Part shown: piece after piece, positions 1-64,000 of the stretch | Layout of the letters: each line of letters opens with the position of its first letter | Position numbering within the stretch: position 1 is the stretch's first letter | Origin: Alicyclobacillus sp. SO9 | Lineage (GTDB): Bacteria > Bacillota > Bacilli > Alicyclobacillales > Alicyclobacillaceae | Length of the DNA: 64,000 bases | NCBI RefSeq assembly: GCF_016406125.1 | Contig: NZ_CP066339.1 | Span: forward strand, 62,001 to 126,000 | Direction: 5' to 3' | The notes under the pieces: model-generated | The model's database searches: none | Told to the model about the DNA's origin: nothing | Seen by the model: only the letters and a program-made list of their open reading frames with translations | Position numbers and translations under genes: made by a program

Positions 1-62
1 TGCACATGGTGTAAGTACGCATAGTGTGGCTGTCTATTTACATAGAAGCGAGGGTGAATGCT

Positions 63-629
63 GTGGCAACAGCAGACAGAAGTCGAATCTTAGACGCAGC
101 TGACAGGCTGTTCAACACGAGGGGCTACCGGAGTGTTACGATGGCAGACTTGGCGGCAGAACTGGGGATGAGCAAGAAGACCTTGTACTTGGAGTTTTCC
201 GGTAAAGCAGAGATTGCCGACGAGATTGTGGAGCGGATGTTCGGACGAATCCAGCACGCTATTGACGAGTCAGATTTTGAAGATGAGCCTGTTCAGAATC
301 TGAAGGTGTTAATAGAGAGAATAAAAGACGAGGTTTCCCATATGCAACCCATTTTCTTCAGGGATATCCAAAAGGACCTTCCAGATTTATGGCATCGCAT
401 TACTGAGTTTCGAGCAAAGCGCATTTTGGCTGTTACACAAACTTCCATTGAGAAAGCTCAGGAACTGGGTGAGATTCGGGCATTGGATGCCAGACTTACG
501 GCATTGATTCTACTTGAGGCCGTACAATCGGTGGTTCGTCCTGAATTTCTGTCGCGCTACCAATACGGTACCCGTGAGGTATTGGATACCTTGCTAAATG
601 TGTTCTTTCATGGCGTATTCTCTACGTAA
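63..629 (+). CDS. TetR/AcrR family transcriptional regulator
   Basis: Helix-turn-helix repressor of the TetR type, 188 aa. The N-terminal HTH (about residues 8-55) shows the family pattern: a helix with ILDAADRLFNTRGY, then TMADLAAELGMSKKTLYLEF. The C-terminal part is a variable ligand-binding helical domain. GTG at 63 is preferred because a GAGGG lies 8 nt upstream; in-frame GTGs at 24 and 54 would add 13 or 3 residues. It sits 40 bp before an ABC ATPase and two ABC-2 permeases on the same strand, the classical arrangement for a local repressor of an efflux operon. The ligand cannot be told from sequence. Confidence 0.9.
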   Translation: MATADRSRILDAADRLFNTRGYRSVTMADLAAELGMSKKTLYLEFSGKAEIADEIVERMFGRIQHAIDESDFEDEPVQNLKVLIERIKDEVSHMQPIFFRDIQKDLPDLWHRITEFRAKRILAVTQTSIEKAQELGEIRALDARLTALILLEAVQSVVRPEFLSRYQYGTREVLDTLLNVFFHGVFST

Positions 630-668
630 TGTCCAGAGCGGCAATCAAGCGATGTGGGAGGCGAAGGA

Positions 669-1727
669 ATGGAGAAACAACGGGATGCAAATGAGCGCCC
701 TGGTTTGAAGACAGACGGGGCAAATCCAGTTGATGCGGTGGACTATCCAAGTGACTATCTAAGTGACTATCCGGTTGACTATGCAGTTGAGGTGAACAAC
801 CTGTCCAAGACTTTTGGGTCCTTTGCGGCTGTCTCAGGTGTGAACTTCCATATTGGCATGGGTGAGATTTATGGGTTGCTTGGTCCAAACGGATCGGGCA
901 AGACTACAACCCTTAACATGATTAGCGGCCTCAGCGATCCGAGCAAGGGTGAAGTGAAGGTGTTTGGGTTCAACCCTCGCAAGCAAGCTGTATCGGTCAG
1001 GCGCTTGTTGGGAGTGGTTCCGCAGGAAACGGCACTGTACGAAGAGCTGAGTGCGGAGCGGAATCTGGCATTTCACGCAGAGTTGTTTGGCTATCGAGGC
1101 AAGCAAAAAAGGGAACGAATTGCAGCCATGTTGGAATTGGCACAGTTGCAGGACAGGGCCAAATCCCGGGTCAAAACCTTTTCCGGCGGTATGAAGCGTC
1201 GGTTATCGATTGGCAGGGCGCTGCTGCACAATCCATCGCTTGTGTACTTGGATGAACCGACACTTGGCGTGGATGTGCAATCCAGAAACGTCATCTGGAA
1301 CTACATTCTTCAAATGAAGGCCGCCGGTAAATCTGTCCTGTTGACCACGAACTACCTTGAAGAGGCCAATGCGCTGTGTGACAGGATTGGAATTCTGGAC
1401 AAAGGCAAGCTGATTGCAGAGGATACCCCAGCAAAACTGAAGGCTCGATTCGGCAGCAGTGTTTTGGAACTGGAGGTTGCCGGCGCTGAAGTGAACGGGG
1501 TGGTCCGTAAAATACAAGAAACTGACGGGGTTCAGAGTGTAGAGACCGTTGAGAACCGAATGATTGTGTCCTTGACCAGTACAGGTGAAGGAGATGCGGG
1601 AACACTGGTGCCGCAAATTTTAGGGAAAGTGACCGACAGCGGCGGGTGGGTCAAACATATGGCACTGCGTGAACCTTCGTTGGATGAGGTGTTTTTGTCA
1701 CTCACCGGAAGGGGTGTGCGTGACTAG
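669..1727 (+). CDS. ABC transporter ATP-binding protein (DrrA/CcmA-like, ABC-2 export type)
   Basis: ATPase subunit of an ABC-2 exporter, about 352 aa. Visible motifs are Walker A GPNGSGKTT (near residue 72), signature SGGMKRRLSIG, Walker B YLDEPTLGVD and the switch-His region, replaced here by LLTTNYLEEA. A C-terminal extension of about 80 aa is typical of drug/lipid exporters of the DrrA class. ATG 669 has GGGAGG 7 nt upstream; an upstream GTG at 654 is less likely. The first ~40 residues are odd, acidic and repetitive, with DY recurring every four residues (12-bp DNA period, 738-785), and lie before the ABC fold. The stop codon overlaps the next start (TAGTG), so the genes are translationally coupled. 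Confidence 0.93.
   Translation: MEKQRDANERPGLKTDGANPVDAVDYPSDYLSDYPVDYAVEVNNLSKTFGSFAAVSGVNFHIGMGEIYGLLGPNGSGKTTTLNMISGLSDPSKGEVKVFGFNPRKQAVSVRRLLGVVPQETALYEELSAERNLAFHAELFGYRGKQKRERIAAMLELAQLQDRAKSRVKTFSGGMKRRLSIGRALLHNPSLVYLDEPTLGVDVQSRNVIWNYILQMKAAGKSVLLTTNYLEEANALCDRIGILDKGKLIAEDTPAKLKARFGSSVLELEVAGAEVNGVVRKIQETDGVQSVETVENRMIVSLTSTGEGDAGTLVPQILGKVTDSGGWVKHMALREPSLDEVFLSLTGRGVRD
738..785 (+). repeat. Short 12-bp tandem repeat coding DYxx units
   Basis: Four imperfect copies of a 12-bp unit (consensus agtgactatcca) encode a DYPS-DYLS-DYPV-DYAV stretch in the N-terminal extension of the ABC ATPase. The period is a multiple of three, so copy change keeps the frame. It precedes the nucleotide-binding fold and is probably dispensable for ATPase function. 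Confidence 0.7.
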
Positions 1728-2824
1728 TGGGGATTCGTGCTGCCTTTTACATCATGTTGAACGATTTGCGGCTCAATTTGGTGTCTCCGTTTGCAACAAT
1801 TTTGTCTCTGATTGTACCTATCAACTTTCTCATTTTGTTTGTTTTGTTTGCCATTGGCGGAGCAAAGGTGCCTGTCAGTGTCGTTGTCTCTGGCAGCGGA
1901 CACTATGATGCGGCATTTTTGCAGGCCTTGCACAACGCGTTGACATTTCATATTCACAGAGCTTCCTCCGTTGCAGCAGGACAGCAGTTGATTCAAAACC
2001 ACAAGTCTGTTGCGACGATTCACATCGCAAACGGGTTTTCCAGTGCAGTGGCCGCCGGTCAAACGGCCCATGTGCCGCTGACCTTGAACAATCTCAACAA
2101 AGACTTCGCTGATGATGTGCGCAGAGCCATGCCCTTGGCCGTTTTAAACTTCTACCACAGTGTGTTCCCTTCTACCCTTCCATTCAATTGGAAAGAAGTT
2201 GATACCTACGCTCACAATGTGACATTTTTGGGCTACCTGGCAGTCAGCATTCAGACGGTTGCATTGTTAATTGGCGGTCTGTTGTTTGGCGGCCGCGGCA
2301 GTGCTCGGGATTGGGAGCTGGGTACCATGAAGGAATTGATGCTAGCACCGATTCGACCTTGGAGTGTGGTGGCGGGGAAGCTGGGTGCAGCCATGACCAA
2401 CGGCATTGCGTCGGCAGTCATGGTCCTTGGTGCCCTGTTGCTGCTTGGGCTTCGTCCCGCAGACTGGGGGCAGTTTGTCGGCGTGACACTGCTTACTTTG
2501 TTTGTCTTCATCAGTCTCGGGGTCGCTATTGGCAGTGTGGCTAAGTCACAGTTTGTTGTTACACCCTTTGCATTCGCGCTGGGACTGCCGCTGTTTTTCA
2601 TCAGCGGAGCATTCGGACCTATCACATGGTCAACACCGGCTGCTGCTGTCATTGCGCGAATTTTTCCTGTGGCTTATGCCAATGCGGCATTTCAACATGC
2701 AGTCCACGGCTACTGGCCGATTGACACTGGCGTCGGCTGGATATGGACAATCCTAATCGGCTGGGCAGTACTTGCACTAGGTGTAAGTTGGCTTGCTTAT
2801 CGGCGTGCGACGGCAAAACACTAA
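1727..2824 (+). CDS. ABC-2 type transporter permease
   Basis: Membrane subunit, 365 aa, of the ABC-2 exporter. One N-terminal membrane segment is followed by a large outside domain (about residues 45-165) and a bundle of about five C-terminal segments, including FLGYLAVSIQTVALLIGGLL and IWTILIGWAVLALGVSWLAY. The motif RDWELGTMKELMLAPIRP between segments 2 and 3 is the conserved coupling region of ABC-2 permeases. GTG 1727 overlaps the upstream TAG by one base. With the downstream permease it probably forms a heterodimer. Substrate unknown; antibiotic, lipid or peptide export are all possible. Confidence 0.9.
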   Translation: MGIRAAFYIMLNDLRLNLVSPFATILSLIVPINFLILFVLFAIGGAKVPVSVVVSGSGHYDAAFLQALHNALTFHIHRASSVAAGQQLIQNHKSVATIHIANGFSSAVAAGQTAHVPLTLNNLNKDFADDVRRAMPLAVLNFYHSVFPSTLPFNWKEVDTYAHNVTFLGYLAVSIQTVALLIGGLLFGGRGSARDWELGTMKELMLAPIRPWSVVAGKLGAAMTNGIASAVMVLGALLLLGLRPADWGQFVGVTLLTLFVFISLGVAIGSVAKSQFVVTPFAFALGLPLFFISGAFGPITWSTPAAAVIARIFPVAYANAAFQHAVHGYWPIDTGVGWIWTILIGWAVLALGVSWLAYRRATAKH

Positions 2825-2839
2825 GGGGAGGGATTCGGT

Positions 2840-3952
2840 ATGCAACAACTCTCGACATTTTGGGCCATTGTAAAAAAGGACTTGGCTACTTGGATACGAA
2901 GTCCCTCCACCATTGCAGTGACTGTGTTGCCTGCTCTGATATTGATGTTTGTGCTGATCCTCCAAGCTGCCGCAGTCACGGGCAGCCCTGTGGCGATTGT
3001 CAATCAAGATACAAGCGGTCAAGCTGCAGCCAAGTTGCAGCACATTGCCCAAAACTACAACGGATTCTACAACGCGAAAGTCCTGTCAAAGGCACAAGCT
3101 GAGAAAGAGTATCAAAACTTAGCTGTAGCTGGAGTTTTGGTGATTCCGAAGGGCTTTTCCAAGGAGTTGAAGGGCGGTCAGCATCCAACCATTACATGGC
3201 AGGTGCGCAATTTCAATAATGACACCGCCAACGATTTGCGCCGTGCACTGCCAGATATTCTGTCTACCTTTCTGAAAAGTGGTGCAGCCGGAAAAAATCC
3301 CATGCACATTCAGGTGCAGGAACATGATTTGCATGCCAGGGATGCCAGTTTTGTTGGGTTCAACATGATCGCGGTGGTCGTCATGCTGGTTCTCCAAGCC
3401 GGCATCGTCAACGCAGGTTTGGCTGCCGTTCGAGAATGGGAGACGGGTAGTGTCAAGGAACTCCTCATGTCTCCTGCCCGTCCCTTGACAATGATTCTCG
3501 GCAAAGTTGGGGCGGGGGTTATCGCCAGCGACATTACGGGCGGAATTGCCCTCATAGCAGCTATTGCAGCAGGTATGGTTCCCGTACCAAGCTTCGGACT
3601 GGGGATTTTAGCGTTTGTCATCGTCACATTGACGGCAATAGTCGGCTCTGGTCTTGGCGTTTTAATCGGAGCCGCTTTGCGAGCCACGGAACGCGTCAGC
3701 GGACTGTCTATTTCGCTGTCATTTTACCTGTTCTTTCTAGCGGGGGGCATCACGGATATCGCCTATCTCCCCAGGTGGCTGCAGGATGTAGCCGCGTATA
3801 TTCCCAACACATATTCACTCGATGCGTTAAGAGCAACGCTGTTGTACAACTCCAGTACAGGAATCCTCACAGATATCGGTGTGCTGGTGTTAGCGGGGGC
3901 CGTCGCATTGCTCATTGGAGTGCCGGTTATGCGGCGGGGATTGAGTCATTGA
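2840..3952 (+). CDS. ABC-2 type transporter permease (second subunit)
   Basis: Paralogue of the preceding permease, 370 aa, with the same layout: N-terminal membrane segment, ~150-aa outer domain, five or so C-terminal segments and the conserved REWETGSVKELLMSPARP loop. ATG 2840 follows AGGGGAGGGA. It starts 15 bp after the upstream stop and closes the tetR-ATPase-permease-permease operon. The pair suggests a heterodimeric exporter. No strong terminator follows; a weak inverted repeat (ATTCA/TGAAT) lies just after the stop. Confidence 0.9.
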   Translation: MQQLSTFWAIVKKDLATWIRSPSTIAVTVLPALILMFVLILQAAAVTGSPVAIVNQDTSGQAAAKLQHIAQNYNGFYNAKVLSKAQAEKEYQNLAVAGVLVIPKGFSKELKGGQHPTITWQVRNFNNDTANDLRRALPDILSTFLKSGAAGKNPMHIQVQEHDLHARDASFVGFNMIAVVVMLVLQAGIVNAGLAAVREWETGSVKELLMSPARPLTMILGKVGAGVIASDITGGIALIAAIAAGMVPVPSFGLGILAFVIVTLTAIVGSGLGVLIGAALRATERVSGLSISLSFYLFFLAGGITDIAYLPRWLQDVAAYIPNTYSLDALRATLLYNSSTGILTDIGVLVLAGAVALLIGVPVMRRGLSH

Positions 3953-4007
3953 ACCGGCTCACCAGGTTCGTCTATTCATCAATTTGAATGAAAAACACCC
4001 GGAAAAA

Positions 4008-4034
4008 TTCATACCGATTAGCGAATTGTCTGAA
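4008..4034 (+). promoter_or_regulatory. Candidate operator, copy 1 (TTCATAC-N13-GTCTGAA)
   Basis: A 27-bp imperfect palindrome, TTCATAC-N13-GTCTGAA, about 130 bp upstream of the first ectoine-hydrolase-like gene. The arms are related as inverted half-sites (TTCAKAC). The right half is extended by GAATT. The same element with the same spacing occurs at 34264-34290 and 43371-43397, both in the ectoine-type cluster. I infer that it is an operator of that regulon. Confidence 0.7.
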
Positions 4035-4162
4035 TACATAAAGTTCATGTACGATTTACGGAAAATCAAATAAAAACCTCGACACGGGCATCGCAGGCCG
4101 GGACCATCGTTGATCCCCCCGAAGAACAACGTCGTCAGAGTAAAGAGGAGTCTGATGTCCCA

Positions 4163-5335
4163 ATGAGTTTGTTTACAGTTCCTGAGTACGAATCAAGGCT
4201 GAGGAAGACCAAACTCCTGATGGAACAGCGAGGTATCGATGTATTGCTAGTGACCGACCCGGCCAACATGAACTATCTAACGGGCTACGATGGATGGTCG
4301 TTCTACGTTCATCAAATGGTTGCTGTATTTGCGGAAGATGCTGAACCGTTCTGGATTGGCAGAAAGCAGGACGCAAATGGTGCAAAACTGACGACGTGGC
4401 TAGACCATCGCAACATTCTCCCCTATCCAGAAGACTACGTACAGTCTGATGAACACCATCCCATGGATTTTGTAGTTGATCTCCTTCACCAGCGCAGGAA
4501 GGCACATGCCTCCATTGGCGTCGAGAAAGATGCTTATTACTTTACGGCAGCATGCAGCGAAACTCTGCAGCAAGGACTGCCTGATGCAACATTTATTAAT
4601 GCCACTCTGCTTGTCAACCGAGTACGCATTGTAAAGAGTCCCGAAGAAATTGGGTTGATGAAAAATGCAGCACGTCTTGTCCAGAAAGCCATGACCATCG
4701 CGACCCAATCGATTGAAGTGGGCGCTCGGGAATGCGATGTTGCAGCGAAAGTCTATCACGCTCAGATTGCAGGACTAGAAGACATTGGCGGAGACTATCC
4801 AGCCATTGTTCCATTGATGCCGTCCGGCCGGAAGACTTCTTGCTCTCATCTGACGTGGACAGATGAGCGGTATCGAGATGGAGATACTGTTATTTTGGAG
4901 CTGGCGGGCTGTTACAAACGTTACCACTCTCCTCTCGCCCGGACACTCACACTAGGCAAGGCACCACAAGCCGTTCAGGACTTGGCTGACGTTGTGGTTG
5001 AGGGACTCGAACAAGCCATTAGTGCGGTCAAGCCAGGAGTCACGTGTGCAGACATTGACCAGGTTTGGCGAAATGTGATTGAGCCTCGTGGTTATTCAAA
5101 AGACTCGCGACTGGGATATTCAGTTGGGATGAACTATCCGCCTGACTGGGGTGAGCATACAGCCAGCATTCGCAAAGGGGATAGAACGGTGCTGAGACCC
5201 AATATGACGTTTCATATGATTGCAGGGATGTGGACGGATGATTACGGAGTGGAGATAAGTGAGACCTTCTGCGTTACAGAGAATGGCGCACAAGTTTTGG
5301 CAGCTGTTCCAAGACGTCTGTTTCAGAACCTGTAA
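4163..5335 (+). CDS. doeA: Ectoine hydrolase-like protein (M24 family, DoeA/EutD-type), paralogue 1
   Basis: 390-aa M24-fold protein close to ectoine hydrolase, which opens the ectoine ring to N-acetyl-2,4-diaminobutyrate. Shared features are the N-terminal creatinase-like domain with TDPANMNYLTGYDGWSFYVHQ and the C-terminal pita-bread domain with GGDYPAIVP, HLTWTDERY, ELAGCYKRYHSPLART and YPPDWGEHTAS. The Asp metal ligands of true M24 peptidases are not conserved: ELAG places Glu246 where the first Asp would be, and HSP replaces the second. This is the pattern of metal-independent ectoine hydrolase, where a Glu is the nucleophile. A second copy lies at 34429, collinear over at least the first 260 residues. 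A three-codon mini-ORF (ATG 4155) overlaps the start as ATGA, so reinitiation is possible. The gene is isolated from the main cluster but shares its upstream element. Confidence 0.85.
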   Translation: MSLFTVPEYESRLRKTKLLMEQRGIDVLLVTDPANMNYLTGYDGWSFYVHQMVAVFAEDAEPFWIGRKQDANGAKLTTWLDHRNILPYPEDYVQSDEHHPMDFVVDLLHQRRKAHASIGVEKDAYYFTAACSETLQQGLPDATFINATLLVNRVRIVKSPEEIGLMKNAARLVQKAMTIATQSIEVGARECDVAAKVYHAQIAGLEDIGGDYPAIVPLMPSGRKTSCSHLTWTDERYRDGDTVILELAGCYKRYHSPLARTLTLGKAPQAVQDLADVVVEGLEQAISAVKPGVTCADIDQVWRNVIEPRGYSKDSRLGYSVGMNYPPDWGEHTASIRKGDRTVLRPNMTFHMIAGMWTDDYGVEISETFCVTENGAQVLAAVPRRLFQNL

Positions 5336-5354
5336 TAGAATCGCATTGCGTTTC

Positions 5355-5400
5355 AAGCCAGTTACCAGTTGTTCCGTTTCAATGGACACTGGCTTATTTT
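5355..5400 (+). terminator. Rho-independent terminator after doeA paralogue 1
   Basis: Inverted repeat AAGCCAGT ... ACTGGCTT with a ~25-nt loop followed by ATTTTCC, 20 bp after the stop codon. Confidence 0.55.
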
Positions 5401-5439
5401 CCTTTGACGCTGTTTTGAGGTTCCACAGTCAAATTAATC

Positions 5440-5468
5440 TTGACATGGTATAAATAGAAGGCTGTACA
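5440..5468 (+). promoter_or_regulatory. Possible sigma-A promoter for the propeller lipoprotein
   Basis: A perfect -35 TTGACA is followed after 17 bp by TGTACA, a weak -10 (3 of 6). It lies 80 bp before the lipoprotein gene. The -35 is good, the -10 poor. Confidence 0.35.
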
Positions 5469-5547
5469 TTGTAACTGTGTTTCCGGTAGATTGTAGGTAG
5501 GGGTTGTTTAAAATCTAGCAAGAGACATACTAACATGAGGTGAATAG

Positions 5548-6738
5548 ATGCAGGCGAAGAAATGGCGAGTGTTCGGGTTTTCGGTGGCGGCTTCGCTGGC
5601 TGTTGTCGCATGTGCCCCAGGCGGTGCACACAATTCCTCCAAGACACCCGCAAACACAGCAAATAGTGGTAACAAGACAGAGTCTAAGTCAACGGCAAAT
5701 ACAGCTTCAAATTCCAGCAATCGATCTCGTTCAGCTCCGAACTCAAATAGCACTACAGTCGGAGGCGCAAAGACCTCATCATCTGTGTACACGACTCCTC
5801 CAGATACGGGCAAAGGCCCGCTGCCGGGTGATCTCCTCATAGCTGACAGGGGAAACAGCCGTTTGTTGCTTGTTACGCCTCAGAAAAAGATTATTTGGTC
5901 TATGGTGATTGGCAAGGGAAACAAAAAAGGCGCGTCCAACAGAGGGCCTGATGATTCCTTTTTCACACCGGATCACAAGCATATTATTATTAATGAAGAA
6001 GACAACCAGCAAATTGACATCATTGACATTGCACAAAAGAAAATTGTCTGGCACTACGGGCATCCTGGTGTAAAAGGCAGTAAACCTGGGTATCTGAACA
6101 CGCCTGACGACGCCTATGAACTGCCGAATGGATTGGTTTCCGTAGCAGATATAGGAAATCGCCGTATCTTGTTTATTAATCCAAAGACGAAAAAGATTGT
6201 GAAGCAGTTTGGAACGACCTATTCAAGTCATCGGTTTATTCACAATCCGCCCAAATACTTTGATACACCAAACGGTGACACTCCTGTCTCTCATGGTGAC
6301 ACACTTGTGACCGAGATTAACGGAAGCTACGCGGACTTAATGAGTCCAACCGGTAAACTGATTTATACGGTACATTTGCCGAATATGTCATATCCGTCGG
6401 ACACCCAACAACTGCAAAACGGAAATCTGTTGGTGGTATCTTATCAAAAGCCAGGACGTGTTGAAGAGGTGACTCCCAAAGGAAAGGTGGTTTGGACCTA
6501 CTACAAAACATCAGGTCCGGGCATGCTGAACCATCCATCTTTGGCGCTGCCTTTACCGAACGGCAATGTTGTATTGAATGACGACTATAATGACAGAGTC
6601 GTCGTTATTAATCCCAAGTCCAATAAAATAGTGTGGCAATACGGGCATACGGGGGTATCAGGGACAAAAGCGGGTTATCTGAATACACCAGATGGTCTGG
6701 ACTTAGCACCTGGCGGCATTCAGATTCCAACAAAGTAA
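5548..6738 (+). CDS. Secreted lipoprotein with NHL/PQQ-like beta-propeller
   Basis: 396 aa. Signal peptide with a lipobox (LAVVAC, Cys about residue 22), so an outer-leaflet lipoprotein; then ~70 residues of Ser/Thr/Asn-rich linker, then a propeller. Blades are marked by recurring motifs such as ADRGNSRLLLV, DIGNRRILFINPKTKKIVKQFG and YNDRVVVINPKSNKIVWQYG, each ending in a W-Y-G-type strand. GYLNTPDDAYELPNG recurs nearly exactly near the C-terminus as GYLNTPDGLDLAPGG, which suggests Velcro closure of the ring. Start ATG 5548 follows TGAGGTGA. It is a single-gene unit with its own terminator. Function is unknown; similar propellers bind partners or carbohydrates rather than catalyse. Confidence 0.82.
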   Translation: MQAKKWRVFGFSVAASLAVVACAPGGAHNSSKTPANTANSGNKTESKSTANTASNSSNRSRSAPNSNSTTVGGAKTSSSVYTTPPDTGKGPLPGDLLIADRGNSRLLLVTPQKKIIWSMVIGKGNKKGASNRGPDDSFFTPDHKHIIINEEDNQQIDIIDIAQKKIVWHYGHPGVKGSKPGYLNTPDDAYELPNGLVSVADIGNRRILFINPKTKKIVKQFGTTYSSHRFIHNPPKYFDTPNGDTPVSHGDTLVTEINGSYADLMSPTGKLIYTVHLPNMSYPSDTQQLQNGNLLVVSYQKPGRVEEVTPKGKVVWTYYKTSGPGMLNHPSLALPLPNGNVVLNDDYNDRVVVINPKSNKIVWQYGHTGVSGTKAGYLNTPDGLDLAPGGIQIPTK

Positions 6739-6752
6739 GAAATCAGTGACTC

Positions 6753-6782
6753 GAGCGGGGGTCCCGTCTCCCGCTTTTTTGT
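6753..6782 (+). terminator. Rho-independent terminator
   Basis: AGCGGG ... CCCGCT stem with a ten-base loop followed directly by TTTTTT, 15 bp after the lipoprotein stop. Confidence 0.85.
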
Positions 6783-6865
6783 TTTGTCGTCTTTAAAAGC
6801 TTCACAAAACAACCACATGGTCTTCACCAAATCACAACATTATAAAGGTATAGTCTTAATTGGTA

Positions 6866-6883
6866 AGTGAGAGTTCACTCACT
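6866..6883 (+). promoter_or_regulatory. TetR-like palindromic operator candidate
   Basis: AGTGAG-AGTTCA-CTCACT is an 18-bp palindrome with 6-bp perfect arms in an otherwise gene-free spacer. Size and symmetry fit a TetR-family operator. No cognate regulator is adjacent. Confidence 0.4.
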
Positions 6884-6915
6884 AATACCCCCTTATGTAC
6901 GATACATCCTGGATT

Positions 6916-6944
6916 GAGACTGCCTTACGAGGCAGTCTCTTTTA
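6916..6944 (+). terminator. Strong hairpin, terminator-like
   Basis: Perfect 9-bp stem GAGACTGCC / GGCAGTCTC with a 6-nt loop, followed by TTTTATT. No gene lies directly upstream, so it may end a short untranslated transcript starting near the palindrome at 6866, or act as a leader attenuator of the YbjQ-PspA operon. Confidence 0.65.
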
Positions 6945-6960
6945 TTGGAAAAACTCAAAG

Positions 6961-6990
6961 TTCACATATCCTGTATTATGCCTGTGATAA
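6961..6990 (+). promoter_or_regulatory. Possible promoter of the YbjQ-PspA operon
   Basis: TTCACA, 18 bp, then TGATAA (extended as TGATAAAAT), 30 bp before the first operon gene. The match to sigma-A consensus is moderate. Confidence 0.4.
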
Positions 6991-7020
6991 AATTACCATA
7001 GCACAGAGGGGGGATTGCGG

Positions 7021-7413
7021 GTGCCGACGGACGGATTTAGCTTTGACTTATCCGCTGCACAGTGGCGCAGGAGTGTACAGGATGAGCATACCTTTGTGGA
7101 GGCGCTGGCAGTTCGACTTGAGCAAGCGTTGCCGGAGCTTGTCACAGTGACTCGGCATTTCACCTTATTTTCCAAAGACAGACGGGTACACACCATTTCT
7201 GTTCGACTGGGAAATGCAGACTATGAATTGGTTCAAGAAAAAGGCAGGGGTATACAGACAAAAAAAGGCAAGGTCGTTCGTGGTGTGCGGCTAAAATCTG
7301 ATGAGATACCTTTTTCAGAGTGGTTAGCTGAATTGTCGAAGGACCTGGAGGCGCATGCCCAAATGCATGAAGAGACTCGGGAGACCATGGAGCACTTTCT
7401 CTTGGGAGAGTAA
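7021..7413 (+). CDS. Hypothetical soluble protein, first gene of the YbjQ-PspA operon
   Basis: 130 aa, soluble, mixed alpha/beta by eye, no membrane segment and no recognised domain. GTG 7021 is chosen because AGAGGGGGG ends 9 nt upstream; TTG 7015 would be too close to that site. It is followed after about 50 bp by two YbjQ genes and pspA on the same strand, so an envelope-stress role is suggested by context only. The C-terminal third is helical and acidic (LSKDLEAHAQMHEETRETMEHF). Confidence 0.72.
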   Translation: MPTDGFSFDLSAAQWRRSVQDEHTFVEALAVRLEQALPELVTVTRHFTLFSKDRRVHTISVRLGNADYELVQEKGRGIQTKKGKVVRGVRLKSDEIPFSEWLAELSKDLEAHAQMHEETRETMEHFLLGE

Positions 7414-7464
7414 TGTCTTTTCGCCCTTCTTTTAACAACACACTGTGGGAAAGGCGGTGAAAAA

Positions 7465-8421
7465 ATGGGGCTGTTCGGCCGGTTTGGGAACAATTCAGGA
7501 GCGTCGAAAGAGAACCAAAAGCGTCAGCGAGAGCAGGCAGAACAAACGCTTCGGGCACTGGAGAGCGGACAAATTCCTCAGTATGTACGAGATCGGATAG
7601 AAGCGCGGGAAGCACAAGCCATCCCTTGGACGAGTGATTTGGGTGTTAGCGATTTTCTTCTGTTAAAACAGTATAAACTACAGCCTCTCGGTATGGTCAT
7701 GGGAAGTTCCATCTATCATATTGGGTACACAGCCCGGAGTTTCAGCGGATCGTGGCAATCAGGTTTCATCCCATCAATTGAGCAAGCCCTTCTGTCAGGG
7801 CGGGAATTGGCTCTTCAGAGGATGAAACAGGAAGCGCAGTTGATGGGCGCCCACGCTGTAGTTGGGGTGCAGTTAAAAAACCACATTCCTGATGTGAACA
7901 GCCATGAAACGGAATTTACTGCATTCGGAACAGCGGTCGTCCTGGAGGGCAAGGAACCCCCGTCGGAACCAATTTTGTGTACGGTGTCGGCATCCGACTT
8001 CGTTAAGTTAATCCATTCTGGCTCTGTTCCGATTTCAGTCGGACTCGGGGTGGCAGCGTTTTATCAATATACAACACGACAAGATAATTGGCAGTCACGC
8101 AGTTGGTCTAATCAGGAAATGCTGACTTATACAGACTCCGTTTATGAGACGCGTCATGCTGCAATGAGCAAGTTGCGCCAGCAGATTTCACAACTGGGCG
8201 GTACCGGAATACTGGCACATGAAACCAATTTGGGCGTCTATGAGGTGGAGGTGGAGCGAGGCGAGAATGATGAAAGAACCGATCACATTCTCGAATTTAT
8301 TGCTACTGGAACAATTGTCTCGTCAGTTCATTATGAAAAATATCCACATATTGAAACGGTTCTTTCGTTGAACAAACAAAAACCAAGACCGCAATACGGC
8401 AGGAGGGGTACGGGTGTCTAA
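7465..8421 (+). CDS. Tandem-domain YbjQ (UPF0145, PF01906) protein 1
   Basis: 318 aa holding two YbjQ-like domains (about residues 50-165 and 172-295). The first shows the family core: TSDLGVSDFLLLKQY, PLGMVMGSSIYHIG, a helix with SGRELALQRMKQEAQLMGAHAVVGV, and a final TEFTAFGTAVV strand. The second is more diverged (DFVKLIHSG, GLGVAAFYQY, AMSKLRQQISQLGGTGILAHE). YbjQ domains form pentameric rings and are often labelled heavy-metal binding, though no Cys/His metal cluster is visible here. It overlaps the next gene by 8 bp (coupled). Start ATG 7465 follows GGCGGTGA. Confidence 0.85.
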   Translation: MGLFGRFGNNSGASKENQKRQREQAEQTLRALESGQIPQYVRDRIEAREAQAIPWTSDLGVSDFLLLKQYKLQPLGMVMGSSIYHIGYTARSFSGSWQSGFIPSIEQALLSGRELALQRMKQEAQLMGAHAVVGVQLKNHIPDVNSHETEFTAFGTAVVLEGKEPPSEPILCTVSASDFVKLIHSGSVPISVGLGVAAFYQYTTRQDNWQSRSWSNQEMLTYTDSVYETRHAAMSKLRQQISQLGGTGILAHETNLGVYEVEVERGENDERTDHILEFIATGTIVSSVHYEKYPHIETVLSLNKQKPRPQYGRRGTGV

Positions 8422-9250
8422 CAATAACCAAGGTTTACCGCAACATGCTCTCGAGAGGTTACAAGGACTTCGAAGCCAAGGCAATCCAGGAGGTGTATTT
8501 ACCTCAGACTTATCAGTGAACGAATACTTGTTAGTCCGCGAGGCTGGATTTGAACCAATTGGCATGGTCATGGGCAGTTCAGTTTATCACATCGGTGTTC
8601 AGGTGGGGCGTTGGGGACAAAACATGGAGATGGATAACCTTACGCAGGCTATGTACCATGCCCGTGAACTGGCCATGAGTCGGATGGAAGAAGAAGCTGA
8701 TGAATTGGGAGCAGACGGCATTGTCGGCGTACGGCTTACGATTAATCGTTACGAATGGGGAACAGACCTCGCTGAGTTTATTGCCATTGGTACGGCAGTG
8801 GTGGCGAGGCCTGGAACAAAACTGCCTGATTCTCCACACGGCTTTCGCACCTTTCACAACAAACCCTTTACCAGTGACTTGTCAGGCCAAGACTTTTGGA
8901 CACTGCTTCAGTCAGGCTATAGACCTCTGTCAATGGTGATGGGAACTTGCGTCTATCACGTGGCTCATCAGGGCTTCTTAAAGTCCATTGCACAAGTAGG
9001 GCAAAATCAGGAACAACCGAACTTTACCCAAGCCTTATACGATGCACGAGAACTCGCCATGGAGCGGATGCAGACGGAAGCGCATGAGGAAAAATCGGAA
9101 GGAATCGTGGGTGTTCGCATCGATGAGGGTTCCTACGGTTGGGCTTCTCATATCATTGAGTTCTTTGCTGTCGGAACCGCAGTCATTGCTTTGCGTGCAA
9201 ATCACGAAATTCAGACGCCAAATTTGGTGTTGTCCCTGAACGACAAGTAA
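8414..9250 (+). CDS. Tandem-domain YbjQ (UPF0145) protein 2
   Basis: 278 aa, again two YbjQ domains (about residues 24-135 and 152-262). Both keep the full signature: FTSDLSVNEYLLV then PIGMVMGSSVYHIG, and FTSDLSGQDFWTLL then PLSMVMGTCVYHVA, each followed by a RELAM-x-RM helix and an F-x-A-x-GTAV strand. The GTG start lies inside the previous gene with AGGAGGGGTACGG just upstream. The two tandem-domain proteins are paralogues from duplication of a two-domain gene. Immediately downstream is a PspA protein, so a membrane or envelope function is inferred. Confidence 0.87.
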   Translation: MSNNNQGLPQHALERLQGLRSQGNPGGVFTSDLSVNEYLLVREAGFEPIGMVMGSSVYHIGVQVGRWGQNMEMDNLTQAMYHARELAMSRMEEEADELGADGIVGVRLTINRYEWGTDLAEFIAIGTAVVARPGTKLPDSPHGFRTFHNKPFTSDLSGQDFWTLLQSGYRPLSMVMGTCVYHVAHQGFLKSIAQVGQNQEQPNFTQALYDARELAMERMQTEAHEEKSEGIVGVRIDEGSYGWASHIIEFFAVGTAVIALRANHEIQTPNLVLSLNDK

Positions 9251-9296
9251 TTTCTGTACGGCGTTCTTATGCCATGAAACCATGGGAGGAATGAAA

Positions 9297-9995
9297 ATGG
9301 GGATTTTCAAAAGGGCTGCGCGAATTGTGGAGGCCAACGTTAATAAGCTGATGGACCGTTTGGAAGACCCCAATGAAACGCTGGATTTGAGTTACGAAAA
9401 AATGGTTGTAAACCTTCAGGAGATTAAAAAGCACTTGGCGGATGTCGTTGCAGAGGAACAACGTCTGCAAACACAGTTGGACAAATCGCAAGAGGCAATG
9501 CAGAACCACGAACAGACTGCCCGCGAAGCACTGCAGCTTGACAGAGAAGATTTGGCGAAGGAAGCACTCTACCGCAAACAAGATGAGGCAACACGGTGGA
9601 AGCAACTAAAGGAAGACCACAGGAAAATTACACAGCAAGTTGAGAAATTGAAAGCCACAGAAAGGAAATACAGAGAACACATTCGGAACTTTGGAACGAA
9701 GAAAGACGTCACAAAGGCAACCTACCAAGCGGCGGAAGGCCGGGTTAAAGCCAGCGAATCGTTGGCGGACGCTTCGCGTGAAGCCGGATCTGCAGGGAGC
9801 AATCTTCGCCGTGCAGAGGAGAAGACGGAGGATATGGCTGCTCGTGCAGAAGCTGTGGATGAGCTAACGGCGAACGGTGTTTTCCATGATGCTGACGACG
9901 GGGATGCTATTACTCGGGAACTCGAAGGCCTCAGTCAAGAGTCTGCTGTAGAGAATGATTTGCAGAGGTTGAAAAAGGAAGGTAAAGAAGAATAG
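9297..9995 (+). CDS. pspA: PspA/IM30 family membrane-stress protein
   Basis: 232 aa, almost wholly coiled coil, with the PspA N-terminus MGIFKRAARIVEANVNKLMDRLEDP, an amphipathic membrane-sensing helix. ATG 9297 has GGGAGGA 6 nt upstream; in-frame ATGs at 9282 and 9291 overlap that site and are rejected. PspA/Vipp1 proteins form ESCRT-III-like polymers that protect damaged membranes. It is the last gene of the hypothetical-YbjQ-YbjQ-PspA operon. The C-terminus is acidic and lacks the extra Vipp1 helix. Confidence 0.9.
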   Translation: MGIFKRAARIVEANVNKLMDRLEDPNETLDLSYEKMVVNLQEIKKHLADVVAEEQRLQTQLDKSQEAMQNHEQTAREALQLDREDLAKEALYRKQDEATRWKQLKEDHRKITQQVEKLKATERKYREHIRNFGTKKDVTKATYQAAEGRVKASESLADASREAGSAGSNLRRAEEKTEDMAARAEAVDELTANGVFHDADDGDAITRELEGLSQESAVENDLQRLKKEGKEE

Positions 9996-10065
9996 CGCGC
10001 CTAGCTAAGCTAGGCAGAACTTGTGAAGTCAGTGCCGGAGCGACAGTGCCCATCCCCGGGCACTG
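9996..10065 (+). other. Two hairpins after pspA
   Basis: GCCTAG-CTAAG-CTAGGC just after the stop, then a strong 8-bp stem CAGTGCCC / GGGCACTG (10044-10065). Neither has a T-tract. They could protect the 3' end or pause transcription. The spacer to the next gene also holds an AT-rich stretch with TATAAT near 10165 that may be its -10. Confidence 0.4.
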
Positions 10066-10200
10066 GAAACTGGTACATCCTTTAGGTATCTCAAGAATTC
10101 TTTAAACTCCTCTTTAACTTTCACGCAACTGTTTTTAAGTTTATTTCTTTTTGCTACGGTCACTATAATATACCAATTCAATTTTGGAGGAGTTCGGAAG

Positions 10201-10713
10201 ATGCAGTCTCTTGTAAAAGCTTTCGCACAGGCAAAGCGGCTATTCATGCTGTCTTCTGCCTTTATGACCGTTCTCATTTATGCTTTCTTTGCATCACCCT
10301 CTGTCTATGCCAGCACAATCTGGACACCCGTCGGCGGGCCAGGCATGCTTGGCGCGTATGCGATGGCGAATTTGAACGGCACGCTCTATGTTGGCACCGG
10401 AAGCGGCGTGGAACAGCTTTCCAAGGGTGCATGGAGTTCAATTGGGCCGAGCAACAACGTCTCGTACATGACCGCGATGAACGGGACCTTGTATGTTGGT
10501 GATGGCAGTCAGGGAGTGTACAAGTACACGGGCGCATCATGGTCCCCGGTTGGCGGGCCGAGTAACAAACTATCATCAAAAACGGTCCAGGGCCTGACAA
10601 GTATGAACGGAGTTCTCTACGCTGGAACCTTCGGCGGTAATGTCTACGGTTTCCAAAACGGCAGTTGGCACGTTGTCGGAAATACTCTGTCAGCTTCGAT
10701 TACCCACTTGTAG
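10201..10713 (+). CDS. Secreted beta-propeller protein, 5' part (ends at in-frame TAG)
   Basis: 170 codons from ATG 10201 (GGAGGAG upstream) to TAG 10711. N-terminal signal peptide (hydrophobic core LSSAFMTVLIYAFFA, cleavage near VYAS), then propeller-like repeats built on MNGTLYVG/MNGVLYAG. The stop is followed in the same frame by GTC ATG and the next repeat, and the protein continues to 11847. So one ancestral 548-codon gene is interrupted by a single nonsense codon between two propeller blades. It is a recent null or phase allele, a read-through site, or a sequencing error. Confidence 0.75.
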   Translation: MQSLVKAFAQAKRLFMLSSAFMTVLIYAFFASPSVYASTIWTPVGGPGMLGAYAMANLNGTLYVGTGSGVEQLSKGAWSSIGPSNNVSYMTAMNGTLYVGDGSQGVYKYTGASWSPVGGPSNKLSSKTVQGLTSMNGVLYAGTFGGNVYGFQNGSWHVVGNTLSASITHL

Positions 10714-10716
10714 GTC

Positions 10717-11847
10717 ATGAACGGCACCTTATATGCCGGCACGGGCGGCATCGGGGTCTACAAATATGATGCCGCTGCGGGAACATGGAGGCCTGTCGGA
10801 TCAAAGCTTTCTTCAGCTTACATAGATTCCATGACGAGTATGAATGGCGTGTTGTACGTCGGAACTGACGGCAACGGTGCATTCGCATATATGACATCTG
10901 GATGGACCCGAATAGGAAAGACAGCCAATCTCTCCGGGAACGCGACGGATTCGACAAATCGCGTCGATGCCATGGGAGATATCAACGGTGTCTTGTATGC
11001 CGGCACATACGGACAGAATGTATACAAGTACCAAGGAGGAAACTGGTCTCCGGTTGGGAATAGTCTGGGAAGAGGATTTGGGGCAGATTTTGGCATTACT
11101 TCTCTATTGGTCATAAATAGTTCTGCAGGGGGGAACACACTCTACGCTGCCGACGGTGCCAGCGGTGTGTACTCAATACCTGTTCAACCGCCCATCGCTT
11201 TGAACCTGAGTCACAAGAATGTGACGCAAACAGGCTGGTACGAATACTGGCCGGCGGTCAATGGGGCCAGTACCTATAACCTGTACATTGACGGCAAAGA
11301 GGTTGCCACAGGTCTGAACAGCCCCAGTTACACGGTGACGGGAGAACAGCCCAACACGACCTACCAAGTGCAAGTCACGGCGGTAAACGCGGGCGGTGAA
11401 AGCATCAAGTCTGCAGCAGACACTGTGAAAACACTACCTGCGCCGCCGTCGGTACCTGCGGTACCCAGTGCGCCGCTCAACCTGAACCATAAGAATGTGA
11501 CGCAGACAGGCTGGTACGAATACTGGCCGGCGGTGAATGGGGCCAGTACCTACAACCTGTACATTGACGGCAAGGAAGTCGCCACAGGCCTGCACAACCC
11601 GAATTACACGGTGACGGGAGAACAGCCAAGCACGACCTACCAAGTACAGGTCACGGCGGTAAACGCGAGCGGTGAGAGCATTAAGTCTGCTGTCGATAAT
11701 GTAACTACACTTAATAATCAGCAGGTTGTACCGGCAGCGACGAAACCTGTGACAGGTTTTCCAGCTTTGCCGTGGGTTACTGGAGGCTTTCTCAGTGTGG
11801 TTCTCGGAGGATGGGTGCTGTGGTGGACACGTCGTCACGTGGAATAA
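10717..11847 (+). CDS. Propeller / double Fn3 / C-terminal membrane anchor, 3' part of the interrupted gene
   Basis: 376 codons in the same frame as the preceding fragment. More propeller blades (MNGVLYVGTDGNGAFAY, INGVLYAGTYGQNVYKY) are followed by two nearly identical fibronectin type III domains (about residues 165-240 and 257-332). The tail has a Pro/Thr region, a hydrophobic segment (WVTGGFLSVVLGGWVLWWT) and RRH, like a wall or membrane anchor, but without a standard LPxTG motif (KPVTGFP is the nearest). ATG 10717 has no ribosome binding site, so independent translation is doubtful. Expected location: cell surface, binding protein or carbohydrate. Confidence 0.72.
   Translation: MNGTLYAGTGGIGVYKYDAAAGTWRPVGSKLSSAYIDSMTSMNGVLYVGTDGNGAFAYMTSGWTRIGKTANLSGNATDSTNRVDAMGDINGVLYAGTYGQNVYKYQGGNWSPVGNSLGRGFGADFGITSLLVINSSAGGNTLYAADGASGVYSIPVQPPIALNLSHKNVTQTGWYEYWPAVNGASTYNLYIDGKEVATGLNSPSYTVTGEQPNTTYQVQVTAVNAGGESIKSAADTVKTLPAPPSVPAVPSAPLNLNHKNVTQTGWYEYWPAVNGASTYNLYIDGKEVATGLHNPNYTVTGEQPSTTYQVQVTAVNASGESIKSAVDNVTTLNNQQVVPAATKPVTGFPALPWVTGGFLSVVLGGWVLWWTRRHVE
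11203..11706 (+). repeat. Tandem near-identical Fn3-coding repeat
   Basis: Two copies of a ~230-bp segment spaced 276 bp apart, each starting AACCTGARYCAYAAGAATGT. They differ mostly by synonymous changes, so the Fn3 domain was duplicated recently or is homogenised by recombination. Confidence 0.85.
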
Positions 11848-11922
11848 AGCCGTGATTGCGGTCACAGCGTAGTTTAAATGACATTATCTCGGAGTCCCTG
11901 CATGGAGAACATCGAGTAACAG

Positions 11923-11954
11923 AAAACCTGTACCCAATTTGGGTACAGGTTTTT
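11923..11954. terminator. Bidirectional terminator between convergent genes
   Basis: AAAACCTGTACCC-AATTT-GGGTACAGGTTTT, a near-perfect hairpin with A-run and T-run on its two sides. It serves both the propeller gene and the convergent uup gene. Confidence 0.9.
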
Positions 11955-11982
11955 CAGTTACCATGCAGCGCGCATTAAGCTG

Positions 11983-13908
11983 TCATGAGTCCATTGACTC
12001 CACAATTTCATTTAGATACGTCCATCGTTCCAATAAGTAATCCAATTTTTGTTCGAGCTCTTGTTGCTGGGTGTACAACTCCTGTAATTTCCCGTGATTC
12101 GAACCCGCGCGATTCATCTCTTTCGTAATTTCTTCCAAGGAGGATTCCACCTCTGCAATCCGGTCTTCAATCCCTTCATACTCTTTTTGCTCCTTGAAAC
12201 TCAATTTAGGCTTATTGCGATCTTCGTGCAGCTTGGCTTTTGCGGTGTTGTCAGCGGGTTGTTCTTTTGGGGATACCCTGGACGCTGGCTCTTGTTCCTT
12301 CTTCGCCACGTAATCCGAGAAGTTCCCAAGGTAGGTTTTGATGACAGCAGTACCTGCCTCATCTTTTCCTTCAAACGCAAAGATTTTCTTGGTCACCTTG
12401 TCAAGAAAGTACCTGTCGTGAGATACAACAATCACTGCGCCAGAAAAGTCGGACAGATAGGATTCCAGGACAGATAAAGTCGGGATGTCCAAGTCATTTG
12501 TAGGCTCATCGAGAAGCAAAACGTTAGGCGCTGACATGAGCATGCGGAGTAAGGTCAGCCGTCGCTTCTCACCGCCGGACAACTTACTGATTGGTGTGTA
12601 CTGCAGGTATCCCGGGAACAGAAAGCGTTCCATCATCTGCGCCGCGGAAATCGTTTCACCGTCTGCTGTTTCTACGTACTCTGCCTCGTCCCGGATAAAA
12701 TCAATGGCCTTTGCCTCGGCTGGCAGACCGGAATGGTCCTGCGAAAAGTATCCGATTTTCACGGTCGATCCGATTGTCACACTGCCCTCATCCGGCTGAA
12801 GCTTCTTTGCCATGAGTTTTAGCAACGTAGATTTTCCCATGCCGTTGGGACCAATGATGCCAATTCGGTCATCCCGGAGCACAATATAAGAAAAGTCTTT
12901 AATGAGCGGAGCTGTTTCTTCGTAGCTCTGTGTAATGTGCTCCATTTCAATCACGGTTTTACCCAGTCGAGTGCTGGCAGAAGAGAGTTCCAAGTTTTCC
13001 TCTACAGCATCCGGTGTCTGCTCAAGAACTTCGTAGTATTGTTGTGTACGGGCTTTTTGTTTTGTCCCTCTGGCTCTCGGTCCTCGCTGAATCCATTCCA
13101 ATTCATTGCGAAGAAAGTTTTGGCGCTTTTCTTCAGAGGATTTTTGGCTTGTTTCCCGCTCAAGTTTACGTTCGAGAAAGGTGTTGTAGTTTCCCGGATA
13201 TTGATACAGGGAGCCGCCGTCTAATTCGAAGATGCGGTTGACAACTCTGTCGAGAAAATACCTGTCATGGGTTACTAACAGGAGTGCACCCTTTCGCTGC
13301 AATAAATAGTTTTCCAGCCACACCGCATTCTCATCATCAATGTGGTTCGTCGGCTCGTCTAAAATCAGGAGGTCAGAGGGCTGAATCAAAGCCCTTGCCA
13401 GCGCAATACGCTTTCGCTGTCCCCCTGACAGTGAGCCTACATGTGCATGAATTTTCGTAATACCTAACCGCGCCAAAATGGCTTTTGCTTCGTAATCGAG
13501 GTTCCACGCATCGAGCGTATCCAATTTTGTCTGCAACCTTATGAGTTTATCCTGCAAGGAACGTGACTGCGGATTTTGCTCCAGTTCCGGCAGTGTTTTT
13601 TCATAGTCGCGAAGCAGTTTCATCTCTTCGGAATCGCCTTGGAAAACGGCGTCCAGCACGCTGCTTTCATCAGTAAATTCGGGTTCTTGCGGTAAGTAGT
13701 GTATGTTTGCCTTGCCGTTTAGCGTAATTCTTCCGGACTCTGCCTCCTCGAGTCCGGCGGTCATTCTCAGCAAAGTGGATTTCCCTGTACCATTGACACC
13801 AATGAGGCCCACTCTATCGCCTTCGTCAATGCCAAATGAGGCATTTTTTATCAGAATTTTCTCTCCGTAGCTCTTATAGATATTCTCAGCTGACAGAATA
13901 TTGGTCAT
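11983..13908 (-). CDS. uup: ABC-F family ATPase, Uup/YfmR-type
   Basis: 641-aa soluble protein with two ABC cassettes and no membrane domain. Walker A GVNGTGKST and GPNGMGKST, signatures LSGGQRKRIALARAL and LSGGEKRRLTLLRML, Walker B LLILDEPTNHID and VLLLDEPTNDLD. The cassettes are joined by the ABC-F linker (ERKLERETSQKSSEEKRQ region). A C-terminal coiled coil (from about KLSFKEQKEYEGIEDRIAEVE) marks the Uup/YfmR branch. ABC-F proteins of this type act on ribosomes or on branched DNA/RNA; resistance function is not implied. ATG 13908 has AAAGGA 9 nt upstream; a TTG at 13926 is rejected. Confidence 0.9.
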   Translation of the reverse strand: MTNILSAENIYKSYGEKILIKNASFGIDEGDRVGLIGVNGTGKSTLLRMTAGLEEAESGRITLNGKANIHYLPQEPEFTDESSVLDAVFQGDSEEMKLLRDYEKTLPELEQNPQSRSLQDKLIRLQTKLDTLDAWNLDYEAKAILARLGITKIHAHVGSLSGGQRKRIALARALIQPSDLLILDEPTNHIDDENAVWLENYLLQRKGALLLVTHDRYFLDRVVNRIFELDGGSLYQYPGNYNTFLERKLERETSQKSSEEKRQNFLRNELEWIQRGPRARGTKQKARTQQYYEVLEQTPDAVEENLELSSASTRLGKTVIEMEHITQSYEETAPLIKDFSYIVLRDDRIGIIGPNGMGKSTLLKLMAKKLQPDEGSVTIGSTVKIGYFSQDHSGLPAEAKAIDFIRDEAEYVETADGETISAAQMMERFLFPGYLQYTPISKLSGGEKRRLTLLRMLMSAPNVLLLDEPTNDLDIPTLSVLESYLSDFSGAVIVVSHDRYFLDKVTKKIFAFEGKDEAGTAVIKTYLGNFSDYVAKKEQEPASRVSPKEQPADNTAKAKLHEDRNKPKLSFKEQKEYEGIEDRIAEVESSLEEITKEMNRAGSNHGKLQELYTQQQELEQKLDYLLERWTYLNEIVESMDS

Positions 13909-14090
13909 CGCACACAGTCCTTTCAATCAAGGCCATTTTATCATTGATCCACGAAGGATGAGGCAAACTCCACATGGCTTGGTGAAAGGCAAATGCACAT
14001 GGACCTTTAGGCAACGGGGCAGTCCTTTTGCTGTTCACTCAGACACTTTTTGACTTGTCCTAAGCACCTTATTTAGGCCTGAAATCCATT

Positions 14091-14103
14091 GTTCTTAAAG
14101 AAC
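14091..14103. other. Perfect 13-bp palindrome in the uup-MBL divergent spacer
   Basis: GTTCTT-A-AAGAAC lies between divergent genes, about 90 bp before the MBL gene. It could be a regulator site; no evidence beyond symmetry. Confidence 0.25.
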
Positions 14104-14191
14104 CCTTCACATTTCTTAGCACAAAACTTACAGAACATTCATGGAACCTTAACGTTTCGTTACTAGACTGTTTTTCGAGAGGAGGTCTGAT

Positions 14192-14941
14192 ATGAGACTG
14201 GTTGTTCTTGGATGTTGGGGGGGATTCCCGCCTGCAGGAGGGGCTACGTCGGGGTACTTGGTAGAGACCAAGGCAGGCAGCATACTGCTTGACTGCGGCA
14301 GCGGTGTCTTGAGCCAGTTGTCCTTCTACAAGCCGCCATTTCAAGTTGGCGCAGTGATTTTATCTCATCTACACAACGATCACGTTGCCGACTTACCCGT
14401 TCTCCAGTACGCGCTGCGCACCTATGCAAGGCGCGGCTTCGCGGTGAATTTTCCAGTCCCAGTCTATGTACCTGCAGACGCAGATTTGTCGTCTCTAGAA
14501 CACTTGGAGCCGGAGTTCAAAGTGATACCGGTTGATACGGGCACAGCCTACGACATCTTAAGTGCTCGAGTGACTTTTGCTCCAACCACACATCCTGTGG
14601 CGTCCAATGCGGTTCGTCTTGAAGAAGATGGTTCAGTCCTCGTTTATTCGGGTGACTCGGAACCTGACGACAATCTGACCGAACTTGCCCTTCATGCAGA
14701 TTTGCTTTTGTGCGAGTCGACAAATGTGCCAGAAAGTTTTCACTCAAGCGGCAGAGGCCATATGGGACCAATTGAAGCTGCACAGACAGCTAAATCGGCG
14801 CAAGCGAAGGGATTGGTGCTAACCCATTTACCATCCGATGGCGATCTCCTTCACGCAAGGGAGTTGGCACGAATGGCTTTTGCTGGGCCAGTGGAACTGG
14901 CTAGTGTCAAGAGTGTCTATGCTGTGGGGGAAGCAGAATGA
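14192..14941 (+). CDS. MBL-fold metallo-hydrolase (YhfI-like)
   Basis: 249 aa, metallo-beta-lactamase fold of the RNase Z-like branch. The metal site is SHLHNDHVADL (HxHxDH, about residues 66-74), with a later His in TTHPVASNAVR, Asp in YSGDSEPDD and final His in LTHLPSDG. Length matches B. subtilis YhfI. ATG 14192 follows GAGGAGG. It lacks the exosite of tRNase Z, so tRNA processing is not assumed. The stop overlaps the next start (ATGA), so the two genes are co-translated. Substrate unknown, probably a phosphodiester or thioester. Confidence 0.85.
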   Translation: MRLVVLGCWGGFPPAGGATSGYLVETKAGSILLDCGSGVLSQLSFYKPPFQVGAVILSHLHNDHVADLPVLQYALRTYARRGFAVNFPVPVYVPADADLSSLEHLEPEFKVIPVDTGTAYDILSARVTFAPTTHPVASNAVRLEEDGSVLVYSGDSEPDDNLTELALHADLLLCESTNVPESFHSSGRGHMGPIEAAQTAKSAQAKGLVLTHLPSDGDLLHARELARMAFAGPVELASVKSVYAVGEAE

Positions 14942-15801
14942 CAAAACTGTTCGCAATTGATCTCGATGGAACTCTGCTGGGTTCCAATCACGATTTATCT
15001 GAGCAATCACGCCGAGTTATTCGAGAAGTGCTTCTGAGAGGCTATTACGTGACTCTGGTTACGGGGCGAATCAGCCGTTCCGCTCGCTTGTACGCCCGCT
15101 TCCTTGGCATCGATGGTCCGCTTATTTGTTTGAACGGAGCAAACGTTGTAGATGCAGGAAGCGGAGAACTCATGTACGGCCAACCGATGGAGGAGAGGTC
15201 TGTAAAACGCCTTTTGCGTATGGCTGAATCGATGCAGATTCCCTACCTGCTCTATGGTCAGCACTATTTAATTACTAATGTTGAGAACGAAGTGAGTCGT
15301 CGTTGGCGGCTGCGGAGTATGGTGAGACCGGCCGGGTTTTCAGGTTCCTCGACGGGTCAATGGCAACATGTTCCGTTGTTGGTACAATCCGCAGATAATC
15401 TGAGCGAGGCAGTTTATAAGGTGAGTTTGGAGTGCAGTTCTGAATCGATACAACAAGAAGTTCTGGCACAAGTCAAAGGCCTGGAGAACCTGTGCGTCAA
15501 ACTGGCGGACCCGTGGAGAGTTCATTTTACAAATCACGGCGTGCACAAATTACATGCACTTCACTATCTACGAGGACTACTTAATATTTCATTAGATGAC
15601 ATTGTCGCTTTTGGCAATGCAGATAACGACCTGGAAATGCTCACGGGTGTCGGTTACGGCGTTGCTGTGGGAAATGCTACAGAAACGATTCGCAATAGCG
15701 TAGACATACACGCGGCATCAAACGACGAACTTGGTGTGGCGAATAAAATTCTTGAGATTATAGAAAGAGAGAGTGGTAGCAGTGTCTCGTATTCAATCTA
15801 A
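14938..15801 (+). CDS. HAD superfamily phosphatase, Cof subfamily
   Basis: 287 aa. Motif I FAIDLDGTLLG (nucleophile and acid Asp about residues 7 and 9), motif II VTGR, a C2B-type cap, and motif IV FGNADNDLEMLTGVGYGVAVGNA. These proteins dephosphorylate sugar phosphates, flavin or thiamine intermediates. Its C-terminus overlaps the next gene (solute-binding protein) by 20 bp, which links it to the importer operon, though the functional connection is unclear. Confidence 0.9.
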   Translation: MTKLFAIDLDGTLLGSNHDLSEQSRRVIREVLLRGYYVTLVTGRISRSARLYARFLGIDGPLICLNGANVVDAGSGELMYGQPMEERSVKRLLRMAESMQIPYLLYGQHYLITNVENEVSRRWRLRSMVRPAGFSGSSTGQWQHVPLLVQSADNLSEAVYKVSLECSSESIQQEVLAQVKGLENLCVKLADPWRVHFTNHGVHKLHALHYLRGLLNISLDDIVAFGNADNDLEMLTGVGYGVAVGNATETIRNSVDIHAASNDELGVANKILEIIERESGSSVSYSI

Positions 15802-16867
15802 GGTTCATTCTAAGCTTCATTCTAAGCTTCATTCTAAGCTTCCTGCCAAATCTGTTTTGGGACTTGGTGCAGTTCTCGCTGTGTCTACGTCTGCCTTGGC
15901 CGGATGCGGACAGAGCGTATCTGCACAAAGTACGTCGGGCAACGGCAGTTCAGTGTCTGGGACTCTGAACTGGTATACGTCTGAGCCCTTAAAGGATGCA
16001 CAGAAATTTAAAACCGCGTTTGAAAAGAAGTATCCAAAGGTTCATGTCAAGGTTTTTCGTTCAGGCACAGAACAGGTTGTTAGTAAAATTATGACAGAAC
16101 AGAAAGCGGGAAAGGTTCAAGCTGACGTAGTGTTGCTAGCGGACGCTCCTACTTTCCAGATTTTTAAAGACAAAGGGATGCTGCTGTCCTATCATTCTCC
16201 GGAAGACAGTAAGATTCCGAAAGAGTTCATCGACAAAAACTACGATTTCGTCGGGACGAAGGCGATTGTGACCGGAATTATCTACAACACAAACCTGGTC
16301 CACACGCCACCCACGGATTGGAGCAGTCTTTACGCTCCATCAGCAAAAGGTCAAGTCACAATGCCAAGCCCCAACTATTCCGGTGCTGCGGCCTATAACC
16401 TGGGTGTTTTGACGCGTAGTAAAGGAATCGGCTGGAATTTCTACAAACAGCTGCACAAGAACCAGGTTGTGGTCGGGAAAGGCAACGGAGGTGTGGTTAC
16501 AAAAGTCGCCCAAGGACAGATGAAGTACGGGATGGTTATTGGATTTATGGCTGAGAGTGCTAAGCAAAAGGGATCGCCCGTAAACTTCGTGTATCCTAAG
16601 TCCGGCAGCCCAGTCATTACGGAGCCTGTGGGGATCATGAAGGACACGCATAACAAAGCGGCTGCAGAAGCGTTTGAAAACTTCCTGTTGTCTGCACAGG
16701 GCCAGAAGATGGCTGTGCAGATGGATTATGTCCCGCTCAGAAAAGAAATTGCACCGCCGAAAGGTCTTAAATCTATTTCAGATTTTAAAGTGCTTTCTGT
16801 CAGCACAAAAACACTAGCTGACAACCGCAGTCAGGACAAGAAAAAATTCGCATCACTGATGCAATAA
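15782..16867 (+). CDS. ABC transporter substrate-binding lipoprotein (Fe(III)/AEP-type)
   Basis: 361 aa. Signal peptide with lipobox LAGC (about residue 41), Ser/Gly linker, then a type-II periplasmic-binding fold of the FbpA/PhnS class: LNWYTSEPLKDAQKF, EQKAGKVQADVVLLADAP, TGIIYNTN, NYSGAAAYNLG, PVGIMKDTHNKAAAEAFENFLLSAQGQ. Tyr pairs usual for ferric binding are partly present but substrate choice is not certain. The N-region is unusual: three HSKL repeats from a 12-bp tandem duplication before the hydrophobic core. GTG 15782 is preferred over GTG 15773 by spacing from the purine run. It leads the importer operon. Confidence 0.85.
   Translation: MSRIQSKVHSKLHSKLHSKLPAKSVLGLGAVLAVSTSALAGCGQSVSAQSTSGNGSSVSGTLNWYTSEPLKDAQKFKTAFEKKYPKVHVKVFRSGTEQVVSKIMTEQKAGKVQADVVLLADAPTFQIFKDKGMLLSYHSPEDSKIPKEFIDKNYDFVGTKAIVTGIIYNTNLVHTPPTDWSSLYAPSAKGQVTMPSPNYSGAAAYNLGVLTRSKGIGWNFYKQLHKNQVVVGKGNGGVVTKVAQGQMKYGMVIGFMAESAKQKGSPVNFVYPKSGSPVITEPVGIMKDTHNKAAAEAFENFLLSAQGQKMAVQMDYVPLRKEIAPPKGLKSISDFKVLSVSTKTLADNRSQDKKKFASLMQ
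15804..15839 (+). repeat. 12-bp x 3 tandem repeat in the signal-peptide region
   Basis: Three perfect copies of ttcattctaagc encode HSKL-HSKL-HSKL in the basic n-region of the binding-protein signal peptide. Copy change would stay in frame and alter only charge and length of the n-region. Confidence 0.9.
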
Positions 16868-16905
16868 CCGATGCAATAACGAATGGAATAACGAATGCAA
16901 TGGGT
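16858..16905 (+). repeat. 12-bp x 4 degenerate tandem repeat at the end of the binding-protein gene
   Basis: Four related units (gatgcaataacc, gatgcaataacg, aatggaataacg, aatgcaatgggt) cover the stop codon and the spacer before the permease gene. Each of the first three units contains TAA. Confidence 0.75.
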
Positions 16906-16941
16906 TTATAGAGAACTGCAGCAGGCAAAGGGGACGGGTTG

Positions 16942-18705
16942 ATGGATAGACTATCCAGGTATATCAGCGGGCGAGGATTACAAATTATCGTGATTGCATT
17001 AATGGTGTTGCTGGTACTCCTGCCCTTTTGGAGCCTGCTGTGGACCAGTGTAAGCGGACATGGTGTAACCCTGTCTGCTTATATTCGGTTGTTTAAAGAG
17101 CATGACTTCTCGACGATTACACAAAACACACTGATTATGAGCGGCGGAGCGGCTGCAGTCTCCACTGTCTTAGGTGTTGTGTCCGCGTTGTTAGCCGTGC
17201 GCTTGCCCAAGCGTCACACTCGCTATTTTCACGTGTTTAATGTGTTGCCTTTGCTGATTCCGTCCTACATCAGTTCGATTGCCTGGGAGAACATGTTTGG
17301 TCCAGTAGGATTCGTCAATCACATTGCGTCGCATTTTACGCCTGACCATACACCGTTGGTGCATTTCTTTGGTATGGGGGGACTGATTTTCAGTCTGGGT
17401 GTCGTTCACTATCCATTTGTGTACCTTCTCACTTACAACGCACTGACACATGTGTCTCTGAGCGTTCTGCGATCGGCTCGAATCAGCGGAGCATCCGGAT
17501 GGTCCATTTATACGCGCATCATCTTGCCGCTAATTCGTGCGGCAGCTCTAAATGGCGCATTGCTCGCTTTTATCACGAACGTGGATGACTTTGGCATTGC
17601 CGCATTTATCGGTATTCCGGCACATATCACTGTCTTTTCAACGCAAATCTACCAACTCATTGTCGGCTACGGAACCAGTTCATTTACGACAGCGGCAGCG
17701 TGGTCAATGTTGGCCTCGTCCGTAGCAGTGCTGGTCATGGGGTTTGAGTATTTGATTCAGAAAAGGGATCTAAACTACGTATCTGGGCAACAGGACGGAT
17801 TGCGCAGTCCAGTCATGACGCCGGGTATATGGATTGCTACTACTCTGTTTGGTGCCTTCTTTTTAATGGTTGCTGTCGTACCTGCAGCACTGTTGGTAAT
17901 GACGGCACTGTCTCCGGCTATTGGAGCTCCTTTGTCTTTTCATACCATGACTTTAGAGAATTTTAAAAGCGTATTGGGAATGGGGCAGACGATTTCCGTA
18001 CTTCGCACCAGTGGTGAGTTGGCGCTGTTGACTGGAGTCGGCGGAATTGTGCTTGCGACTGTACTGATGTTTACGTTCCGTCGCAGACAAAGCTGGCTGG
18101 GGAAGACCATTCAATCGGTGTTGACGATGCCCTATGCATTACCCGGAATGATATATGGTTTAGCGATGATTCTTGCATTCCTTAAACCCTTACCAATTGT
18201 CCACTGGTCGCTATACGGAACTTTCTGGATATTGGCTTTGGCGTACTTGGCCAGGTTTCTTACTCTGGCTGTCCGGACACTTACTCCTGCGTTCAGCACC
18301 TTCAACTTCTCATTGTTCAACAGTGCGATTGTTGCAGGCGCTTCTCCATTCAAAGCAATTGTTCGCATCTTTATTCCCATCTTTTTTGGGACCTATGTGT
18401 CAGGATTCTTATTTGTCTTTCTCAGTTCCTTGACTGAAATGACAGTCTCTTCGGTCCTGGCCTCCCCAGGCACCGAGACCATTGGAATGGCGATTCTCGA
18501 CTTGGATGAAGCCGGGAATTTGATGGAAGCAGCTGTTTTGTCCTTACTTGTCATCGCAGCAATGGCTGTCTTTGCGGCAGTGGTTGTAGGGGTGAATAAA
18601 ACTGCGTCACATATTCGTGTCAGGCAGAAGACCTCAAGGCTTGATACGCTAATTAATTCGATGGAGGGGATACCATGGCGAAATCAGACATTGCAGGAGA
18701 AATAA
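16942..18705 (+). CDS. ABC transporter permease, fused double domain (FbpB-type)
   Basis: 587 aa with about 12 membrane segments in two homologous halves, each with a binding-protein-dependent permease loop: SARISGASGWSIYTRIILPLIRAA and SAIVAGASPFKAIVRIFIPIFFG (EAA motifs). This fused layout is typical of ferric/phosphonate importers. ATG 16942 has AAAGGGG 8 nt upstream. The end overlaps the ATPase gene by 31 bp. It works with the lipoprotein before it and the ATPase after it. Confidence 0.9.
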   Translation: MDRLSRYISGRGLQIIVIALMVLLVLLPFWSLLWTSVSGHGVTLSAYIRLFKEHDFSTITQNTLIMSGGAAAVSTVLGVVSALLAVRLPKRHTRYFHVFNVLPLLIPSYISSIAWENMFGPVGFVNHIASHFTPDHTPLVHFFGMGGLIFSLGVVHYPFVYLLTYNALTHVSLSVLRSARISGASGWSIYTRIILPLIRAAALNGALLAFITNVDDFGIAAFIGIPAHITVFSTQIYQLIVGYGTSSFTTAAAWSMLASSVAVLVMGFEYLIQKRDLNYVSGQQDGLRSPVMTPGIWIATTLFGAFFLMVAVVPAALLVMTALSPAIGAPLSFHTMTLENFKSVLGMGQTISVLRTSGELALLTGVGGIVLATVLMFTFRRRQSWLGKTIQSVLTMPYALPGMIYGLAMILAFLKPLPIVHWSLYGTFWILALAYLARFLTLAVRTLTPAFSTFNFSLFNSAIVAGASPFKAIVRIFIPIFFGTYVSGFLFVFLSSLTEMTVSSVLASPGTETIGMAILDLDEAGNLMEAAVLSLLVIAAMAVFAAVVVGVNKTASHIRVRQKTSRLDTLINSMEGIPWRNQTLQEK

Positions 18706-19772
18706 TTCCCCATATGGAGACTCAAGAAGCTTTGCGTATCGAGCAGCTTGAAATGAGGTACGGGTCAAAACAGGTCTTGGACAATGTCAATTTGACGGTT
18801 TTCGCTGGCCAGTTTGTAGTGGTTGTCGGCCCCAGCGGATGCGGGAAGTCTACACTGCTGAACTTAACAGCCGGTTTTGCGAAGCCGTCCAAAGGGAATT
18901 TGTACATTGGTCATCACCTTGTATCTGGAAGTTCCCGAGCACTGCCGCCCCATAAACGGAACATTGGCATGGTTTTTCAGGATTTAGCGCTGTGGCCGCA
19001 CATGACGGTGTACGATAATGTAGAGTTCCCGCTGCGATACCGATATCCGCAAGAGGCCAAAGTGAAAGGGTGGGCTCGAAACCGAGTCCTGCGCATCCTT
19101 ACCACGGTTGGTCTGGCGGACAAAGCAAAGCAGCGGCCAAGCCAACTGTCAGGTGGTCAACAACAGCGCGTGGCATTGGCAAGGGCTTTAGTTACAAACC
19201 CCGAGATCCTTCTGATGGATGAGCCACTGTCCAGCCTCGATTCTGTTCTGCAGGAACGTATGACAGAGGACATACGCCGGATTGCACAAGAGGCTGGAAG
19301 CACGGTGCTGTACGTAACGCACAATCAGCGTGAAGCGATGACTTTGGCTGACGTGGTTGTGGTGATGAATGATGGGAAGATTGAGCAAATCGGATCGCCC
19401 GAAGAAGTATACTATTCGCCGAAAACAAAGTTTGCCGCAGAATTTTTCAGCAGATCAAATGTGTTGGAAGCAGACTCGGCAGAAATTCTGCAACTGTTTC
19501 CGAAGTTTCCCCACGGCGGCGTCAGGTATGTGGGTATTCTGCGGGAACACGTAGTTCTCACCAGCCAGGTTACACTGGGTGCTTCAGAGAAGGCTCTGGT
19601 AACCGGGAAGGTTCTTTCGCGTCAATTCCTGGGCAGCAACTTCGAATATCGGGTGAGACTCCAAGATGACACAGTTCTGGTCTCCCTTTCGTCCGAACGT
19701 TTTTGCGAAGATGAAGAAGTGTTTGTCGGCATCACGGCTTTCCAAGGCCTAAATGATGCAACTGTACATTGA
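18675..19772 (+). CDS. ABC transporter ATP-binding protein (FbpC/PotA-type)
   Basis: 365 aa. Walker A GPSGCGKST, Q-loop FQDLALWPHMT, signature LSGGQQQRVALARALV, Walker B ILLMDEPLSSLD, switch His THNQREAM. A C-terminal TOBE-like regulatory part (from about residue 245) contains VRYVGILREHVVL and GKVLSRQFLGSNFEYRVRLQDDTVL. ATG 18675 follows GGAGGGG. Its reading frame overlaps the permease end, so the operon is tightly coupled. It energises the import complex. Confidence 0.92.
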   Translation: MAKSDIAGEIIPHMETQEALRIEQLEMRYGSKQVLDNVNLTVFAGQFVVVVGPSGCGKSTLLNLTAGFAKPSKGNLYIGHHLVSGSSRALPPHKRNIGMVFQDLALWPHMTVYDNVEFPLRYRYPQEAKVKGWARNRVLRILTTVGLADKAKQRPSQLSGGQQQRVALARALVTNPEILLMDEPLSSLDSVLQERMTEDIRRIAQEAGSTVLYVTHNQREAMTLADVVVVMNDGKIEQIGSPEEVYYSPKTKFAAEFFSRSNVLEADSAEILQLFPKFPHGGVRYVGILREHVVLTSQVTLGASEKALVTGKVLSRQFLGSNFEYRVRLQDDTVLVSLSSERFCEDEEVFVGITAFQGLNDATVH

Positions 19773-19808
19773 CCAGATTCGAGCAGCCGATTCAGGGCAA
19801 CAGTCGAT

Positions 19809-20939
19809 TTAGAGCAACAGCCGACTCAGGACAGATTCTACTTCCTTATTCAACGAAGACAGCAACTCTGCTGCAGAACAGGTCGTTGCCAGGCCCGCTG
19901 CTTGGCCGGACCAGAGTGACATCATATCAGTGTTACTTTGCTGTTTTGCTGCCGCGCGAAGTTCTTTTGTGAGGGCGTTTTGGAACGGGTAGGGCGGTAC
20001 AGGTTCATCATAATTTTCGTGACTCGCAATGAACTCATTTCGTATCCCCCGTGCCGCTTTCCCGGAAAATGCCGTAGTCAGTGTAGTACTTTCATCGCTA
20101 CTGTTTATCAATTTTTCCTTGTAGGCAGTCGTTGCTCCGCTTTCAGTGCAGGTTAAAAACGCCGATCCCATTTGCACACCTTCAGCTCCCAACGCCAGAC
20201 TTGCAACGATGCCCCGGGCGTCCATGATGCCGCCTGCCGCAATCACAGGGATATGCAGACTGTCTACTGCTTGCGGAATGAGCGCCATGACGCCAACCAG
20301 CGCATCTTCTGCTTTGTGAAGGAATGTTCCTCGATGCCCTCCAGCCTCGTGTCCCTGCATCACAATCATGTCCATGCCTCGGTTTTCAAGCACCTTGGCT
20401 TCGCGTACCGTAGTGGCCGTTCCCATCACAATCATCCCTGCCGCTTTCATCCGTTTCACCGTCTCAACATCCGGTGCTCCGAAGGTACAGGAGAAAACAG
20501 GCACATGTTCATCCAGCAACACCTCTAACTGCTGTTCGAAATCAGGGAAAGAAAAGTCTGGTTCAGTGGAGGGTGTAAGCCCCAACTCCTCACGGTAGGG
20601 TTGAAGGTGTGTTTTCATCCGCTGAATTTCGCTGGCATATGACGCAGCGGTATGTCGCGCAGCCTTTTCAGGTGAACTATCTATCGTTGAGGACGCGGAC
20701 CTTTCCCTTTCGGGAATGAACAAGTTTACTGCAAATGGCTTATCCGTTTTCGCCTTGATGAAGCCAATCGCTTCGCGAATTTGTTGCGGCGTCATATAAC
20801 CCGCACCCAAGGAACCCAGTCCCCCAGCATTGGAAACAGCAGCAACCAATTCCGGTGTGGTGATACCCCCTGCCATACCTGCCTGAATAACTGGCAAGCG
20901 AATGCCTAACGTTTCTATTAACGCAGTTTTGGGCCACAT
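19809..20939 (-). CDS. Nitronate monooxygenase (2-nitropropane dioxygenase-like, FMN)
   Basis: 376 aa TIM-barrel flavoenzyme. Family marks are PVIQAGMAGGITTPELVAAVSNAGGLGSLGAG at the N-terminus, KPFAVNLFIP, MQGHEAGGHRGTF with the catalytic His, VIAAGGIMDARGIVASLALGAEGVQMGSAFL for FMN phosphate, and a C-terminal helical tail. It oxidises nitronates such as propionate-3-nitronate, giving detoxification. ATG 20939 is preceded by GAGGAGG. It is convergent with the ABC operon; no partner gene is evident. Confidence 0.9.
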   Translation of the reverse strand: MWPKTALIETLGIRLPVIQAGMAGGITTPELVAAVSNAGGLGSLGAGYMTPQQIREAIGFIKAKTDKPFAVNLFIPERERSASSTIDSSPEKAARHTAASYASEIQRMKTHLQPYREELGLTPSTEPDFSFPDFEQQLEVLLDEHVPVFSCTFGAPDVETVKRMKAAGMIVMGTATTVREAKVLENRGMDMIVMQGHEAGGHRGTFLHKAEDALVGVMALIPQAVDSLHIPVIAAGGIMDARGIVASLALGAEGVQMGSAFLTCTESGATTAYKEKLINSSDESTTLTTAFSGKAARGIRNEFIASHENYDEPVPPYPFQNALTKELRAAAKQQSNTDMMSLWSGQAAGLATTCSAAELLSSLNKEVESVLSRLLL

Positions 20940-21446
20940 TGCTTATTACCTCCTCAATTAAGGTCAGCCGTGACAGTGTAAAAGACTGTATTACAGGTTG
21001 TGCAAGGGACCAGCTAAGCCTCTGCACGCCTTGAAACAGGGTAAGGTGAGCGTGCACATGTAAGTAAAGTACGGTGACGGATAGCACACGTTTGTCAAAA
21101 GTGTATCATGGAGGCTGGTATTCATAAATTCGGTGAGGCTCCATTGAGTGAAAAACAAAGGAGCAAAGGAGCAAAGGAGCAAAGGAGCAAAGGAGCAAAG
21201 GAGCAAAGGAGCAAAGGAGCAAAGGAGCAAAGGAGCAAAGGAGCAAAAGGCGGAATGGATAAAATACGCGAGAAGGATGAAATAATTGTAAAGGGATAGG
21301 TTTTGGTGTGCACCCCTTGTGTCAAAGAGTCGTACGCAATTGGGCGAATGAAAGCAGTAGATAAGAACAGTGAATGAGAACAGTGTGCTGCAACTTGTGA
21401 GTAACATTTCGGACGTCGAGATAAACGATTGAGGAGTGAGCCTGGA
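20940..21446. other. 500-bp spacer with a simple-sequence repeat
   Basis: Apart from the 8-bp repeat at 21160-21247, no gene is supported here. An open frame at 21108-21299 simply reads through the repeat and has no ribosome binding site. The right end (21350-21446) carries the leader of the DUF2294 gene. Confidence 0.6.
21160..21247 (+). repeat. 8-bp x 11 perfect tandem repeat (ggagcaaa)
   Basis: Eleven uninterrupted copies of ggagcaaa (88 bp). The strand is purine-only except for the C in each unit. The unit contains a GGAG resembling a ribosome binding site. Being 8 bp, each gain or loss shifts reading frame and helical phase, so this is a candidate hypervariable tract between the nitronate monooxygenase and the DUF2294 gene. 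Confidence 0.95.
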
Positions 21447-21806
21447 ATGAGCGGAGCAAATTTAACCCACGAGTTTAGCAATTTGTTGCGGGAACTGCGA
21501 AAGAAGCATGTTGGAAAGGGTCCTGAGCAAGTTACCACGAGATTTGTTGGACCGTGGGCTGTCTGCGAACTGCGGGGTAATCTCACAATGGTTGAAAAGT
21601 TCATTAGCCGTTCTACTGAAGGTAAGCGCATGATTAAAGATACGAGAACCGCCTTCATTAAGGAACTGTACGAAGACCCGGCATTGTGTGCACAGTTCGA
21701 GAACTTGGTTGGTGCAAAAATGATGACACTGTACGTGGATTTTGATGTGGATGCTGATATTGGCATGACCGTCTACGTCTTCGACAAGGATATTGGCACA
21801 GAGTAG
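21447..21806 (+). CDS. DUF2294-like protein
   Basis: 119 aa small soluble protein. The pattern LRELRKKHVGKGPEQVTTRFVGPWAVCELRGNLTMVEKFI ... VGAKMMTLYVDFDVDADIGMTVYVF is that of the DUF2294 (Na-Ca antiporter-subunit-like) family found widely in Firmicutes. ATG 21447 is chosen over TTG 21429, with GAGGAG 10 nt upstream. Function is unknown. It stands alone between the 8-bp repeat and the large repeat array. Confidence 0.75.
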   Translation: MSGANLTHEFSNLLRELRKKHVGKGPEQVTTRFVGPWAVCELRGNLTMVEKFISRSTEGKRMIKDTRTAFIKELYEDPALCAQFENLVGAKMMTLYVDFDVDADIGMTVYVFDKDIGTE

Positions 21807-21869
21807 GTTAACAATCAGGCTGATGTGCGAATTCCTAGTTGAGTCCGTACAAACATGGATGCATCTTCT

Positions 21870-22284
21870 GCTGGTGTAGGCGTGTTTGTTGGTGACGTCG
21901 GTCGGTTAAGGATCCTTTTGCTCCCTATTCCAACGTGCGTCGAAGAATAGTGATCGATGGGCTCCCTATCACCAGCAGTCGCCTACAATAGGGATCCCGT
22001 TGCGCCTTATTCTCCACGCCCCACCCTGCCTGGACTCAGATTAGGGATCATTCATGACACTAATGTTTTAGGGCAGCTGGATTAGGGATCCTTGCGATCA
22101 CTATCGCAGGTGGCCACCCCAGTTAGGGACGATTGCGATCACTAACTGCTCTGCTGCCACTGCGGGAAGCCTGCGACGGCAGCGGGATCAACGGGATGGA
22201 AGAAAACACATGCGGAAAAACTCCATTTATAAACTTTTATTCCTTTTATAGTAATCTCAATGCCCAGCGGAACAGTTGGGGGCT
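21870..22284 (+). repeat. Large tandem repeat, unit 1 (~415 bp)
   Basis: First unit of a three-unit array. It begins GCTGGTGTAGGCGTGTTTGT and ends in an AT-rich tail plus CCCAGCGGAACAGTTGGGG. Inside are small inverted repeats sharing a TAGGGATC core: 21960-21998 (arms CCTAT / ATAGG, extended), 22040-22064 (ATTAG ... CTAAT), 22083-22103 (TAGGGATC ... GATCACTA) and 22122-22146 (GTTAG ... CTAAC). No open frame with a ribosome binding site covers it. Confidence 0.9.
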
Positions 22285-22679
22285 GCTGGTGTAGGCGTGT
22301 TTGTTGCTGACGCCGGTCGGTTAAGGATCCTTTTGCTCCCTATTCCAACGTGCGCCGAAGAATAGTGATCGATGGGATCCCTATCACCAGCATTGGCCTA
22401 CAATAGGGATCCCGTTGCGCCCTATTCTCCACGCCCCACCCTGCCTGGACTCAGATTAGGGATCATTCATCACACTAATGTCCCGGGCGTGAGGCATTAG
22501 GGAGCTTTGCGATCACTACCGCCGTGGTCCCGCACCATTAGGGATCTTTCCGATCACTAACCGCCGCCCGACCGCAGCGGGATCAACGGGATCAAGCAAA
22601 ATATCAGCGGTAAAGTCTCATTTATTAATTCCAGTTACCATAATATCCAGCTCAATGCCCAGCGGAACACTTGGGGGCT
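22285..22679 (+). repeat. Large tandem repeat, unit 2 (~395 bp)
   Basis: Second unit, same head and tail as unit 1 but with a diverged middle. It holds a perfect 11-bp inverted repeat GGGATCCCTAT / ATAGGGATCCC (22374-22413, 18-nt loop) and further hairpins such as TTAGGGATC-TTTCC-GATCACTAA. Head and tail are more conserved between units than the central hairpins. Confidence 0.9.
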
Positions 22680-22782
22680 GCTGGTGTAGGCGTGTTTGTT
22701 GGTGACGCCGGTCGGTTAAGGATCCTTTTGCTCCCTATTCCAACGTGCGTCGAAGAATAGTGATCGATGGGATCCCTATCAC
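22680..22782 (+). repeat. Large tandem repeat, unit 3, left part (split by IS256-type element)
   Basis: Starts like units 1 and 2 (GCTGGTGTAGGCGTGTTTGT) and runs to CCCTATCAC, where the insertion sequence enters. The rest of the unit resumes after the element at 24288. The last 8 bases, CCTATCAC, form the left copy of the target duplication. Confidence 0.9.
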
Positions 22783-22821
22783 GGTAGTGTCAAGAAGTTT
22801 GTGTAATTTCTTTTCAGTAGG

Positions 22822-22844
22822 GTTATCCATCGAAGATGGATAAC
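22822..22844 (-). terminator. Hairpin downstream of the IS256-type transposase
   Basis: Perfect 10-bp stem GTTATCCATC / GATGGATAAC with a 3-nt loop, 135 bp beyond the transposase stop on its transcript, inside the element. No clear T-run follows on the minus strand, so terminator function is only possible. Confidence 0.4.
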
Positions 22845-22868
22845 ATCATTATTTGGTTTGTTTTGGTA

Positions 22869-22888
22869 GGTGGGGGGTACCCCCCACC
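22869..22888. repeat. 20-bp perfect GC-rich palindrome
   Basis: GGTGGGGGGTACCCCCCACC is its own reverse complement, without a loop. It lies inside the insertion sequence, 90 bp past the transposase stop. It could extrude as a cruciform or block read-through. Confidence 0.85.
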
Positions 22889-22978
22889 GAAAATTAGAAC
22901 TTTATCCCTCTTGGATTGAATATTCAGAACTAATATCCTTGTTGAATTGCTGGACTGTCTCGGAATTATTTTGGATAA

Positions 22979-24175
22979 TTATTCCTTGTCGAGAGTCTCG
23001 GAGACAGCTGGGTAACGCTCTTCATACATTCGCTGTAGCCCGGCTTTTGTTTCCTCATCGCCAAAGCCTCGGATGACCCTGGTACTCCATTTCTCGTTGT
23101 ACGCTGTGACCTCCAGATAGATAATTTTCTCAGCAGCGTCCATATTTGTTAAGCTGTTCATCGGTCTAAAACGTTTGCGAAGTTCTTTGTTCGTCCGCTC
23201 GATGGCATTTGAAGTATAGATTGCGTGACGAATCAGCTTCGGATATTTGTAAAACGTCAGGAGCGTTGAAAGTTGGCCTTCCCAGGACTGAATTTCTTTC
23301 GAATACTTTTTCCCCCACTTATCTTTGACGGTGTCGAACGCAGCTACGGCCAAGTCCTTGTCTGGTGCGGTGTACACCGTTTTGAGATCACTGAGAAATT
23401 CCGTCTTGTCACCGACTCGGATTTTTGGGAAGGTACTTCGCACTTTATGTACGACGCAGTGCTGAACGTCAGCCTTTGAATAGATTTCTCGAAAGGCTTC
23501 TTCGAGACCAGGGAGCCCATCAAATACACCCAGTAACACTTCGTGTACTCCACGGTTGTATAGGTCCTTGAGCACGTCCTTCCAACCGTTGGCACTTTCT
23601 TTGCCGCCCACGTAGAAGCCGAGTATTTGTCGGTATCCGTCTTCGTTGATACCCATCGCCAGGTAGACGACTTCGCTGTCCACCGTAGTACGTTTTAACT
23701 TGATGTAGATGCCATCTAGGTAGATGACCGAATAACGCTTTTCTAACGGACGCTGCTGCCATTCTTCTACATCTTCCAAAACGGTCTTTGTGATATTACT
23801 GATGGTCGTTGGCGAGTACTCTGTGCCAAACATCCCTTCGATAAATTTCGCGACATCCCGGGTACTCATACCGCCTTTATACATGTGAATGACAGCCTCT
23901 TCTAGCCAACCTTCCCGGCGTTGGTATGGCTCAAACAACTGAGTCTGAAAGGCGTCCTTACGGTCTCGGGGAACCTGTAGGTCCTCTATCTCGCCATACC
24001 GCGTTTGTAAGGAGCGACCATAGTAACCATTTCTACTCGGGCGGCGCCCCTCATACTCCACATTCAGGAAATGCTCAATTTCTTCTCGCATGATAAACTC
24101 GAGTTTTTCCTTAACAAAGCCTTTCACGAGATTTTCCATTAGATCTCCAATACTCTGTTCATGTACACTATCCAT
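22979..24175 (-). CDS. IS256 family transposase
   Basis: 398 aa, full length for IS256/Mutator-type transposases. DDE residues lie in YLDGIYIK (first Asp), GVFDGLPGLEEAF (second Asp) and the NAIERTNKELRKR motif (Glu), with the family C-H motif VQHCVVHKVR between them. The N-terminal helical DNA-binding part includes RRPSRNGYYGRSLQTRYG. The frame is intact, so the element may be active. ATG 24175 is preceded by AGAAAGGAAG. Confidence 0.95.
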   Translation of the reverse strand: MDSVHEQSIGDLMENLVKGFVKEKLEFIMREEIEHFLNVEYEGRRPSRNGYYGRSLQTRYGEIEDLQVPRDRKDAFQTQLFEPYQRREGWLEEAVIHMYKGGMSTRDVAKFIEGMFGTEYSPTTISNITKTVLEDVEEWQQRPLEKRYSVIYLDGIYIKLKRTTVDSEVVYLAMGINEDGYRQILGFYVGGKESANGWKDVLKDLYNRGVHEVLLGVFDGLPGLEEAFREIYSKADVQHCVVHKVRSTFPKIRVGDKTEFLSDLKTVYTAPDKDLAVAAFDTVKDKWGKKYSKEIQSWEGQLSTLLTFYKYPKLIRHAIYTSNAIERTNKELRKRFRPMNSLTNMDAAEKIIYLEVTAYNEKWSTRVIRGFGDEETKAGLQRMYEERYPAVSETLDKE

Positions 24176-24287
24176 AGGTAGGGCTTCCTTTCTGGTGATG
24201 TCGCAATCCCGAGGATACCCTACCTTTTTGTTATCTGAGAAGGATCCAAATTCTCCTACACAAACAATTTTACTTCATCCCTATCAC

Positions 24288-24480
24288 AAGCAGTGGCCTA
24301 CAATAGGGATCCCGTTACGCCCTATTCTCCACGCCCCACCCTGCCTCGAGTCAGATTAGGGATCATTCGTGACACTAATGTTTTGGGGCAGCTGGATTAG
24401 GGATCCTTGCGATCCCTATCGCAGGTGGCCACCCCAGTTAGGGATCCTTGAGATCCCTAACCGCTCCGCTAGGGCAGTCC
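24288..24480 (+). repeat. Large tandem repeat, unit 3, right part
   Basis: Continues unit 3 after the insertion sequence. Its hairpins are the most perfect in the array: TAGGGATC-CTTGC-GATCCCTA (24398-24418) and GTTAGGGATC-CTTGA-GATCCCTAAC (24437-24461). The AT-rich tail seen in units 1 and 2 is missing; homology ends near 24480. Confidence 0.88.
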
Positions 24481-24541
24481 CCGCAGTCCCGAGCCGAGAT
24501 AGAGTAGTCATTGTACACTATGAAAAGGTATCTTTTTTTAC

Positions 24542-24570
24542 TAGACGACCTAGAACGTTTTTGCTATAGT
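24542..24570 (+). promoter_or_regulatory. Candidate promoter with extended -10, upstream of fdhA
   Basis: TAGACG, 17 bp, then TATAGT preceded by TGC (extended -10 TGCTATAGT). It would start a transcript near 24578 that meets a terminator-like hairpin at 24746-24787 before the formate dehydrogenase gene. Confidence 0.45.
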
Positions 24571-24745
24571 GGCTATCAGATGAACGGGACGTGTAGGGCT
24601 GTGTTCTTGTTCTTTGGCGCAGTGAGAGTCGTGAATCGCTGCTGACAAGACCTTGTCTTTCGCGTAGTGTTTATTATTGGAACGGATATATGTATGGATT
24701 GGCGAAAAGTACAGGAGTGCTTTGAACTACTCCACAAGAAACAGT

Positions 24746-24787
24746 ATGCGCAGTCAGACTAAGCTGCGTATGTCATCTGTTTTTTGT
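24746..24787 (+). terminator. Terminator-like hairpin in the fdhA leader
   Basis: ATGCGCAG ... CTGCGTAT stem (one G-T pair) with a 10-nt loop, followed by two T-runs (tgttttttg). It lies about 225 bp upstream of fdhA and may end a ~200-nt leader RNA or a separate small RNA. Confidence 0.5.
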
Positions 24788-24850
24788 GGGGTTTTTTGCG
24801 TTGAGGGAGGCGCTCGCTCAAATTTGGATTTTGAAGTGGATTGTAGTTTT

Positions 24851-24915
24851 GAATTCTGAAGTTGAATTCTGAAGTTGAATTCTGAAGTTGAATTCTGAAG
24901 TTGAATTCTGAAGTT
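24851..24915 (+). repeat. 13-bp x 5 perfect tandem repeat (gaattctgaagtt)
   Basis: Five exact copies of gaattctgaagtt, flanked by degenerate copies on both sides (about 24822-24950). It ends about 97 bp before the formate dehydrogenase start. Copy-number change would alter leader length or spacing of regulatory sites. Confidence 0.95.
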
Positions 24916-25011
24916 GGATTTCTCAAGTTTGAATTTTGAAGTTGAATTTGTTCGGAGTGGAGCGCAATCAGTATGCGTTCAATGCGTTTGCGGTAAAGGG
25001 GGAAGTCATGG

Positions 25012-28000
25012 ATGCAAGCGAAGACATCAGATGAGACTGCTTTAACGGCGGCAATGGAGACTGCGACCCTGCAGGTAGACGGTGTGAACTTTCAGGGGCA
25101 GATGGGTCAAACGATTTTGGAAGTGATGCTGCAGGAGGGACTGGAACACCCACACGTCTGCTACCACTCGAGTCTTGGACCGATAGAGACTTGTGACACT
25201 TGTATGGTCGTGGCAGACGGAAAACTGGTTCGGGCCTGTTCAACTGCCATTCAACCGGGGATGCACATTGAGACTCAGGATGCATTGTCTGCAGCGGCTC
25301 GCGAGGAAGCCATGGATAGAATACTGGAGAATCACATGCTGTATTGTACGGTCTGTGATAACAACAATGGCAACTGTACACTGCATAACACCGTGAAACA
25401 GATGGCGGTGGAAGAGCAGAGGTATCCTTTTCGTGACAAGGGGTACGAGCAAGATCACAGCAATCCATTTTACCGTTATGACCCCAACCAGTGCATCACA
25501 TGCGGCAGGTGTGTCGAAGCGTGCCAGGACTTGCAGGTGAATGAGACGCTGTCTATTGCGTGGGAAAACGAGATCCCGAGGGTGATATGGGACAACGGTG
25601 TTCCTGTAGATGAGTCATCTTGTGTCTCCTGCGGTCACTGTGTGACGGTCTGCCCAACCAACGCGTTGATGGAAAAATCCATGTTGGGGGAAGCCGGCAC
25701 GATGACTGGATTGGATGAAAAGCTGCTCAATCCGATGATTGATTTGGTCAAAAATGTGGAGCCCAGCTATGGCGGGATTTTGGCTGTATCCGAGGCCGAA
25801 GCAGCGATTCGGGAGACGCAGATTGAAAAGACGAAAACCGTTTGTACCTTCTGCGGAGTTGGATGCTCCTTTGATGTGTGGACGAAGGACCGTAAGATTC
25901 TCAAGGTTGAGCCCAGTGTCGATGCGCCGGCCAACGGTATCTCGACGTGTGTTAAAGGGAAGTTCGGCTGGGATTTTGTCAACAGTGAGGAACGTCTGAC
26001 TAAGCCTTTAATTCGCCGCGGGGACACGTTCTACGAAGCAAGCTGGGACGAAGCGCTGGACCTGGTTGCCAGCAAGTTGCAGGAGACGAAAGAAACCTAT
26101 GGGCCGGATGCACTCGGTTTTATTTCGTCGTCCAAAATTACCAACGAAGAAAACTACTTGATGCAAAAGCTCTCCCGCGGGGTAATGGGAACCAATAATG
26201 TGGACAACTGTTCTCGCTACTGTCAATCCCCTGCAACCGACGGGTTAATGAGAACGGTGGGCTACGGCGGTGATTCGGGTACCATCGAAGACATTTCAAA
26301 AGCGGGGTTGGTTTTGATTGTCGGGGCAAATCCTGCAGAAGCTCACCCTGTCTTGGCAACTCGTGTAAAACGCGCGCACAAACTGCATGGGCAGAAGCTG
26401 ATGGTCGTTGATTTGCGAAAGCATGAGATGGCGGAACGGGCCGATTTGTTTGTTCGTCCGAAGCAAGGAACAGACCATGTCTGGCTGTCTGCGATTACGA
26501 AATACATTATCGATGCGGGCTGGCATGCGGAGTCGTTCGTGCGAGAAAAGGTAAACGGCTTCGACAGTCTCGTAGAGTCTCTTGCTCCCTTTACGCTTGA
26601 CTACGCGGAACAAGTCAGTGGAATTCAATCTGAAACGTTGGTTGAGATGGCGAAAATGGTTGCCGATGCGGACGGTGTGGCGGCTCTGTGGGCTATGGGC
26701 GTGACCCAACACAGCGGGGGCAGTGATACAAGCGGGGCCATCAGCAACCTGCTGTTGGTAACGGGAAACTTTGGTAAGCCGGGCTGCGGCGCGTTTCCGC
26801 TGAGAGGGCATAACAATGTTCAGGGAGCCTGCGACTTCGGGACGCTTCCGCCATGGTTGCCCGGATATCAAAAGGTGACGGATGAAGGCGTTCGTGCCAA
26901 GTTTGAAAAGGCGTGGGGAACTGAGTTGTCGGACAAGCCTGGAATGGATAACCAGCAGATGGTGGCGGCAATTCATTTCAATCAGCTCAAGGCCATGTAT
27001 CTGGTCGGCGAAGAGATGGCGTGGGTCGATACGAATTCCAACCATGTGCAGGACGCTTTAAGTAAATTGGACTTTCTGGTTGTACAGGACATTTTCTTTA
27101 CGAAGACGGCCCAATTTGCGGACGTGATTTTACCTGCCAGCCCAAGTCTCGAGAAAGAGGGAACATTTACTAATACAGAGCGTCGTATTCAGCGCTTGTA
27201 TCAGGTATTGCCGCCTCTTGGAGATTCTCGTCCAGATTGGGAAATCATCATGGACATTGCAAATCGGCTTGGTGCCAAATGGGAGTATCAGCGTCCCGCT
27301 GACATCATGGCAGAGGCTGCTTCCGTGACACCTTTGTTTGCTGGTGTCTCCTACGACTTGTTGGAAGGTTACAGCAGTCTTGTCTGGCCGGTTGCACCGG
27401 ACGGTAAAGATACACCGCTATTGTACACAGACGGTTTTGCTTTCTCGGATAAAAAGGCCAATTTGGTGATGCCAAACTGGGTACCGCCTCGAAAAGCAGA
27501 GGAAGGGTATGATTTAGTGCTCAACAACGGCCGACTGTTGGAGCACTTCCACGAAGGAAATCTAACCAATAAGTCCGCAGGATTGCAGCACAAGGTTCCC
27601 AATACGTTTGTGGAAGTGTCTCCGGAATTGGCCAAGGAGCGCGGATTGAAGGATGGCTCCGTTGTTCGCCTGGAATCACCTGACGGCGCCGTAAAAGTAA
27701 GCGTCGTTGTCACAGACAGAGTCCATAAGAATGAACTCTATCTGCCCATGAATTCAACAGACAACGAGTCTGCGGTCAATCTGCTCACTGGCAACGATAC
27801 AGACGTTCGAACCCATACTCCTGCATACAAGGAGACGTATGTCCGTATGCAGGTTCTCAACAAAGATGGAATGAGGCCTTTGCCAAGGACCAATTCCCGG
27901 TACGGCCAGCGAAATCCACAACAAGGCGTAGAGGTTCATCGAAAATGGCAGAGACCGGGGTATGAGTCCGTTCAAGCAACTGTAGAAAGGAGAATGAAAA

Positions 28001-28029
28001 ATGGCCAGTCCGTCCACCTCCATTCATAG
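25012..28029 (+). CDS. fdhA: Formate dehydrogenase alpha subunit, NuoG-like N-terminus (YrhE/YjgC type)
   Basis: 1005 aa molybdo-bis-MGD enzyme. N-terminal [2Fe-2S] domain (CYHSSLGPIETCDTC ... C), a His/Cys [4Fe-4S] NuoG-like site (HMLYCTVCDNNNGNC), two 4Fe-4S ferredoxin motifs (CITCGRCVEAC and CVSCGHCVTVCPTNAL), the enzyme's own cluster (CTFCGVGCSFDVW) and the catalytic Mo domain with a C-terminal dinucleotide-binding domain. In DNCSRYCQSPATDG the Cys sits where selenocysteine occurs in E. coli FdhF, and the usual next His is Gln, so formate as substrate needs care. ATG 25012 has AAAGGGGGA 8 nt upstream; an overlapping 8-codon mini-ORF starts at 25008. It is coupled to a DUF1641 protein, as in B. 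subtilis yrhE-yrhD. Confidence 0.93.
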   Translation: MQAKTSDETALTAAMETATLQVDGVNFQGQMGQTILEVMLQEGLEHPHVCYHSSLGPIETCDTCMVVADGKLVRACSTAIQPGMHIETQDALSAAAREEAMDRILENHMLYCTVCDNNNGNCTLHNTVKQMAVEEQRYPFRDKGYEQDHSNPFYRYDPNQCITCGRCVEACQDLQVNETLSIAWENEIPRVIWDNGVPVDESSCVSCGHCVTVCPTNALMEKSMLGEAGTMTGLDEKLLNPMIDLVKNVEPSYGGILAVSEAEAAIRETQIEKTKTVCTFCGVGCSFDVWTKDRKILKVEPSVDAPANGISTCVKGKFGWDFVNSEERLTKPLIRRGDTFYEASWDEALDLVASKLQETKETYGPDALGFISSSKITNEENYLMQKLSRGVMGTNNVDNCSRYCQSPATDGLMRTVGYGGDSGTIEDISKAGLVLIVGANPAEAHPVLATRVKRAHKLHGQKLMVVDLRKHEMAERADLFVRPKQGTDHVWLSAITKYIIDAGWHAESFVREKVNGFDSLVESLAPFTLDYAEQVSGIQSETLVEMAKMVADADGVAALWAMGVTQHSGGSDTSGAISNLLLVTGNFGKPGCGAFPLRGHNNVQGACDFGTLPPWLPGYQKVTDEGVRAKFEKAWGTELSDKPGMDNQQMVAAIHFNQLKAMYLVGEEMAWVDTNSNHVQDALSKLDFLVVQDIFFTKTAQFADVILPASPSLEKEGTFTNTERRIQRLYQVLPPLGDSRPDWEIIMDIANRLGAKWEYQRPADIMAEAASVTPLFAGVSYDLLEGYSSLVWPVAPDGKDTPLLYTDGFAFSDKKANLVMPNWVPPRKAEEGYDLVLNNGRLLEHFHEGNLTNKSAGLQHKVPNTFVEVSPELAKERGLKDGSVVRLESPDGAVKVSVVVTDRVHKNELYLPMNSTDNESAVNLLTGNDTDVRTHTPAYKETYVRMQVLNKDGMRPLPRTNSRYGQRNPQQGVEVHRKWQRPGYESVQATVERRMKNGQSVHLHS

Positions 28030-28483
28030 AGAGCAGCCTAATGAAGCGGAACTGCTTTCACAGTCCCTCCAGGAATTGACTGTGACCCTGACTCAACACA
28101 GTTCTGCCATTGTCTCTCTCTTAAAGCTTGTTGCAGAGTTGGAAGAAAGCGGCGTGCTGCAAACGCTGACGGCTTTGCTCAAAGCCAAAAACGAAGTGTT
28201 GGCAGTTGCTTTGGAACAAATTACAAAACCGGGGACAGTCAATGCCATTGAGAACCTATTGAGTGTGGTTCAGGCAGTGCAGAAAGTTGACGGAAAACAG
28301 GTTCAAAGCGTCCTGCAAGCGTTGACGCAAGGGTTGGAAGTTGGGCACGCACATCTCAAAGAAAAACCTGAGGTTGGTGTGTTTGATTTGGTGCGTGCCC
28401 TGCGTGATCCCGCTGTCAGCCGCTCCATGTCCCTCGTACTGGGCGGGCTGAAAGGATTTGGTGAGGGTCTCGGGACAGCCTAG
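28001..28483 (+). CDS. DUF1641 protein (YrhD-like), formate dehydrogenase partner
   Basis: 160 aa, helical, overlapping fdhA by 29 bp. The region GVFDLVRALRDPAVSRSMSLVLGGLKGFGEGLG is the conserved DUF1641 block. These proteins are encoded beside YrhE-type formate dehydrogenases and appear to be an accessory subunit. No cofactor motif is seen. ATG 28001 follows AAGGAGAATGAAAA. Confidence 0.88.
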   Translation: MASPSTSIHREQPNEAELLSQSLQELTVTLTQHSSAIVSLLKLVAELEESGVLQTLTALLKAKNEVLAVALEQITKPGTVNAIENLLSVVQAVQKVDGKQVQSVLQALTQGLEVGHAHLKEKPEVGVFDLVRALRDPAVSRSMSLVLGGLKGFGEGLGTA

Positions 28484-28532
28484 ATACCTTATGTGCATTC
28501 TAGATGTTTGATGTGCCTTGTTGAACAATTCT

Positions 28533-28556
28533 CCCCGGCTTTATGCCGGGGTTCAT
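28533..28556 (+). terminator. Hairpin after the formate dehydrogenase operon
   Basis: CCCCGGC-TTTAT-GCCGGGG stem followed by TTCATATAA; the T-tract is weak. It lies 50 bp after the DUF1641 stop. Confidence 0.6.
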
Positions 28557-28672
28557 ATAAAAGAGCTCATCTGTCTGTCAAATGAAGTGGACCGATGCAG
28601 TGCGAAAGCGCTGTCTAATCACATTGCTTCAACGCACTTGATGTGGAAAATCATTTCCAAGGAGGAGAATAC

Positions 28673-29266
28673 ATGTCGTTTCCCGTTTCAAATTTTTGGC
28701 CCGTAGCAATCGGATTTCTTGGGTTGGCGATTAATTACTTTGTGCAAGGCGGTACTACTGCTTTTGGAGGACCGAGTTGGACTCATGACAAAGTTAAGAT
28801 GGAAAAGACCTTAGGCTTATGGGGGATTGGCCTCGGTGGTTTTGCCCAGTTGATTACGGGTATCTACCTGATGGTTGGATTAAGCTGGTTCCCGGTTTAC
28901 CGTAATGCACCGCCTTTGTATATGGCTGCATTGGCTTTTACAATTTACGGGATCCATTGGATTGTCATGGGCATTCGTCGTTATGTAGGCGGTGAAACAG
29001 GTCCTGAAGGTTGGATGGCGATTGCAGTTCTGGTATTGAGCATCTTGGGCGCAGTATCTTTCCATGCAGCAGGGGATATTCCAGCTATGATTCTATTTAT
29101 TGGACTTTCTCTGATATATGTATTTGAAGTCTTGGCCAGGTTTACGGATAATGCAGCATTTCACAGAGCTGTCGGTGTGTTTCAATTGCTGACAGGCATT
29201 TGGCTGTTGTACCTAACCATCGGCGTTACAATGAACTTTGCCAACGGCATGCACTTTTGGGTATAG
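28673..29266 (+). CDS. Six-helix integral membrane protein, unassigned
   Basis: 197 aa, about six membrane segments, no signal peptide. Layout (FLGLAINYFVQGG, LWGIGLGGFAQLITGIYLMVGL, MAALAFTIYGIHWIVMGIRRY, then three more) recalls small channel families such as AmiS/UreI or acetate uptake proteins, but no diagnostic motif (for example NPAPLGL) is present, so no function is assigned. ATG 28673 has AAGGAGGAG upstream; the longer frame from 28643 is rejected. It lies after formate dehydrogenase and has its own terminator. A role in small-acid or gas passage is only a guess. Confidence 0.75.
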   Translation: MSFPVSNFWPVAIGFLGLAINYFVQGGTTAFGGPSWTHDKVKMEKTLGLWGIGLGGFAQLITGIYLMVGLSWFPVYRNAPPLYMAALAFTIYGIHWIVMGIRRYVGGETGPEGWMAIAVLVLSILGAVSFHAAGDIPAMILFIGLSLIYVFEVLARFTDNAAFHRAVGVFQLLTGIWLLYLTIGVTMNFANGMHFWV

Positions 29267-29354
29267 AACCGTGCAACGCGCGGCATGTGTGTAAGTCGGG
29301 CAGGACGCTATGCCCAAGTGATTGGTGGCTTACGAACTGAATGTTGGATCCCTG

Positions 29355-29387
29355 GTACCCTGCACACCTGCGTGCAGGGTACTTTTG
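29355..29387 (+). terminator. Rho-independent terminator
   Basis: Perfect 10-bp stem GTACCCTGCA / TGCAGGGTAC with an 8-nt loop and TTTTG after it, 90 bp past the membrane-protein stop. The rest of the 29267-29631 spacer shows no gene. Confidence 0.85.
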
Positions 29388-29631
29388 TACCGCATGATGA
29401 TGACATAGCACAATCGCTGATAGTTTGTGCAAGCCCGGGGAGCTTTGCAGCAAAAGAAGGATTACGTCACTGCCCATTGAAATATATATCCATAATTGGA
29501 GTTCTAGTTTTCATGTGGAAAATTTGCTGCTGAAAAACTCTCTCATGTGCCTTTCTTGCTGAGTCAAAGCAAATATGGATATGCGCATATGCTCTAAGGA
29601 ATTCACCAACTGACTAAGCGAATGGGGTGAT

Positions 29632-29952
29632 GTGGTGTACGGACGATGGATCGTTCTTGGAGTTGCTGTCTTAATGCTTGTCGTAGAATTCATTGGTTTT
29701 AGTGCACAGGTTTACGAGTGGATAGTGGTCCTGTTTATTGCAGGCTTGACGGGGATTGAAATAGGGAAGTTCAGGCAAGACAGGCGGATGTTTCGGCTGT
29801 CAATCGTCATCCCCTTCGTTATCGCAATTGTACTTGCCTCGCCAATAAACAGCAGCCTCTCAAGTGCTGCGATGACTGTGCTGAGACTGTTAGGTATTGC
29901 GGCGATTCTCGTTTATTTCTTCTTTGACTACAAGGTCCGCAACAGGTACTAA
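29632..29952 (+). CDS. Small four-helix membrane protein, hypothetical
   Basis: 106 aa with four predicted membrane segments (IVLGVAVLMLVVEFIGF, WIVVLFIAGLTGIEIG, LSIVIPFVIAIVLA, LRLLGIAAILVYFFF) and a basic C-terminus. No family recognised. GTG 29632 or GTG 29635 can start it; GGGGTGAT is just upstream. It lies 44 bp before a nucleotidyltransferase-like gene and may form an operon with it. Confidence 0.65.
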   Translation: MVYGRWIVLGVAVLMLVVEFIGFSAQVYEWIVVLFIAGLTGIEIGKFRQDRRMFRLSIVIPFVIAIVLASPINSSLSSAAMTVLRLLGIAAILVYFFFDYKVRNRY

Positions 29953-29995
29953 AGGCCGAGCACAGCAGGTACTAAAGGCAAAGGGAGATGGAACG

Positions 29996-30574
29996 TTGGT
30001 TCGCAGCTTGGATTCGGAGTTGATTTCCATACTCAGTCAGCATCAATGGTTCATGAAGGTATTAAGGGCAGTCCGCAGTTGCAACCCTCCTGATTGGCTC
30101 GTTGGAGGCGGTGTAATTCGCACCATCGTTTGGGACTATTTGCATGATTATATGCGGGCTACCCAAATCAGAGATGTAGACGTTGCGTTCTTCGACGACG
30201 CCAACCTAACCCGTCAGCGTGACGTAGATATACAGGCCCGATTACAAAGACTTGCACCCGACGTTCCGTGGGAGGCAATCAACCAGGCTGCCGTTCATCT
30301 ATGGTACGAGACGGTGTTCGGTTATCCTGTGGAACCATTGACATCTTCCGCTGATGCCATTGCAACGTGGCCGGAACCGGCTACGTGTGTTGCTGTGAGG
30401 CTGTTGGAAAATAATGAGTTTCTAATAGTGGCTCCTTACGGTCTCGATGATTTATTCAAGATGACATTACGACACAATCCTCGACGAATCACCAAAAACA
30501 TATTCCTTGACCGGGTGCGCACGAAGGAGCCGCTGAAAAAGTGGCCGAAAGTGAAAATTATCTACAGCGAGTAA
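29996..30574 (+). CDS. Nucleotidyltransferase-like protein (DUF925 / NTP_transf_6)
   Basis: 192 aa. The pattern WLVGGGVIRTIVWDYLHDY ... IRDVDVAFFD (G-G and DxD of the nucleotidyltransferase fold), VHLWYETVFGYPVEPL, ATWPEPATCVAVR and YGLDDLFKMTLRHNPRRITKNIFLDRV is the DUF925 family. TTG 29996 is preferred, with AAGGGAG about 9 nt upstream; the frame opens earlier inside the previous gene. Substrate unknown. Confidence 0.82.
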   Translation: MVRSLDSELISILSQHQWFMKVLRAVRSCNPPDWLVGGGVIRTIVWDYLHDYMRATQIRDVDVAFFDDANLTRQRDVDIQARLQRLAPDVPWEAINQAAVHLWYETVFGYPVEPLTSSADAIATWPEPATCVAVRLLENNEFLIVAPYGLDDLFKMTLRHNPRRITKNIFLDRVRTKEPLKKWPKVKIIYSE

Positions 30575-30698
30575 AGACAAAGAGTAAAGAATAAAGACAA
30601 ACACAGGGTGCTGTCTGGAAAGCGTTAGTTCCTGAGCGCTGCTACTGGTTGTCAACGTGCACAAGAAATGAAAGCTTCTTAATCGTGATGCCCCTTTA

Positions 30699-30724
30699 GA
30701 TGCCTCGCTGCGGCATCTTTTTTC
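30699..30724 (+). terminator. Rho-independent terminator
   Basis: GATGCC-TCGCTGC-GGCATC followed by TTTTTTC. It isolates the ECF sigma operon from upstream transcription. Confidence 0.85.
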
Positions 30725-30742
30725 ATTTCCATACTGCAGAGG

Positions 30743-30770
30743 TGTAACCTTTCAACAAAAACCTCGTCTA
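30743..30770 (+). promoter_or_regulatory. ECF sigma autoregulatory promoter
   Basis: TGTAAC, 16 bp, then CGTCTA, the form used by Bacillus-type ECF sigma factors, 27 bp before the sigma gene. GTGTAACC (30742-30749) and GGTTACAC (30773-30780) form a perfect 8-bp inverted repeat bracketing the promoter. Confidence 0.75.
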
Positions 30771-30796
30771 ATGGTTACACTGACTGGGAGGTGAGA

Positions 30797-31315
30797 ATGT
30801 TGAATGATATGAACATTGATGAATGGTATTACAAGTATGTTGATGATGTTCATAATTATCTTGTCTATTTCGTTGGCAGCCAAGATGTTGAAGATTTAGT
30901 ACAGGAAACCTTCATAAAAGCGATGTCCGGAATAAAAGGGTTTAAGGGTAAGTCCAGTCAAAAGACGTGGCTCCTTTCAATTGCAAGAAACGTAGCCATC
31001 GATGATACGAGGAGAAAGTCCAAAATCATTACAATGGATAAATTGGGTTTCATTTCTTCTCAAGAGACCCTTGAAGATGAGATTGAAAAACTGCAAACAT
31101 ATGAATCTGTGTTAGATTGCATTAACAAAATGAAGAAAGACTATCGGGAAGTTGTTTTGCACCGTGTCGTCATTGGTCTTTCTATTACAGAAACTGCGGA
31201 GACGCTAGGATGGTCTCAATCAAAGGTGAAGACCACTCTGCATAGGGCACTAAAAAAGCTAAGAGCATCTTTAACAAACGATAAAGAAGGGGGACTGGCT
31301 TATGACTACGTGTGA
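30797..31315 (+). CDS. ECF-type RNA polymerase sigma factor
   Basis: 172 aa. Region 2 (DVEDLVQETFIKAMSGIKGF ... TWLLSIARNVAIDDTRR) and region 4 (DYREVVLHRVVIGLSITETAETLGWSQSKVKTTLHRALKKLR) are complete. No region 1 or 3, as expected for ECF factors of the SigV/SigW/SigX class. ATG 30797 has GGGAGG 5 nt upstream. The gene overlaps its presumed membrane anti-sigma partner by 14 bp. It is AT-richer than most neighbours. Confidence 0.92.
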   Translation: MLNDMNIDEWYYKYVDDVHNYLVYFVGSQDVEDLVQETFIKAMSGIKGFKGKSSQKTWLLSIARNVAIDDTRRKSKIITMDKLGFISSQETLEDEIEKLQTYESVLDCINKMKKDYREVVLHRVVIGLSITETAETLGWSQSKVKTTLHRALKKLRASLTNDKEGGLAYDYV

Positions 31316-32183
31316 ATCAGATGAAAACCTTGTTGAAAAGCTGCAGAGAATTTCTGGATTTCAAAATCACCCTATGCCAGAACTTGCCAAAGAACGGGTA
31401 TTGAGCACTATCCATGCTTCACTACATCATCAAGACAACCTTCAACGGAAACGGTTCTCGTGGAAAAAGTCGGTTGTTTCGGGAATCGCAGGGCTGGCGA
31501 TAATTTTTGCTGGTACAGGAACTGTGGCTCTGGCAGAAGGCGTAAATGTGTTAAATGTGGTTGTTCGGTTTGTACACAATATCACAAGCGGCAGTGGATA
31601 CGGGGCTGGTTATGGTCTTGAACACACAGCAGTAAGTCTGACCTTGAAAACCAGTCATTCATCTAGTGCGAGTCATCTGAAAGGCGCTTCAGGAACGCTC
31701 CAGAAAGCACATATGCTGACAAAAACCCAAATGATGACGGATGGGGGTCTGTTTGCTACAGGGTACAACACTCGACTCAATCACTATCTTGGCACCAATA
31801 AGTATCCAAAATTGGTGGGTAACAATGTTTCGGTCAGCAGTATTCAGGCTTATTCCATCGACCGTGGTAAAGACATCTTTTATATGTATGTTAACGGTTA
31901 TATTAAAGGAAAACGAAATCAGAACATGAGCGTCGATGTATATCATAAGACCGGTGGGGATGTTGTAATCAATGGTCAAACGCTGGCGAACGTCAAAAGA
32001 CAGCTGGATGTGTCCGGGATCAAAGCTACGTACGTTGAATTTACCAACGACAAATCCTTCCTGAATTACATGACTTGGAAATCAGGGCAGTGGATTTTTG
32101 CACTGCATTCCAGTAATGTCCCAGAGTCTAGACTTGCTCAGTACGCACGGAGTATCGAAAATCAAGTGAAAACCAGTCATTAA
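31302..32183 (+). CDS. Membrane anti-sigma-like protein (DUF4367-type outer domain)
   Basis: 293 aa, one membrane segment (about residues 50-72, VVSGIAGLAIIFAGTGTVALA). The cytoplasmic ~48 residues would hold the sigma factor. The outside part ends in QLDVSGIKATYVEFTNDKSFLNYMTWKSGQWIFALHSSNVPESRLAQYARSI, resembling DUF4367 of sigma regulators. No zinc-binding HxxxCxxC is present, so it is not a ZAS-type anti-sigma. Start codon overlaps the sigma gene. The role is inferred from position. The signal sensed is unknown. Confidence 0.75.
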   Translation: MTTCESDENLVEKLQRISGFQNHPMPELAKERVLSTIHASLHHQDNLQRKRFSWKKSVVSGIAGLAIIFAGTGTVALAEGVNVLNVVVRFVHNITSGSGYGAGYGLEHTAVSLTLKTSHSSSASHLKGASGTLQKAHMLTKTQMMTDGGLFATGYNTRLNHYLGTNKYPKLVGNNVSVSSIQAYSIDRGKDIFYMYVNGYIKGKRNQNMSVDVYHKTGGDVVINGQTLANVKRQLDVSGIKATYVEFTNDKSFLNYMTWKSGQWIFALHSSNVPESRLAQYARSIENQVKTSH

Positions 32184-32311
32184 GTTCCCAGGGAAATCGC
32201 GGAATAGTCGGCCGATTGGCAAGAGAACAGGTGTTGCGATAGGAGGGAGAGTTGTACGGACTCCAAACTGCACCAAACCGTCAACTACACCTGTTACATC
32301 TGCTGCAAAGG

Positions 32312-34012
32312 CTATATAGTGTCCACGTCGGTCGTTCTCATACTTTCAGTGAGGCGAAGAGTCAGGTCGAGGAGGAATAAGTCATCGGGATTGGTTAAGG
32401 ATCGGCCCGTGAGCGACTCGATTCTTCGCAACCGGTACATCAGGGTCTGCCGGTGCAGATTCAACTTTCTTGACGTCTGGCTTACATTCCCTTGATAGCG
32501 TAAGTAGATGCGTAGGGTTTGACGCAAATCCATTCCCTTTTGCCTGTCATAGCCCAGCAATCTGCCGAGGACTTGCTGAACAAGCGTCTGCATGTCTTTG
32601 TCTTCTGCTAGACGCAAGAGGGCGCGGTGAAAGCCCACGTCCGTGAAATGGGTGCGATGGCCAGGTTCACGCTTGTGATTACCTACGTCGAGAGCTGCCT
32701 TCGCTTCCTTATAGCTTATGTGAAAGCTCTTTGCGCCTTCATGACCGTCGCTGATTCCCCAGGATATGACGGCACCTGGAAGTAGATTTTCTGCGCTTTG
32801 CTCTAGTTGATTGATAAAGTTGCTGAGAGATTTCACTTGTTCATCCCCGCCTATCATTGGGGTGAAACAAATAATCTGGTAGTGCTGTACGGCTGTTATG
32901 AGGTTTCTTTGCGACATTAATCCGGTATCTATAAAAAGAGATTCAATCCTGCTCAGAATGTTCTCACTCCATGTATCCACAGAAGTCTCATATTTGCCTT
33001 CGTGGTACAGGGCTTCCAGATTGTCAAAAGAGGCAATGGTACAAACGTGGTGCTGACGCAGGTCATAGCCGAGAAATTTGGACTGAGCAACCACTGTATC
33101 CCAAGGCTGTTCTTCGCCTCGTATCAAATCCCAAATAAAATCATGGCGCAGACGTGACTCTGTTTCCTCAATTAAATTGATTCGGAGGAAGCACAGTGCC
33201 GCAGCCGCTGCAGCATGCTCAAATAGGTGGGCCCGTTCCATCGGAAGAAATGAATCGACTGGTACTTCGTTTGGAAGCGCGAGGATTAAATATCCTTGGA
33301 TTTCGTTTGTGGAGCGGACTGGGACTTTTAAAAAGCGATGTTGGCCCATACGGTACACCATCGGCTCAATTGCTGCAGAAACTGGAGAAATTATTGACGG
33401 CGGATAGGTGGTGGAGGCGGCTTCTGAGGTCCTTCTCCAGCGATTGGCTAGTTCTTGTGCATCCTTGCTTTGTCCGACGAGGTTGTTTCGGCGGTCCACA
33501 ACAATGACCGGAATGTCTGTCTGCTCCTCTAGAAAATCTGCAATGGCTGACAGGTTTGCACTGTTTAGTACGAGACTTAACAATTCCTGCTGTACTGTAT
33601 CGGTTTCCATGATGAGCAGTCTATGTCTGCTGTTCATAGCAGCAAGCAAATCGTGAATGATATCTGAAAAACGTACTTTCCACGGAATTTCGACTATTGG
33701 GAAGCTGCGTTCCTCGGCATAGTTAACGACGGATGCTGGAATTGCTTTAACGTGCCGCCCGACAGCAATGCCGATGCATGCAGCATGACCCTCCATAATT
33801 TCTGCAACAAAGTCTTTAAAAACTTGCTCATCGTCTCCACAGCCCACACCTGTTGTCAGGACAAACTCATTTGGCCGCACAAAATCCTCCACAGGCATTT
33901 CAATGACTGAGACCGACTCAACAGGGTAATCCTGCACATAATTGTGGCCGGTCAGTAAAGTCGCGGGTTGCATGATTTCAAGTTGCAGTGTATCACTCAC
34001 GCAAAACTCCAT
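32312..34012 (-). CDS. PucR-family transcriptional regulator
   Basis: 566 aa. N-terminal PucR ligand domain (LLTGHNYVQDYPVESVSVIEMPVEDFVRPNEFVLTTGVG), a central CdaR/GGDEF-like region, and a C-terminal HTH (LRIYLRYQGNVSQTSRKLNLHRQTLMYRLRRIESLTGRSL). ATG 34012 is used (GGGGGAT upstream on its strand). PucR proteins sense purine or amino-acid-like catabolites and usually activate adjacent catabolic genes. It is divergent from the ectoine hydrolase gene, and the 27-bp element lies between them, so it is the leading candidate to bind that element. Known ectoine clusters usually use the MocR-type EnuR instead. Confidence 0.9.
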   Translation of the reverse strand: MEFCVSDTLQLEIMQPATLLTGHNYVQDYPVESVSVIEMPVEDFVRPNEFVLTTGVGCGDDEQVFKDFVAEIMEGHAACIGIAVGRHVKAIPASVVNYAEERSFPIVEIPWKVRFSDIIHDLLAAMNSRHRLLIMETDTVQQELLSLVLNSANLSAIADFLEEQTDIPVIVVDRRNNLVGQSKDAQELANRWRRTSEAASTTYPPSIISPVSAAIEPMVYRMGQHRFLKVPVRSTNEIQGYLILALPNEVPVDSFLPMERAHLFEHAAAAAALCFLRINLIEETESRLRHDFIWDLIRGEEQPWDTVVAQSKFLGYDLRQHHVCTIASFDNLEALYHEGKYETSVDTWSENILSRIESLFIDTGLMSQRNLITAVQHYQIICFTPMIGGDEQVKSLSNFINQLEQSAENLLPGAVISWGISDGHEGAKSFHISYKEAKAALDVGNHKREPGHRTHFTDVGFHRALLRLAEDKDMQTLVQQVLGRLLGYDRQKGMDLRQTLRIYLRYQGNVSQTSRKLNLHRQTLMYRLRRIESLTGRSLTNPDDLFLLDLTLRLTESMRTTDVDTI

Positions 34013-34263
34013 CAGCCAATCCCCCAATCGCCGGCATACCATGCACGGAGTCTATAAGTACCATGCTGACGTTGAATGCCTTTTGTTACCCCATCCATGC
34101 GTATGCCTCACAAGCTATATCAGTCATCATACTGAATTTGGATTCTTTTTTACAAGTTAGAATTAATCGAATTATTTGTTTTTCGTTAACGGCGTTGTCC
34201 AACTCACTTGTTCGCCTCAGTTGGCGTAACGTTCATCAACATGGCTAAAACCTTTGTGAGAAA

Positions 34264-34290
34264 TTCATACGAATTTGCGAATTGTCTGAA
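34264..34290 (+). promoter_or_regulatory. Candidate operator, copy 2 (TTCATAC-N13-GTCTGAA)
   Basis: Same element as at 4008-4034, in the divergent spacer between pucR-like gene and doeA paralogue 2, about 139 bp before the doeA start (129 bp at copy 1). Within N13 the string GCGAATT is shared with copy 1. Confidence 0.75.
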
Positions 34291-34365
34291 ATGAGCTGCT
34301 CCAGTACGCTGGGATTGTAATAAGATTTGGTCTTCGCTCACCGCTTAGTCAGCGGTTTGTGATGC

Positions 34366-34405
34366 GGGTAGTAGATTGGATAGTAGTGATTGGGTAGTAG
34401 TGATT
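34366..34405 (+). repeat. ~14-bp x 3 degenerate tandem repeat in the doeA leader
   Basis: Related units gggtagtagattgg, atagtagtgattgg and gtagtagtgattc lie directly before the ribosome binding site of doeA paralogue 2. Confidence 0.7.
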
Positions 34406-34428
34406 CAAGCACAAGGAGAAGGATTGCT

Positions 34429-35610
34429 ATGGAATTATTCCACCTATCGGAGTATGATGCCCGTCTTGCCAAGACCAAGCAGGCCATGGAGAACGAGGGA
34501 CTGGATGTTCTTTTGGTAACGGATCCCGCTAATATGAACTACCTATCCGGATACGACGGCTGGTCCTTTTACGTTTCGCAAATGCTGATTGTGGCTCATG
34601 ACGAAGCAGAGCCCATATGGGTTGGCCGGAAAATGGATGCCCCGGGTGCAAACTGGACGACCTGGCTTAGTCAGAGCAGTATTCGGGCGTATCCTGACGA
34701 TTACGTACAATCCGATGTTAAGCATCCCATGGATTTTGCAGCAGATGTTCTCCGCAGTATGGGTAAGTTCCACTGCCGCATCGGTGTAGAGATGGATGCC
34801 TATTATTTTACTGCAAGGAGCTTACAGAGGCTGACGGCAGGGTTACCAGACGCCGTCTTTCACGACGCCACGTTGTTGGTCAATCGGATTCGAATCATCA
34901 AGTCCAATCAGGAAATTGCCTACATGCAGCGTGCGGCAAGAATTGCTGAGAGTGCAATGAAAACAGCTGTTGAATCGATTGCTGAAGGTGTACGTGAATG
35001 CGACGTGGCGGCAAACATATTTTCTGCACAAATTCGCGGAATCGAAGGTTATGGCGGGGATTATCCGGCGATTGTACCGTTACTCCCTGCAGGGGAACGG
35101 TCGGGGAGTTGCCACTTGACCTGGACAGATAAGCGGTACCAGCCAGGTGATACAGTGATTGTCGAATTAGCCGGCTGTTACAAGCGATACCATTCACCAT
35201 TGGCCCGTACGATTCAAGTCGGAGACCCGCCAGTCCATATTCGCAATCTGACGGATGTGGTCATTGAAGGTGTTGAAACAGCTTTGGATGCTGTGAAACC
35301 AGGTGTGGCTTGTGAAGAAGTGGAAACAGCATGGCGTCGCGTAATTGAAAGAGCAGGCTACAAAAAGGAATCCAGGCTGGGCTATTCTGTAGGACTCAAT
35401 TACCCGCCGGACTGGGGGGAACACACTGCCAGCCTGCGGCCGGGGGATAGGACTGAACTGGTCCCAAATATGACCTTTCATATGATTGCAGGTATGTGGA
35501 TGGACGGTTATGGAGTGGAAATGAGTGAGACGTTTCGGGTCACACAAACAGGTTGTGAAACACTGGCCAACTTCCCTCGGGAACTGGCTGTGAAATCATA
35601 CGCGTTGTGA
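34429..35610 (+). CDS. doeA: Ectoine hydrolase (M24 family, DoeA/EutD), paralogue 2
   Basis: 393 aa. Same features as the protein at 4163, aligned without gaps over the first 260 residues: TDPANMNYLSGYDGWSFYVSQ, MDFAADVL, GGDYPAIVP, Glu246 in VELAGCYKRYHSP, and YPPDWGEHTASLRPGD. The M24 metal Asp residues are replaced as in ectoine hydrolase. ATG 34429 has AAGGAGAAGG upstream; the longer frame from 34390 is rejected. It heads the catabolic gene string doeA-PLP enzyme-M20-hom-ALDH and sits opposite the PucR regulator. Reaction: ectoine to N-acetyl-L-2,4-diaminobutyrate (and the hydroxy analogue). The presence of EutB and EutC homologues nearby strengthens the call. Confidence 0.9.
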   Translation: MELFHLSEYDARLAKTKQAMENEGLDVLLVTDPANMNYLSGYDGWSFYVSQMLIVAHDEAEPIWVGRKMDAPGANWTTWLSQSSIRAYPDDYVQSDVKHPMDFAADVLRSMGKFHCRIGVEMDAYYFTARSLQRLTAGLPDAVFHDATLLVNRIRIIKSNQEIAYMQRAARIAESAMKTAVESIAEGVRECDVAANIFSAQIRGIEGYGGDYPAIVPLLPAGERSGSCHLTWTDKRYQPGDTVIVELAGCYKRYHSPLARTIQVGDPPVHIRNLTDVVIEGVETALDAVKPGVACEEVETAWRRVIERAGYKKESRLGYSVGLNYPPDWGEHTASLRPGDRTELVPNMTFHMIAGMWMDGYGVEMSETFRVTQTGCETLANFPRELAVKSYAL

Positions 35611-35712
35611 AGCGGCAGACGACGTACTTAAGCGTCAGCCTCAAGCGTCAGCAAAGCAATCATGAACTCGAAGCATCCTCGGAAACACCAGCGATGGAAG
35701 GGAGCGTTGTAA

Positions 35713-36930
35713 ATGCGTGGACATGTGAATCACATGGAACAGGGAACAAGAACGGTGTGGGGTGGTGAGGACGAATACTTGCTGCAAGGTGCAACACAGG
35801 TACCGGTTGTCCACAGTGTTGGCTTCGGCTACCACGACATAGACGAATGGCAACAAGTTGCTTTAGGAGAACAAGCAGGTCATATCTACGGGCGCAATAC
35901 AAACCCGACGGTGCATGTGTTTGAAGAAAAAGTCCGTTTGCTCGAGGGGGCAGAAGCTGCTACCAGTTTTGCGACCGGAATGGCAGCTATCAGCGGGGTT
36001 TTGTTTGGGCTTTTAAAGCCGGGAGACAGGGTTGTGTCAGTGAAAGACTCCTACGGTGGCACAAACAAAATTTTCACGGAGTTTTTACCGCGTTTCAATG
36101 TTGAAGTTACGCTTTGTGACACCAGCAATCATGAAGAAATTGAGCGAGAGACAAGAAAGGGATGTCAGATTCTGTACCTGGAGAGTCCAACAAATCCAAC
36201 CCTGAAAATCACCGATCTTGCACGGTTAGCCAAAACTGCTCACGAAGCGGGGGCTCTGGTCGTGGTGGATAACACTTTTGCGACACCTATTAATCAAAAC
36301 CCGTTGCACTTAGGGGCCAATCTCGTCCTGCACAGCGCTACGAAATTTCTCGGCGGACATGCGGATGCATTGGGCGGTGTTGTGTGTGGGTCAAAAGAAC
36401 TTGTAGAGCAAATCTACCACTACCGTGAAATCAATGGAGCTACATTGAGCCCAATGGCAGCGTACCTTTTGCTGCGGGGGATGAAGACGTTGAGTTTGCG
36501 GGTGCAGCGTCAATCTGAAAATGCGATGAAAATTGCTCAGTTCCTTGAGGAGCATCCATTTGTGGATTCTGTTTTCTATCCGGGTCTGGAGAGTCACGTC
36601 CATCACGATGTGGCAAAAAGGCAGATGCGTCAGTTTGGCGGCATGCTGAGCTTCTCACTCAAAGGCGGCATTGACTCCGTTCGCAACTTCCTGCCCAAAT
36701 TGCACCTGGCTCACTTGGCAGCAAACCTTGGTGCTGTGGAAACCACCGCGGGACCGCCGCGAACGACAAGTCACGTGGAGTGTACACCAGAAGAGCGGGA
36801 GGCAATGGGTATTCCAGAAAATTTGGTCCGTTACTCAGTCGGTATTGAAGAAGCTGACGACTTGCTTGCTGACTTGCAACAGGCTCTGGCATACGCACAA
36901 AGCCAAGTGCAGGAAAAGGCAGTGCTGTAA
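35713..36930 (+). CDS. Cys/Met-metabolism PLP enzyme (cystathionine gamma-synthase/lyase family)
   Basis: 405 aa fold-type I PLP enzyme. Marks: HIYGRNTNPTVHVFEEKVRLLEGAE, SYGGTNKIF (stacking Tyr), DNTFATPINQNPLHLGANLVLHSATKFLGGHADALGG with the PLP Lys in SATKF, and AVETTAGPPRTTSHVECTPEER. The family does gamma-replacement or gamma-elimination on homoserine-type substrates. In this cluster it could use a product of homoserine dehydrogenase, or carry out an elimination on 2,4-diaminobutyrate; neither is established. It is not a class-III transaminase like DoeD. ATG 35713 follows AAGGGAG. A short acgtcagc-type repeat lies before it. Confidence 0.87.
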   Translation: MRGHVNHMEQGTRTVWGGEDEYLLQGATQVPVVHSVGFGYHDIDEWQQVALGEQAGHIYGRNTNPTVHVFEEKVRLLEGAEAATSFATGMAAISGVLFGLLKPGDRVVSVKDSYGGTNKIFTEFLPRFNVEVTLCDTSNHEEIERETRKGCQILYLESPTNPTLKITDLARLAKTAHEAGALVVVDNTFATPINQNPLHLGANLVLHSATKFLGGHADALGGVVCGSKELVEQIYHYREINGATLSPMAAYLLLRGMKTLSLRVQRQSENAMKIAQFLEEHPFVDSVFYPGLESHVHHDVAKRQMRQFGGMLSFSLKGGIDSVRNFLPKLHLAHLAANLGAVETTAGPPRTTSHVECTPEEREAMGIPENLVRYSVGIEEADDLLADLQQALAYAQSQVQEKAVL

Positions 36931-36974
36931 GTCCTGTGAGTCATATAAATTCCGGAACTTCTGTAAGTCTTCAA

Positions 36975-37001
36975 ATTGGCAGCAAATCTTGGCAGCAAAT
37001 C
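36975..37001 (+). repeat. 13-bp x 2 direct repeat before the M20 gene
   Basis: Two adjacent copies of ttggcagcaaatc, 40 bp before the M20 hydrolase start; one of many such short duplications in this window. Confidence 0.8.
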
Positions 37002-37040
37002 GCAGTGACACGAAATTCGCTCCTTGGGAGATGAGAGGGA

Positions 37041-38243
37041 ATGATAGATGAGAAGCAGCTGACTGCATCAATGGCGCAGTCCATGGCGGAACAGATGACG
37101 AACTGGCGTCGGACTATCCACGCCAATCCCGAGTTGAGCTTTCACGAATACGGTACGTCCAAGTACGTGGCCAGTATCTTGGAGACGGTCCCTCTTCTCC
37201 AAGTGGAGACCGGGGTTGCGGGGACGGGGGTTGTGGCCACTTTAGGATCGGGACGGCCCACTGTACTGCTCCGTGCAGACATGGACGCATTGCCGATTGA
37301 TGAGCAAACCGGCCTGCCCTTTGCATCGAGAAATCCTGGCGTCATGCACGCCTGCGGCCACGATGCGCACACGTCCATTATGCTCGGGGCGGCTCACCTA
37401 CTGGCCGGTCAGTTTCAGGAGGGCAAAGTTCAAGGTACCGTAAAATTCATGTTCCAACCGGCTGAAGAGGATGTGGATGAAAACGGCTTAACCGGCGCCC
37501 CGCACATGATTGAAGCAGGTGTTCTGGACAATGTGGATGCAGCCATTGCTCTGCACATGAGTCCCGAAAATCCCATTGGTGAAATCCTCGTCCACGATGG
37601 ATACAGCATGGCGAACGTAGACAACTTTCAAGGGACCATTGTTGGTACAGGAGGTCACGGGGCCTATCCGCATCTGGGGACTGACCCCACGTGGCTCTTG
37701 ATACCTGTGCTGCAGGCTGTGCATGGGATTGTAGCACGAAGGGTTTCACCGCTTGAACCAGCTGTGGTCAGTATCGGCCAAATTCATGCTGGTATGACCA
37801 ATAACGTCATTCCTACGGAAGTGACGGTAGATGGAACCCTGCGCAGTTATCGTCCTGAGATTCGACAGCAGTTGCTGGAGGAGGTCGAACAGGCGTTTTC
37901 CGTCACACGGGCTCTCGGGGGAGACTACAGCTTGGACTTTACACTGGGAGAACCGGCTCTTTACAACGACGGTGACGTCAATCAGCATATTCGAAGCGCT
38001 GTTTTGTCCATGTATCCAGATATGAAGGTGATTGACGCTCCCTTCGGCCTCGGGTCGGAAGACTTTGGCCATGTTACTAAGAAGGTTCCTGGCGCAATGT
38101 TCTTCTTGGGCTGTGGAAAAAATGATGGAATCCACAGGGGTTTACACACACCCCTCTTTGATATTGATGAAAGTTGCCTACCGATAGGAGCTGCAATTCT
38201 GACAGAGACCGCAAAGAGATTACTGAGCGGAGAGGCACAGTAA
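37041..38243 (+). CDS. M20-family amidohydrolase, candidate N-acetyl-diaminobutyrate deacetylase
   Basis: 400 aa zinc amidohydrolase of the M20D (IAA-aminoacid/N-acyl hydrolase) type. Metal and catalytic motifs: RADMDALPI, HACGHDAHTSIMLGAA, MFQPAEED, and a C-terminal SEDFGHVTKKVPGAMFFLGCG. After the catalytic EE it carries an insertion (DVDENGLTGAPHM) compared with the usual EEGxxGA. M20D enzymes remove acyl groups from amino acids. In a cluster with ectoine hydrolase but no DoeB/EutE (a different fold), this is the obvious candidate to deacetylate N-acetyl-2,4-diaminobutyrate. That assignment is inference. Confidence 0.88.
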   Translation: MIDEKQLTASMAQSMAEQMTNWRRTIHANPELSFHEYGTSKYVASILETVPLLQVETGVAGTGVVATLGSGRPTVLLRADMDALPIDEQTGLPFASRNPGVMHACGHDAHTSIMLGAAHLLAGQFQEGKVQGTVKFMFQPAEEDVDENGLTGAPHMIEAGVLDNVDAAIALHMSPENPIGEILVHDGYSMANVDNFQGTIVGTGGHGAYPHLGTDPTWLLIPVLQAVHGIVARRVSPLEPAVVSIGQIHAGMTNNVIPTEVTVDGTLRSYRPEIRQQLLEEVEQAFSVTRALGGDYSLDFTLGEPALYNDGDVNQHIRSAVLSMYPDMKVIDAPFGLGSEDFGHVTKKVPGAMFFLGCGKNDGIHRGLHTPLFDIDESCLPIGAAILTETAKRLLSGEAQ

Positions 38244-38280
38244 AAGGAACAAGCTGAACCTGAAAACAGGAGGTAATACC

Positions 38281-39324
38281 GTGACGCACAAACTGGCATT
38301 TATAGGCTTTGGTACAGTCGGCCAGGGTCTGGCGGAGATTCTGTTAGAGAAAGAGGCAGCTTTGACTGACCAATTGGGGGAGAAAATAGCTGTTGTTGCT
38401 ATTTCGGATGCATTAAAGGGATCGCTTTACGACCCAGAAGGGCTTGAACTGCAAACTGCACTTCGCGTTGTCAATGAGACGGACAGCCTGAGTGCGTACC
38501 CCGATACACCGACTTTGACAAGAGACATGAATGCCTTTGACACGATTCAGCACAGCAGTGCCGACACTATTGTTGAGGTTACCTACACTAATGTAGAGAC
38601 AGGGCAGCCAGCAATTGATCACTGCCGTTACGCTTTTGAAAGCGGGAAAAATGTCGTGACGACCAACAAAGGACCTGTGGCATTGGCTTACAAGGAATTG
38701 TCCCAGCTTGCGAAAAAGCGAGGCGTTCGCTGGGGATTTGAAGGCACTGTGATGAGCGGGACTCCCTCTCTGCGCATGCCGATTAATTCGTTAGCGGGCA
38801 ACGAAATAAGGGAAATCAAGGGCATTTTTAACGGAACCACCAACTACATGCTGACAAGAATGGAGTCAGGATTGACTTACGCGGAAGCACTGGAAGAAGC
38901 ACAGGCAAACGGGTATGCGGAGGCCAATCCGACAAGTGATGTAGAAGGCTACGATGCGATGTACAAGATACTCATTCTGTCGAACGTGATTATGAAGGTT
39001 CCGCTGAGCAAGGAACAGATTCAGCGGCGGGGGATAACAGACATTCACCGCTCAGATATTGAGCAGGCATCCAACGAGGGGAAACGCTGGAAACTGGTGG
39101 CGCGAGTTCGCAGGAATGAAGATCATACGGTCTCCGCCTCGGTAGCACCGGAACAGCTCCCCATGACCGACCCCCTGGCTGGCATCGCAGGCGCAACGAA
39201 CGCTATTACCTATGACTGCGATTTGTCCGGTCCCATCACTTTGGTCGGAGCCGGGGCAGGTAAAGTGGAGACGGGCTTCTCCCTGCTCATCGATATTATC
39301 AATATAGTTCGCAATCAGATGTAG
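38281..39324 (+). CDS. hom: Homoserine dehydrogenase (ACT-less)
   Basis: 347 aa. Rossmann GFGTVGQG at residues 9-16, NKGPVAL with the conserved Lys region, GTVMSGTPSL, GIFNGTTNYML, EAQANGYAEANPTSDVEGYDA. It lacks the C-terminal ACT domain of biosynthetic enzymes, so feedback control by threonine is not expected. It interconverts aspartate semialdehyde and homoserine. Ectoine breakdown yields aspartate semialdehyde, so this gene offers an exit to homoserine, possibly feeding the neighbouring PLP enzyme. GTG 38281 follows GGAGGTAATACC. Confidence 0.9.
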   Translation: MTHKLAFIGFGTVGQGLAEILLEKEAALTDQLGEKIAVVAISDALKGSLYDPEGLELQTALRVVNETDSLSAYPDTPTLTRDMNAFDTIQHSSADTIVEVTYTNVETGQPAIDHCRYAFESGKNVVTTNKGPVALAYKELSQLAKKRGVRWGFEGTVMSGTPSLRMPINSLAGNEIREIKGIFNGTTNYMLTRMESGLTYAEALEEAQANGYAEANPTSDVEGYDAMYKILILSNVIMKVPLSKEQIQRRGITDIHRSDIEQASNEGKRWKLVARVRRNEDHTVSASVAPEQLPMTDPLAGIAGATNAITYDCDLSGPITLVGAGAGKVETGFSLLIDIINIVRNQM

Positions 39325-39435
39325 GCTGTGCAGAGTTGTCTGTGGACCGACGTAGAATTTCGCGAGTTAAATGCAGTCAAAACGCGGCAGGTTTTCTTGC
39401 AGTTGAAATGGTGGATATTGAAGGAGGAATACTGT

Positions 39436-40872
39436 ATGAAAACACAGACGGCTGGAACCCCCATGTTGATAGCGGGCCAGTGGGAATACGGGCGTGACAC
39501 GATTGATGTATTGGATCCACAAGACAACAGCCTGATTGATACGGTTCCTGCGGCAACGAAAGAAGACTTGCTGAGGGCTTTGGATGCTGCACAGGAAGGT
39601 GTCAAAATTGCAGAGCAGTTGACAGTGAAGCAACGAATGGAGGTATTGCAGGGGGCTGCGGACTACGTGGAGAGTCGGTCTGAGGAGTATGCCATTGTCA
39701 TCGCCAGAGAAGCTTCCAAGACCATTCGTGAGGCGCGCAAGGAAGTCGCGAGGTGTGTGAAAACACTGCGTGTAAGTGCGGGCGAGACCAGACGGATTAG
39801 CGGTGAAACCATTCCCTTCGATGAGGCTGCAGGGGGTGAGAACAGGGTTGGATACTACTACCGGATTCCGATTGGACTGATTGCTGCTATCACACCTTTT
39901 AACGATCCGTTGAATCTGGTTGCACACAAAGTCGGCCCGGCCATAGCGGGCGGGAACGCTGTGATTGTGAAACCCGCCACGGTGACACCGCTCAGTGCAT
40001 TGAAGCTGGCAGAGGCCTTCATTGCTGCCGGGCTGCCTGAAAAAGTGTTAACGGTCATTACTGGGCACGGCAGCGAGATTGGGGATGCACTTGTCAGTCA
40101 CCCGGCAGTGAGAATGGTGAGCTTCACAGGAGGGCTTGATGCAGGCAATCACATTTCCAAAACCGCGGGACTGAAGAAGATTGGGATGGAACTAGGTTCA
40201 AATTCTCCAGTCATTGTGTTGTCTGATGCGGACTTGGAAGATGCAGTCCAAGCAAGCGTGTCTGGGGCATTTTACGCAGCTGGACAGAATTGTCTGGGTG
40301 TCCAGCGGATTTATGTTCAAAACGACGTTTACGATAAATTTATTGACAGGTTTGTTTCAAGCACGAAACACCTTCAGACCGGTGATAAACTCTCTGAGGA
40401 AACAGATATGGGTCCATTGATTACTGAGAAAGAAGCCAAGCGTATTGAAAAATGGGTAAACGAGGCTGTGCTGGACGGTGCCCAAATTTTAACCGGAGGT
40501 CACAGGAACGGTGCATACTATGAACCGACTGTGCTCGTGAATGTAACGCCCGGGAGTAAGATTGCTGTGGAAGAAGTTTTCGGACCCGTTGTCTCCATCT
40601 TTCGAGTATCCAATCTGAATGAGGCCATTAATTTTGCGAACAGTGTGAACTACGGCCTGCAGGCGGGTATCTTTACAAACGGTGTTTCGGAGGCCTTTAA
40701 AGCAATTCAGAGACTGGAAGTGGGGGGTGTAATGATTAATGACAGCAGCGACTACAGACTGGATGCGATGCCATTTGGCGGTGTAAAGGCATCCGGTTTG
40801 GGCAGAGAAGGCATCAGGTTTTCGCTTGAGCAAATGACAGAACCTAAAGTAGCTTGCTTTAAGTTGAGCTGA
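39436..40872 (+). CDS. NAD(P)-dependent aldehyde dehydrogenase, candidate aspartate-semialdehyde oxidising (DoeC-like)
   Basis: 478 aa ALDH superfamily enzyme. Catalytic Cys in GAFYAAGQNCLGVQRIYV, general-base Glu in GMELGSNSPVIVL, cofactor region ITPFNDPLNLVAHKVGPAIAGGNAVIVKPA, and C-terminal VNYGLQAGIFTN ... MPFGGVKASGLGREG. In the ectoine pathway DoeC oxidises aspartate semialdehyde to aspartate; position makes this role likely. Succinate-semialdehyde or lactaldehyde oxidation are alternatives. ATG 39436 follows AAGGAGGAATACTGT; the 36 extra upstream codons are rejected. Confidence 0.88.
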   Translation: MKTQTAGTPMLIAGQWEYGRDTIDVLDPQDNSLIDTVPAATKEDLLRALDAAQEGVKIAEQLTVKQRMEVLQGAADYVESRSEEYAIVIAREASKTIREARKEVARCVKTLRVSAGETRRISGETIPFDEAAGGENRVGYYYRIPIGLIAAITPFNDPLNLVAHKVGPAIAGGNAVIVKPATVTPLSALKLAEAFIAAGLPEKVLTVITGHGSEIGDALVSHPAVRMVSFTGGLDAGNHISKTAGLKKIGMELGSNSPVIVLSDADLEDAVQASVSGAFYAAGQNCLGVQRIYVQNDVYDKFIDRFVSSTKHLQTGDKLSEETDMGPLITEKEAKRIEKWVNEAVLDGAQILTGGHRNGAYYEPTVLVNVTPGSKIAVEEVFGPVVSIFRVSNLNEAINFANSVNYGLQAGIFTNGVSEAFKAIQRLEVGGVMINDSSDYRLDAMPFGGVKASGLGREGIRFSLEQMTEPKVACFKLS

Positions 40873-40883
40873 TGGTTTCAGGA

Positions 40884-40908
40884 AGAGTCGCTGCGTGCGG
40901 CTCTGAAT
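40884..40908. terminator. Hairpin between convergent aldh and eutB genes
   Basis: AGAGTCGC-TGCGT-GCGGCTCT with one G-T pair, 12 bp after the ALDH stop, no long T-run. Confidence 0.4.
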
Positions 40909-40909
40909 C

Positions 40910-41905
40910 TTAAGAGCGGAGCACTTCTTCAAGAATAGACGGATCCACATTATTTCCGGTCAATAGACAAATGTTATGTCGACCCAGTTTTTCCCGAAGT
41001 TGAGTCATGGCAGCGGCTACAGGTGTTGCAGCTGCTCCTTCAACTAGCATGCGGTGCTCTTGATATAGGTAGCGAAGACCCGCTTTAATGTCTTCTTCTG
41101 ACACGAGCACAATTTCATCTGCCAGTTCTCTGACAATTGGGAAGGTAAACTTGTTGTCTAAACCTATACCTCCGCGAAGACTGTCTGCAAGTGTTTCTGC
41201 TTCGTCGACATCAACCGGCTTGCCGGCCTTCAGGCTTTCGTACATTGCGGCGCCGGACTCCATTGATACTCCGATGATGCGAACACTTGGGTCGACGGAC
41301 TTAACAGCCATGGCTACACCAGCCATCAGACCGCCTCCGGACAAGGGAACAAGTACCGTGTCCAAATCTGGACACTCTTCCCACAACTCCAACCCGAGGG
41401 TCCCTTGGCCGGCAATAATCGTCTCGTCGTCAAACGGCTTGATAACTGTCATACCTTCATCTTGTACCAGCTTGTAGCTGTATTCTGCTGCTTCGTCCTG
41501 ACTAGAGCCAACCCGTTTGACTTCCCCGCCCATCTGCTCGATTGCGTGGACCTTCATCTGCGGGACCTCATGGGAGACACAAACGACTGCACGCAGTCCA
41601 AGTTTTGCAGCAACATAGCTCACGGCCAATCCGTGGTTTCCTGTGGAAAAGGTTGTGATACCCTTGGCTCGTTGGGTTTCTGAAAGACTCAGTATCTTGT
41701 TTGCTGCACCGCGAATCTTGAAAGCACCTATCTCTTGAAGGTAATCCAGCTTTAAATACATGGAGGTACCTAAATCGCGAGATAGCGGCACACTGTGGAC
41801 CAGGGGTGTCTTTCGTGCGAAAGCGTAGATTCTGTTTCTCGCTTGCCAAATCTCACGTACGAAATGCGGCCATTGTCTCTGAACAACCACTTTGTTTTGC
41901 TCCAT
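40910..41905 (-). CDS. eutB: Hydroxyectoine utilisation dehydratase EutB-like (threonine dehydratase family)
   Basis: 331 aa fold-type II PLP enzyme. PLP Lys63 in EIGAFKIRGAANK, FSTGNHGLAVSYVAAKLG, phosphate loop PLSGGGLMAGVAMA, ADSLRGGIGLDN, and C-terminal LLTGNNVDPSILEEVL. The strings GAFKIRGA, STGNHG and ADSLRGGIGLDN match the EutB branch rather than biosynthetic IlvA, and no ACT domain is present. EutB is thought to dehydrate the 3-hydroxy intermediate from 5-hydroxyectoine. ATG 41905 has AAGAAGGG upstream on its strand; earlier starts at 41932 and 41959 are less likely. Divergent from eutC. Confidence 0.87.
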   Translation of the reverse strand: MEQNKVVVQRQWPHFVREIWQARNRIYAFARKTPLVHSVPLSRDLGTSMYLKLDYLQEIGAFKIRGAANKILSLSETQRAKGITTFSTGNHGLAVSYVAAKLGLRAVVCVSHEVPQMKVHAIEQMGGEVKRVGSSQDEAAEYSYKLVQDEGMTVIKPFDDETIIAGQGTLGLELWEECPDLDTVLVPLSGGGLMAGVAMAVKSVDPSVRIIGVSMESGAAMYESLKAGKPVDVDEAETLADSLRGGIGLDNKFTFPIVRELADEIVLVSEEDIKAGLRYLYQEHRMLVEGAAATPVAAAMTQLREKLGRHNICLLTGNNVDPSILEEVLRS

Positions 41906-42001
41906 TCGCTGCACCCTTCTTTCATCCGGCATTTCTATTAAAATGCTAATAGTATCCATAGCATGTACCCGCGAGGGACCCTCATCTAGTCCAAATTGTA
42001 G

Positions 42002-42012
42002 TTGCGGAACAG
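42002..42012 (-). promoter_or_regulatory. Shared 11-bp element, eutB side
   Basis: Reads CTGTTCCGCAA on the minus strand, 97 bp before eutB. The same 11 bases occur in gene orientation before eutC at 42137-42147, so the divergent region is symmetric. Confidence 0.5.
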
Positions 42013-42055
42013 TTCACAATCCATTGTACAATTTACACGAAAACGAGTCTTAAGA

Positions 42056-42084
42056 TTCATACAACTTGAGGAATCGTGTCAGAA
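42056..42084 (+). promoter_or_regulatory. Degenerate copy 4 of the TTCATAC operator element
   Basis: TTCATAC-N13-GTGTCAGAA; the left arm is perfect and the right arm is altered (GTGTCAGAA for GTCTGAA). It lies almost exactly midway between the two CTGTTCCGCAA elements of the eutB-eutC divergent spacer. Confidence 0.5.
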
Positions 42085-42136
42085 ACACAACTGTTATACG
42101 GTAAGACATAAGGTGGTGAATTTCTGTCGCATATAC

Positions 42137-42147
42137 CTGTTCCGCAA
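42137..42147 (+). promoter_or_regulatory. Shared 11-bp element, eutC side
   Basis: CTGTTCCGCAA, 68 bp before eutC, in the same orientation to its gene as the copy before eutB. Confidence 0.5.
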
Positions 42148-42214
42148 TACTGCGTGAGGACTCTGTGCGGATGCTAGGCGGCAACTGGACAAAAAAGAGG
42201 GGGGCATTCTAACG

Positions 42215-43192
42215 GTGTACATCTTTACGGAGCAGGAAATTCGAACAGCACTACAGTTAAATACAGAGGTAACTGAACAGGTGAAATCAGGTTTTCTGGC
42301 ACTTGCAAGAGGACTGGTTGTGACTCCTCCAATTATGCGTGTAGATATTACAGATGCAAATGGGGAACTCGATGTAAAGACAGCTTACGTCAAGGGTTTG
42401 GGTCAGTTTGCAGTAAAGATGTCATCTGGTTTTTTTCACAATCCTGCCAAGGGTCTCCCAAGCGGGAGCGGCATGATGGTTTTATTCAGTGCAGTGAGCG
42501 GTATCCCTGAGGCAGTATTTCTGGACAACGGCTATATGACAGATGTGCGGACGGCGGCGGCTGGAGCTGTGGCTGCACAGTACTTGGCGCCCAACAACTG
42601 TCGAATTGTGGGTGTCATCGGAAGCGGGATGCAAGCGCAATATCAGCTTCAGGCACTGCGCTTAGTTCGTAGTTTTGACAGTGTGTTGGTGTACAGTAGA
42701 AATCCTGCCAATGCAAGGCGATTTGCGGAAAGAATGACGAAACAATTACAACTGCCGGTGCAAGCAGCTAGAACGCCGCAAGAGTTAGTACAACAGAGTG
42801 AAACGGTTCTTACTGCAACGCCGTCCAAAGTGCCGCTCATAGAAGCGTCATGGTTGCATAAAGGAATGCATATAACGGCCGTGGGGTCGGATGCCGAAGG
42901 CAAACAAGAATTGGATAGAGCTGTTTTAGCAGCGGCAGACGTGTTTGTCTGTGATCTGAAAAGTCAATCCGAGGTCCTGGGAGAGTTGCACCACGCCGTC
43001 AAATCTGGACCTTTGCCGAAGGGGTTTACAGTGACGGAGATAGGTGACATGGTAAGCGGGAAAAAACCAGGGCGGTCTCATAGTGAGGAAATCACGATAT
43101 GTGATTTAACGGGGACTGGAGTTCAGGATACAATGGTAGCGATCTACGCCTATGAACTTCTTCGCAGCCAAGGTGCAGGCACAGAGTTTTGA
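42215..43192 (+). CDS. eutC: Ectoine utilisation protein EutC-like (ornithine cyclodeaminase/mu-crystallin family)
   Basis: 325 aa NAD(P)-binding protein. N-terminal substrate domain with PPIMRVDI, GELDVKTAYVKGLGQFAVKMSSGFFHNP, and DNGYMTDVRTAAAGAVAA; Rossmann motif GVIGSGMQAQYQLQAL at about residues 134-149. The DVKTAYV, FFHNP and LDNGYMTDVRTAAAG blocks fit EutC rather than ornithine cyclodeaminase. EutC is linked with EutB in hydroxyectoine use, probably an imine/enamine reduction or release step. GTG 42215 follows AGAGGGGGGC. Downstream is the importer. Confidence 0.88.
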   Translation: MYIFTEQEIRTALQLNTEVTEQVKSGFLALARGLVVTPPIMRVDITDANGELDVKTAYVKGLGQFAVKMSSGFFHNPAKGLPSGSGMMVLFSAVSGIPEAVFLDNGYMTDVRTAAAGAVAAQYLAPNNCRIVGVIGSGMQAQYQLQALRLVRSFDSVLVYSRNPANARRFAERMTKQLQLPVQAARTPQELVQQSETVLTATPSKVPLIEASWLHKGMHITAVGSDAEGKQELDRAVLAAADVFVCDLKSQSEVLGELHHAVKSGPLPKGFTVTEIGDMVSGKKPGRSHSEEITICDLTGTGVQDTMVAIYAYELLRSQGAGTEF

Positions 43193-43370
43193 GGCACTTG
43201 GGTTGTTTGGGGCGAAATTTCTGTTGTGATACTGAATTCAGTCTTCATGATTTGTTTTTATCATCAACTGATTGCCGTCTCCTTCCGCATTCGGCATTGT
43301 AGGAGGCTAAGGTGTGAATGAAGCTGATGAGGCGCCTTTAATACACCATGGACAAAAATGTGCTCGAAAA

Positions 43371-43397
43371 TTCATACATACTTAAGAATTGTCTGAA
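43371..43397 (+). promoter_or_regulatory. Candidate operator, copy 3 (TTCATAC-N13-GTCTGAA)
   Basis: Third exact match to both arms with N13 spacing; GAATT precedes the right arm as in copies 1 and 2. It is about 397 bp before the small ORF and 633 bp before the importer binding-protein gene. Confidence 0.75.
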
Positions 43398-43793
43398 TCA
43401 AATAATTTATGTAGTCTTTAAACAAGGTCGTGAAGTTGCCACAATCCGCGCCACTGCAGTCTATCAGGCTAGTTTGTACACCTTATTTATAAGAAGATTC
43501 AGTTGTGTCTGATTGGACACTGTAGACGGAATTGTGTACCCTATTAAAGCAAAGGGGGTTGAAGTTTTGAGAAATTGATCTAAATCGACCAATTTCTTCA
43601 AACGGTCGGTGACCGGCAACTGTGTTGAAACTGTACGCTAGCTGCTTATAGACAAATACTTGGTGTCTGTGGGCCGTGCGCTTCTTTTATCCCCACATTA
43701 CCCGCGCGTTTGTCTGCCGGCACTTCACATGAGTGTTTGTCTGTACAAGGAGTCTACCTGTTCAACCATGGTTGCTAAGAGGAGGCTGCGTAC

Positions 43794-43916
43794 ATGAAGC
43801 GGATTGCGGAGTTCAAAAGCAATTCACATTGCCTCCAGAAAATTTTCACAGGGGCATGTCCGAGTAGTCTATTTATCGGGGAAATCTGTCACGCTTGCAG
43901 AGAAGCTGCCAAGTGA
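43794..43916 (+). CDS. Small ORF, 40 aa, before the importer operon
   Basis: ATG 43794 has a perfect GAGGAGG 8 nt upstream, stronger than most genes here. The peptide (MKRIAEFKSNSHCLQKIFTG then three more Cys) has four Cys in 40 residues and no membrane segment. It ends 113 bp before the binding-protein gene. It may be a leader peptide or a genuine small protein. No homology recognised. Confidence 0.4.
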   Translation: MKRIAEFKSNSHCLQKIFTGACPSSLFIGEICHACREAAK

Positions 43917-44029
43917 GGCTAAGTGCTGCATGTGACAAGCTTATTACTGGGACATACTCCTGCATCAAGCTCCGGATGATAACGATATGAAACTGCCGGG
44001 GGTCAAATTGACGAGGAGGAGTTTTACTG

Positions 44030-44956
44030 TTGAGACCATTATCTAAATTGTCCATTCCTGTACTGATTGGTGCCGTTTCGGTTGCAGCGCTTACCGGCTG
44101 TGGAGCAAAATCGACCACTGGCGGTGGCTCGACGGGTAACAGTTCCGGCGGGAATCAAAGCACTTCATCCACCCCGAATAAAAACACTCTATTAGGTAAA
44201 GTAATGTCCACCCACACACTAACTATTGCTGAATCAGCGTATGCACCGGAAGACTTCCAGGATCCGAAGACCAAGAAATGGACTGGATACGACATCGATA
44301 TTCTCAAAGGCTTCGCAAAGACTTTAGGAGCGAAGCTAAAGGTCGATTCTATGCCCTTCGCTTCTTCGATTCAGGCTGTTGGCAGCAAACGGGCAGACAT
44401 AACTATTGATATCTACTACAACAAGAAAAGAGCGAAGGTACTCTCCTTTAGCCGTCCGATGTTGAACTACGCCGACGTCATTGCAGTCAATTCGAAGAAT
44501 CCAAAGGTTTCTTCGCCGACGGTGGCTGCACTGAAAGGAAAGAAAATTGCTGTGGTTCAGGGATCCGCTGAAGTGGCAGAAGCCAAGAAAATCCCGAACG
44601 CCAAAATAAAGACCTACAGCACCGTGGCCGAGAGCTTCTTGGCGTTGTCCCAGGGACGTGTCGCGGCAGACCTTCAGCCCAGTACCGACCCGGCTTGGGC
44701 TGTTCATAAGAACTCGCATTTGAAGGTGAAGATTTTGGGTGATGTACCTTCCTCCATTTCACCGTCAATTCAGAGCTTGCGCGGCTATTATGGCGTTCCA
44801 AAAGGCACGTACAGCCAGAGCTTCCTGAAGAAACTGAACACGTACCTGAAGAAAATTGCTGCGAATGGTACAGAGCAAAAGATTCTCGACAAATACGGTT
44901 TGAAGAGTTCCGTCTTTTTGAAGGGAATTGCTCAGGCACCGAACACCTATAGCTAA
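44030..44956 (+). CDS. Amino-acid/ectoine-type ABC transporter substrate-binding lipoprotein (EhuB-like)
   Basis: 308 aa. Signal peptide with lipobox LTGC (Cys about residue 24), Gly/Ser/Asn linker, then a family-3 binding fold: LTIAESAYAPEDFQDPKTKKWTGYDIDILKGFAKTLGAKLKV, ADITIDIYYNKKRAKVLSFSRPM, GKKIAVVQGSAEVAEAKK. Start is TTG 44030 with GAGGAGG upstream. It heads a four-gene polar-amino-acid-type importer beside eutC and eutB, the neighbourhood of ehuABCD in known ectoine loci. Ectoine/hydroxyectoine is the best guess for the ligand; an amino acid is the alternative. Confidence 0.85.
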   Translation: MRPLSKLSIPVLIGAVSVAALTGCGAKSTTGGGSTGNSSGGNQSTSSTPNKNTLLGKVMSTHTLTIAESAYAPEDFQDPKTKKWTGYDIDILKGFAKTLGAKLKVDSMPFASSIQAVGSKRADITIDIYYNKKRAKVLSFSRPMLNYADVIAVNSKNPKVSSPTVAALKGKKIAVVQGSAEVAEAKKIPNAKIKTYSTVAESFLALSQGRVAADLQPSTDPAWAVHKNSHLKVKILGDVPSSISPSIQSLRGYYGVPKGTYSQSFLKKLNTYLKKIAANGTEQKILDKYGLKSSVFLKGIAQAPNTYS

Positions 44957-45070
44957 GCCTGTGCAGCAAAAATGAAGATGACTCGATGGCCCGTGGGTCG
45001 ACACGGGCCGCCGAATTGTTTTGTGACAATAAAATAGCTTCTGACAGACAGGGAAAGGAGGAATGGCCGG

Positions 45071-45721
45071 ATGGTCTTTCACTATTGGATTCATTGGCTG
45101 CCCAAAATGCTGCAGGGCACAGTGGTAACGATAGAACTGACTGCAGCTTCTCTGCTGGTAGCATTGGTCTTTGGATTTATTCTTGCACTGGCCCGTTTGT
45201 CGCGGTTTCGCCTCTTGAATCTGATTGCCGCAGGATACATCCATATTGTTCGCGCCGTTCCAGTGTTGATTATCTTGTTTATTGTTTACTACACTCTTGG
45301 CCAAGTCATTCAGTTGTCAGGATGGCTGTGTGCTGTAATTGGCTTGGGCGGCTTTTATGCAACGTTGTATGGTGAAATCTTTCGCGGTGGAATCTTGGGC
45401 GTGGACAGAGGGCAAGTCGAAGCTGCAACTGCACTGGGAATGCCGCAACGCAAAATTATGAGAAAAATTATCTTGCCGCAAGCATTTTTCTCAATTCTTC
45501 CCCCAGCAACCAACCAGTTGAGCAATCTGATTAAAGATACATCACTGGTCTTCACGATAGCAGTGCTTGATCTCATGGCTCGGGCTTATCAAGCGTCGTC
45601 TTCCACGTTGCTTCCGTTGGATATGTTTCTTGAAGCTGGGGTTATCTATTTCATCTTTTACCTCATCCTATCCAAATTACTTGCGAGGTGGGAACTAAAT
45701 GTCCAACGAAGTCGTAGTTAG
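45071..45721 (+). CDS. ABC transporter permease, HisM/GlnP type (EhuC-like)
   Basis: 216 aa, about five membrane segments. EAA loop EAATALGMPQRKIMRKIILPQAF and the upstream block RAVPVLIILFIVYYTLG are typical of polar-amino-acid permeases. ATG 45071 lies about 10 nt after AAAGGAGG. It overlaps the ATPase gene by 23 bp. With the second permease at 46517 it forms the heterodimeric channel. Confidence 0.9.
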   Translation: MVFHYWIHWLPKMLQGTVVTIELTAASLLVALVFGFILALARLSRFRLLNLIAAGYIHIVRAVPVLIILFIVYYTLGQVIQLSGWLCAVIGLGGFYATLYGEIFRGGILGVDRGQVEAATALGMPQRKIMRKIILPQAFFSILPPATNQLSNLIKDTSLVFTIAVLDLMARAYQASSSTLLPLDMFLEAGVIYFIFYLILSKLLARWELNVQRSRS

Positions 45722-46517
45722 TATCAAAAATCTCACAAAGAAATTTGGCGAACAAGTGGTGTTTGAAGATGTGTCGCTTGATGTCCATAAGAGCGAAGTT
45801 GTTGCCATTATAGGACCAAGCGGTGCCGGAAAGAGTACTATGATTCGGTGTATTAACAGACTGCACCCCTTTAATGACGGGCGACTGGAAGTGCTGGGAC
45901 ACGAATTGAAAGCAGGTCCAGCAATGCCGCCGAGAGACGTGTTGACCGATATTCGGCAACGAGTCGGTATGGTGTTTCAGACGTTTAACCTGTTTCCACA
46001 CCTGAGTGTACTGGAGAACATTACTTTGGCACCCATGGAAGTCAACAAAATGTCCAAGAAAGCCGCAGGCAAACGCGCTATGGAACTGTTAGAGATGGTG
46101 GGGATGGTTCAGCACGCAGAGAAGTATCCAAAGAGATTATCCGGAGGGCAACAACAGCGAGTGGCGATTGCAAGGGCACTTGCGATGGAACCGGAAATCA
46201 TGCTGTTTGACGAACCCACTTCAATGCTTGACCCGGAATTGGTCGGAGAGGTTCTGAGCGCAATTCAGCGATTGGCAAAGCGTGGAATGACTATGATTTT
46301 GGTCACGCATGAAATGATGTTTGCAAAGGAAGTAGCAGACACAGTGGTCATCATGGCGGACCACCAAATTGTTGAAAAGGGTAATGCACGAGAGGTGCTT
46401 GAATCTCCCCAAACAGACCGTGCTCAGTCTTTCTTGCACCGGGTTCTGCAACCTGTGGATACCTCAGATGAGATGTCCAATCTCGACTTTGTAGCGGACC
46501 ACGGGGGCGATAGGTAA
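45699..46517 (+). CDS. ABC transporter ATP-binding protein, GlnQ/HisP type (EhuA-like)
   Basis: 272 aa. Walker A GPSGAGKST, Q-loop VFQTFNLFPHLSVLENI, signature LSGGQQQRVAIARALA, Walker B IMLFDEPTSMLD, switch His THEMMFAKEVAD. Length and C-terminus fit the amino-acid class. The gene overlaps both neighbours (23 bp with the permease before, 1 bp as TAATG with the next), so the three are co-translated. Confidence 0.93.
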   Translation: MSNEVVVSIKNLTKKFGEQVVFEDVSLDVHKSEVVAIIGPSGAGKSTMIRCINRLHPFNDGRLEVLGHELKAGPAMPPRDVLTDIRQRVGMVFQTFNLFPHLSVLENITLAPMEVNKMSKKAAGKRAMELLEMVGMVQHAEKYPKRLSGGQQQRVAIARALAMEPEIMLFDEPTSMLDPELVGEVLSAIQRLAKRGMTMILVTHEMMFAKEVADTVVIMADHQIVEKGNAREVLESPQTDRAQSFLHRVLQPVDTSDEMSNLDFVADHGGDR

Positions 46518-47164
46518 TGCTGCAGATATTCCATTTGTATATCGGCAACATTTTAGAGGGCATATTAAAAGATTTCATTTTGACGCTTGTTGCAGTCATT
46601 CTCTCCATCATCTTGGGGATTCTGTTTGCTACAGGCAGACTCTATGGTCCACGCATCATTAAGATTATTATCACATGGTACGTAGAATTGATTCGGGGCT
46701 TACCTGCAATTCTACAGTTGTTCATTATCTTCTTTGGATTTACGCAAGTCGGCATCAACTTCTCACCGTTGCAGGCTGCCCTGATTTGGTTGGTGGCATA
46801 CGGTACTGGCTATGCTGTTGAGATTTTCCGATCTGGAATCATGGACGTTGCTCAAGGTCAGCGTGAAGCTGCAAGTGCTCTGGGCTTGAGCCGGTGGGTA
46901 ACAATGCGGAAAATTGTTATCCCACAGGCCTTCACAGTAATGCTTCCGGCCTTGATGAATTTCATTGTACTGCAGTTGAAGAACACCACACTTCTCTTTT
47001 TGATTGGATATACAGACACTATGGCTCAAGCACGCCTGGGTGCGGATGCTCTAGACAATCCCGGGCCCCTGTACCTGATGGCCGCTGGTGTGTATCTGAT
47101 ATTGGCTCTTATTATTGGAGCCATCGGAAACCGAATGGAGAAAAGAGCAGCTGCGTATCGATGA
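46517..47164 (+). CDS. ABC transporter permease, HisQ/GlnP type (EhuD-like)
   Basis: 215 aa. N-terminal segment LYIGNILEGILKDFILTLVAVILSIILG, block ELIRGLPAILQLFIIFFGF and EAA loop EAASALGLSRWVTMRKIVIPQAF. It starts at ATG 46517 overlapping the ATPase stop. It is the last gene of the importer, followed by a strong terminator. Confidence 0.91.
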   Translation: MLQIFHLYIGNILEGILKDFILTLVAVILSIILGILFATGRLYGPRIIKIIITWYVELIRGLPAILQLFIIFFGFTQVGINFSPLQAALIWLVAYGTGYAVEIFRSGIMDVAQGQREAASALGLSRWVTMRKIVIPQAFTVMLPALMNFIVLQLKNTTLLFLIGYTDTMAQARLGADALDNPGPLYLMAAGVYLILALIIGAIGNRMEKRAAAYR

Positions 47165-47215
47165 TATCCTCCCGACGCTGACTATGAGTTCTAATAGAGT
47201 ACAGACAGAGTACAG

Positions 47216-47266
47216 AAGCTGTACCGCGTTTCTCTTAACAGAGGCTGCGCGGTGCAGCTTATTTTT
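47216..47266 (+). terminator. Terminator of the importer operon
   Basis: 13-bp stem AAGCTGTACCGCG / CGCGGTGCAGCTT (one T-G pair), 19-nt loop, followed by ATTTTTG. Confidence 0.8.
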
Positions 47267-47337
47267 GCCTTCGTTCACTTGTTATTGTCACCGTCAACAT
47301 TCCTGTAGGTGTTAGTAGATTCGGTTTGTAGAAATAA

Positions 47338-47400
47338 AGACGCCTCGATACGATGAGTGTGTACTGGGTCGTAGCCCTTAAAAACTCATGTAGGAGGCGT
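47338..47400 (+). promoter_or_regulatory. Hairpin covering the recombinase ribosome binding site
   Basis: Perfect inverted repeat GACGCCTC (47338-47345) / GAGGCGTC (47393-47400). The right arm contains the GAGG of the ribosome binding site, 4 nt before ATG 47405, so folding would hide it and keep recombinase translation low. Confidence 0.55.
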
Positions 47401-47404
47401 CACT

Positions 47405-48682
47405 ATGAAGTCTAGACTGGTTAATGCTCAAAATCAACGAATTGAACGAATTTCCACTACAACTCTGGTCGTCGGGATTGACATCGCCAAGGAGAAACAC
47501 GCTGCACAGGCTATCAATTTTAGAGGAATCGTCCTGAACAACAAACCTGTTGTGTTCGCAAATGATCTCTCCGGTTTTGAGCATCTGGGACAGACAATCC
47601 GCAAGCTGCAGAAAGCCCACAGCATGGACAACGTCATCATAGGTATGGAAAGCACGGGACATTACTGGTTCAACCTTTCGAACTGGCTTGTGAAGCAAGG
47701 CATTGACGTTGTGCTGGTCAATCCCATGACCACAAAACGCAACAAAGAAAACAGGGATAATTCTCCCTCCAAGAACGATCCAAAGGACGCACTCGTCATC
47801 GCTGACGTAGTCAGTCGTGGGTACTACACTCCCTTTTCTCCGAAAGAAGAAGCATTTCGCCGGATTCGAGTCGTCGTCACAAATAGAGAGCACTGGGTCG
47901 TTGAACGTGGACGCATTGAGAATCGCATTCACCGTTGGCTGGATATCCGTTTCCCTGAATATATACAAGCCTTTGAGGACCTTTTCAGCACTCGTTCTCT
48001 AGCGACATTACGTCGGTTCCCTGCTCCTTCAGACATGTTGAAACTCACACCGGAGCGGATGGTGAAAATCTGGGGAGAGTTCATGTCCAGACCCGGTGGC
48101 GCACGTGGAACACGTAAAGCCATGGAGCTTCTCCATCTAGCCAGACAGAGTGTTGGAGACACGGTTGCCTTGGAAGAAGACAAATGGGAACTGACGCACC
48201 TGGTGGACGAGTATGAAAGGGTCCAGAAAATTGTCGACGAGGCGGACGAGATGATTGAGAAGATACTGCCTGAGATTCCTGGCGCCGATCTCATTCGGTC
48301 TGCCGGCGCAACGATTCCTGCAACGGCTGCCATTTTAGCCTTTGGCGGTGATCTAAGTCAGTTGTCACACGGAAACCAATTGCTACGAAAAGCAGGATTG
48401 AACTTAGCGGAGCGAACTTCGGGCAAGTACAAGGGTCAAATCAAACTCACAAAGCGGGGAAATTCTCTGCTACGCAAGCACTTGTACTTCACTGTCTTTC
48501 ACCTGCTGTCATATAACCAAGCGTTTCAAGCCCTGCATGCTCACAACATCGAAGTAAAACGGATGACAAAGATGCAATCCATGATGAAGCTCATCGGGAA
48601 GCTGGCTCGAATGCTTGTAGCCATGGTAAGGACAGGAGAAAAATTCAGTCAAGATAAAGCACAATTCTCAATAGCAGCTTAA
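47405..48682 (+). CDS. IS110 family recombinase (DEDD transposase)
   Basis: 425 aa. N-terminal RuvC-like DEDD domain: VVGIDIAKEKHAAQA (Asp), GMESTGHYW (Glu), SKNDPKDALVIADVVSRG (two Asp). C-terminal transposase_20 domain with IPGADLIRSAGATIPATAAILAFGGDLSQ and RKAGLNLAERTSGKYKGQIKLTKRGNSLLRKHLYF; the Ser of the Tnp domain is probably in TSGKYKG. Frame intact, likely active. Related enzymes are guided by an element-encoded bridge RNA. Confidence 0.93.
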   Translation: MKSRLVNAQNQRIERISTTTLVVGIDIAKEKHAAQAINFRGIVLNNKPVVFANDLSGFEHLGQTIRKLQKAHSMDNVIIGMESTGHYWFNLSNWLVKQGIDVVLVNPMTTKRNKENRDNSPSKNDPKDALVIADVVSRGYYTPFSPKEEAFRRIRVVVTNREHWVVERGRIENRIHRWLDIRFPEYIQAFEDLFSTRSLATLRRFPAPSDMLKLTPERMVKIWGEFMSRPGGARGTRKAMELLHLARQSVGDTVALEEDKWELTHLVDEYERVQKIVDEADEMIEKILPEIPGADLIRSAGATIPATAAILAFGGDLSQLSHGNQLLRKAGLNLAERTSGKYKGQIKLTKRGNSLLRKHLYFTVFHLLSYNQAFQALHAHNIEVKRMTKMQSMMKLIGKLARMLVAMVRTGEKFSQDKAQFSIAA

Positions 48683-49090
48683 GTCGTCTACCGCAACCAA
48701 ACACGTAGGTTGGCTCATTCGCAGGATTTCACAAAGAAAGCACGGAGTACCGAGATTATTGCACTTTAGGGCATAGACCCGTTCCGTTAACGTTGATCGG
48801 ACTCCACACCTTGGACAGATAGGACGAAGGAATGAAAGGGCATAGACCCATTGAGATATGGGAGTGTGAATCCCGAGGATCTTGTGGAGAGAGTCGTGCA
48901 GTAAAGCTATTTATGGAAGATGCTGTGAAATAAGACCGCACCTTTTGTTCCTGCATACTCTCAAGCGGATCTCCCTAGGCGGAATATCTACTTATCCTTA
49001 CTCCATCCGAAACCAGGTAAATGAAATCCTGCGAATGAGCGAGCATTCGTGAGAAAGACCTTACTCTACGAGGGAGTTTCAGAATGAGTA
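48683..49090 (+). ncRNA. Candidate bridge-RNA-bearing non-coding end of the IS110 element
   Basis: About 400 bp with no supported gene after the recombinase. GGGCATAGACCC occurs twice (48769-48780 and 48838-48849), 69 bp apart, each able to form a short stem and followed by different bases (GTTCCG, ATTGAG). Repeated stems with different loops are what a two-loop guide RNA could look like. This is inference from layout only. Confidence 0.3.
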
Positions 49091-49231
49091 AAATCGTACT
49101 TTGCATCACGACTTTACACAATTCCTATTAGTTCAGCAGGTAATTATCTGGGGATTCAGAATACTAACCATATGGTTGTTTGTACAAGATAGAGAAGATG
49201 GATGTAGAAATAGATAAGAGGGGAAAAGGGT

Positions 49232-49306
49232 ATGGAAAACACAAAAGCAGGTTCAGTTGCGTTTTGCAGGCGTTATTCATTATCTGGGGCGCAGGTCCAT
49301 GAGTAG
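49232..49306 (+). CDS. Possible leader peptide overlapping the Sir2 start
   Basis: 24 codons from ATG 49232, with GAGGGGAAAAGGG upstream, ending at TAG 49304, just inside the Sir2 gene (ATG 49299). Translation could be coupled to Sir2 by overlap. The peptide has no recognisable feature. Confidence 0.35.
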   Translation: MENTKAGSVAFCRRYSLSGAQVHE

Positions 49307-50036
49307 GGAGGCTCAGGTGCTTGCGCGCTGGCTGACAGAGTCTGAGAAAACTGTGGTTTTGACGGGGGCAGGCATTTCAACAGAGAGCGGTGTGCCAGAT
49401 TTGAGAACAAAATCTGGGTGGTGGAAGAGTATTAATCCAGCTTCTGTTGCTACAGCAGAGACAGTTCGAGAAAATTATTTGCTGTTTCGAGATTTTTACA
49501 GCCATCGTATTTCCAGTCTTCAAAATCTGCAGCCGAACCTGGGTCATCGCATCCTTGCAGATTGGGAACGGCGGGGACTCATATCTGCAATTGCAACTCA
49601 AAACGTAGACGGCTTTCACCAATCTGCCGGGAGCAAAACAGTCTATGAGCTTCATGGGTCGATTCATCGGTGCTATTGTCATTCTTGCCGCGCAGAGACC
49701 AGCATTGTTAAATTTCTTACAGGTCAGTCTTGTACGTATTGCGGAGGTGTGCTTCGTCCAGGGGTGGTTCTGTTCGATGAGTCTGTGCCCGAAGACACGT
49801 GGCATCAGGCACTGAGAGCCATATCCGCGGCTCATCTGGTTCTGGTCATTGGAACCAGCTTAAATGTTTATCCTGTCAATCGTCTGCTATCTTTGACAGC
49901 TGGTAAGAGGGTTGCTATTAATGCGGAAGAGACAGAGTCGCACGGAAGCTTTGATTTGGTTCTGCACAGTCGAGCAGGTGAGTATCTGAGGAAGATTGAT
50001 AACTTATTGGCAGAAAGCAACCCCAGCATTTCGTGA
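49299..50036 (+). CDS. Sir2-family NAD-dependent protein deacylase
   Basis: 245 aa. GAGISTESGVPDLR (NAD), TQNVDGFHQSAG and ELHGS (catalytic His in LHG), two CxxC pairs for zinc (CYCHSC and CTYCGG), GTSLNVYPVN. It removes acyl groups from lysines using NAD. ATG 49299 or TTG 49257 may start it; the ATG overlaps a preceding mini-ORF with a strong ribosome binding site. It is a single gene after the IS110 element. Confidence 0.9.
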   Translation: MSREAQVLARWLTESEKTVVLTGAGISTESGVPDLRTKSGWWKSINPASVATAETVRENYLLFRDFYSHRISSLQNLQPNLGHRILADWERRGLISAIATQNVDGFHQSAGSKTVYELHGSIHRCYCHSCRAETSIVKFLTGQSCTYCGGVLRPGVVLFDESVPEDTWHQALRAISAAHLVLVIGTSLNVYPVNRLLSLTAGKRVAINAEETESHGSFDLVLHSRAGEYLRKIDNLLAESNPSIS

Positions 50037-50115
50037 CAATAATTGAACGAACACGGTCCGTTTCTTCAACACACTTGTGTCATGCTTATTTATCTAGAGT
50101 TGCATTTCGGTTTCT

Positions 50116-51435
50116 TTAAATTTTGGCTCTGTTAATAGGAAAGAACTGAAATAAGGCAATCAGAGTGATGCCCAAGAAATAGTGAATTGGGAGCACATTG
50201 GTGTACCAGCGAGTCATTGCGGCTCCAACCGGATTTATGAGTACAAGTGCTGCCACCATCCCTGCAACTGCGAAGCTCTTTCGAATTGAGGGCAGGGTGT
50301 CCCAAGTTTTGACGGTGCGGCTTACGGTGAACAAATAGGGAGCTAGGGCCAAAATGATGTAATGGTTCTCAATAACCGGCGAGAAGAGTACAAGGGACAG
50401 CACTAGCATTCCAATCTGACGCTCAACTTGGTCGGTATAACCGTGCCTTGACAACAGCTTTATGCTCATGAGGCTTAGTACCGCAATCACAAAGACCGCA
50501 AACGTTGCATTGATGACTGCTGGCGTTATCCAAGGAAGACCGCCGTGACGGAGCAATTGCAGGACTCCTTTAATAGAAGAGTTCCAAGGAGCAGTCCCGC
50601 CGTTGCCGTTGAGAACAGCACTTCTGTGTGCCATTGCTCCAAAGTGAAAGGTGTAATAGATAATTGGCTTCCAGCCAAGGACAATTGCAGTAAGACTTGT
50701 ACCAAACAGAATTGTAAGGAGTGCACTGACGGATGTTCGCGGGTGTTTTATTACGAAGACAAACATGAGTATAACAGGGGTAACTTTGAATAAGACAGCA
50801 AGTCCGAGAGGGATGCCCGCAAGGGCTGACCGCTTGCTATAGTTTTGAAGATAAAAGGTCAGAATGACGAGGAAAAACACAAGAGAGTCACTGTTACCCC
50901 AATAGATGTCACTTCGAAAAGGCCGCCAGAAAAGTGAGATGGACAAGAGCAGTACTATTAATAAGCCTGAAGAGCGTCTGTTGCCGTGTTGCTGCTGAAT
51001 CATCCTCAGCAGCAACACTACAGCTCCGAGAAAGCTGAGCGTCAATATAGAGTCCCAAACCAGATTAGCAATATGTACAGGGAGCGCAGCAATCCAACTA
51101 AATAAGACTGCGAACTGAGGTGGGTAGAGATACTGACTGCCCCCGTTCAGGTGCCAGGGTGTTCCTTGCAAATAATTGTGTATCCAGTGTAGCTCGTGTT
51201 GGCGACTGTACAAAAAAGAGGGCGGCTGATGGTTCCACACCACTTTAAAAGCGTACTCATACCAACCAAAGTCAAATAACCGGCTCGTTTTGGAAAGGGG
51301 AAATGCGGTAAAAGCGCGAACTAAAAATAAACCCGTCGAAAAAACGAAAAAGAACCCTATGAACAGATTGAGGACGACTTGTCTGTTTAGCACCTTTTTT
51401 GTCGATTGCGGTTGCTGCTGATTCACATTAGTCAC
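50116..51435 (-). CDS. GT87-type polyprenyl-phosphate-sugar glycosyltransferase, membrane
   Basis: 439 aa with about ten membrane segments and the GT-C layout of family GT87 (DUF2029): FFFVFSTGLFLVRAFTAFPLS, PFRSDIYWGNSDSLVFFLVILTFYLQN and AGIPLGLAVLFKVTPVILMFVFVIKHPR, where the QGNxN-like loop and KVTP motif are conserved. It would transfer a sugar from a lipid carrier on the outer face. GTG 51435, or GTG 51426 with better spacing, starts it. A GT2-GtrA gene at 61416 could supply the lipid-linked sugar. Confidence 0.8.
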   Translation of the reverse strand: MTNVNQQQPQSTKKVLNRQVVLNLFIGFFFVFSTGLFLVRAFTAFPLSKTSRLFDFGWYEYAFKVVWNHQPPSFLYSRQHELHWIHNYLQGTPWHLNGGSQYLYPPQFAVLFSWIAALPVHIANLVWDSILTLSFLGAVVLLLRMIQQQHGNRRSSGLLIVLLLSISLFWRPFRSDIYWGNSDSLVFFLVILTFYLQNYSKRSALAGIPLGLAVLFKVTPVILMFVFVIKHPRTSVSALLTILFGTSLTAIVLGWKPIIYYTFHFGAMAHRSAVLNGNGGTAPWNSSIKGVLQLLRHGGLPWITPAVINATFAVFVIAVLSLMSIKLLSRHGYTDQVERQIGMLVLSLVLFSPVIENHYIILALAPYLFTVSRTVKTWDTLPSIRKSFAVAGMVAALVLINPVGAAMTRWYTNVLPIHYFLGITLIALFQFFPINRAKI

Positions 51436-51541
51436 TCCGTCCCACCACTCTAAGATGATTCTAGGTAGTTTGTCCGAGTACCGTCAATAGCATCTTTGGT
51501 TTACGAGCAGTTCATGTGAATCCTACAAAACTGTTGGGGGC

Positions 51542-52375
51542 GTGAATAAAGTGAAAGGCAACTTCAGTAGGAAGAATGCTTTGTTCTGGGGAGAATTCAT
51601 TTTGGCTGCGGAACAGCTTTACAAGCGGGGAGAAAAGGACCCGGTTGGAGCCGTGAGACTTCCGGGACAATGGAGACGAACACAAAATATTGCGATGCAA
51701 GCGAGGGTGGAGTTTCTCCATCAATCCGAGTTTATTGGCTTTACAGCCAGAGACCTTGATAACCCTCAGCATGAAGCAATTGTGTTTCATGGCAGTCAGA
51801 CTATTTTTGATTGGATTGACGACTTCGAATTTTCATTGGATTCATTTCCTTATATCGGAACAAACTGGTCATCCGACATGCCTGTCAGAACAGAGTACGG
51901 GTTTACACAATTATATGAGTCTCTTCGGTTCACTGATGTAGAAACAGGAACAGTGCAATCGTTAGCACAGTTCCTGAGTACTGTATCAAACGAAGTCTCA
52001 TACACAGTGGCGGGGCACAGTCTAGGCGGTGCTTTAGCTGCTCTCCACGGAGCTGCCGTTGGTTATCGGGGGGCGCATGTCACGTCCTACACGTACGCAG
52101 CTCCAATGGTGGGAGACAAGGCTTTTGCGGAAGCCTATCAATCGCTGGTTAAGACTAGCTATACAATTGTGAACAAACCTGACATTGTACCAAAATTACC
52201 GGGATCGCTTTTACAATACGACTCTATTCCGCAAATGATTTTAATTAACTCACTGGAGTATCCGGAAATCAAACATTGTCTGACCTGCTATCACCATTTG
52301 ACGAGTTACTTGTATACGCTGGGCTGCAGTGACTGCGACTTAGGCTTGTGCCGTCGACAAACTCGTCAATCCTGA
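51542..52375 (+). CDS. Class 3 lipase-like protein
   Basis: 277 aa alpha/beta hydrolase of the Lipase_3 family. Ser in AGHSLGGALAALHGA, YTYAAPMVGDKAFAEAY, Asp in VNKPDIVPKLPG, likely His in the CYHHLTSY region. No signal peptide is visible, so it is probably intracellular or non-classically exported. GTG 51542 or GTG 51551 starts it. The C-terminus has several Cys (CSDCDLGLC). Not in an operon. Confidence 0.85.
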   Translation: MNKVKGNFSRKNALFWGEFILAAEQLYKRGEKDPVGAVRLPGQWRRTQNIAMQARVEFLHQSEFIGFTARDLDNPQHEAIVFHGSQTIFDWIDDFEFSLDSFPYIGTNWSSDMPVRTEYGFTQLYESLRFTDVETGTVQSLAQFLSTVSNEVSYTVAGHSLGGALAALHGAAVGYRGAHVTSYTYAAPMVGDKAFAEAYQSLVKTSYTIVNKPDIVPKLPGSLLQYDSIPQMILINSLEYPEIKHCLTCYHHLTSYLYTLGCSDCDLGLCRRQTRQS

Positions 52376-52999
52376 CGACGCCATTTGTTGACAACTGCAT
52401 TGACATGGGGCTTCCACTGGCTTATGATGGCGATTAAGTTTCCCCTATGTTCCTCGCTGTGCAGAACACTTCCATGGTATTCCATCCTACACCAGATTAT
52501 TCCACACTAAAATTAGACACAAAATGCAATCTAGTTTTCGAACAATAAGAGCAGGTGCGTTTATTTCTAGTAGTTTCGGGAAATAGCTAGAGTATAAACG
52601 CTGCCTAATGACAAGTCGCTTTGCTTCGGTATCATCTGCTGAAGGAGATTGAGCCGAAAATACTTGTCAGTGAGGTAAGAATGCTGCAAATGTTCGTATT
52701 GATAGCGGCAAAAACAGCTAAGTTACCCGTCGAATTGTCGTGCTTGGGGCTTTACGTATGGACATGAAAAACTTACACTGTATCTTCGTGAGCAATTCTA
52801 CGCCAAGGTTGATTGAATAGAATCACTTTGGTACACGCAATCTTTGCCGGGATTTCTCTACCAATCATAGTAATTGAGAGAAGCGGCGAAGTAGTTTCGA
52901 AACAAGGATGCGGTGGTCTGTAGTCAGATACAGACAGCACGAGAAATTTGTCTCTGTCTCGGCATGTACGAACCTTGTGGCGAAAGAAAGGTGAGAACG
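52376..52999. other. 624-bp spacer, no gene supported
   Basis: AT-rich stretches but no open frame with a ribosome binding site, no hairpin terminator with T-run, and no long repeat by eye. It probably contains the promoter of the lytic transglycosylase at its right end. Confidence 0.5.
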
Positions 53000-53818
53000 A
53001 TGAAACAGTTTTTTGGAGTGCTCCTGATGGGAATGTGTCTCGCATTTCTAGTCAGCGGCATAACAACGTCAGAGCATGCTCAAGCAATCGCTGTGAAACC
53101 ACAGCCATTGACTGTCACGGATGGGCAACCCCATTATTTGGCAAGCCGATTGGTGAATCCATTGGTGAATCCATTGAGCCAACCTGTCGCAATTACGAAA
53201 ACAATTGCCATGCCCGCGCAAGGACCCGCCTTTGGCAATCCTTATGGGACCACACATACATCATCTGAAATCAACAAAAAGTTGACAGCCCATTTTGCCA
53301 CTGCGACAGGACAGTCATCTGCCACACAGCAGAGCAACTCAGCAAGCAGCAACTCGGCAAGCAGTAAAAAGGCTGCAAACCAATCGAACAAGTCAACGTC
53401 AAAAGCGAAACCTCAACATAAATCGAAAGTCAAACCTACTTTGACGCCCCGTATGACCGTACCTTCCCAGCTCATCCCTATTTACAAGGGGGCGGGGAAA
53501 CGGTATTCAATTCCCTGGACTGTGTTGGCAGCCATTCACGATGTGGAGACGCATTTTGCAGTGAGCCATTTTCCGGTGAGCAGTGCTGGAGCGCGGGGTC
53601 CAATGCAGTTTATGCCAGCCGTTTTTGCTAAATACGGTGTCACTGCACCAGGCCAGCACGGCAATCCCAATATCTTGAATGTTCCAGATGCCGTTTATTC
53701 AGCAGCCCATATGCTCGCTCAGGATGGCTATCATAACAGCCCGTCGAGGGCGGTGTACTTGTACAACCATTCTTGGGGTTACGTACACCGTGTACTGTAT
53801 CTAGCAGGGCTCCACTGA
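53000..53818 (+). CDS. Secreted lytic transglycosylase (SLT-like)
   Basis: 272 aa. Signal peptide (FFGVLLMGMCLAFLVSG, cut near SEHAQA), then a ~140-residue Ser/Asn/Lys-rich linker including LVNPLVNPL and NSASSNSASS repeats, then an SLT domain: IPWTVLAAIHDVETHF with the catalytic Glu, GARGPMQFMPAVFAKYGV, DAVYSAAHMLAQDGY, YNHSWGYVHRVL. It cleaves peptidoglycan. ATG 53000 follows AAAGGTGAGAACG. The catalytic domain replaces the usual ES with VE. Confidence 0.87.
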   Translation: MKQFFGVLLMGMCLAFLVSGITTSEHAQAIAVKPQPLTVTDGQPHYLASRLVNPLVNPLSQPVAITKTIAMPAQGPAFGNPYGTTHTSSEINKKLTAHFATATGQSSATQQSNSASSNSASSKKAANQSNKSTSKAKPQHKSKVKPTLTPRMTVPSQLIPIYKGAGKRYSIPWTVLAAIHDVETHFAVSHFPVSSAGARGPMQFMPAVFAKYGVTAPGQHGNPNILNVPDAVYSAAHMLAQDGYHNSPSRAVYLYNHSWGYVHRVLYLAGLH

Positions 53819-53921
53819 TTGCCGCCAAAGAGAACCGAGAAGTAGATTTGCTATGCAAGGCTAACTTTAAGTCCAGTCGTTATAGATAAGATGATGTTAG
53901 ATGCTTTTAGGAAAAGCGTTG

Positions 53922-53982
53922 CGGGACTGTCCCAAAGAGACCATTCTACTCGAATGGGGACAGTTCCGTTTTCTTGTTTTTT
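53922..53982 (+). terminator. Branched rho-independent terminator
   Basis: Outer stem CGGGACTGTCCC / GGGACAGTTCCG, inner stem CCATTC / GAATGG, then TTTTCTTGTTTTTT. Confidence 0.8.
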
Positions 53983-54074
53983 GCGAGGCCCAGAGGGTGG
54001 TAAAATGAACTCCTGAGAATTGTGCAGGCCCGACTCCACGTGAGTATTCGACGAATACAGGAGTGATACTGGTT

Positions 54075-54800
54075 ATGTCTCATGCGATTGCTGTAATTAC
54101 GGACGTACATGGAAATTATCATGCATTGAAAGCGGTGTTGAGTCGTCTTGATAAGTTCGAGAGTGTGGAACGAATTTACTGTCTTGGCGACATGATTGCC
54201 TTGGGACCAAATACGAATGAAGTCTTGTCAGAACTCTTTGCCAGGTCAGATGTATCCATGGTTCTTGGCAATCACGAGGATGCAGTACTAAGGCTCCTGG
54301 ACGGGCAACGTTCGGACGAAAGTGAGGAAGCTTTTCTGCACCACCAGTGGGTGGCGCAGGGACTCGCTGGGCAGTATGCAGACTTGCTGCGCAAGTTGCC
54401 TCGCTCTCTTACCGTTCGTCACGGCAACAGTACTTTTAGGTTCCTGCACTATCACCTGGGTGATAAGGAGCAGTTTCTGCCAATCGAAAATGATGTAACC
54501 AGTGAGCGGCTGGATTCTCTGTATGCGGGCCAAGACATTCAACTGGTTGGCTTTGGTCACCATCATCCAGTCCATTTACTTCGCTCCCCGACCCGAATTT
54601 ATGTGAACCCTGGTGCATTGGGATGTAACCGGCAGGCTCAAGCACGCTATGCTGTCGTGGACATTACGGATACGGGACCTCATGTTCGCTTGGAACACGT
54701 CACATACGATAATACCGAGTTTCTCCAGTTGTACGACAAACTTGATGTGCCAGCGAAAGAATTGATTTTAGACATGTTTCACGGAGAACGTGCTTTGTAA
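54075..54800 (+). CDS. Metallophosphoesterase, calcineurin-like
   Basis: 241 aa. Metal motifs: ITDVHGNYHAL, CLGDMIALGPNTNEV, VLGNHEDAVL, FGHHHPVHLL, VNPGALGCNR. This is the YfcE/protein-phosphatase-like branch. ATG 54075 with AGGAGTG 10 nt upstream is preferred over GTG 54063, which overlaps that site. Substrate unknown, perhaps a nucleotide. Confidence 0.87.
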   Translation: MSHAIAVITDVHGNYHALKAVLSRLDKFESVERIYCLGDMIALGPNTNEVLSELFARSDVSMVLGNHEDAVLRLLDGQRSDESEEAFLHHQWVAQGLAGQYADLLRKLPRSLTVRHGNSTFRFLHYHLGDKEQFLPIENDVTSERLDSLYAGQDIQLVGFGHHHPVHLLRSPTRIYVNPGALGCNRQAQARYAVVDITDTGPHVRLEHVTYDNTEFLQLYDKLDVPAKELILDMFHGERAL

Positions 54801-54953
54801 GACAATCAGCACGGATGTGGTGCGGGGTAGCAACTTCAGACGAAAGCAACACTATTTTGACATTTTGATTAAGGGTCTTGGAAAGCGCTTTACACTGGCT
54901 TTTTATGCGAATACTGTGAAAGTAGTAACAGAGTCCAAGAGGGGGATGCTCGT

Positions 54954-56429
54954 ATGGCTCACGATGCGATACGTAACGAAGAGGCGTTTGCTCGATTTAG
55001 ACAGAACACCATCGGTTACAATTTGACGTTTGAGTCTCCGTACGGGGCGCAGCGGTTGGTATACGCGGATTGGACGGCAAGCGGAAGATTGTATCAACCA
55101 GTGGAAGACGTGGTGACGTCACGGTTTGGGCCCTATATGGCTAACACCCACTCTGGCGCGAGTACCACAGGCAGTGTCATGACAGAAGCCTATCATCAGG
55201 CATCGCGGAAAATCAAGTTGTTTGTCGGAGCAGCAGAAAATGATGTGCTTCTACCCGCAGGCACCGGTGCCACAGGGGCAGTTAACAAGCTTCAACGGCT
55301 GCTGGGACTGCGCGTTCACGAAAAGAGACAAAGTCAGACGAAGGTACCTGAAGAAGAACGCCCGGTCATCTTTGTTTCTCATATGGAGCACCACTCAAAC
55401 CACACTTCATGGTTGGAAACTATTGGAGATGTGGCGGTGCTGGAGCCGGACAGCGAAGGAATGATAAGTCCGCGTAACCTCGATGCGGTTCTGCTGGAAT
55501 ACGGTGACCGGCAGTTGAAAATTGGAGCCTTTACAGCCGCCTCTAACGTGTCAGGAATTGTTTCTCCCTATTATGAACTTGCACGTATTATGCATAAGCA
55601 CGACGGCTTGTGTTTTGTAGACTTCGCTGCGGCTGCACCGTATATTCCGGTAAACATGCATCCCGCTGATGACACAGCCGCGCTTGATGCCGTCTACTTT
55701 TCTCCGCACAAGTTCTTGGGAGGACCAGGGAGCAGCGGAATACTCGTCTTCAACCGCAACCTGTATTCAAATCGGATTCCTGATGAGCCAGGGGGAGGCA
55801 CAGTCCACTTTACAAATCCTTGGGGCGAAGTCGCCTATTTTGAAGAGATTGAGGCCAGAGAAGACGGGGGGACTCCTGGCATACTGCAGTTGATTCGGGC
55901 GGAGTTGGCGTTTGAAGTAAAACGGCAACTGCTAGAAGCAGGGATGATGGAACGGGAGAAGCAAATGACAGCTTACTTTTTGGCGGGCCTCCGAACAGTG
56001 CCTCATCTCGAAATCATTGCAAACCATGTTGATGAACGACTGGCAGTGTTTTCCGTCTACTTTGTGCACCTGCACTACAACCTAGTTGTGCGTCTTCTAA
56101 ACGACAGATTTGGAATTCAAAGCCGAGGCGGCTGCTCCTGTGCAGGCACTTATGGGCACTATTTGTTTGACGTAGACCAAGAAACTTCGAAACACATCTC
56201 CGATTCAATCCTCAGGCAGGACGAATCCACTCGCCCCGGCTGGATTCGCATCTCTCTGCATCCCATGATGACAGACGAGGAACTGGACTTCATTTTATAC
56301 GCATTGCACCAAATATCAGCTCACGGAAATCACTGGTCAGACGCCTATACCTACGACAAACGCAAGAATGAGTTTATTCATGCCTATGATGTGGAGAGAA
56401 ATGTCAGTGAATGGTTTCAGCTAAAGTGA
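54954..56429 (+). CDS. Class V aminotransferase / cysteine desulfurase-like PLP enzyme
   Basis: 491 aa. N-terminal VYADWTASGRLYQPVEDVV, ANTHSGASTTGS, FVSHMEHHSNHTSWLE, CFVDFAAAAPYIPV, PLP Lys in YFSPHKFLGGPGSSGIL, and RGGCSCAGTYGH near the C-terminus. The CSCAG Cys could serve as the sulfur acceptor, though the loop differs from IscS/SufS. It is longer than desulfurases (400 aa), with an added ~70-residue tail. ATG 54954 follows AAGAGGGGG. True reaction unknown. Confidence 0.82.
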   Translation: MAHDAIRNEEAFARFRQNTIGYNLTFESPYGAQRLVYADWTASGRLYQPVEDVVTSRFGPYMANTHSGASTTGSVMTEAYHQASRKIKLFVGAAENDVLLPAGTGATGAVNKLQRLLGLRVHEKRQSQTKVPEEERPVIFVSHMEHHSNHTSWLETIGDVAVLEPDSEGMISPRNLDAVLLEYGDRQLKIGAFTAASNVSGIVSPYYELARIMHKHDGLCFVDFAAAAPYIPVNMHPADDTAALDAVYFSPHKFLGGPGSSGILVFNRNLYSNRIPDEPGGGTVHFTNPWGEVAYFEEIEAREDGGTPGILQLIRAELAFEVKRQLLEAGMMEREKQMTAYFLAGLRTVPHLEIIANHVDERLAVFSVYFVHLHYNLVVRLLNDRFGIQSRGGCSCAGTYGHYLFDVDQETSKHISDSILRQDESTRPGWIRISLHPMMTDEELDFILYALHQISAHGNHWSDAYTYDKRKNEFIHAYDVERNVSEWFQLK

Positions 56430-56625
56430 AATGAGGTAAGTCATTTAACGGATTTGCCTGGGAAATGAAATTCATTTAAAAACCTCTGACGGTTAGTCAC
56501 AGCGGGACTTTATGCACTTGTGGCTGCCATCTTTTGATATTGTTTTGATATTTGATTTCTACGATTCCTGCCGAATGGTGGTCTCTCTGACATCTATCAC
56601 TTTTTCACCTGAGGAAGTGGGAATC

Positions 56626-59229
56626 GTGAGAAAAAAGAAACTGTTCATTGGACTGGCAATAGGATTTGTAGCAGCAGTGGGAGGAGTCATAGGCGCAGTT
56701 TACGCAGCGGTTCAGTATCTTCCGTTTCAGATGGGAAAACTCGAAGAAACATCGCAGCCGACTGTGGTCTACGATGGCAACGGTCATCGCTATATTTCAA
56801 TTGCGGCTCCCGGGGCTTCATCATTGCCCTACAAAGATATTCCGAAAAACCTTCAAAACGCTTTGGTTGCGACCGAGGACCATGGGTATTGGACCAATTC
56901 AAGTTTCGATCTCAGAGGGGTTTTGCGCTCTGCTTACGTTGATTTACGCAGCGGCAGTTTGGCGCAGGGTGGAAGTACCATAGAGGAACAATTAGCAAAG
57001 ATTGTTTATCTGAATGATAAAAAGACGTTTACGAGAAAATTTCAGCAGATTTTGTTGGGCATGAAAATTGAACGGCACTTTACCAAAAAGCAGATTATTA
57101 CCATGTATTTTAATAAGGTGTTCTTTGGCGATCACGCTGTCGGCATCGAAGAAGCTGCTCAACGCTATTACAACATCGATTTGCGGCACAGCAAAAAGGG
57201 TCTCACTCTGGACCAGGCAGCAATGTTGGCGGGCCTGCCGCAAGCCCCGTCTGCCTATAATCCTCTTTTGCATCCGAAAGCTGCATTGCAGCGGCGCAAT
57301 GAGGTACTCCAGAACATGGCGAAGTATGGATATATTACGAAGCAGCAAGCTGCAAAGGCTGAAAAACAGCCGATTCAGGCCAAGAAGGACCATGCAGTGC
57401 CTGGCGACCCGTGGTCCCAGCACCCGCTGTTTACCAATGTTTTGTTTACTCAAGCTCAAAAACACGGAATTTCTGAGCAGGCCTTAATGCAAGGCGGACT
57501 CAAAATTTACACGACAGTAGACCCAAAAGTTCAATCGGCTGTACACAAGGTTTTTTGGAGTAAGAACTATCATGGACTCTGGCCCGGTCCGACTTCAGGT
57601 ACGGTCGTAGAGGGCGGCGCTGTCTTTCTCAATCCGAAAACCGGAGGAATGTTGGGTGCTGCCGGCAGCAGACAGCAAGGCTTTACGCGGTTGGGACTGG
57701 ACAGAGTCTACTCAACAAGCTCACCGGGATCGTCGATTAAGCCGATTATGGACTACGGCCCGGCCATTCAGACTGGGAACTGGGGACCTTTGTCCATCTT
57801 GGATGACCATCCCCACAATTTTGGTGATGGGTACTATCCCCGCAACTGGAATGCCAACGCTCCGACCAGGATTACCTTGCAATATGGTCTCCAATGGTCG
57901 CAGAATGTCGCATCCGTATGGTTGCTTCAGCAGATTGGCTTGAGGACAGGAGAATCATTTGCAGCCAAAGACGGTATTCCGGTTTCCAAGGCCAACCAGA
58001 ACCATTTGGGCGTTGCCATCGGCGGCGCTATGCAAGTGAGCCCAATCCAGATGGCGCAGGCTTATGAGCCCTTTGACAACAATGGAGTTCAATTGAAAGC
58101 TCATCTCATAACGAAGGTTGTAAACAGTAAGGGGCAGATACTCTATCAGTACCAACCACATGACACAAACGTCATGAAGCAGTCCACGGCTTCAAAGCTA
58201 ACTCGCTTGATGCTCGATGTTGTGGATTACGGAACTGGTCAGCTTGCCAAGGTTCCGGGCTGGGGAGTAGCCGGCAAGACAGGGACGGTGCAGTACAATC
58301 CTGGATTATCAGGAAAGCATCCAAACTGGGTGCGAAACGGTTGGTTTGACGGATATACACCCACAATGGTGGGTGCGGTATACATGGGCTATGACAACAG
58401 CAGCTCCAAGTACCATCTGACCATGTATCCGCATGATCCGTCCGGCAACTGCGCCGCAATTTTCGGAAGCATTGTCAAGCTTGCAACTCAAGGACAACAA
58501 GGGCAACAGTTTTCAGTGCAGCCCTATCCTGCGTGGCAGGGAACGGCAAACGCGGCCAATTCCATCAAGACTCCAGTCACAGGGGCGAAGGCTTCTTACA
58601 ATGCTGCGAACAATACAGTTCAGTTAAGTTGGAACTCTATGTTTAAGAACAGTGTTGAATACAAGGTAACCAGGCAAGGGTCACCGGTAGCGAACGCCTT
58701 TCAGAACGGGTCAGGAGGAAACAGCGCGAACCAGGCTTCGTCAGGAGGAAACAAATCCGCCCCGCAGCAGGTTGGCATTACATCGTCTACTTCACTGACA
58801 GACAAGTCGACCCAGCAAGGGTATGTGTACACGTACACGATTCAGGCCATCGACCCAACGACAAAGACAAATATCGGGTCTCCGGCTACTGCCCAAGTTG
58901 TCACTGTGGTGAATGGAAATGGCGGAAACGGTGCACAATCAGGGAACAGTGGTAACAGTACACAGTCCGGAAACGGTACCGGCAACAGCACAGGCAAATC
59001 CGGAGGCGGTACAGGTAACAGTAGTGGCAACAGTACAGGCAATAGTACGAAATCCGGAAGCGGTACAAGCAACAGCACAGGGAACAGTACGGGCAACAGT
59101 ACGAAATCCGGAGGCGGCACTGGCAGCAGTACAGGTAACAGTACAAAATCTGGAGGCGGCGGAACAGGCAACAGCACGGGTAACAGCACCCAGTCTGGGA
59201 ATGGTACAACTAAGGGGAAGAAATCCTGA
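56626..59229 (+). CDS. Class A penicillin-binding protein (PBP1A-type)
   Basis: 867 aa. N-terminal membrane anchor (KKKLFIGLAIGFVAAVGGVIGAVYAA), glycosyltransferase family 51 domain (VATEDHGYW with the catalytic Glu, QGGSTIEEQLAKIVYL), transpeptidase domain with SSIK (active Ser), SQN and KTGT, a Fn3-like region and a ~110-residue Gly/Asn/Ser/Thr tail. It polymerises and crosslinks peptidoglycan. GTG 56626 has GAGGAAG upstream; 38 earlier codons are rejected. It is followed 56 bp later by a monofunctional PBP. Confidence 0.92.
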   Translation: MRKKKLFIGLAIGFVAAVGGVIGAVYAAVQYLPFQMGKLEETSQPTVVYDGNGHRYISIAAPGASSLPYKDIPKNLQNALVATEDHGYWTNSSFDLRGVLRSAYVDLRSGSLAQGGSTIEEQLAKIVYLNDKKTFTRKFQQILLGMKIERHFTKKQIITMYFNKVFFGDHAVGIEEAAQRYYNIDLRHSKKGLTLDQAAMLAGLPQAPSAYNPLLHPKAALQRRNEVLQNMAKYGYITKQQAAKAEKQPIQAKKDHAVPGDPWSQHPLFTNVLFTQAQKHGISEQALMQGGLKIYTTVDPKVQSAVHKVFWSKNYHGLWPGPTSGTVVEGGAVFLNPKTGGMLGAAGSRQQGFTRLGLDRVYSTSSPGSSIKPIMDYGPAIQTGNWGPLSILDDHPHNFGDGYYPRNWNANAPTRITLQYGLQWSQNVASVWLLQQIGLRTGESFAAKDGIPVSKANQNHLGVAIGGAMQVSPIQMAQAYEPFDNNGVQLKAHLITKVVNSKGQILYQYQPHDTNVMKQSTASKLTRLMLDVVDYGTGQLAKVPGWGVAGKTGTVQYNPGLSGKHPNWVRNGWFDGYTPTMVGAVYMGYDNSSSKYHLTMYPHDPSGNCAAIFGSIVKLATQGQQGQQFSVQPYPAWQGTANAANSIKTPVTGAKASYNAANNTVQLSWNSMFKNSVEYKVTRQGSPVANAFQNGSGGNSANQASSGGNKSAPQQVGITSSTSLTDKSTQQGYVYTYTIQAIDPTTKTNIGSPATAQVVTVVNGNGGNGAQSGNSGNSTQSGNGTGNSTGKSGGGTGNSSGNSTGNSTKSGSGTSNSTGNSTGNSTKSGGGTGSSTGNSTKSGGGGTGNSTGNSTQSGNGTTKGKKS
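58911..59210 (+). repeat. Low-complexity GNST-type repeat in the PBP1A tail
   Basis: Irregular repeats of ggcaacagtacaggc-type units code GNSTGNSTKSGGGT-like sequence. Open frames in the other strand are by-products of this composition. Confidence 0.8.
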
Positions 59230-59285
59230 CAGAGAACGGGTCAAGTGGTATACACGGGTGACAGACAGGCTAGCGAGGGATAAGC

Positions 59286-61400
59286 ATGCAGCTTAGACGG
59301 AGATTGGCCAGGAAGAGGCGTCGACATCAGCAACCGGAGGAGACAATCGAAGAACGTTCACTCCTCATGAGGTTGAACGTGATTTACGGATTCGTCTTCT
59401 TGGCGTTCGTGTCTCTGATTCTACGGCTCGGGTACCTACAGGTGGTAAACGGGCCGTACTACCAAACAGCAGCAATGACGACGACAATGCAGAAAATACC
59501 GGTTTTGCCAGCCAGGGGCCGTATATATGACAATAATGGGAACTTGCTGGCGTATGACGAACCGTATTACAGTGTGTTTTTGACGCAACTCAAAAATGTA
59601 CATCAAAACCTGCAGCAGATTTCCGTGTTCCTTGCACCTGGATTCAATACCACACCGGATAAGATTTTGAAAACCATTCACCAGCAGAAGAACTATGCTA
59701 CCATCCGCTTGTTTCGAAATATATCCAATCAACAACTCGCATTTGTGACGGAAAACCAGAGCCGTTTGCCGGGAGTCACGGTGGAACTTGACTCCCAGCG
59801 TCGATACACCAATGCAGATTTGGCGGGCCATGTCCTGGGATTTGTCCGCCCTATTACAGCCCAAACAAAAGCGCATTATGTAGATAAATTGGGTTATTTG
59901 CCGAATCAAAAAGTTGGTCAGAGCGGAATTGAATTGCAATATGAGAAATTGCTTCAAGGCAAGACGGGCTACCAGTTGGTGAAGGTCAATAACAAGGGCA
60001 CATCGATGCAGCGCATTGGACTCGACCCTGCTCCCGTTGGGGGAAGAAATTTGCAGTTAACCATTGACGGCAGAGTTCAGGCCAGTACGCAAGAGTCAAT
60101 CATGACTATGATTGACCACTCTAAATACAAAAAAACCATCAATGATGCTGCAGCAGTGATGCTCGACGTGAAAACGGGAGGAGTGTTGGCTCTCGCCAGC
60201 TACCCCTACTATGACCCGAATTGGTACACTGTAGCAGGACGGCTGAAGAGCCATCTGCATTACCTGAATACTTCAGGGGCTCAAGAAAACAACGTTATTC
60301 AAAATCCTAACTATCCCGGTTCAACGGTAAAACCGGCTAACCTTATAACGGGATTGGAGACCGGTGCTATAACACCAGGGACTGCATACTACGTTCCGTA
60401 CTCAATTCACATTTCCTCTGCAACAAAACATGATGATGCACCCCATGGATTTGTGAATAATGTCAAAGCCGTTGCAGTGTCTTCGGACGTATTCTTTTAT
60501 CAGCTAGGGTTGCGAATTGGTGGATGGCTGGGAGCTTCTCCAAATTACGGAGGTGCTCCGGCAGGCGGTGTCTCCATACAGACTTGGCGCAACACGTATT
60601 TTGCGAGGGGACTTGTAAAGCTGTTTGAAGGAGAGAGACGCCTTGGTATGGGGCAGTTGACCCATATTGATTTGCCTGGGGAAGAGGCTGGCAGGTTTTA
60701 TATGATGGATGCCCGAAAGAACTATGCGGCTGTACCATTTCCACTGGAAAAAGCGAAAGAGGACTTGAATAAACAGCACAGATTTGTAAACTATAGTACA
60801 CCGGTAAGTTTAGCGTTATCGGCAATTGGTCAGGAGCAGCAGTTCACTCCGATTCAGCTTGCACAATATGTGGCCACGATAGCAAATAACGGAACGAAAT
60901 TGCAGCCGCATTTACTAAAGGCCGTCTTGGAATCTGGAATTGAGCAGCATTTAACACCGGCAGTTAAGGTGATTCGCACAAACCCGAAAAAAATACAGGA
61001 TAAGTTAAATTTTAATTTAAGATACTTGCATCTAGCTCAACAAGGTATGTATGGTGTATGTAACGATACTTATGGTACCGCTTATGCAGATTTTCGCAGT
61101 GCACCGTACAAGGCTGCCGGAAAGACAGGAACAGCTGATATCTATTTAAATGGTGTCCATATGACGAATTCTGTTTTCATTGCTTACGCTCCATATAAGA
61201 ATCCCCAGGTGGCAGTCGCCGTGATGGTTCCTGGCGGAGGGTACGGAGCTCAGTCGGCTGCGTTAGTCGCTCGCCAGATGTTGGATTCTTATTTTAAGGA
61301 GCAACATGAGTTTTTTCCGAAAAACCAGTGGACCTCGTCTTCGGTTCCGTCGGACTGGAAGTTGCGTCCGGCTTACACGAATGTGGAGAAGGCGTATTAG
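59286..61400 (+). CDS. mrdA: Class B penicillin-binding protein 2 (MrdA-like transpeptidase)
   Basis: 704 aa. Basic N-terminus, one membrane segment (VIYGFVFLAFVSLILRLGYL), PBP dimerisation domain (RGRIYDNNGNLLAYDEPYYSVFL), transpeptidase with STVK (Ser in NYPGSTVKP), SSD and KTGTAD. It crosslinks peptidoglycan, probably in elongation. ATG 59286 follows GAGGGATAAGC. Confidence 0.88.
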   Translation: MQLRRRLARKRRRHQQPEETIEERSLLMRLNVIYGFVFLAFVSLILRLGYLQVVNGPYYQTAAMTTTMQKIPVLPARGRIYDNNGNLLAYDEPYYSVFLTQLKNVHQNLQQISVFLAPGFNTTPDKILKTIHQQKNYATIRLFRNISNQQLAFVTENQSRLPGVTVELDSQRRYTNADLAGHVLGFVRPITAQTKAHYVDKLGYLPNQKVGQSGIELQYEKLLQGKTGYQLVKVNNKGTSMQRIGLDPAPVGGRNLQLTIDGRVQASTQESIMTMIDHSKYKKTINDAAAVMLDVKTGGVLALASYPYYDPNWYTVAGRLKSHLHYLNTSGAQENNVIQNPNYPGSTVKPANLITGLETGAITPGTAYYVPYSIHISSATKHDDAPHGFVNNVKAVAVSSDVFFYQLGLRIGGWLGASPNYGGAPAGGVSIQTWRNTYFARGLVKLFEGERRLGMGQLTHIDLPGEEAGRFYMMDARKNYAAVPFPLEKAKEDLNKQHRFVNYSTPVSLALSAIGQEQQFTPIQLAQYVATIANNGTKLQPHLLKAVLESGIEQHLTPAVKVIRTNPKKIQDKLNFNLRYLHLAQQGMYGVCNDTYGTAYADFRSAPYKAAGKTGTADIYLNGVHMTNSVFIAYAPYKNPQVAVAVMVPGGGYGAQSAALVARQMLDSYFKEQHEFFPKNQWTSSSVPSDWKLRPAYTNVEKAY

Positions 61401-61415
61401 AAGGGAAGAGAACAC

Positions 61416-62537
61416 ATGGATGTAAGTATAATCATTCCTACGTTTAACGAAAAAGGCAATGTAGGTACCATTGTTGAAAGAATTGAAGCTGCTTTAGCAA
61501 CGACGAGTTACAGTTATGAAATCTGGTTCGTTGACGACAGTGAGGATGATACACCAGACTTCCTTTCGGAGATTGCAAATGCAGATCCAAAAGTGCGTTA
61601 CGTGCATAGAGATACAGACAGAGGCCTAGCAACAGCCGTGGTTGAGGGGTTTCGAAGAGCGTCAGGAAATCACCTGATTGTGATGGACGCGGATCTTCAG
61701 CATCCTCCTGAATTACTTCCGATTATGATTGAGCGGCTGATTGAAGGGATTGAGGTACTGATTCCAAGCCGTTTTGTACGAGGTGGTTCAGACGGCGGTT
61801 TAAATACATTTAGGAAATTCGTTTCGTGGACAGCCCGAACGATTGCAAGGATATCGATACGACGCCTGAGGGATGTTTCTGATTGCACAGGAGGTTACTT
61901 TGGTGTACGTAGAAGTGTAATTGAAGGAGTAGAGCTAAGCCCGGTTGGATGGAAGATACTGATGGAAATTCTCGTGAAAGGCCACTACTCGACTGTTCAC
62001 GAATTACCTTACAAGTTTGTCTCAAGGCAGGCAGGACAATCCAAAATGAGTGTCCACGAACAGTGGAACTACCTGCGTCATATTGTGAAGCTGGTGAAAG
62101 GCAGCCCAGAAGACCGCAGGTTTTATATGTTTTGCTTAGTAGGATCAATGGGTGTCATTGTCAATCTTACGTCGATGGCTATCTTTTCCCATGCCTTTCA
62201 GTTCGGCACCATTGCTGCATCTACAGTAGCTTCTTTGATTGCCATGGCCCACAACTTTCTATGGAATGACAGAGTGACTTGGCGAGGTCATGCAAATCCA
62301 ATTCTATGGAGGCGTGTGTTGCAGTTTCCTTTGTTTGTGTTGATTTCAGCCGTCGGCGTGGCTGTCACAGCCCTGTTTGCCAGGCTTGCAGTGGAAATTG
62401 GGTGGAATGAACTGGTCGGACAACTCATGGGAATTGTCGTGGCAACAGGATGGGGATTTTTGGCGAATAATAAATGGACTTGGAAACAGGAACAGAAAAA
62501 AGTTGCCAAGGTTACGGTGACCCAAGAATACCTCTAG
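61416..62537 (+). CDS. GT2 glycosyltransferase fused to GtrA membrane domain (polyprenyl-phosphate mannose synthase-like)
   Basis: 373 aa. GT-A domain: VSIIIPTFNEKGNVGTIVERIE, FVDDSEDDTPDFL, DADLQHPPELLPIMIERL (DxD-type), FVRGGSDGGLN, then a GtrA domain with four membrane segments from about residue 240. DPM1-like enzymes make polyprenyl-phosphate sugars on the inner face; GtrA may flip them. It follows mrdA by 15 bp and could supply the GT87 protein at 50116. Confidence 0.88.
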   Translation: MDVSIIIPTFNEKGNVGTIVERIEAALATTSYSYEIWFVDDSEDDTPDFLSEIANADPKVRYVHRDTDRGLATAVVEGFRRASGNHLIVMDADLQHPPELLPIMIERLIEGIEVLIPSRFVRGGSDGGLNTFRKFVSWTARTIARISIRRLRDVSDCTGGYFGVRRSVIEGVELSPVGWKILMEILVKGHYSTVHELPYKFVSRQAGQSKMSVHEQWNYLRHIVKLVKGSPEDRRFYMFCLVGSMGVIVNLTSMAIFSHAFQFGTIAASTVASLIAMAHNFLWNDRVTWRGHANPILWRRVLQFPLFVLISAVGVAVTALFARLAVEIGWNELVGQLMGIVVATGWGFLANNKWTWKQEQKKVAKVTVTQEYL

Positions 62538-62563
62538 TTTGGGATGAAGGCGGAGGCAGTCAC

Positions 62564-62881
62564 ATGAGTACAAGTGATGTAGAAAATGTTTTTTCAGAGG
62601 TCTTGACTCTGTGGGACGCAATGAAAACCAGCAGTCCAGATGAAGCTGCCGCAGATGCAGATAAATTTCAAATGAAGTTCTACGAAATGATTGAAAAACT
62701 GCGAGATTGGGTTAAAACTCTGCCCCATCCGCCGTCTGATTTGGAGGCGGCACAGGACAATGCTTTGATTGCTTGGCTCGTCGAACAAATGCCAGATCCT
62801 TTGCAGATTCCCTTCGAAACGGAGTTGGAACTCATTTTGGAGGGAACTGAACGAGTGAACGATACGTCAGAGCAGTCTTAA
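62564..62881 (+). CDS. Small acidic hypothetical protein
   Basis: 105 aa, acidic, helical; no family recognised. ATG 62564 with GGAGGC upstream; the longer frame inside the preceding gene is rejected. It lies 26 bp after the GT2-GtrA gene and is likely co-transcribed with it. Confidence 0.7.
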   Translation: MSTSDVENVFSEVLTLWDAMKTSSPDEAAADADKFQMKFYEMIEKLRDWVKTLPHPPSDLEAAQDNALIAWLVEQMPDPLQIPFETELELILEGTERVNDTSEQS

Positions 62882-62960
62882 TGGCCCGCTGTGGTTTGGT
62901 CATACTTTTGGCGATTCAATTGAATGGCAAACGTGGGCGATGTCCTTTGTGTTTGTTAAT

Positions 62961-64000
62961 CTAGGCGTACTGTGCTCCATTTTTTTCTTTTTCTGCGGCT
63001 TTCGGCAAGCACACGTCAATTGTTGTGCCTTCGCCTTGTTGACTTTGAATTGTCATCGTGCCGTGGTGCTGTTCAACGATTCTGTAGCAAATCATAAGTC
63101 CCAGGCCATTGCCGTCTTCCTTTGTGGTGTAGAACGGCTCTCCGAGTTTCACAAGTTTATTCTCCGGTATACCGCACCCATCATCGGTTATTCGTACCGC
63201 AACTAAATTCTCTTGCTTTTCGTAGAGGAATACTTTTATCAGTCCACCGTCGCTCACATCAATGGCTTCAATTGAGTTTTTCAACAGGTTTACAAACACC
63301 TGTTTTAGTTGGTCTGGAGCACAATTTACCATTGAATCGGACTCGAGGTGGAGCACAATGTCTGCGTCTTTCATGATGGCCTGAGTGTTTAAGAGTTCAG
63401 CTACGTCAGCCAGGAGGGTCCGAAGGCTCACAGGTTTCAGTTCGGCCCGAGGAGGTTTGGCCAGCAGCATAAATTCACTGATGATGTTTTTCATTCGCTC
63501 GGTCTCACCTGCAATGGTATCGATGTAGCGTTCATCATATGCCTGTTGTGACTTGAGCAGTTGTATGAAGCCTTGTACCACTGTCAGCGGATTGCGAATC
63601 TCATGTGCAACGCCTGCAGCAAATTCACCGACTGTATTCAGTTTATCTGCCTTATGGACAAAGGCCTGCATCCGTTTCATTTCTGTAATATCTTCTGCAA
63701 TCCCGTAGATTTCAACAATCGACCCGTCTATTTGAATAGGGAGCATTGTGACATTAAATGTGCAGGGTTCGTTTGTAGACGAACAGACAGCCAGTTCAAT
63801 GTTTTTTTGTGCCGAACCGGATAAGGTGGCCTGAAAAGTGCGCAAGGCGGTCTTTTTGCTGAAGCGATTAAGGGTGGATAAGTAACGCAATCCTAGTAGC
63901 TCAAGGCGGTTATACCCCAGCTTTCGCGATGCTGCCTGACTTATTTCTAGGAGTCTGCCTTCAGAATTTAACCGAAACAGGATTTTTGGGCTGTTGTCGA
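62961..64000 (-). CDS. PAS-domain sensor histidine kinase (5' end outside the window)
   Basis: At least 346 residues; open at the right edge. A PAS domain starts before the window end (SPKILFRLNSEGRLLEISQAA) and continues past 63890. HisKA box AAGVAHEIRNPLTVVQGF holds the phospho-His, N box VFVNLLKNSIEAID, G1 DDGCGIPE, G2 GNGLGLMICYRIVEQHHG. No membrane segment is seen in the visible part. This arrangement resembles cytosolic sporulation-type kinases (KinE/KinC style). No response regulator is adjacent in the window. Confidence 0.9.
   Translation of the reverse strand, partial: DNSPKILFRLNSEGRLLEISQAASRKLGYNRLELLGLRYLSTLNRFSKKTALRTFQATLSGSAQKNIELAVCSSTNEPCTFNVTMLPIQIDGSIVEIYGIAEDITEMKRMQAFVHKADKLNTVGEFAAGVAHEIRNPLTVVQGFIQLLKSQQAYDERYIDTIAGETERMKNIISEFMLLAKPPRAELKPVSLRTLLADVAELLNTQAIMKDADIVLHLESDSMVNCAPDQLKQVFVNLLKNSIEAIDVSDGGLIKVFLYEKQENLVAVRITDDGCGIPENKLVKLGEPFYTTKEDGNGLGLMICYRIVEQHHGTMTIQSQQGEGTTIDVCLPKAAEKEKNGAQYA

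Follow-up and report, generated by a model that had tools for sequence, protein, structure and literature searches.

RAYT transposases are the usual explanation for high-copy palindromic repeats in bacteria, and whether such repeats are RNA or DNA elements is debated. Other palindromes that recur across chromosomes, the sites of ParB (parS), Noc and SlmA, show an origin-proximal bias, and in Bacillota the bcr repeats of the Bacillus cereus group are dispersed, palindrome-bearing and intergenic. The repeats described here are likewise dispersed, palindrome-bearing and intergenic in a member of the Bacillota; to our knowledge, bcr repeats have no six-site phased architecture, a contrast that we draw from their description rather than from a comparison of sequences. 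REPs and BIMEs occur in tandem clusters, which lie for the most part between convergent or co-directional genes and seldom in divergent gaps (PMC1525189, PMC2817692, PMC3733652), and a GTAG/CGTC survey lists no REP family in Bacillota (PMC3733652). IS110 and IS256 are among the insertion sequence (IS) families reported to target REPs (PMC1525189; PMC11208160), and IS621 inserts in E. coli REPs at a single point with a short core (PMC11208160). Here we describe dispersed, non-coding, REP/BIME-like repeats in Alicyclobacillus sp. SO9 which, on balance, we favour reading as RAYT-independent DNA repeats that form helically phased arrays for a putative dimeric binder with an architectural or topological role.

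The window, that is the whole stretch of 64,000 bp that was analysed, is C1:62001-126000 of a genome whose chromosome has 5,196,104 bp and whose second contig, a plasmid, has 90,030 bp. As an earlier sequence-only reading had reported, three repeat units are present, at 21871-22284, 22286-22679 and from 22681 onward, all on the plus strand. Profile matches and alignment rows place the core of unit 1 at 21903-22152, the remainder being head and inter-unit spacer, and that of unit 2 at 22318-22567. Unit 3 is cut by an IS into a left part at 22681-22783, which matches positions 2-104 of the profile model and carries palindromes 1 and 2, and a right part at 24277-24474 (model positions 93-290), which carries palindromes 3-6. 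The array is flanked by genes for an MpsC-domain protein (21429-21806, plus strand) and a large molybdopterin (formate-dehydrogenase-like) oxidoreductase (25012-28029, plus strand), neither of which hints at a tie to the repeats.

The IS in unit 3 belongs to the IS256/Mutator family, is about 1.5 kb long and occupies about 22784-24279 on the minus strand, boundaries that were set by comparison with two other genomic copies; its transposase ORF (398 aa, 22979-24175, minus strand) matches PF00872 Transposase_mut with E=2.9e-103. The target duplication is 8-9 bp, CCTATCAC plus one further base, and the slight overlap between the IS span and unit 3, which resumes at 24277 and ends at about 24474, is this duplicated target. 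The earlier remark that the repeats are free of protein frames holds for the units, a fully open reading frame running through the core in one of 103, and fails for the reported span, much of which is covered by the transposase ORF. The units themselves are, as had been said, not CRISPR, attC or IS, even though an IS lies inside that span. We rejected a protein-coding repeat, as frames are closed in the unit cores, and also a CRISPR array, the unit being about 400 bp long, the spacers homologous and the examined neighbour genes not cas.

Each unit core of about 250 bp contains six modules, which differ from each other and keep their order; every one is an imperfect palindrome of 21 bp with the form TARKGATC-N5-GATCMYTA. 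A site scan placed the palindromes of unit 1 at 21907-22144 (starts 21907, 21948, 21989, 22042, 22083 and 22124; spacings 41, 41, 53, 41 and 41 bp) and those of unit 2 at 22322-22559 (starts 22322, 22363, 22404, 22457, 22498 and 22539; spacings again 41, 41, 53, 41 and 41 bp), while unit 3 has palindromes 1 and 2 at 22717-22778 (starts 22717 and 22758) and palindromes 3-6 at 24304-24459 (starts 24304, 24357, 24398 and 24439; spacings 53, 41 and 41 bp). Start-to-start spacings of sites are 41/42, 41/42, 53, 41/42 and 41/42 bp, with deviations of at most one base, and 438 intervals take only the values 41/42 and 52/53 bp, plus 93-95 bp where a short and a long gap together span a skipped site. 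With 42 bp equal to 4.0 helical turns and 53 bp to about 5.05, the six palindromes lie on one face of the helix at spacings of about 4, 4, 5, 4 and 4 turns. Because the spacings in this genome represent one inherited pattern, only a few lineages lend whole-turn spacing independent support. At no more than one mismatch the palindrome pattern has 367 matches in the genome, far above chance, against 0 for a reversed control; all 367 were recovered inside arrays, and none was found outside them in the 0.98 Mb examined. Since every site lies within an array, the palindromes differ from ordinary transcription-factor operators, a candidate that we rejected on this ground and on the avoidance of divergent (promoter) gaps.

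The half-sites are under stronger constraint than the DNA between them. When one pair of units was taken from each of 31 arrays, key half-site positions differed in 1.6% of cases, degenerate arm positions in 6.0%, all arm positions in 3.3% and linkers in 11.0%. Even between adjacent copies in one array the key half-site positions thus differ 7-fold less than linkers, although these positions were picked partly for their conservation and the fairer contrast is that of all arm positions with linkers. Linker lengths are constant to a base or two. The conservation of half-sites between adjacent copies suggests a constraint at the level of DNA. The sequence-only reading had described conserved heads and tails around a varying hairpin block; we found instead that half-site letters and their spacings are the most conserved parts and linkers the variable ones. 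Its proposal of a replicon relic sits poorly with units dispersed genome-wide whose half-site positions are conserved even between adjacent copies.

Spacers between units are 97-425 bp long, and their lengths, counted per array, cluster at a period of about 10.3-10.5 bp (R 0.49-0.59). Counted per cluster at 85% identity or more, the phasing gives p of about 0.0035 or less at 10.5 bp, and it weakens to p of about 0.04-0.11 on further collapse of related spacers; helical phasing of the inter-unit spacers is therefore no more than suggestive. A second conserved block (18 profile hits) lies in the spacers and again on the 5' side of many arrays. In the window, spacer alignment and profile locate it between cores 1 and 2 (22153-22317), around GCGGGATCAACGGGAT; in this interval and in the spacers of most arrays it reads GCGGGATCAACGGGATCGAAC...AAGCGGAAAA...TTTATTAACT.

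Iterated profile searches of loci, together with a whole-genome scan by a sequence-only model built from 42 non-redundant cores, recovered 104 near-complete units, grouped in 63 arrays and confined to the chromosome, of which they make up 28 kb (0.5%); the same whole-genome model search showed no unit on the 90-kb plasmid. A local non-functional duplication is not supported, given units dispersed across the genome and half-sites conserved between adjacent copies; related genera have matches as well (see below). Mean identity is 93% between units of one array and 73% between arrays, and all units of an array always share one orientation, so arrays grow locally; one large array, at C1 39.9-41.9 kb, has five units. 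Among single units or arrays at distant loci, similarity begins at the core edge, with a 3' edge that is sharp in some pairs only, and because similarity between loci is bounded by the core we conclude that units also disperse. No recent burst is visible, since even the most similar copies from loci far apart reach about 92-94% identity. More diverged units, scoring about 70-115 bits, form a second subfamily found mostly in the neighbourhood of the origin; those at C1:280039, 285376, 448818, 5079505, 5112218, 5154118 and 5165282 score about 75-115 bits. We rejected a phage or plasmid origin: records of phages and plasmids gave no match, and the six hits of the pattern among viral contigs failed to fit the unit model.

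Palindromes and units fall almost entirely in intergenic gaps, as delimited with a simple hexamer-based gene caller. Of 62 arrays, 26 lie in convergent gaps and three in divergent ones, whereas among 262 further gaps no shorter than 150 bp, 42 are convergent and 75 divergent (p=2e-5 for each contrast); array orientation relative to tandem genes is unbiased (18 vs 15). With dnaA at position 1 and the GC skew switch near 2.6 Mb, 20 of 63 arrays fall in the first tenth of the origin-to-terminus distance (KS p=4e-6, on raw array positions irrespective of gap density along the chromosome). This origin bias is not general, since arrays of Alicyclobacillus sp. ALC3 lie away from the chromosome ends, where its origin is expected. 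Short intergenic tandem repeats are abundant in the genome, with units of 8-17 bp common (e.g. CAAAGGAG x11.5 and TTGAATTCTGAAG x7.5), and were found in 42 of the 62 gaps that hold arrays, against 44 of 114 long gaps elsewhere; examples in the window are at 15792-15842, 16859-16901, 21156-21247 and 24849-24948.

A chromosome-organising role, one of the possibilities raised at the outset, is compatible with the phased palindromes, the origin-proximal bias and the preference for convergent gene ends, the binder being putative. A dimeric DNA-binding protein might dock cooperatively on the six phased palindromes of a unit and act topologically or architecturally, for example by absorbing supercoils or bridging DNA, rather than through promoter control; it would act where transcription units converge and in the part of the chromosome near the origin. 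New loci would arise when a unit is copied, by a mechanism we can only postulate, into another intergenic gap, and arrays at gene 3' ends would then expand in place through tandem duplication; there they may offer safe landing sites for IS elements, notably one of the IS110 family. Like the sites of ParB, Noc and SlmA, those described here are palindromic and chromosome-wide with an origin-proximal bias, but the former are single short palindromes conserved across genera, whereas ours are lineage-specific sites confined to phased arrays, with a binder that is putative.

Matches were found in four of 59 genomes of the order, namely the source genome, ALC3 (NZ_CP066784.1) and two others, G007 and G006. 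ALC3 has six arrays, none of them in a divergent gap, built as plain 42-bp repeats of a palindrome CTAAGTGATC-GAAAG-GATCACATAG; G007 has palindromes 53 bp apart in two convergent gaps, and G006 has one 41-bp array. Across these relatives the half-site letters drift while whole-turn spacing is kept, and because the half-site is not identical in all of them, homology of the G006 and G007 arrays is less sure than that of the ALC3 arrays. A wider taxonomic search with a three-part palindrome pattern found nothing. With a two-palindrome pattern over 85k genomes, the matches listed were mainly chance or coding repeats plus one true relative, ALC3. Loci in other phyla with 39- or 42-bp spacing (L170, L150, L181) read as His/Asp-codon-rich coding repeats rather than relatives of the arrays. 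With five candidates scored per genome in 399 Bacilli, the unit model retrieved the source genome only and also missed the array-bearing G007, so that absence of the family from other Bacilli is weakly tested.

The arrays are also IS targets. An IS110-family element of 1.68 kb (PF01548/PF02371), with subterminal TGAACGAAG inverted repeats (IS1111-like), is present in three nearly identical copies (100% as rounded; L074, L075 and L076 at C1:4234138, 501830 and 4968773), and every copy interrupts palindrome 2 of a unit and is flanked on either side by a CT core; both orientations occur. As units make up 0.5% of the chromosome, this is not attributable to chance. It recalls IS621, the element here likewise using a single insertion point within a palindromic repeat, although this repeat differs from the E. 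coli REP. A search of the non-coding region of the element for a guide gave only 7-base matches to both target halves (GTGATAG and AGTGATC), which is near chance. As to the IS256-family element, one of its three genomic copies is in an array, and the examined flanks of the other two, one with a clear 9-bp duplication, hold no array sequence.

How closely, then, do these repeats resemble REPs and BIMEs? Both are high-copy extragenic palindromes clustered in tandem, both are rare in divergent gaps and enriched at gene 3' ends, and both are targets of IS110- and IS256-family elements. In contrast to REPs, however, the source genome contains no RAYT (Y1 transposase, PF01797), of which there is also no match in G006 and one each in ALC3 and G007; by inspection, no GTAG/CGTC tag flanks the six palindromes in the consensus; the stems show no compensatory changes; and the unit is a fixed one of six palindromes with whole-turn spacing in a Bacillota host. 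Membership of the RAYT-associated REPs was therefore rejected, and because the tests for RAYT, tag and compensatory changes all failed, we do not file these repeats among the REP families.

The main rival explanation is a selfish repeat that retains its half-sites because they serve its mobilization. As a non-autonomous mobile element (MITE-like or REP-like), its palindromes would bind a trans-acting transposase or recombinase with no gain to the host, and copies at convergent ends would be those that do least harm. The core-bounded dispersal of units, a location pattern that is that of REPs (PMC3733652), the lineage-specific presence in four of 59 genomes and the targeting of arrays by IS elements all agree with it, and the half-site constraint itself could serve a mobilizing enzyme rather than the host. 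We nevertheless consider it possible but doubtful, since no target-site duplications of single units were seen at array edges (by inspection, with no empty sites for comparison), the genome has no RAYT/Y1 transposase, the identity of distant copies, at most about 92-94%, gives no sign of a recent burst, and constraint on half-sites between resident copies is not expected of decaying selfish ones. We infer that the repeats serve the host rather than spreading selfishly.

Much less probable is a structured RNA array, the first suggestion made for this locus, in which each unit would be transcribed and fold into serial hairpins. A single unit alone does fold with z -4.2, as inverted repeats must, and the hairpins with short loops that gave the sequence-only reading its impression, as well as a position after gene 3' ends that would permit read-through transcription, are in keeping with it. 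Yet when six hairpins were imposed on the unit alignment, 79.4% of cells paired compared with 79.6% after shuffling, while double-sided pair changes, further pair types and the covariation score were all under the shuffled means. At several arm positions most copies have a mismatch, the RNAalifold consensus fold is only -1.7 kcal/mol, Rfam has no match for the units, and promoter- and terminator-like sites near the array are at chance level. Compensatory changes in the hairpin arms, whose absence had been named beforehand as part of a refuting test, were not found, and with Rfam, RNAalifold and pair counting all negative we rejected an RNA family. The least probable explanation of all, that these are ordinary minisatellites with incidental palindromes in a lineage whose tendency to short tandem duplication can multiply any sequence, can draw on the abundance of short intergenic tandem repeats, more frequent beside arrays, and on the plain 42-bp repeats of ALC3, but is at odds with similar half-sites and 41/42/53-bp spacings across three genera and across dispersed loci averaging 73% identity, with arms that evolve more slowly than linkers, and with six modules per unit that differ while keeping their order.

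Returning to phased arrays for a putative dimeric binder, a more specific proposal, which we offer tentatively, is that they constitute a lineage-specific chromosome-architecture system of the Alicyclobacillaceae, in which a putative, undescribed dimeric protein would bridge or constrain DNA at arrays located at gene ends and, in this species, near the origin. Such a system would be an analogue of BIMEs that evolved without RAYTs and is exploited as a target by an IS110-family element. The repeats form a large palindromic family on one face of the helix, with half-site constraint at the DNA level and with neither a RAYT nor RNA covariation. The arrays make chromosome organization by such repeats directly testable, and they add a natural IS110-family target that may be of use in understanding bridge-RNA target choice.
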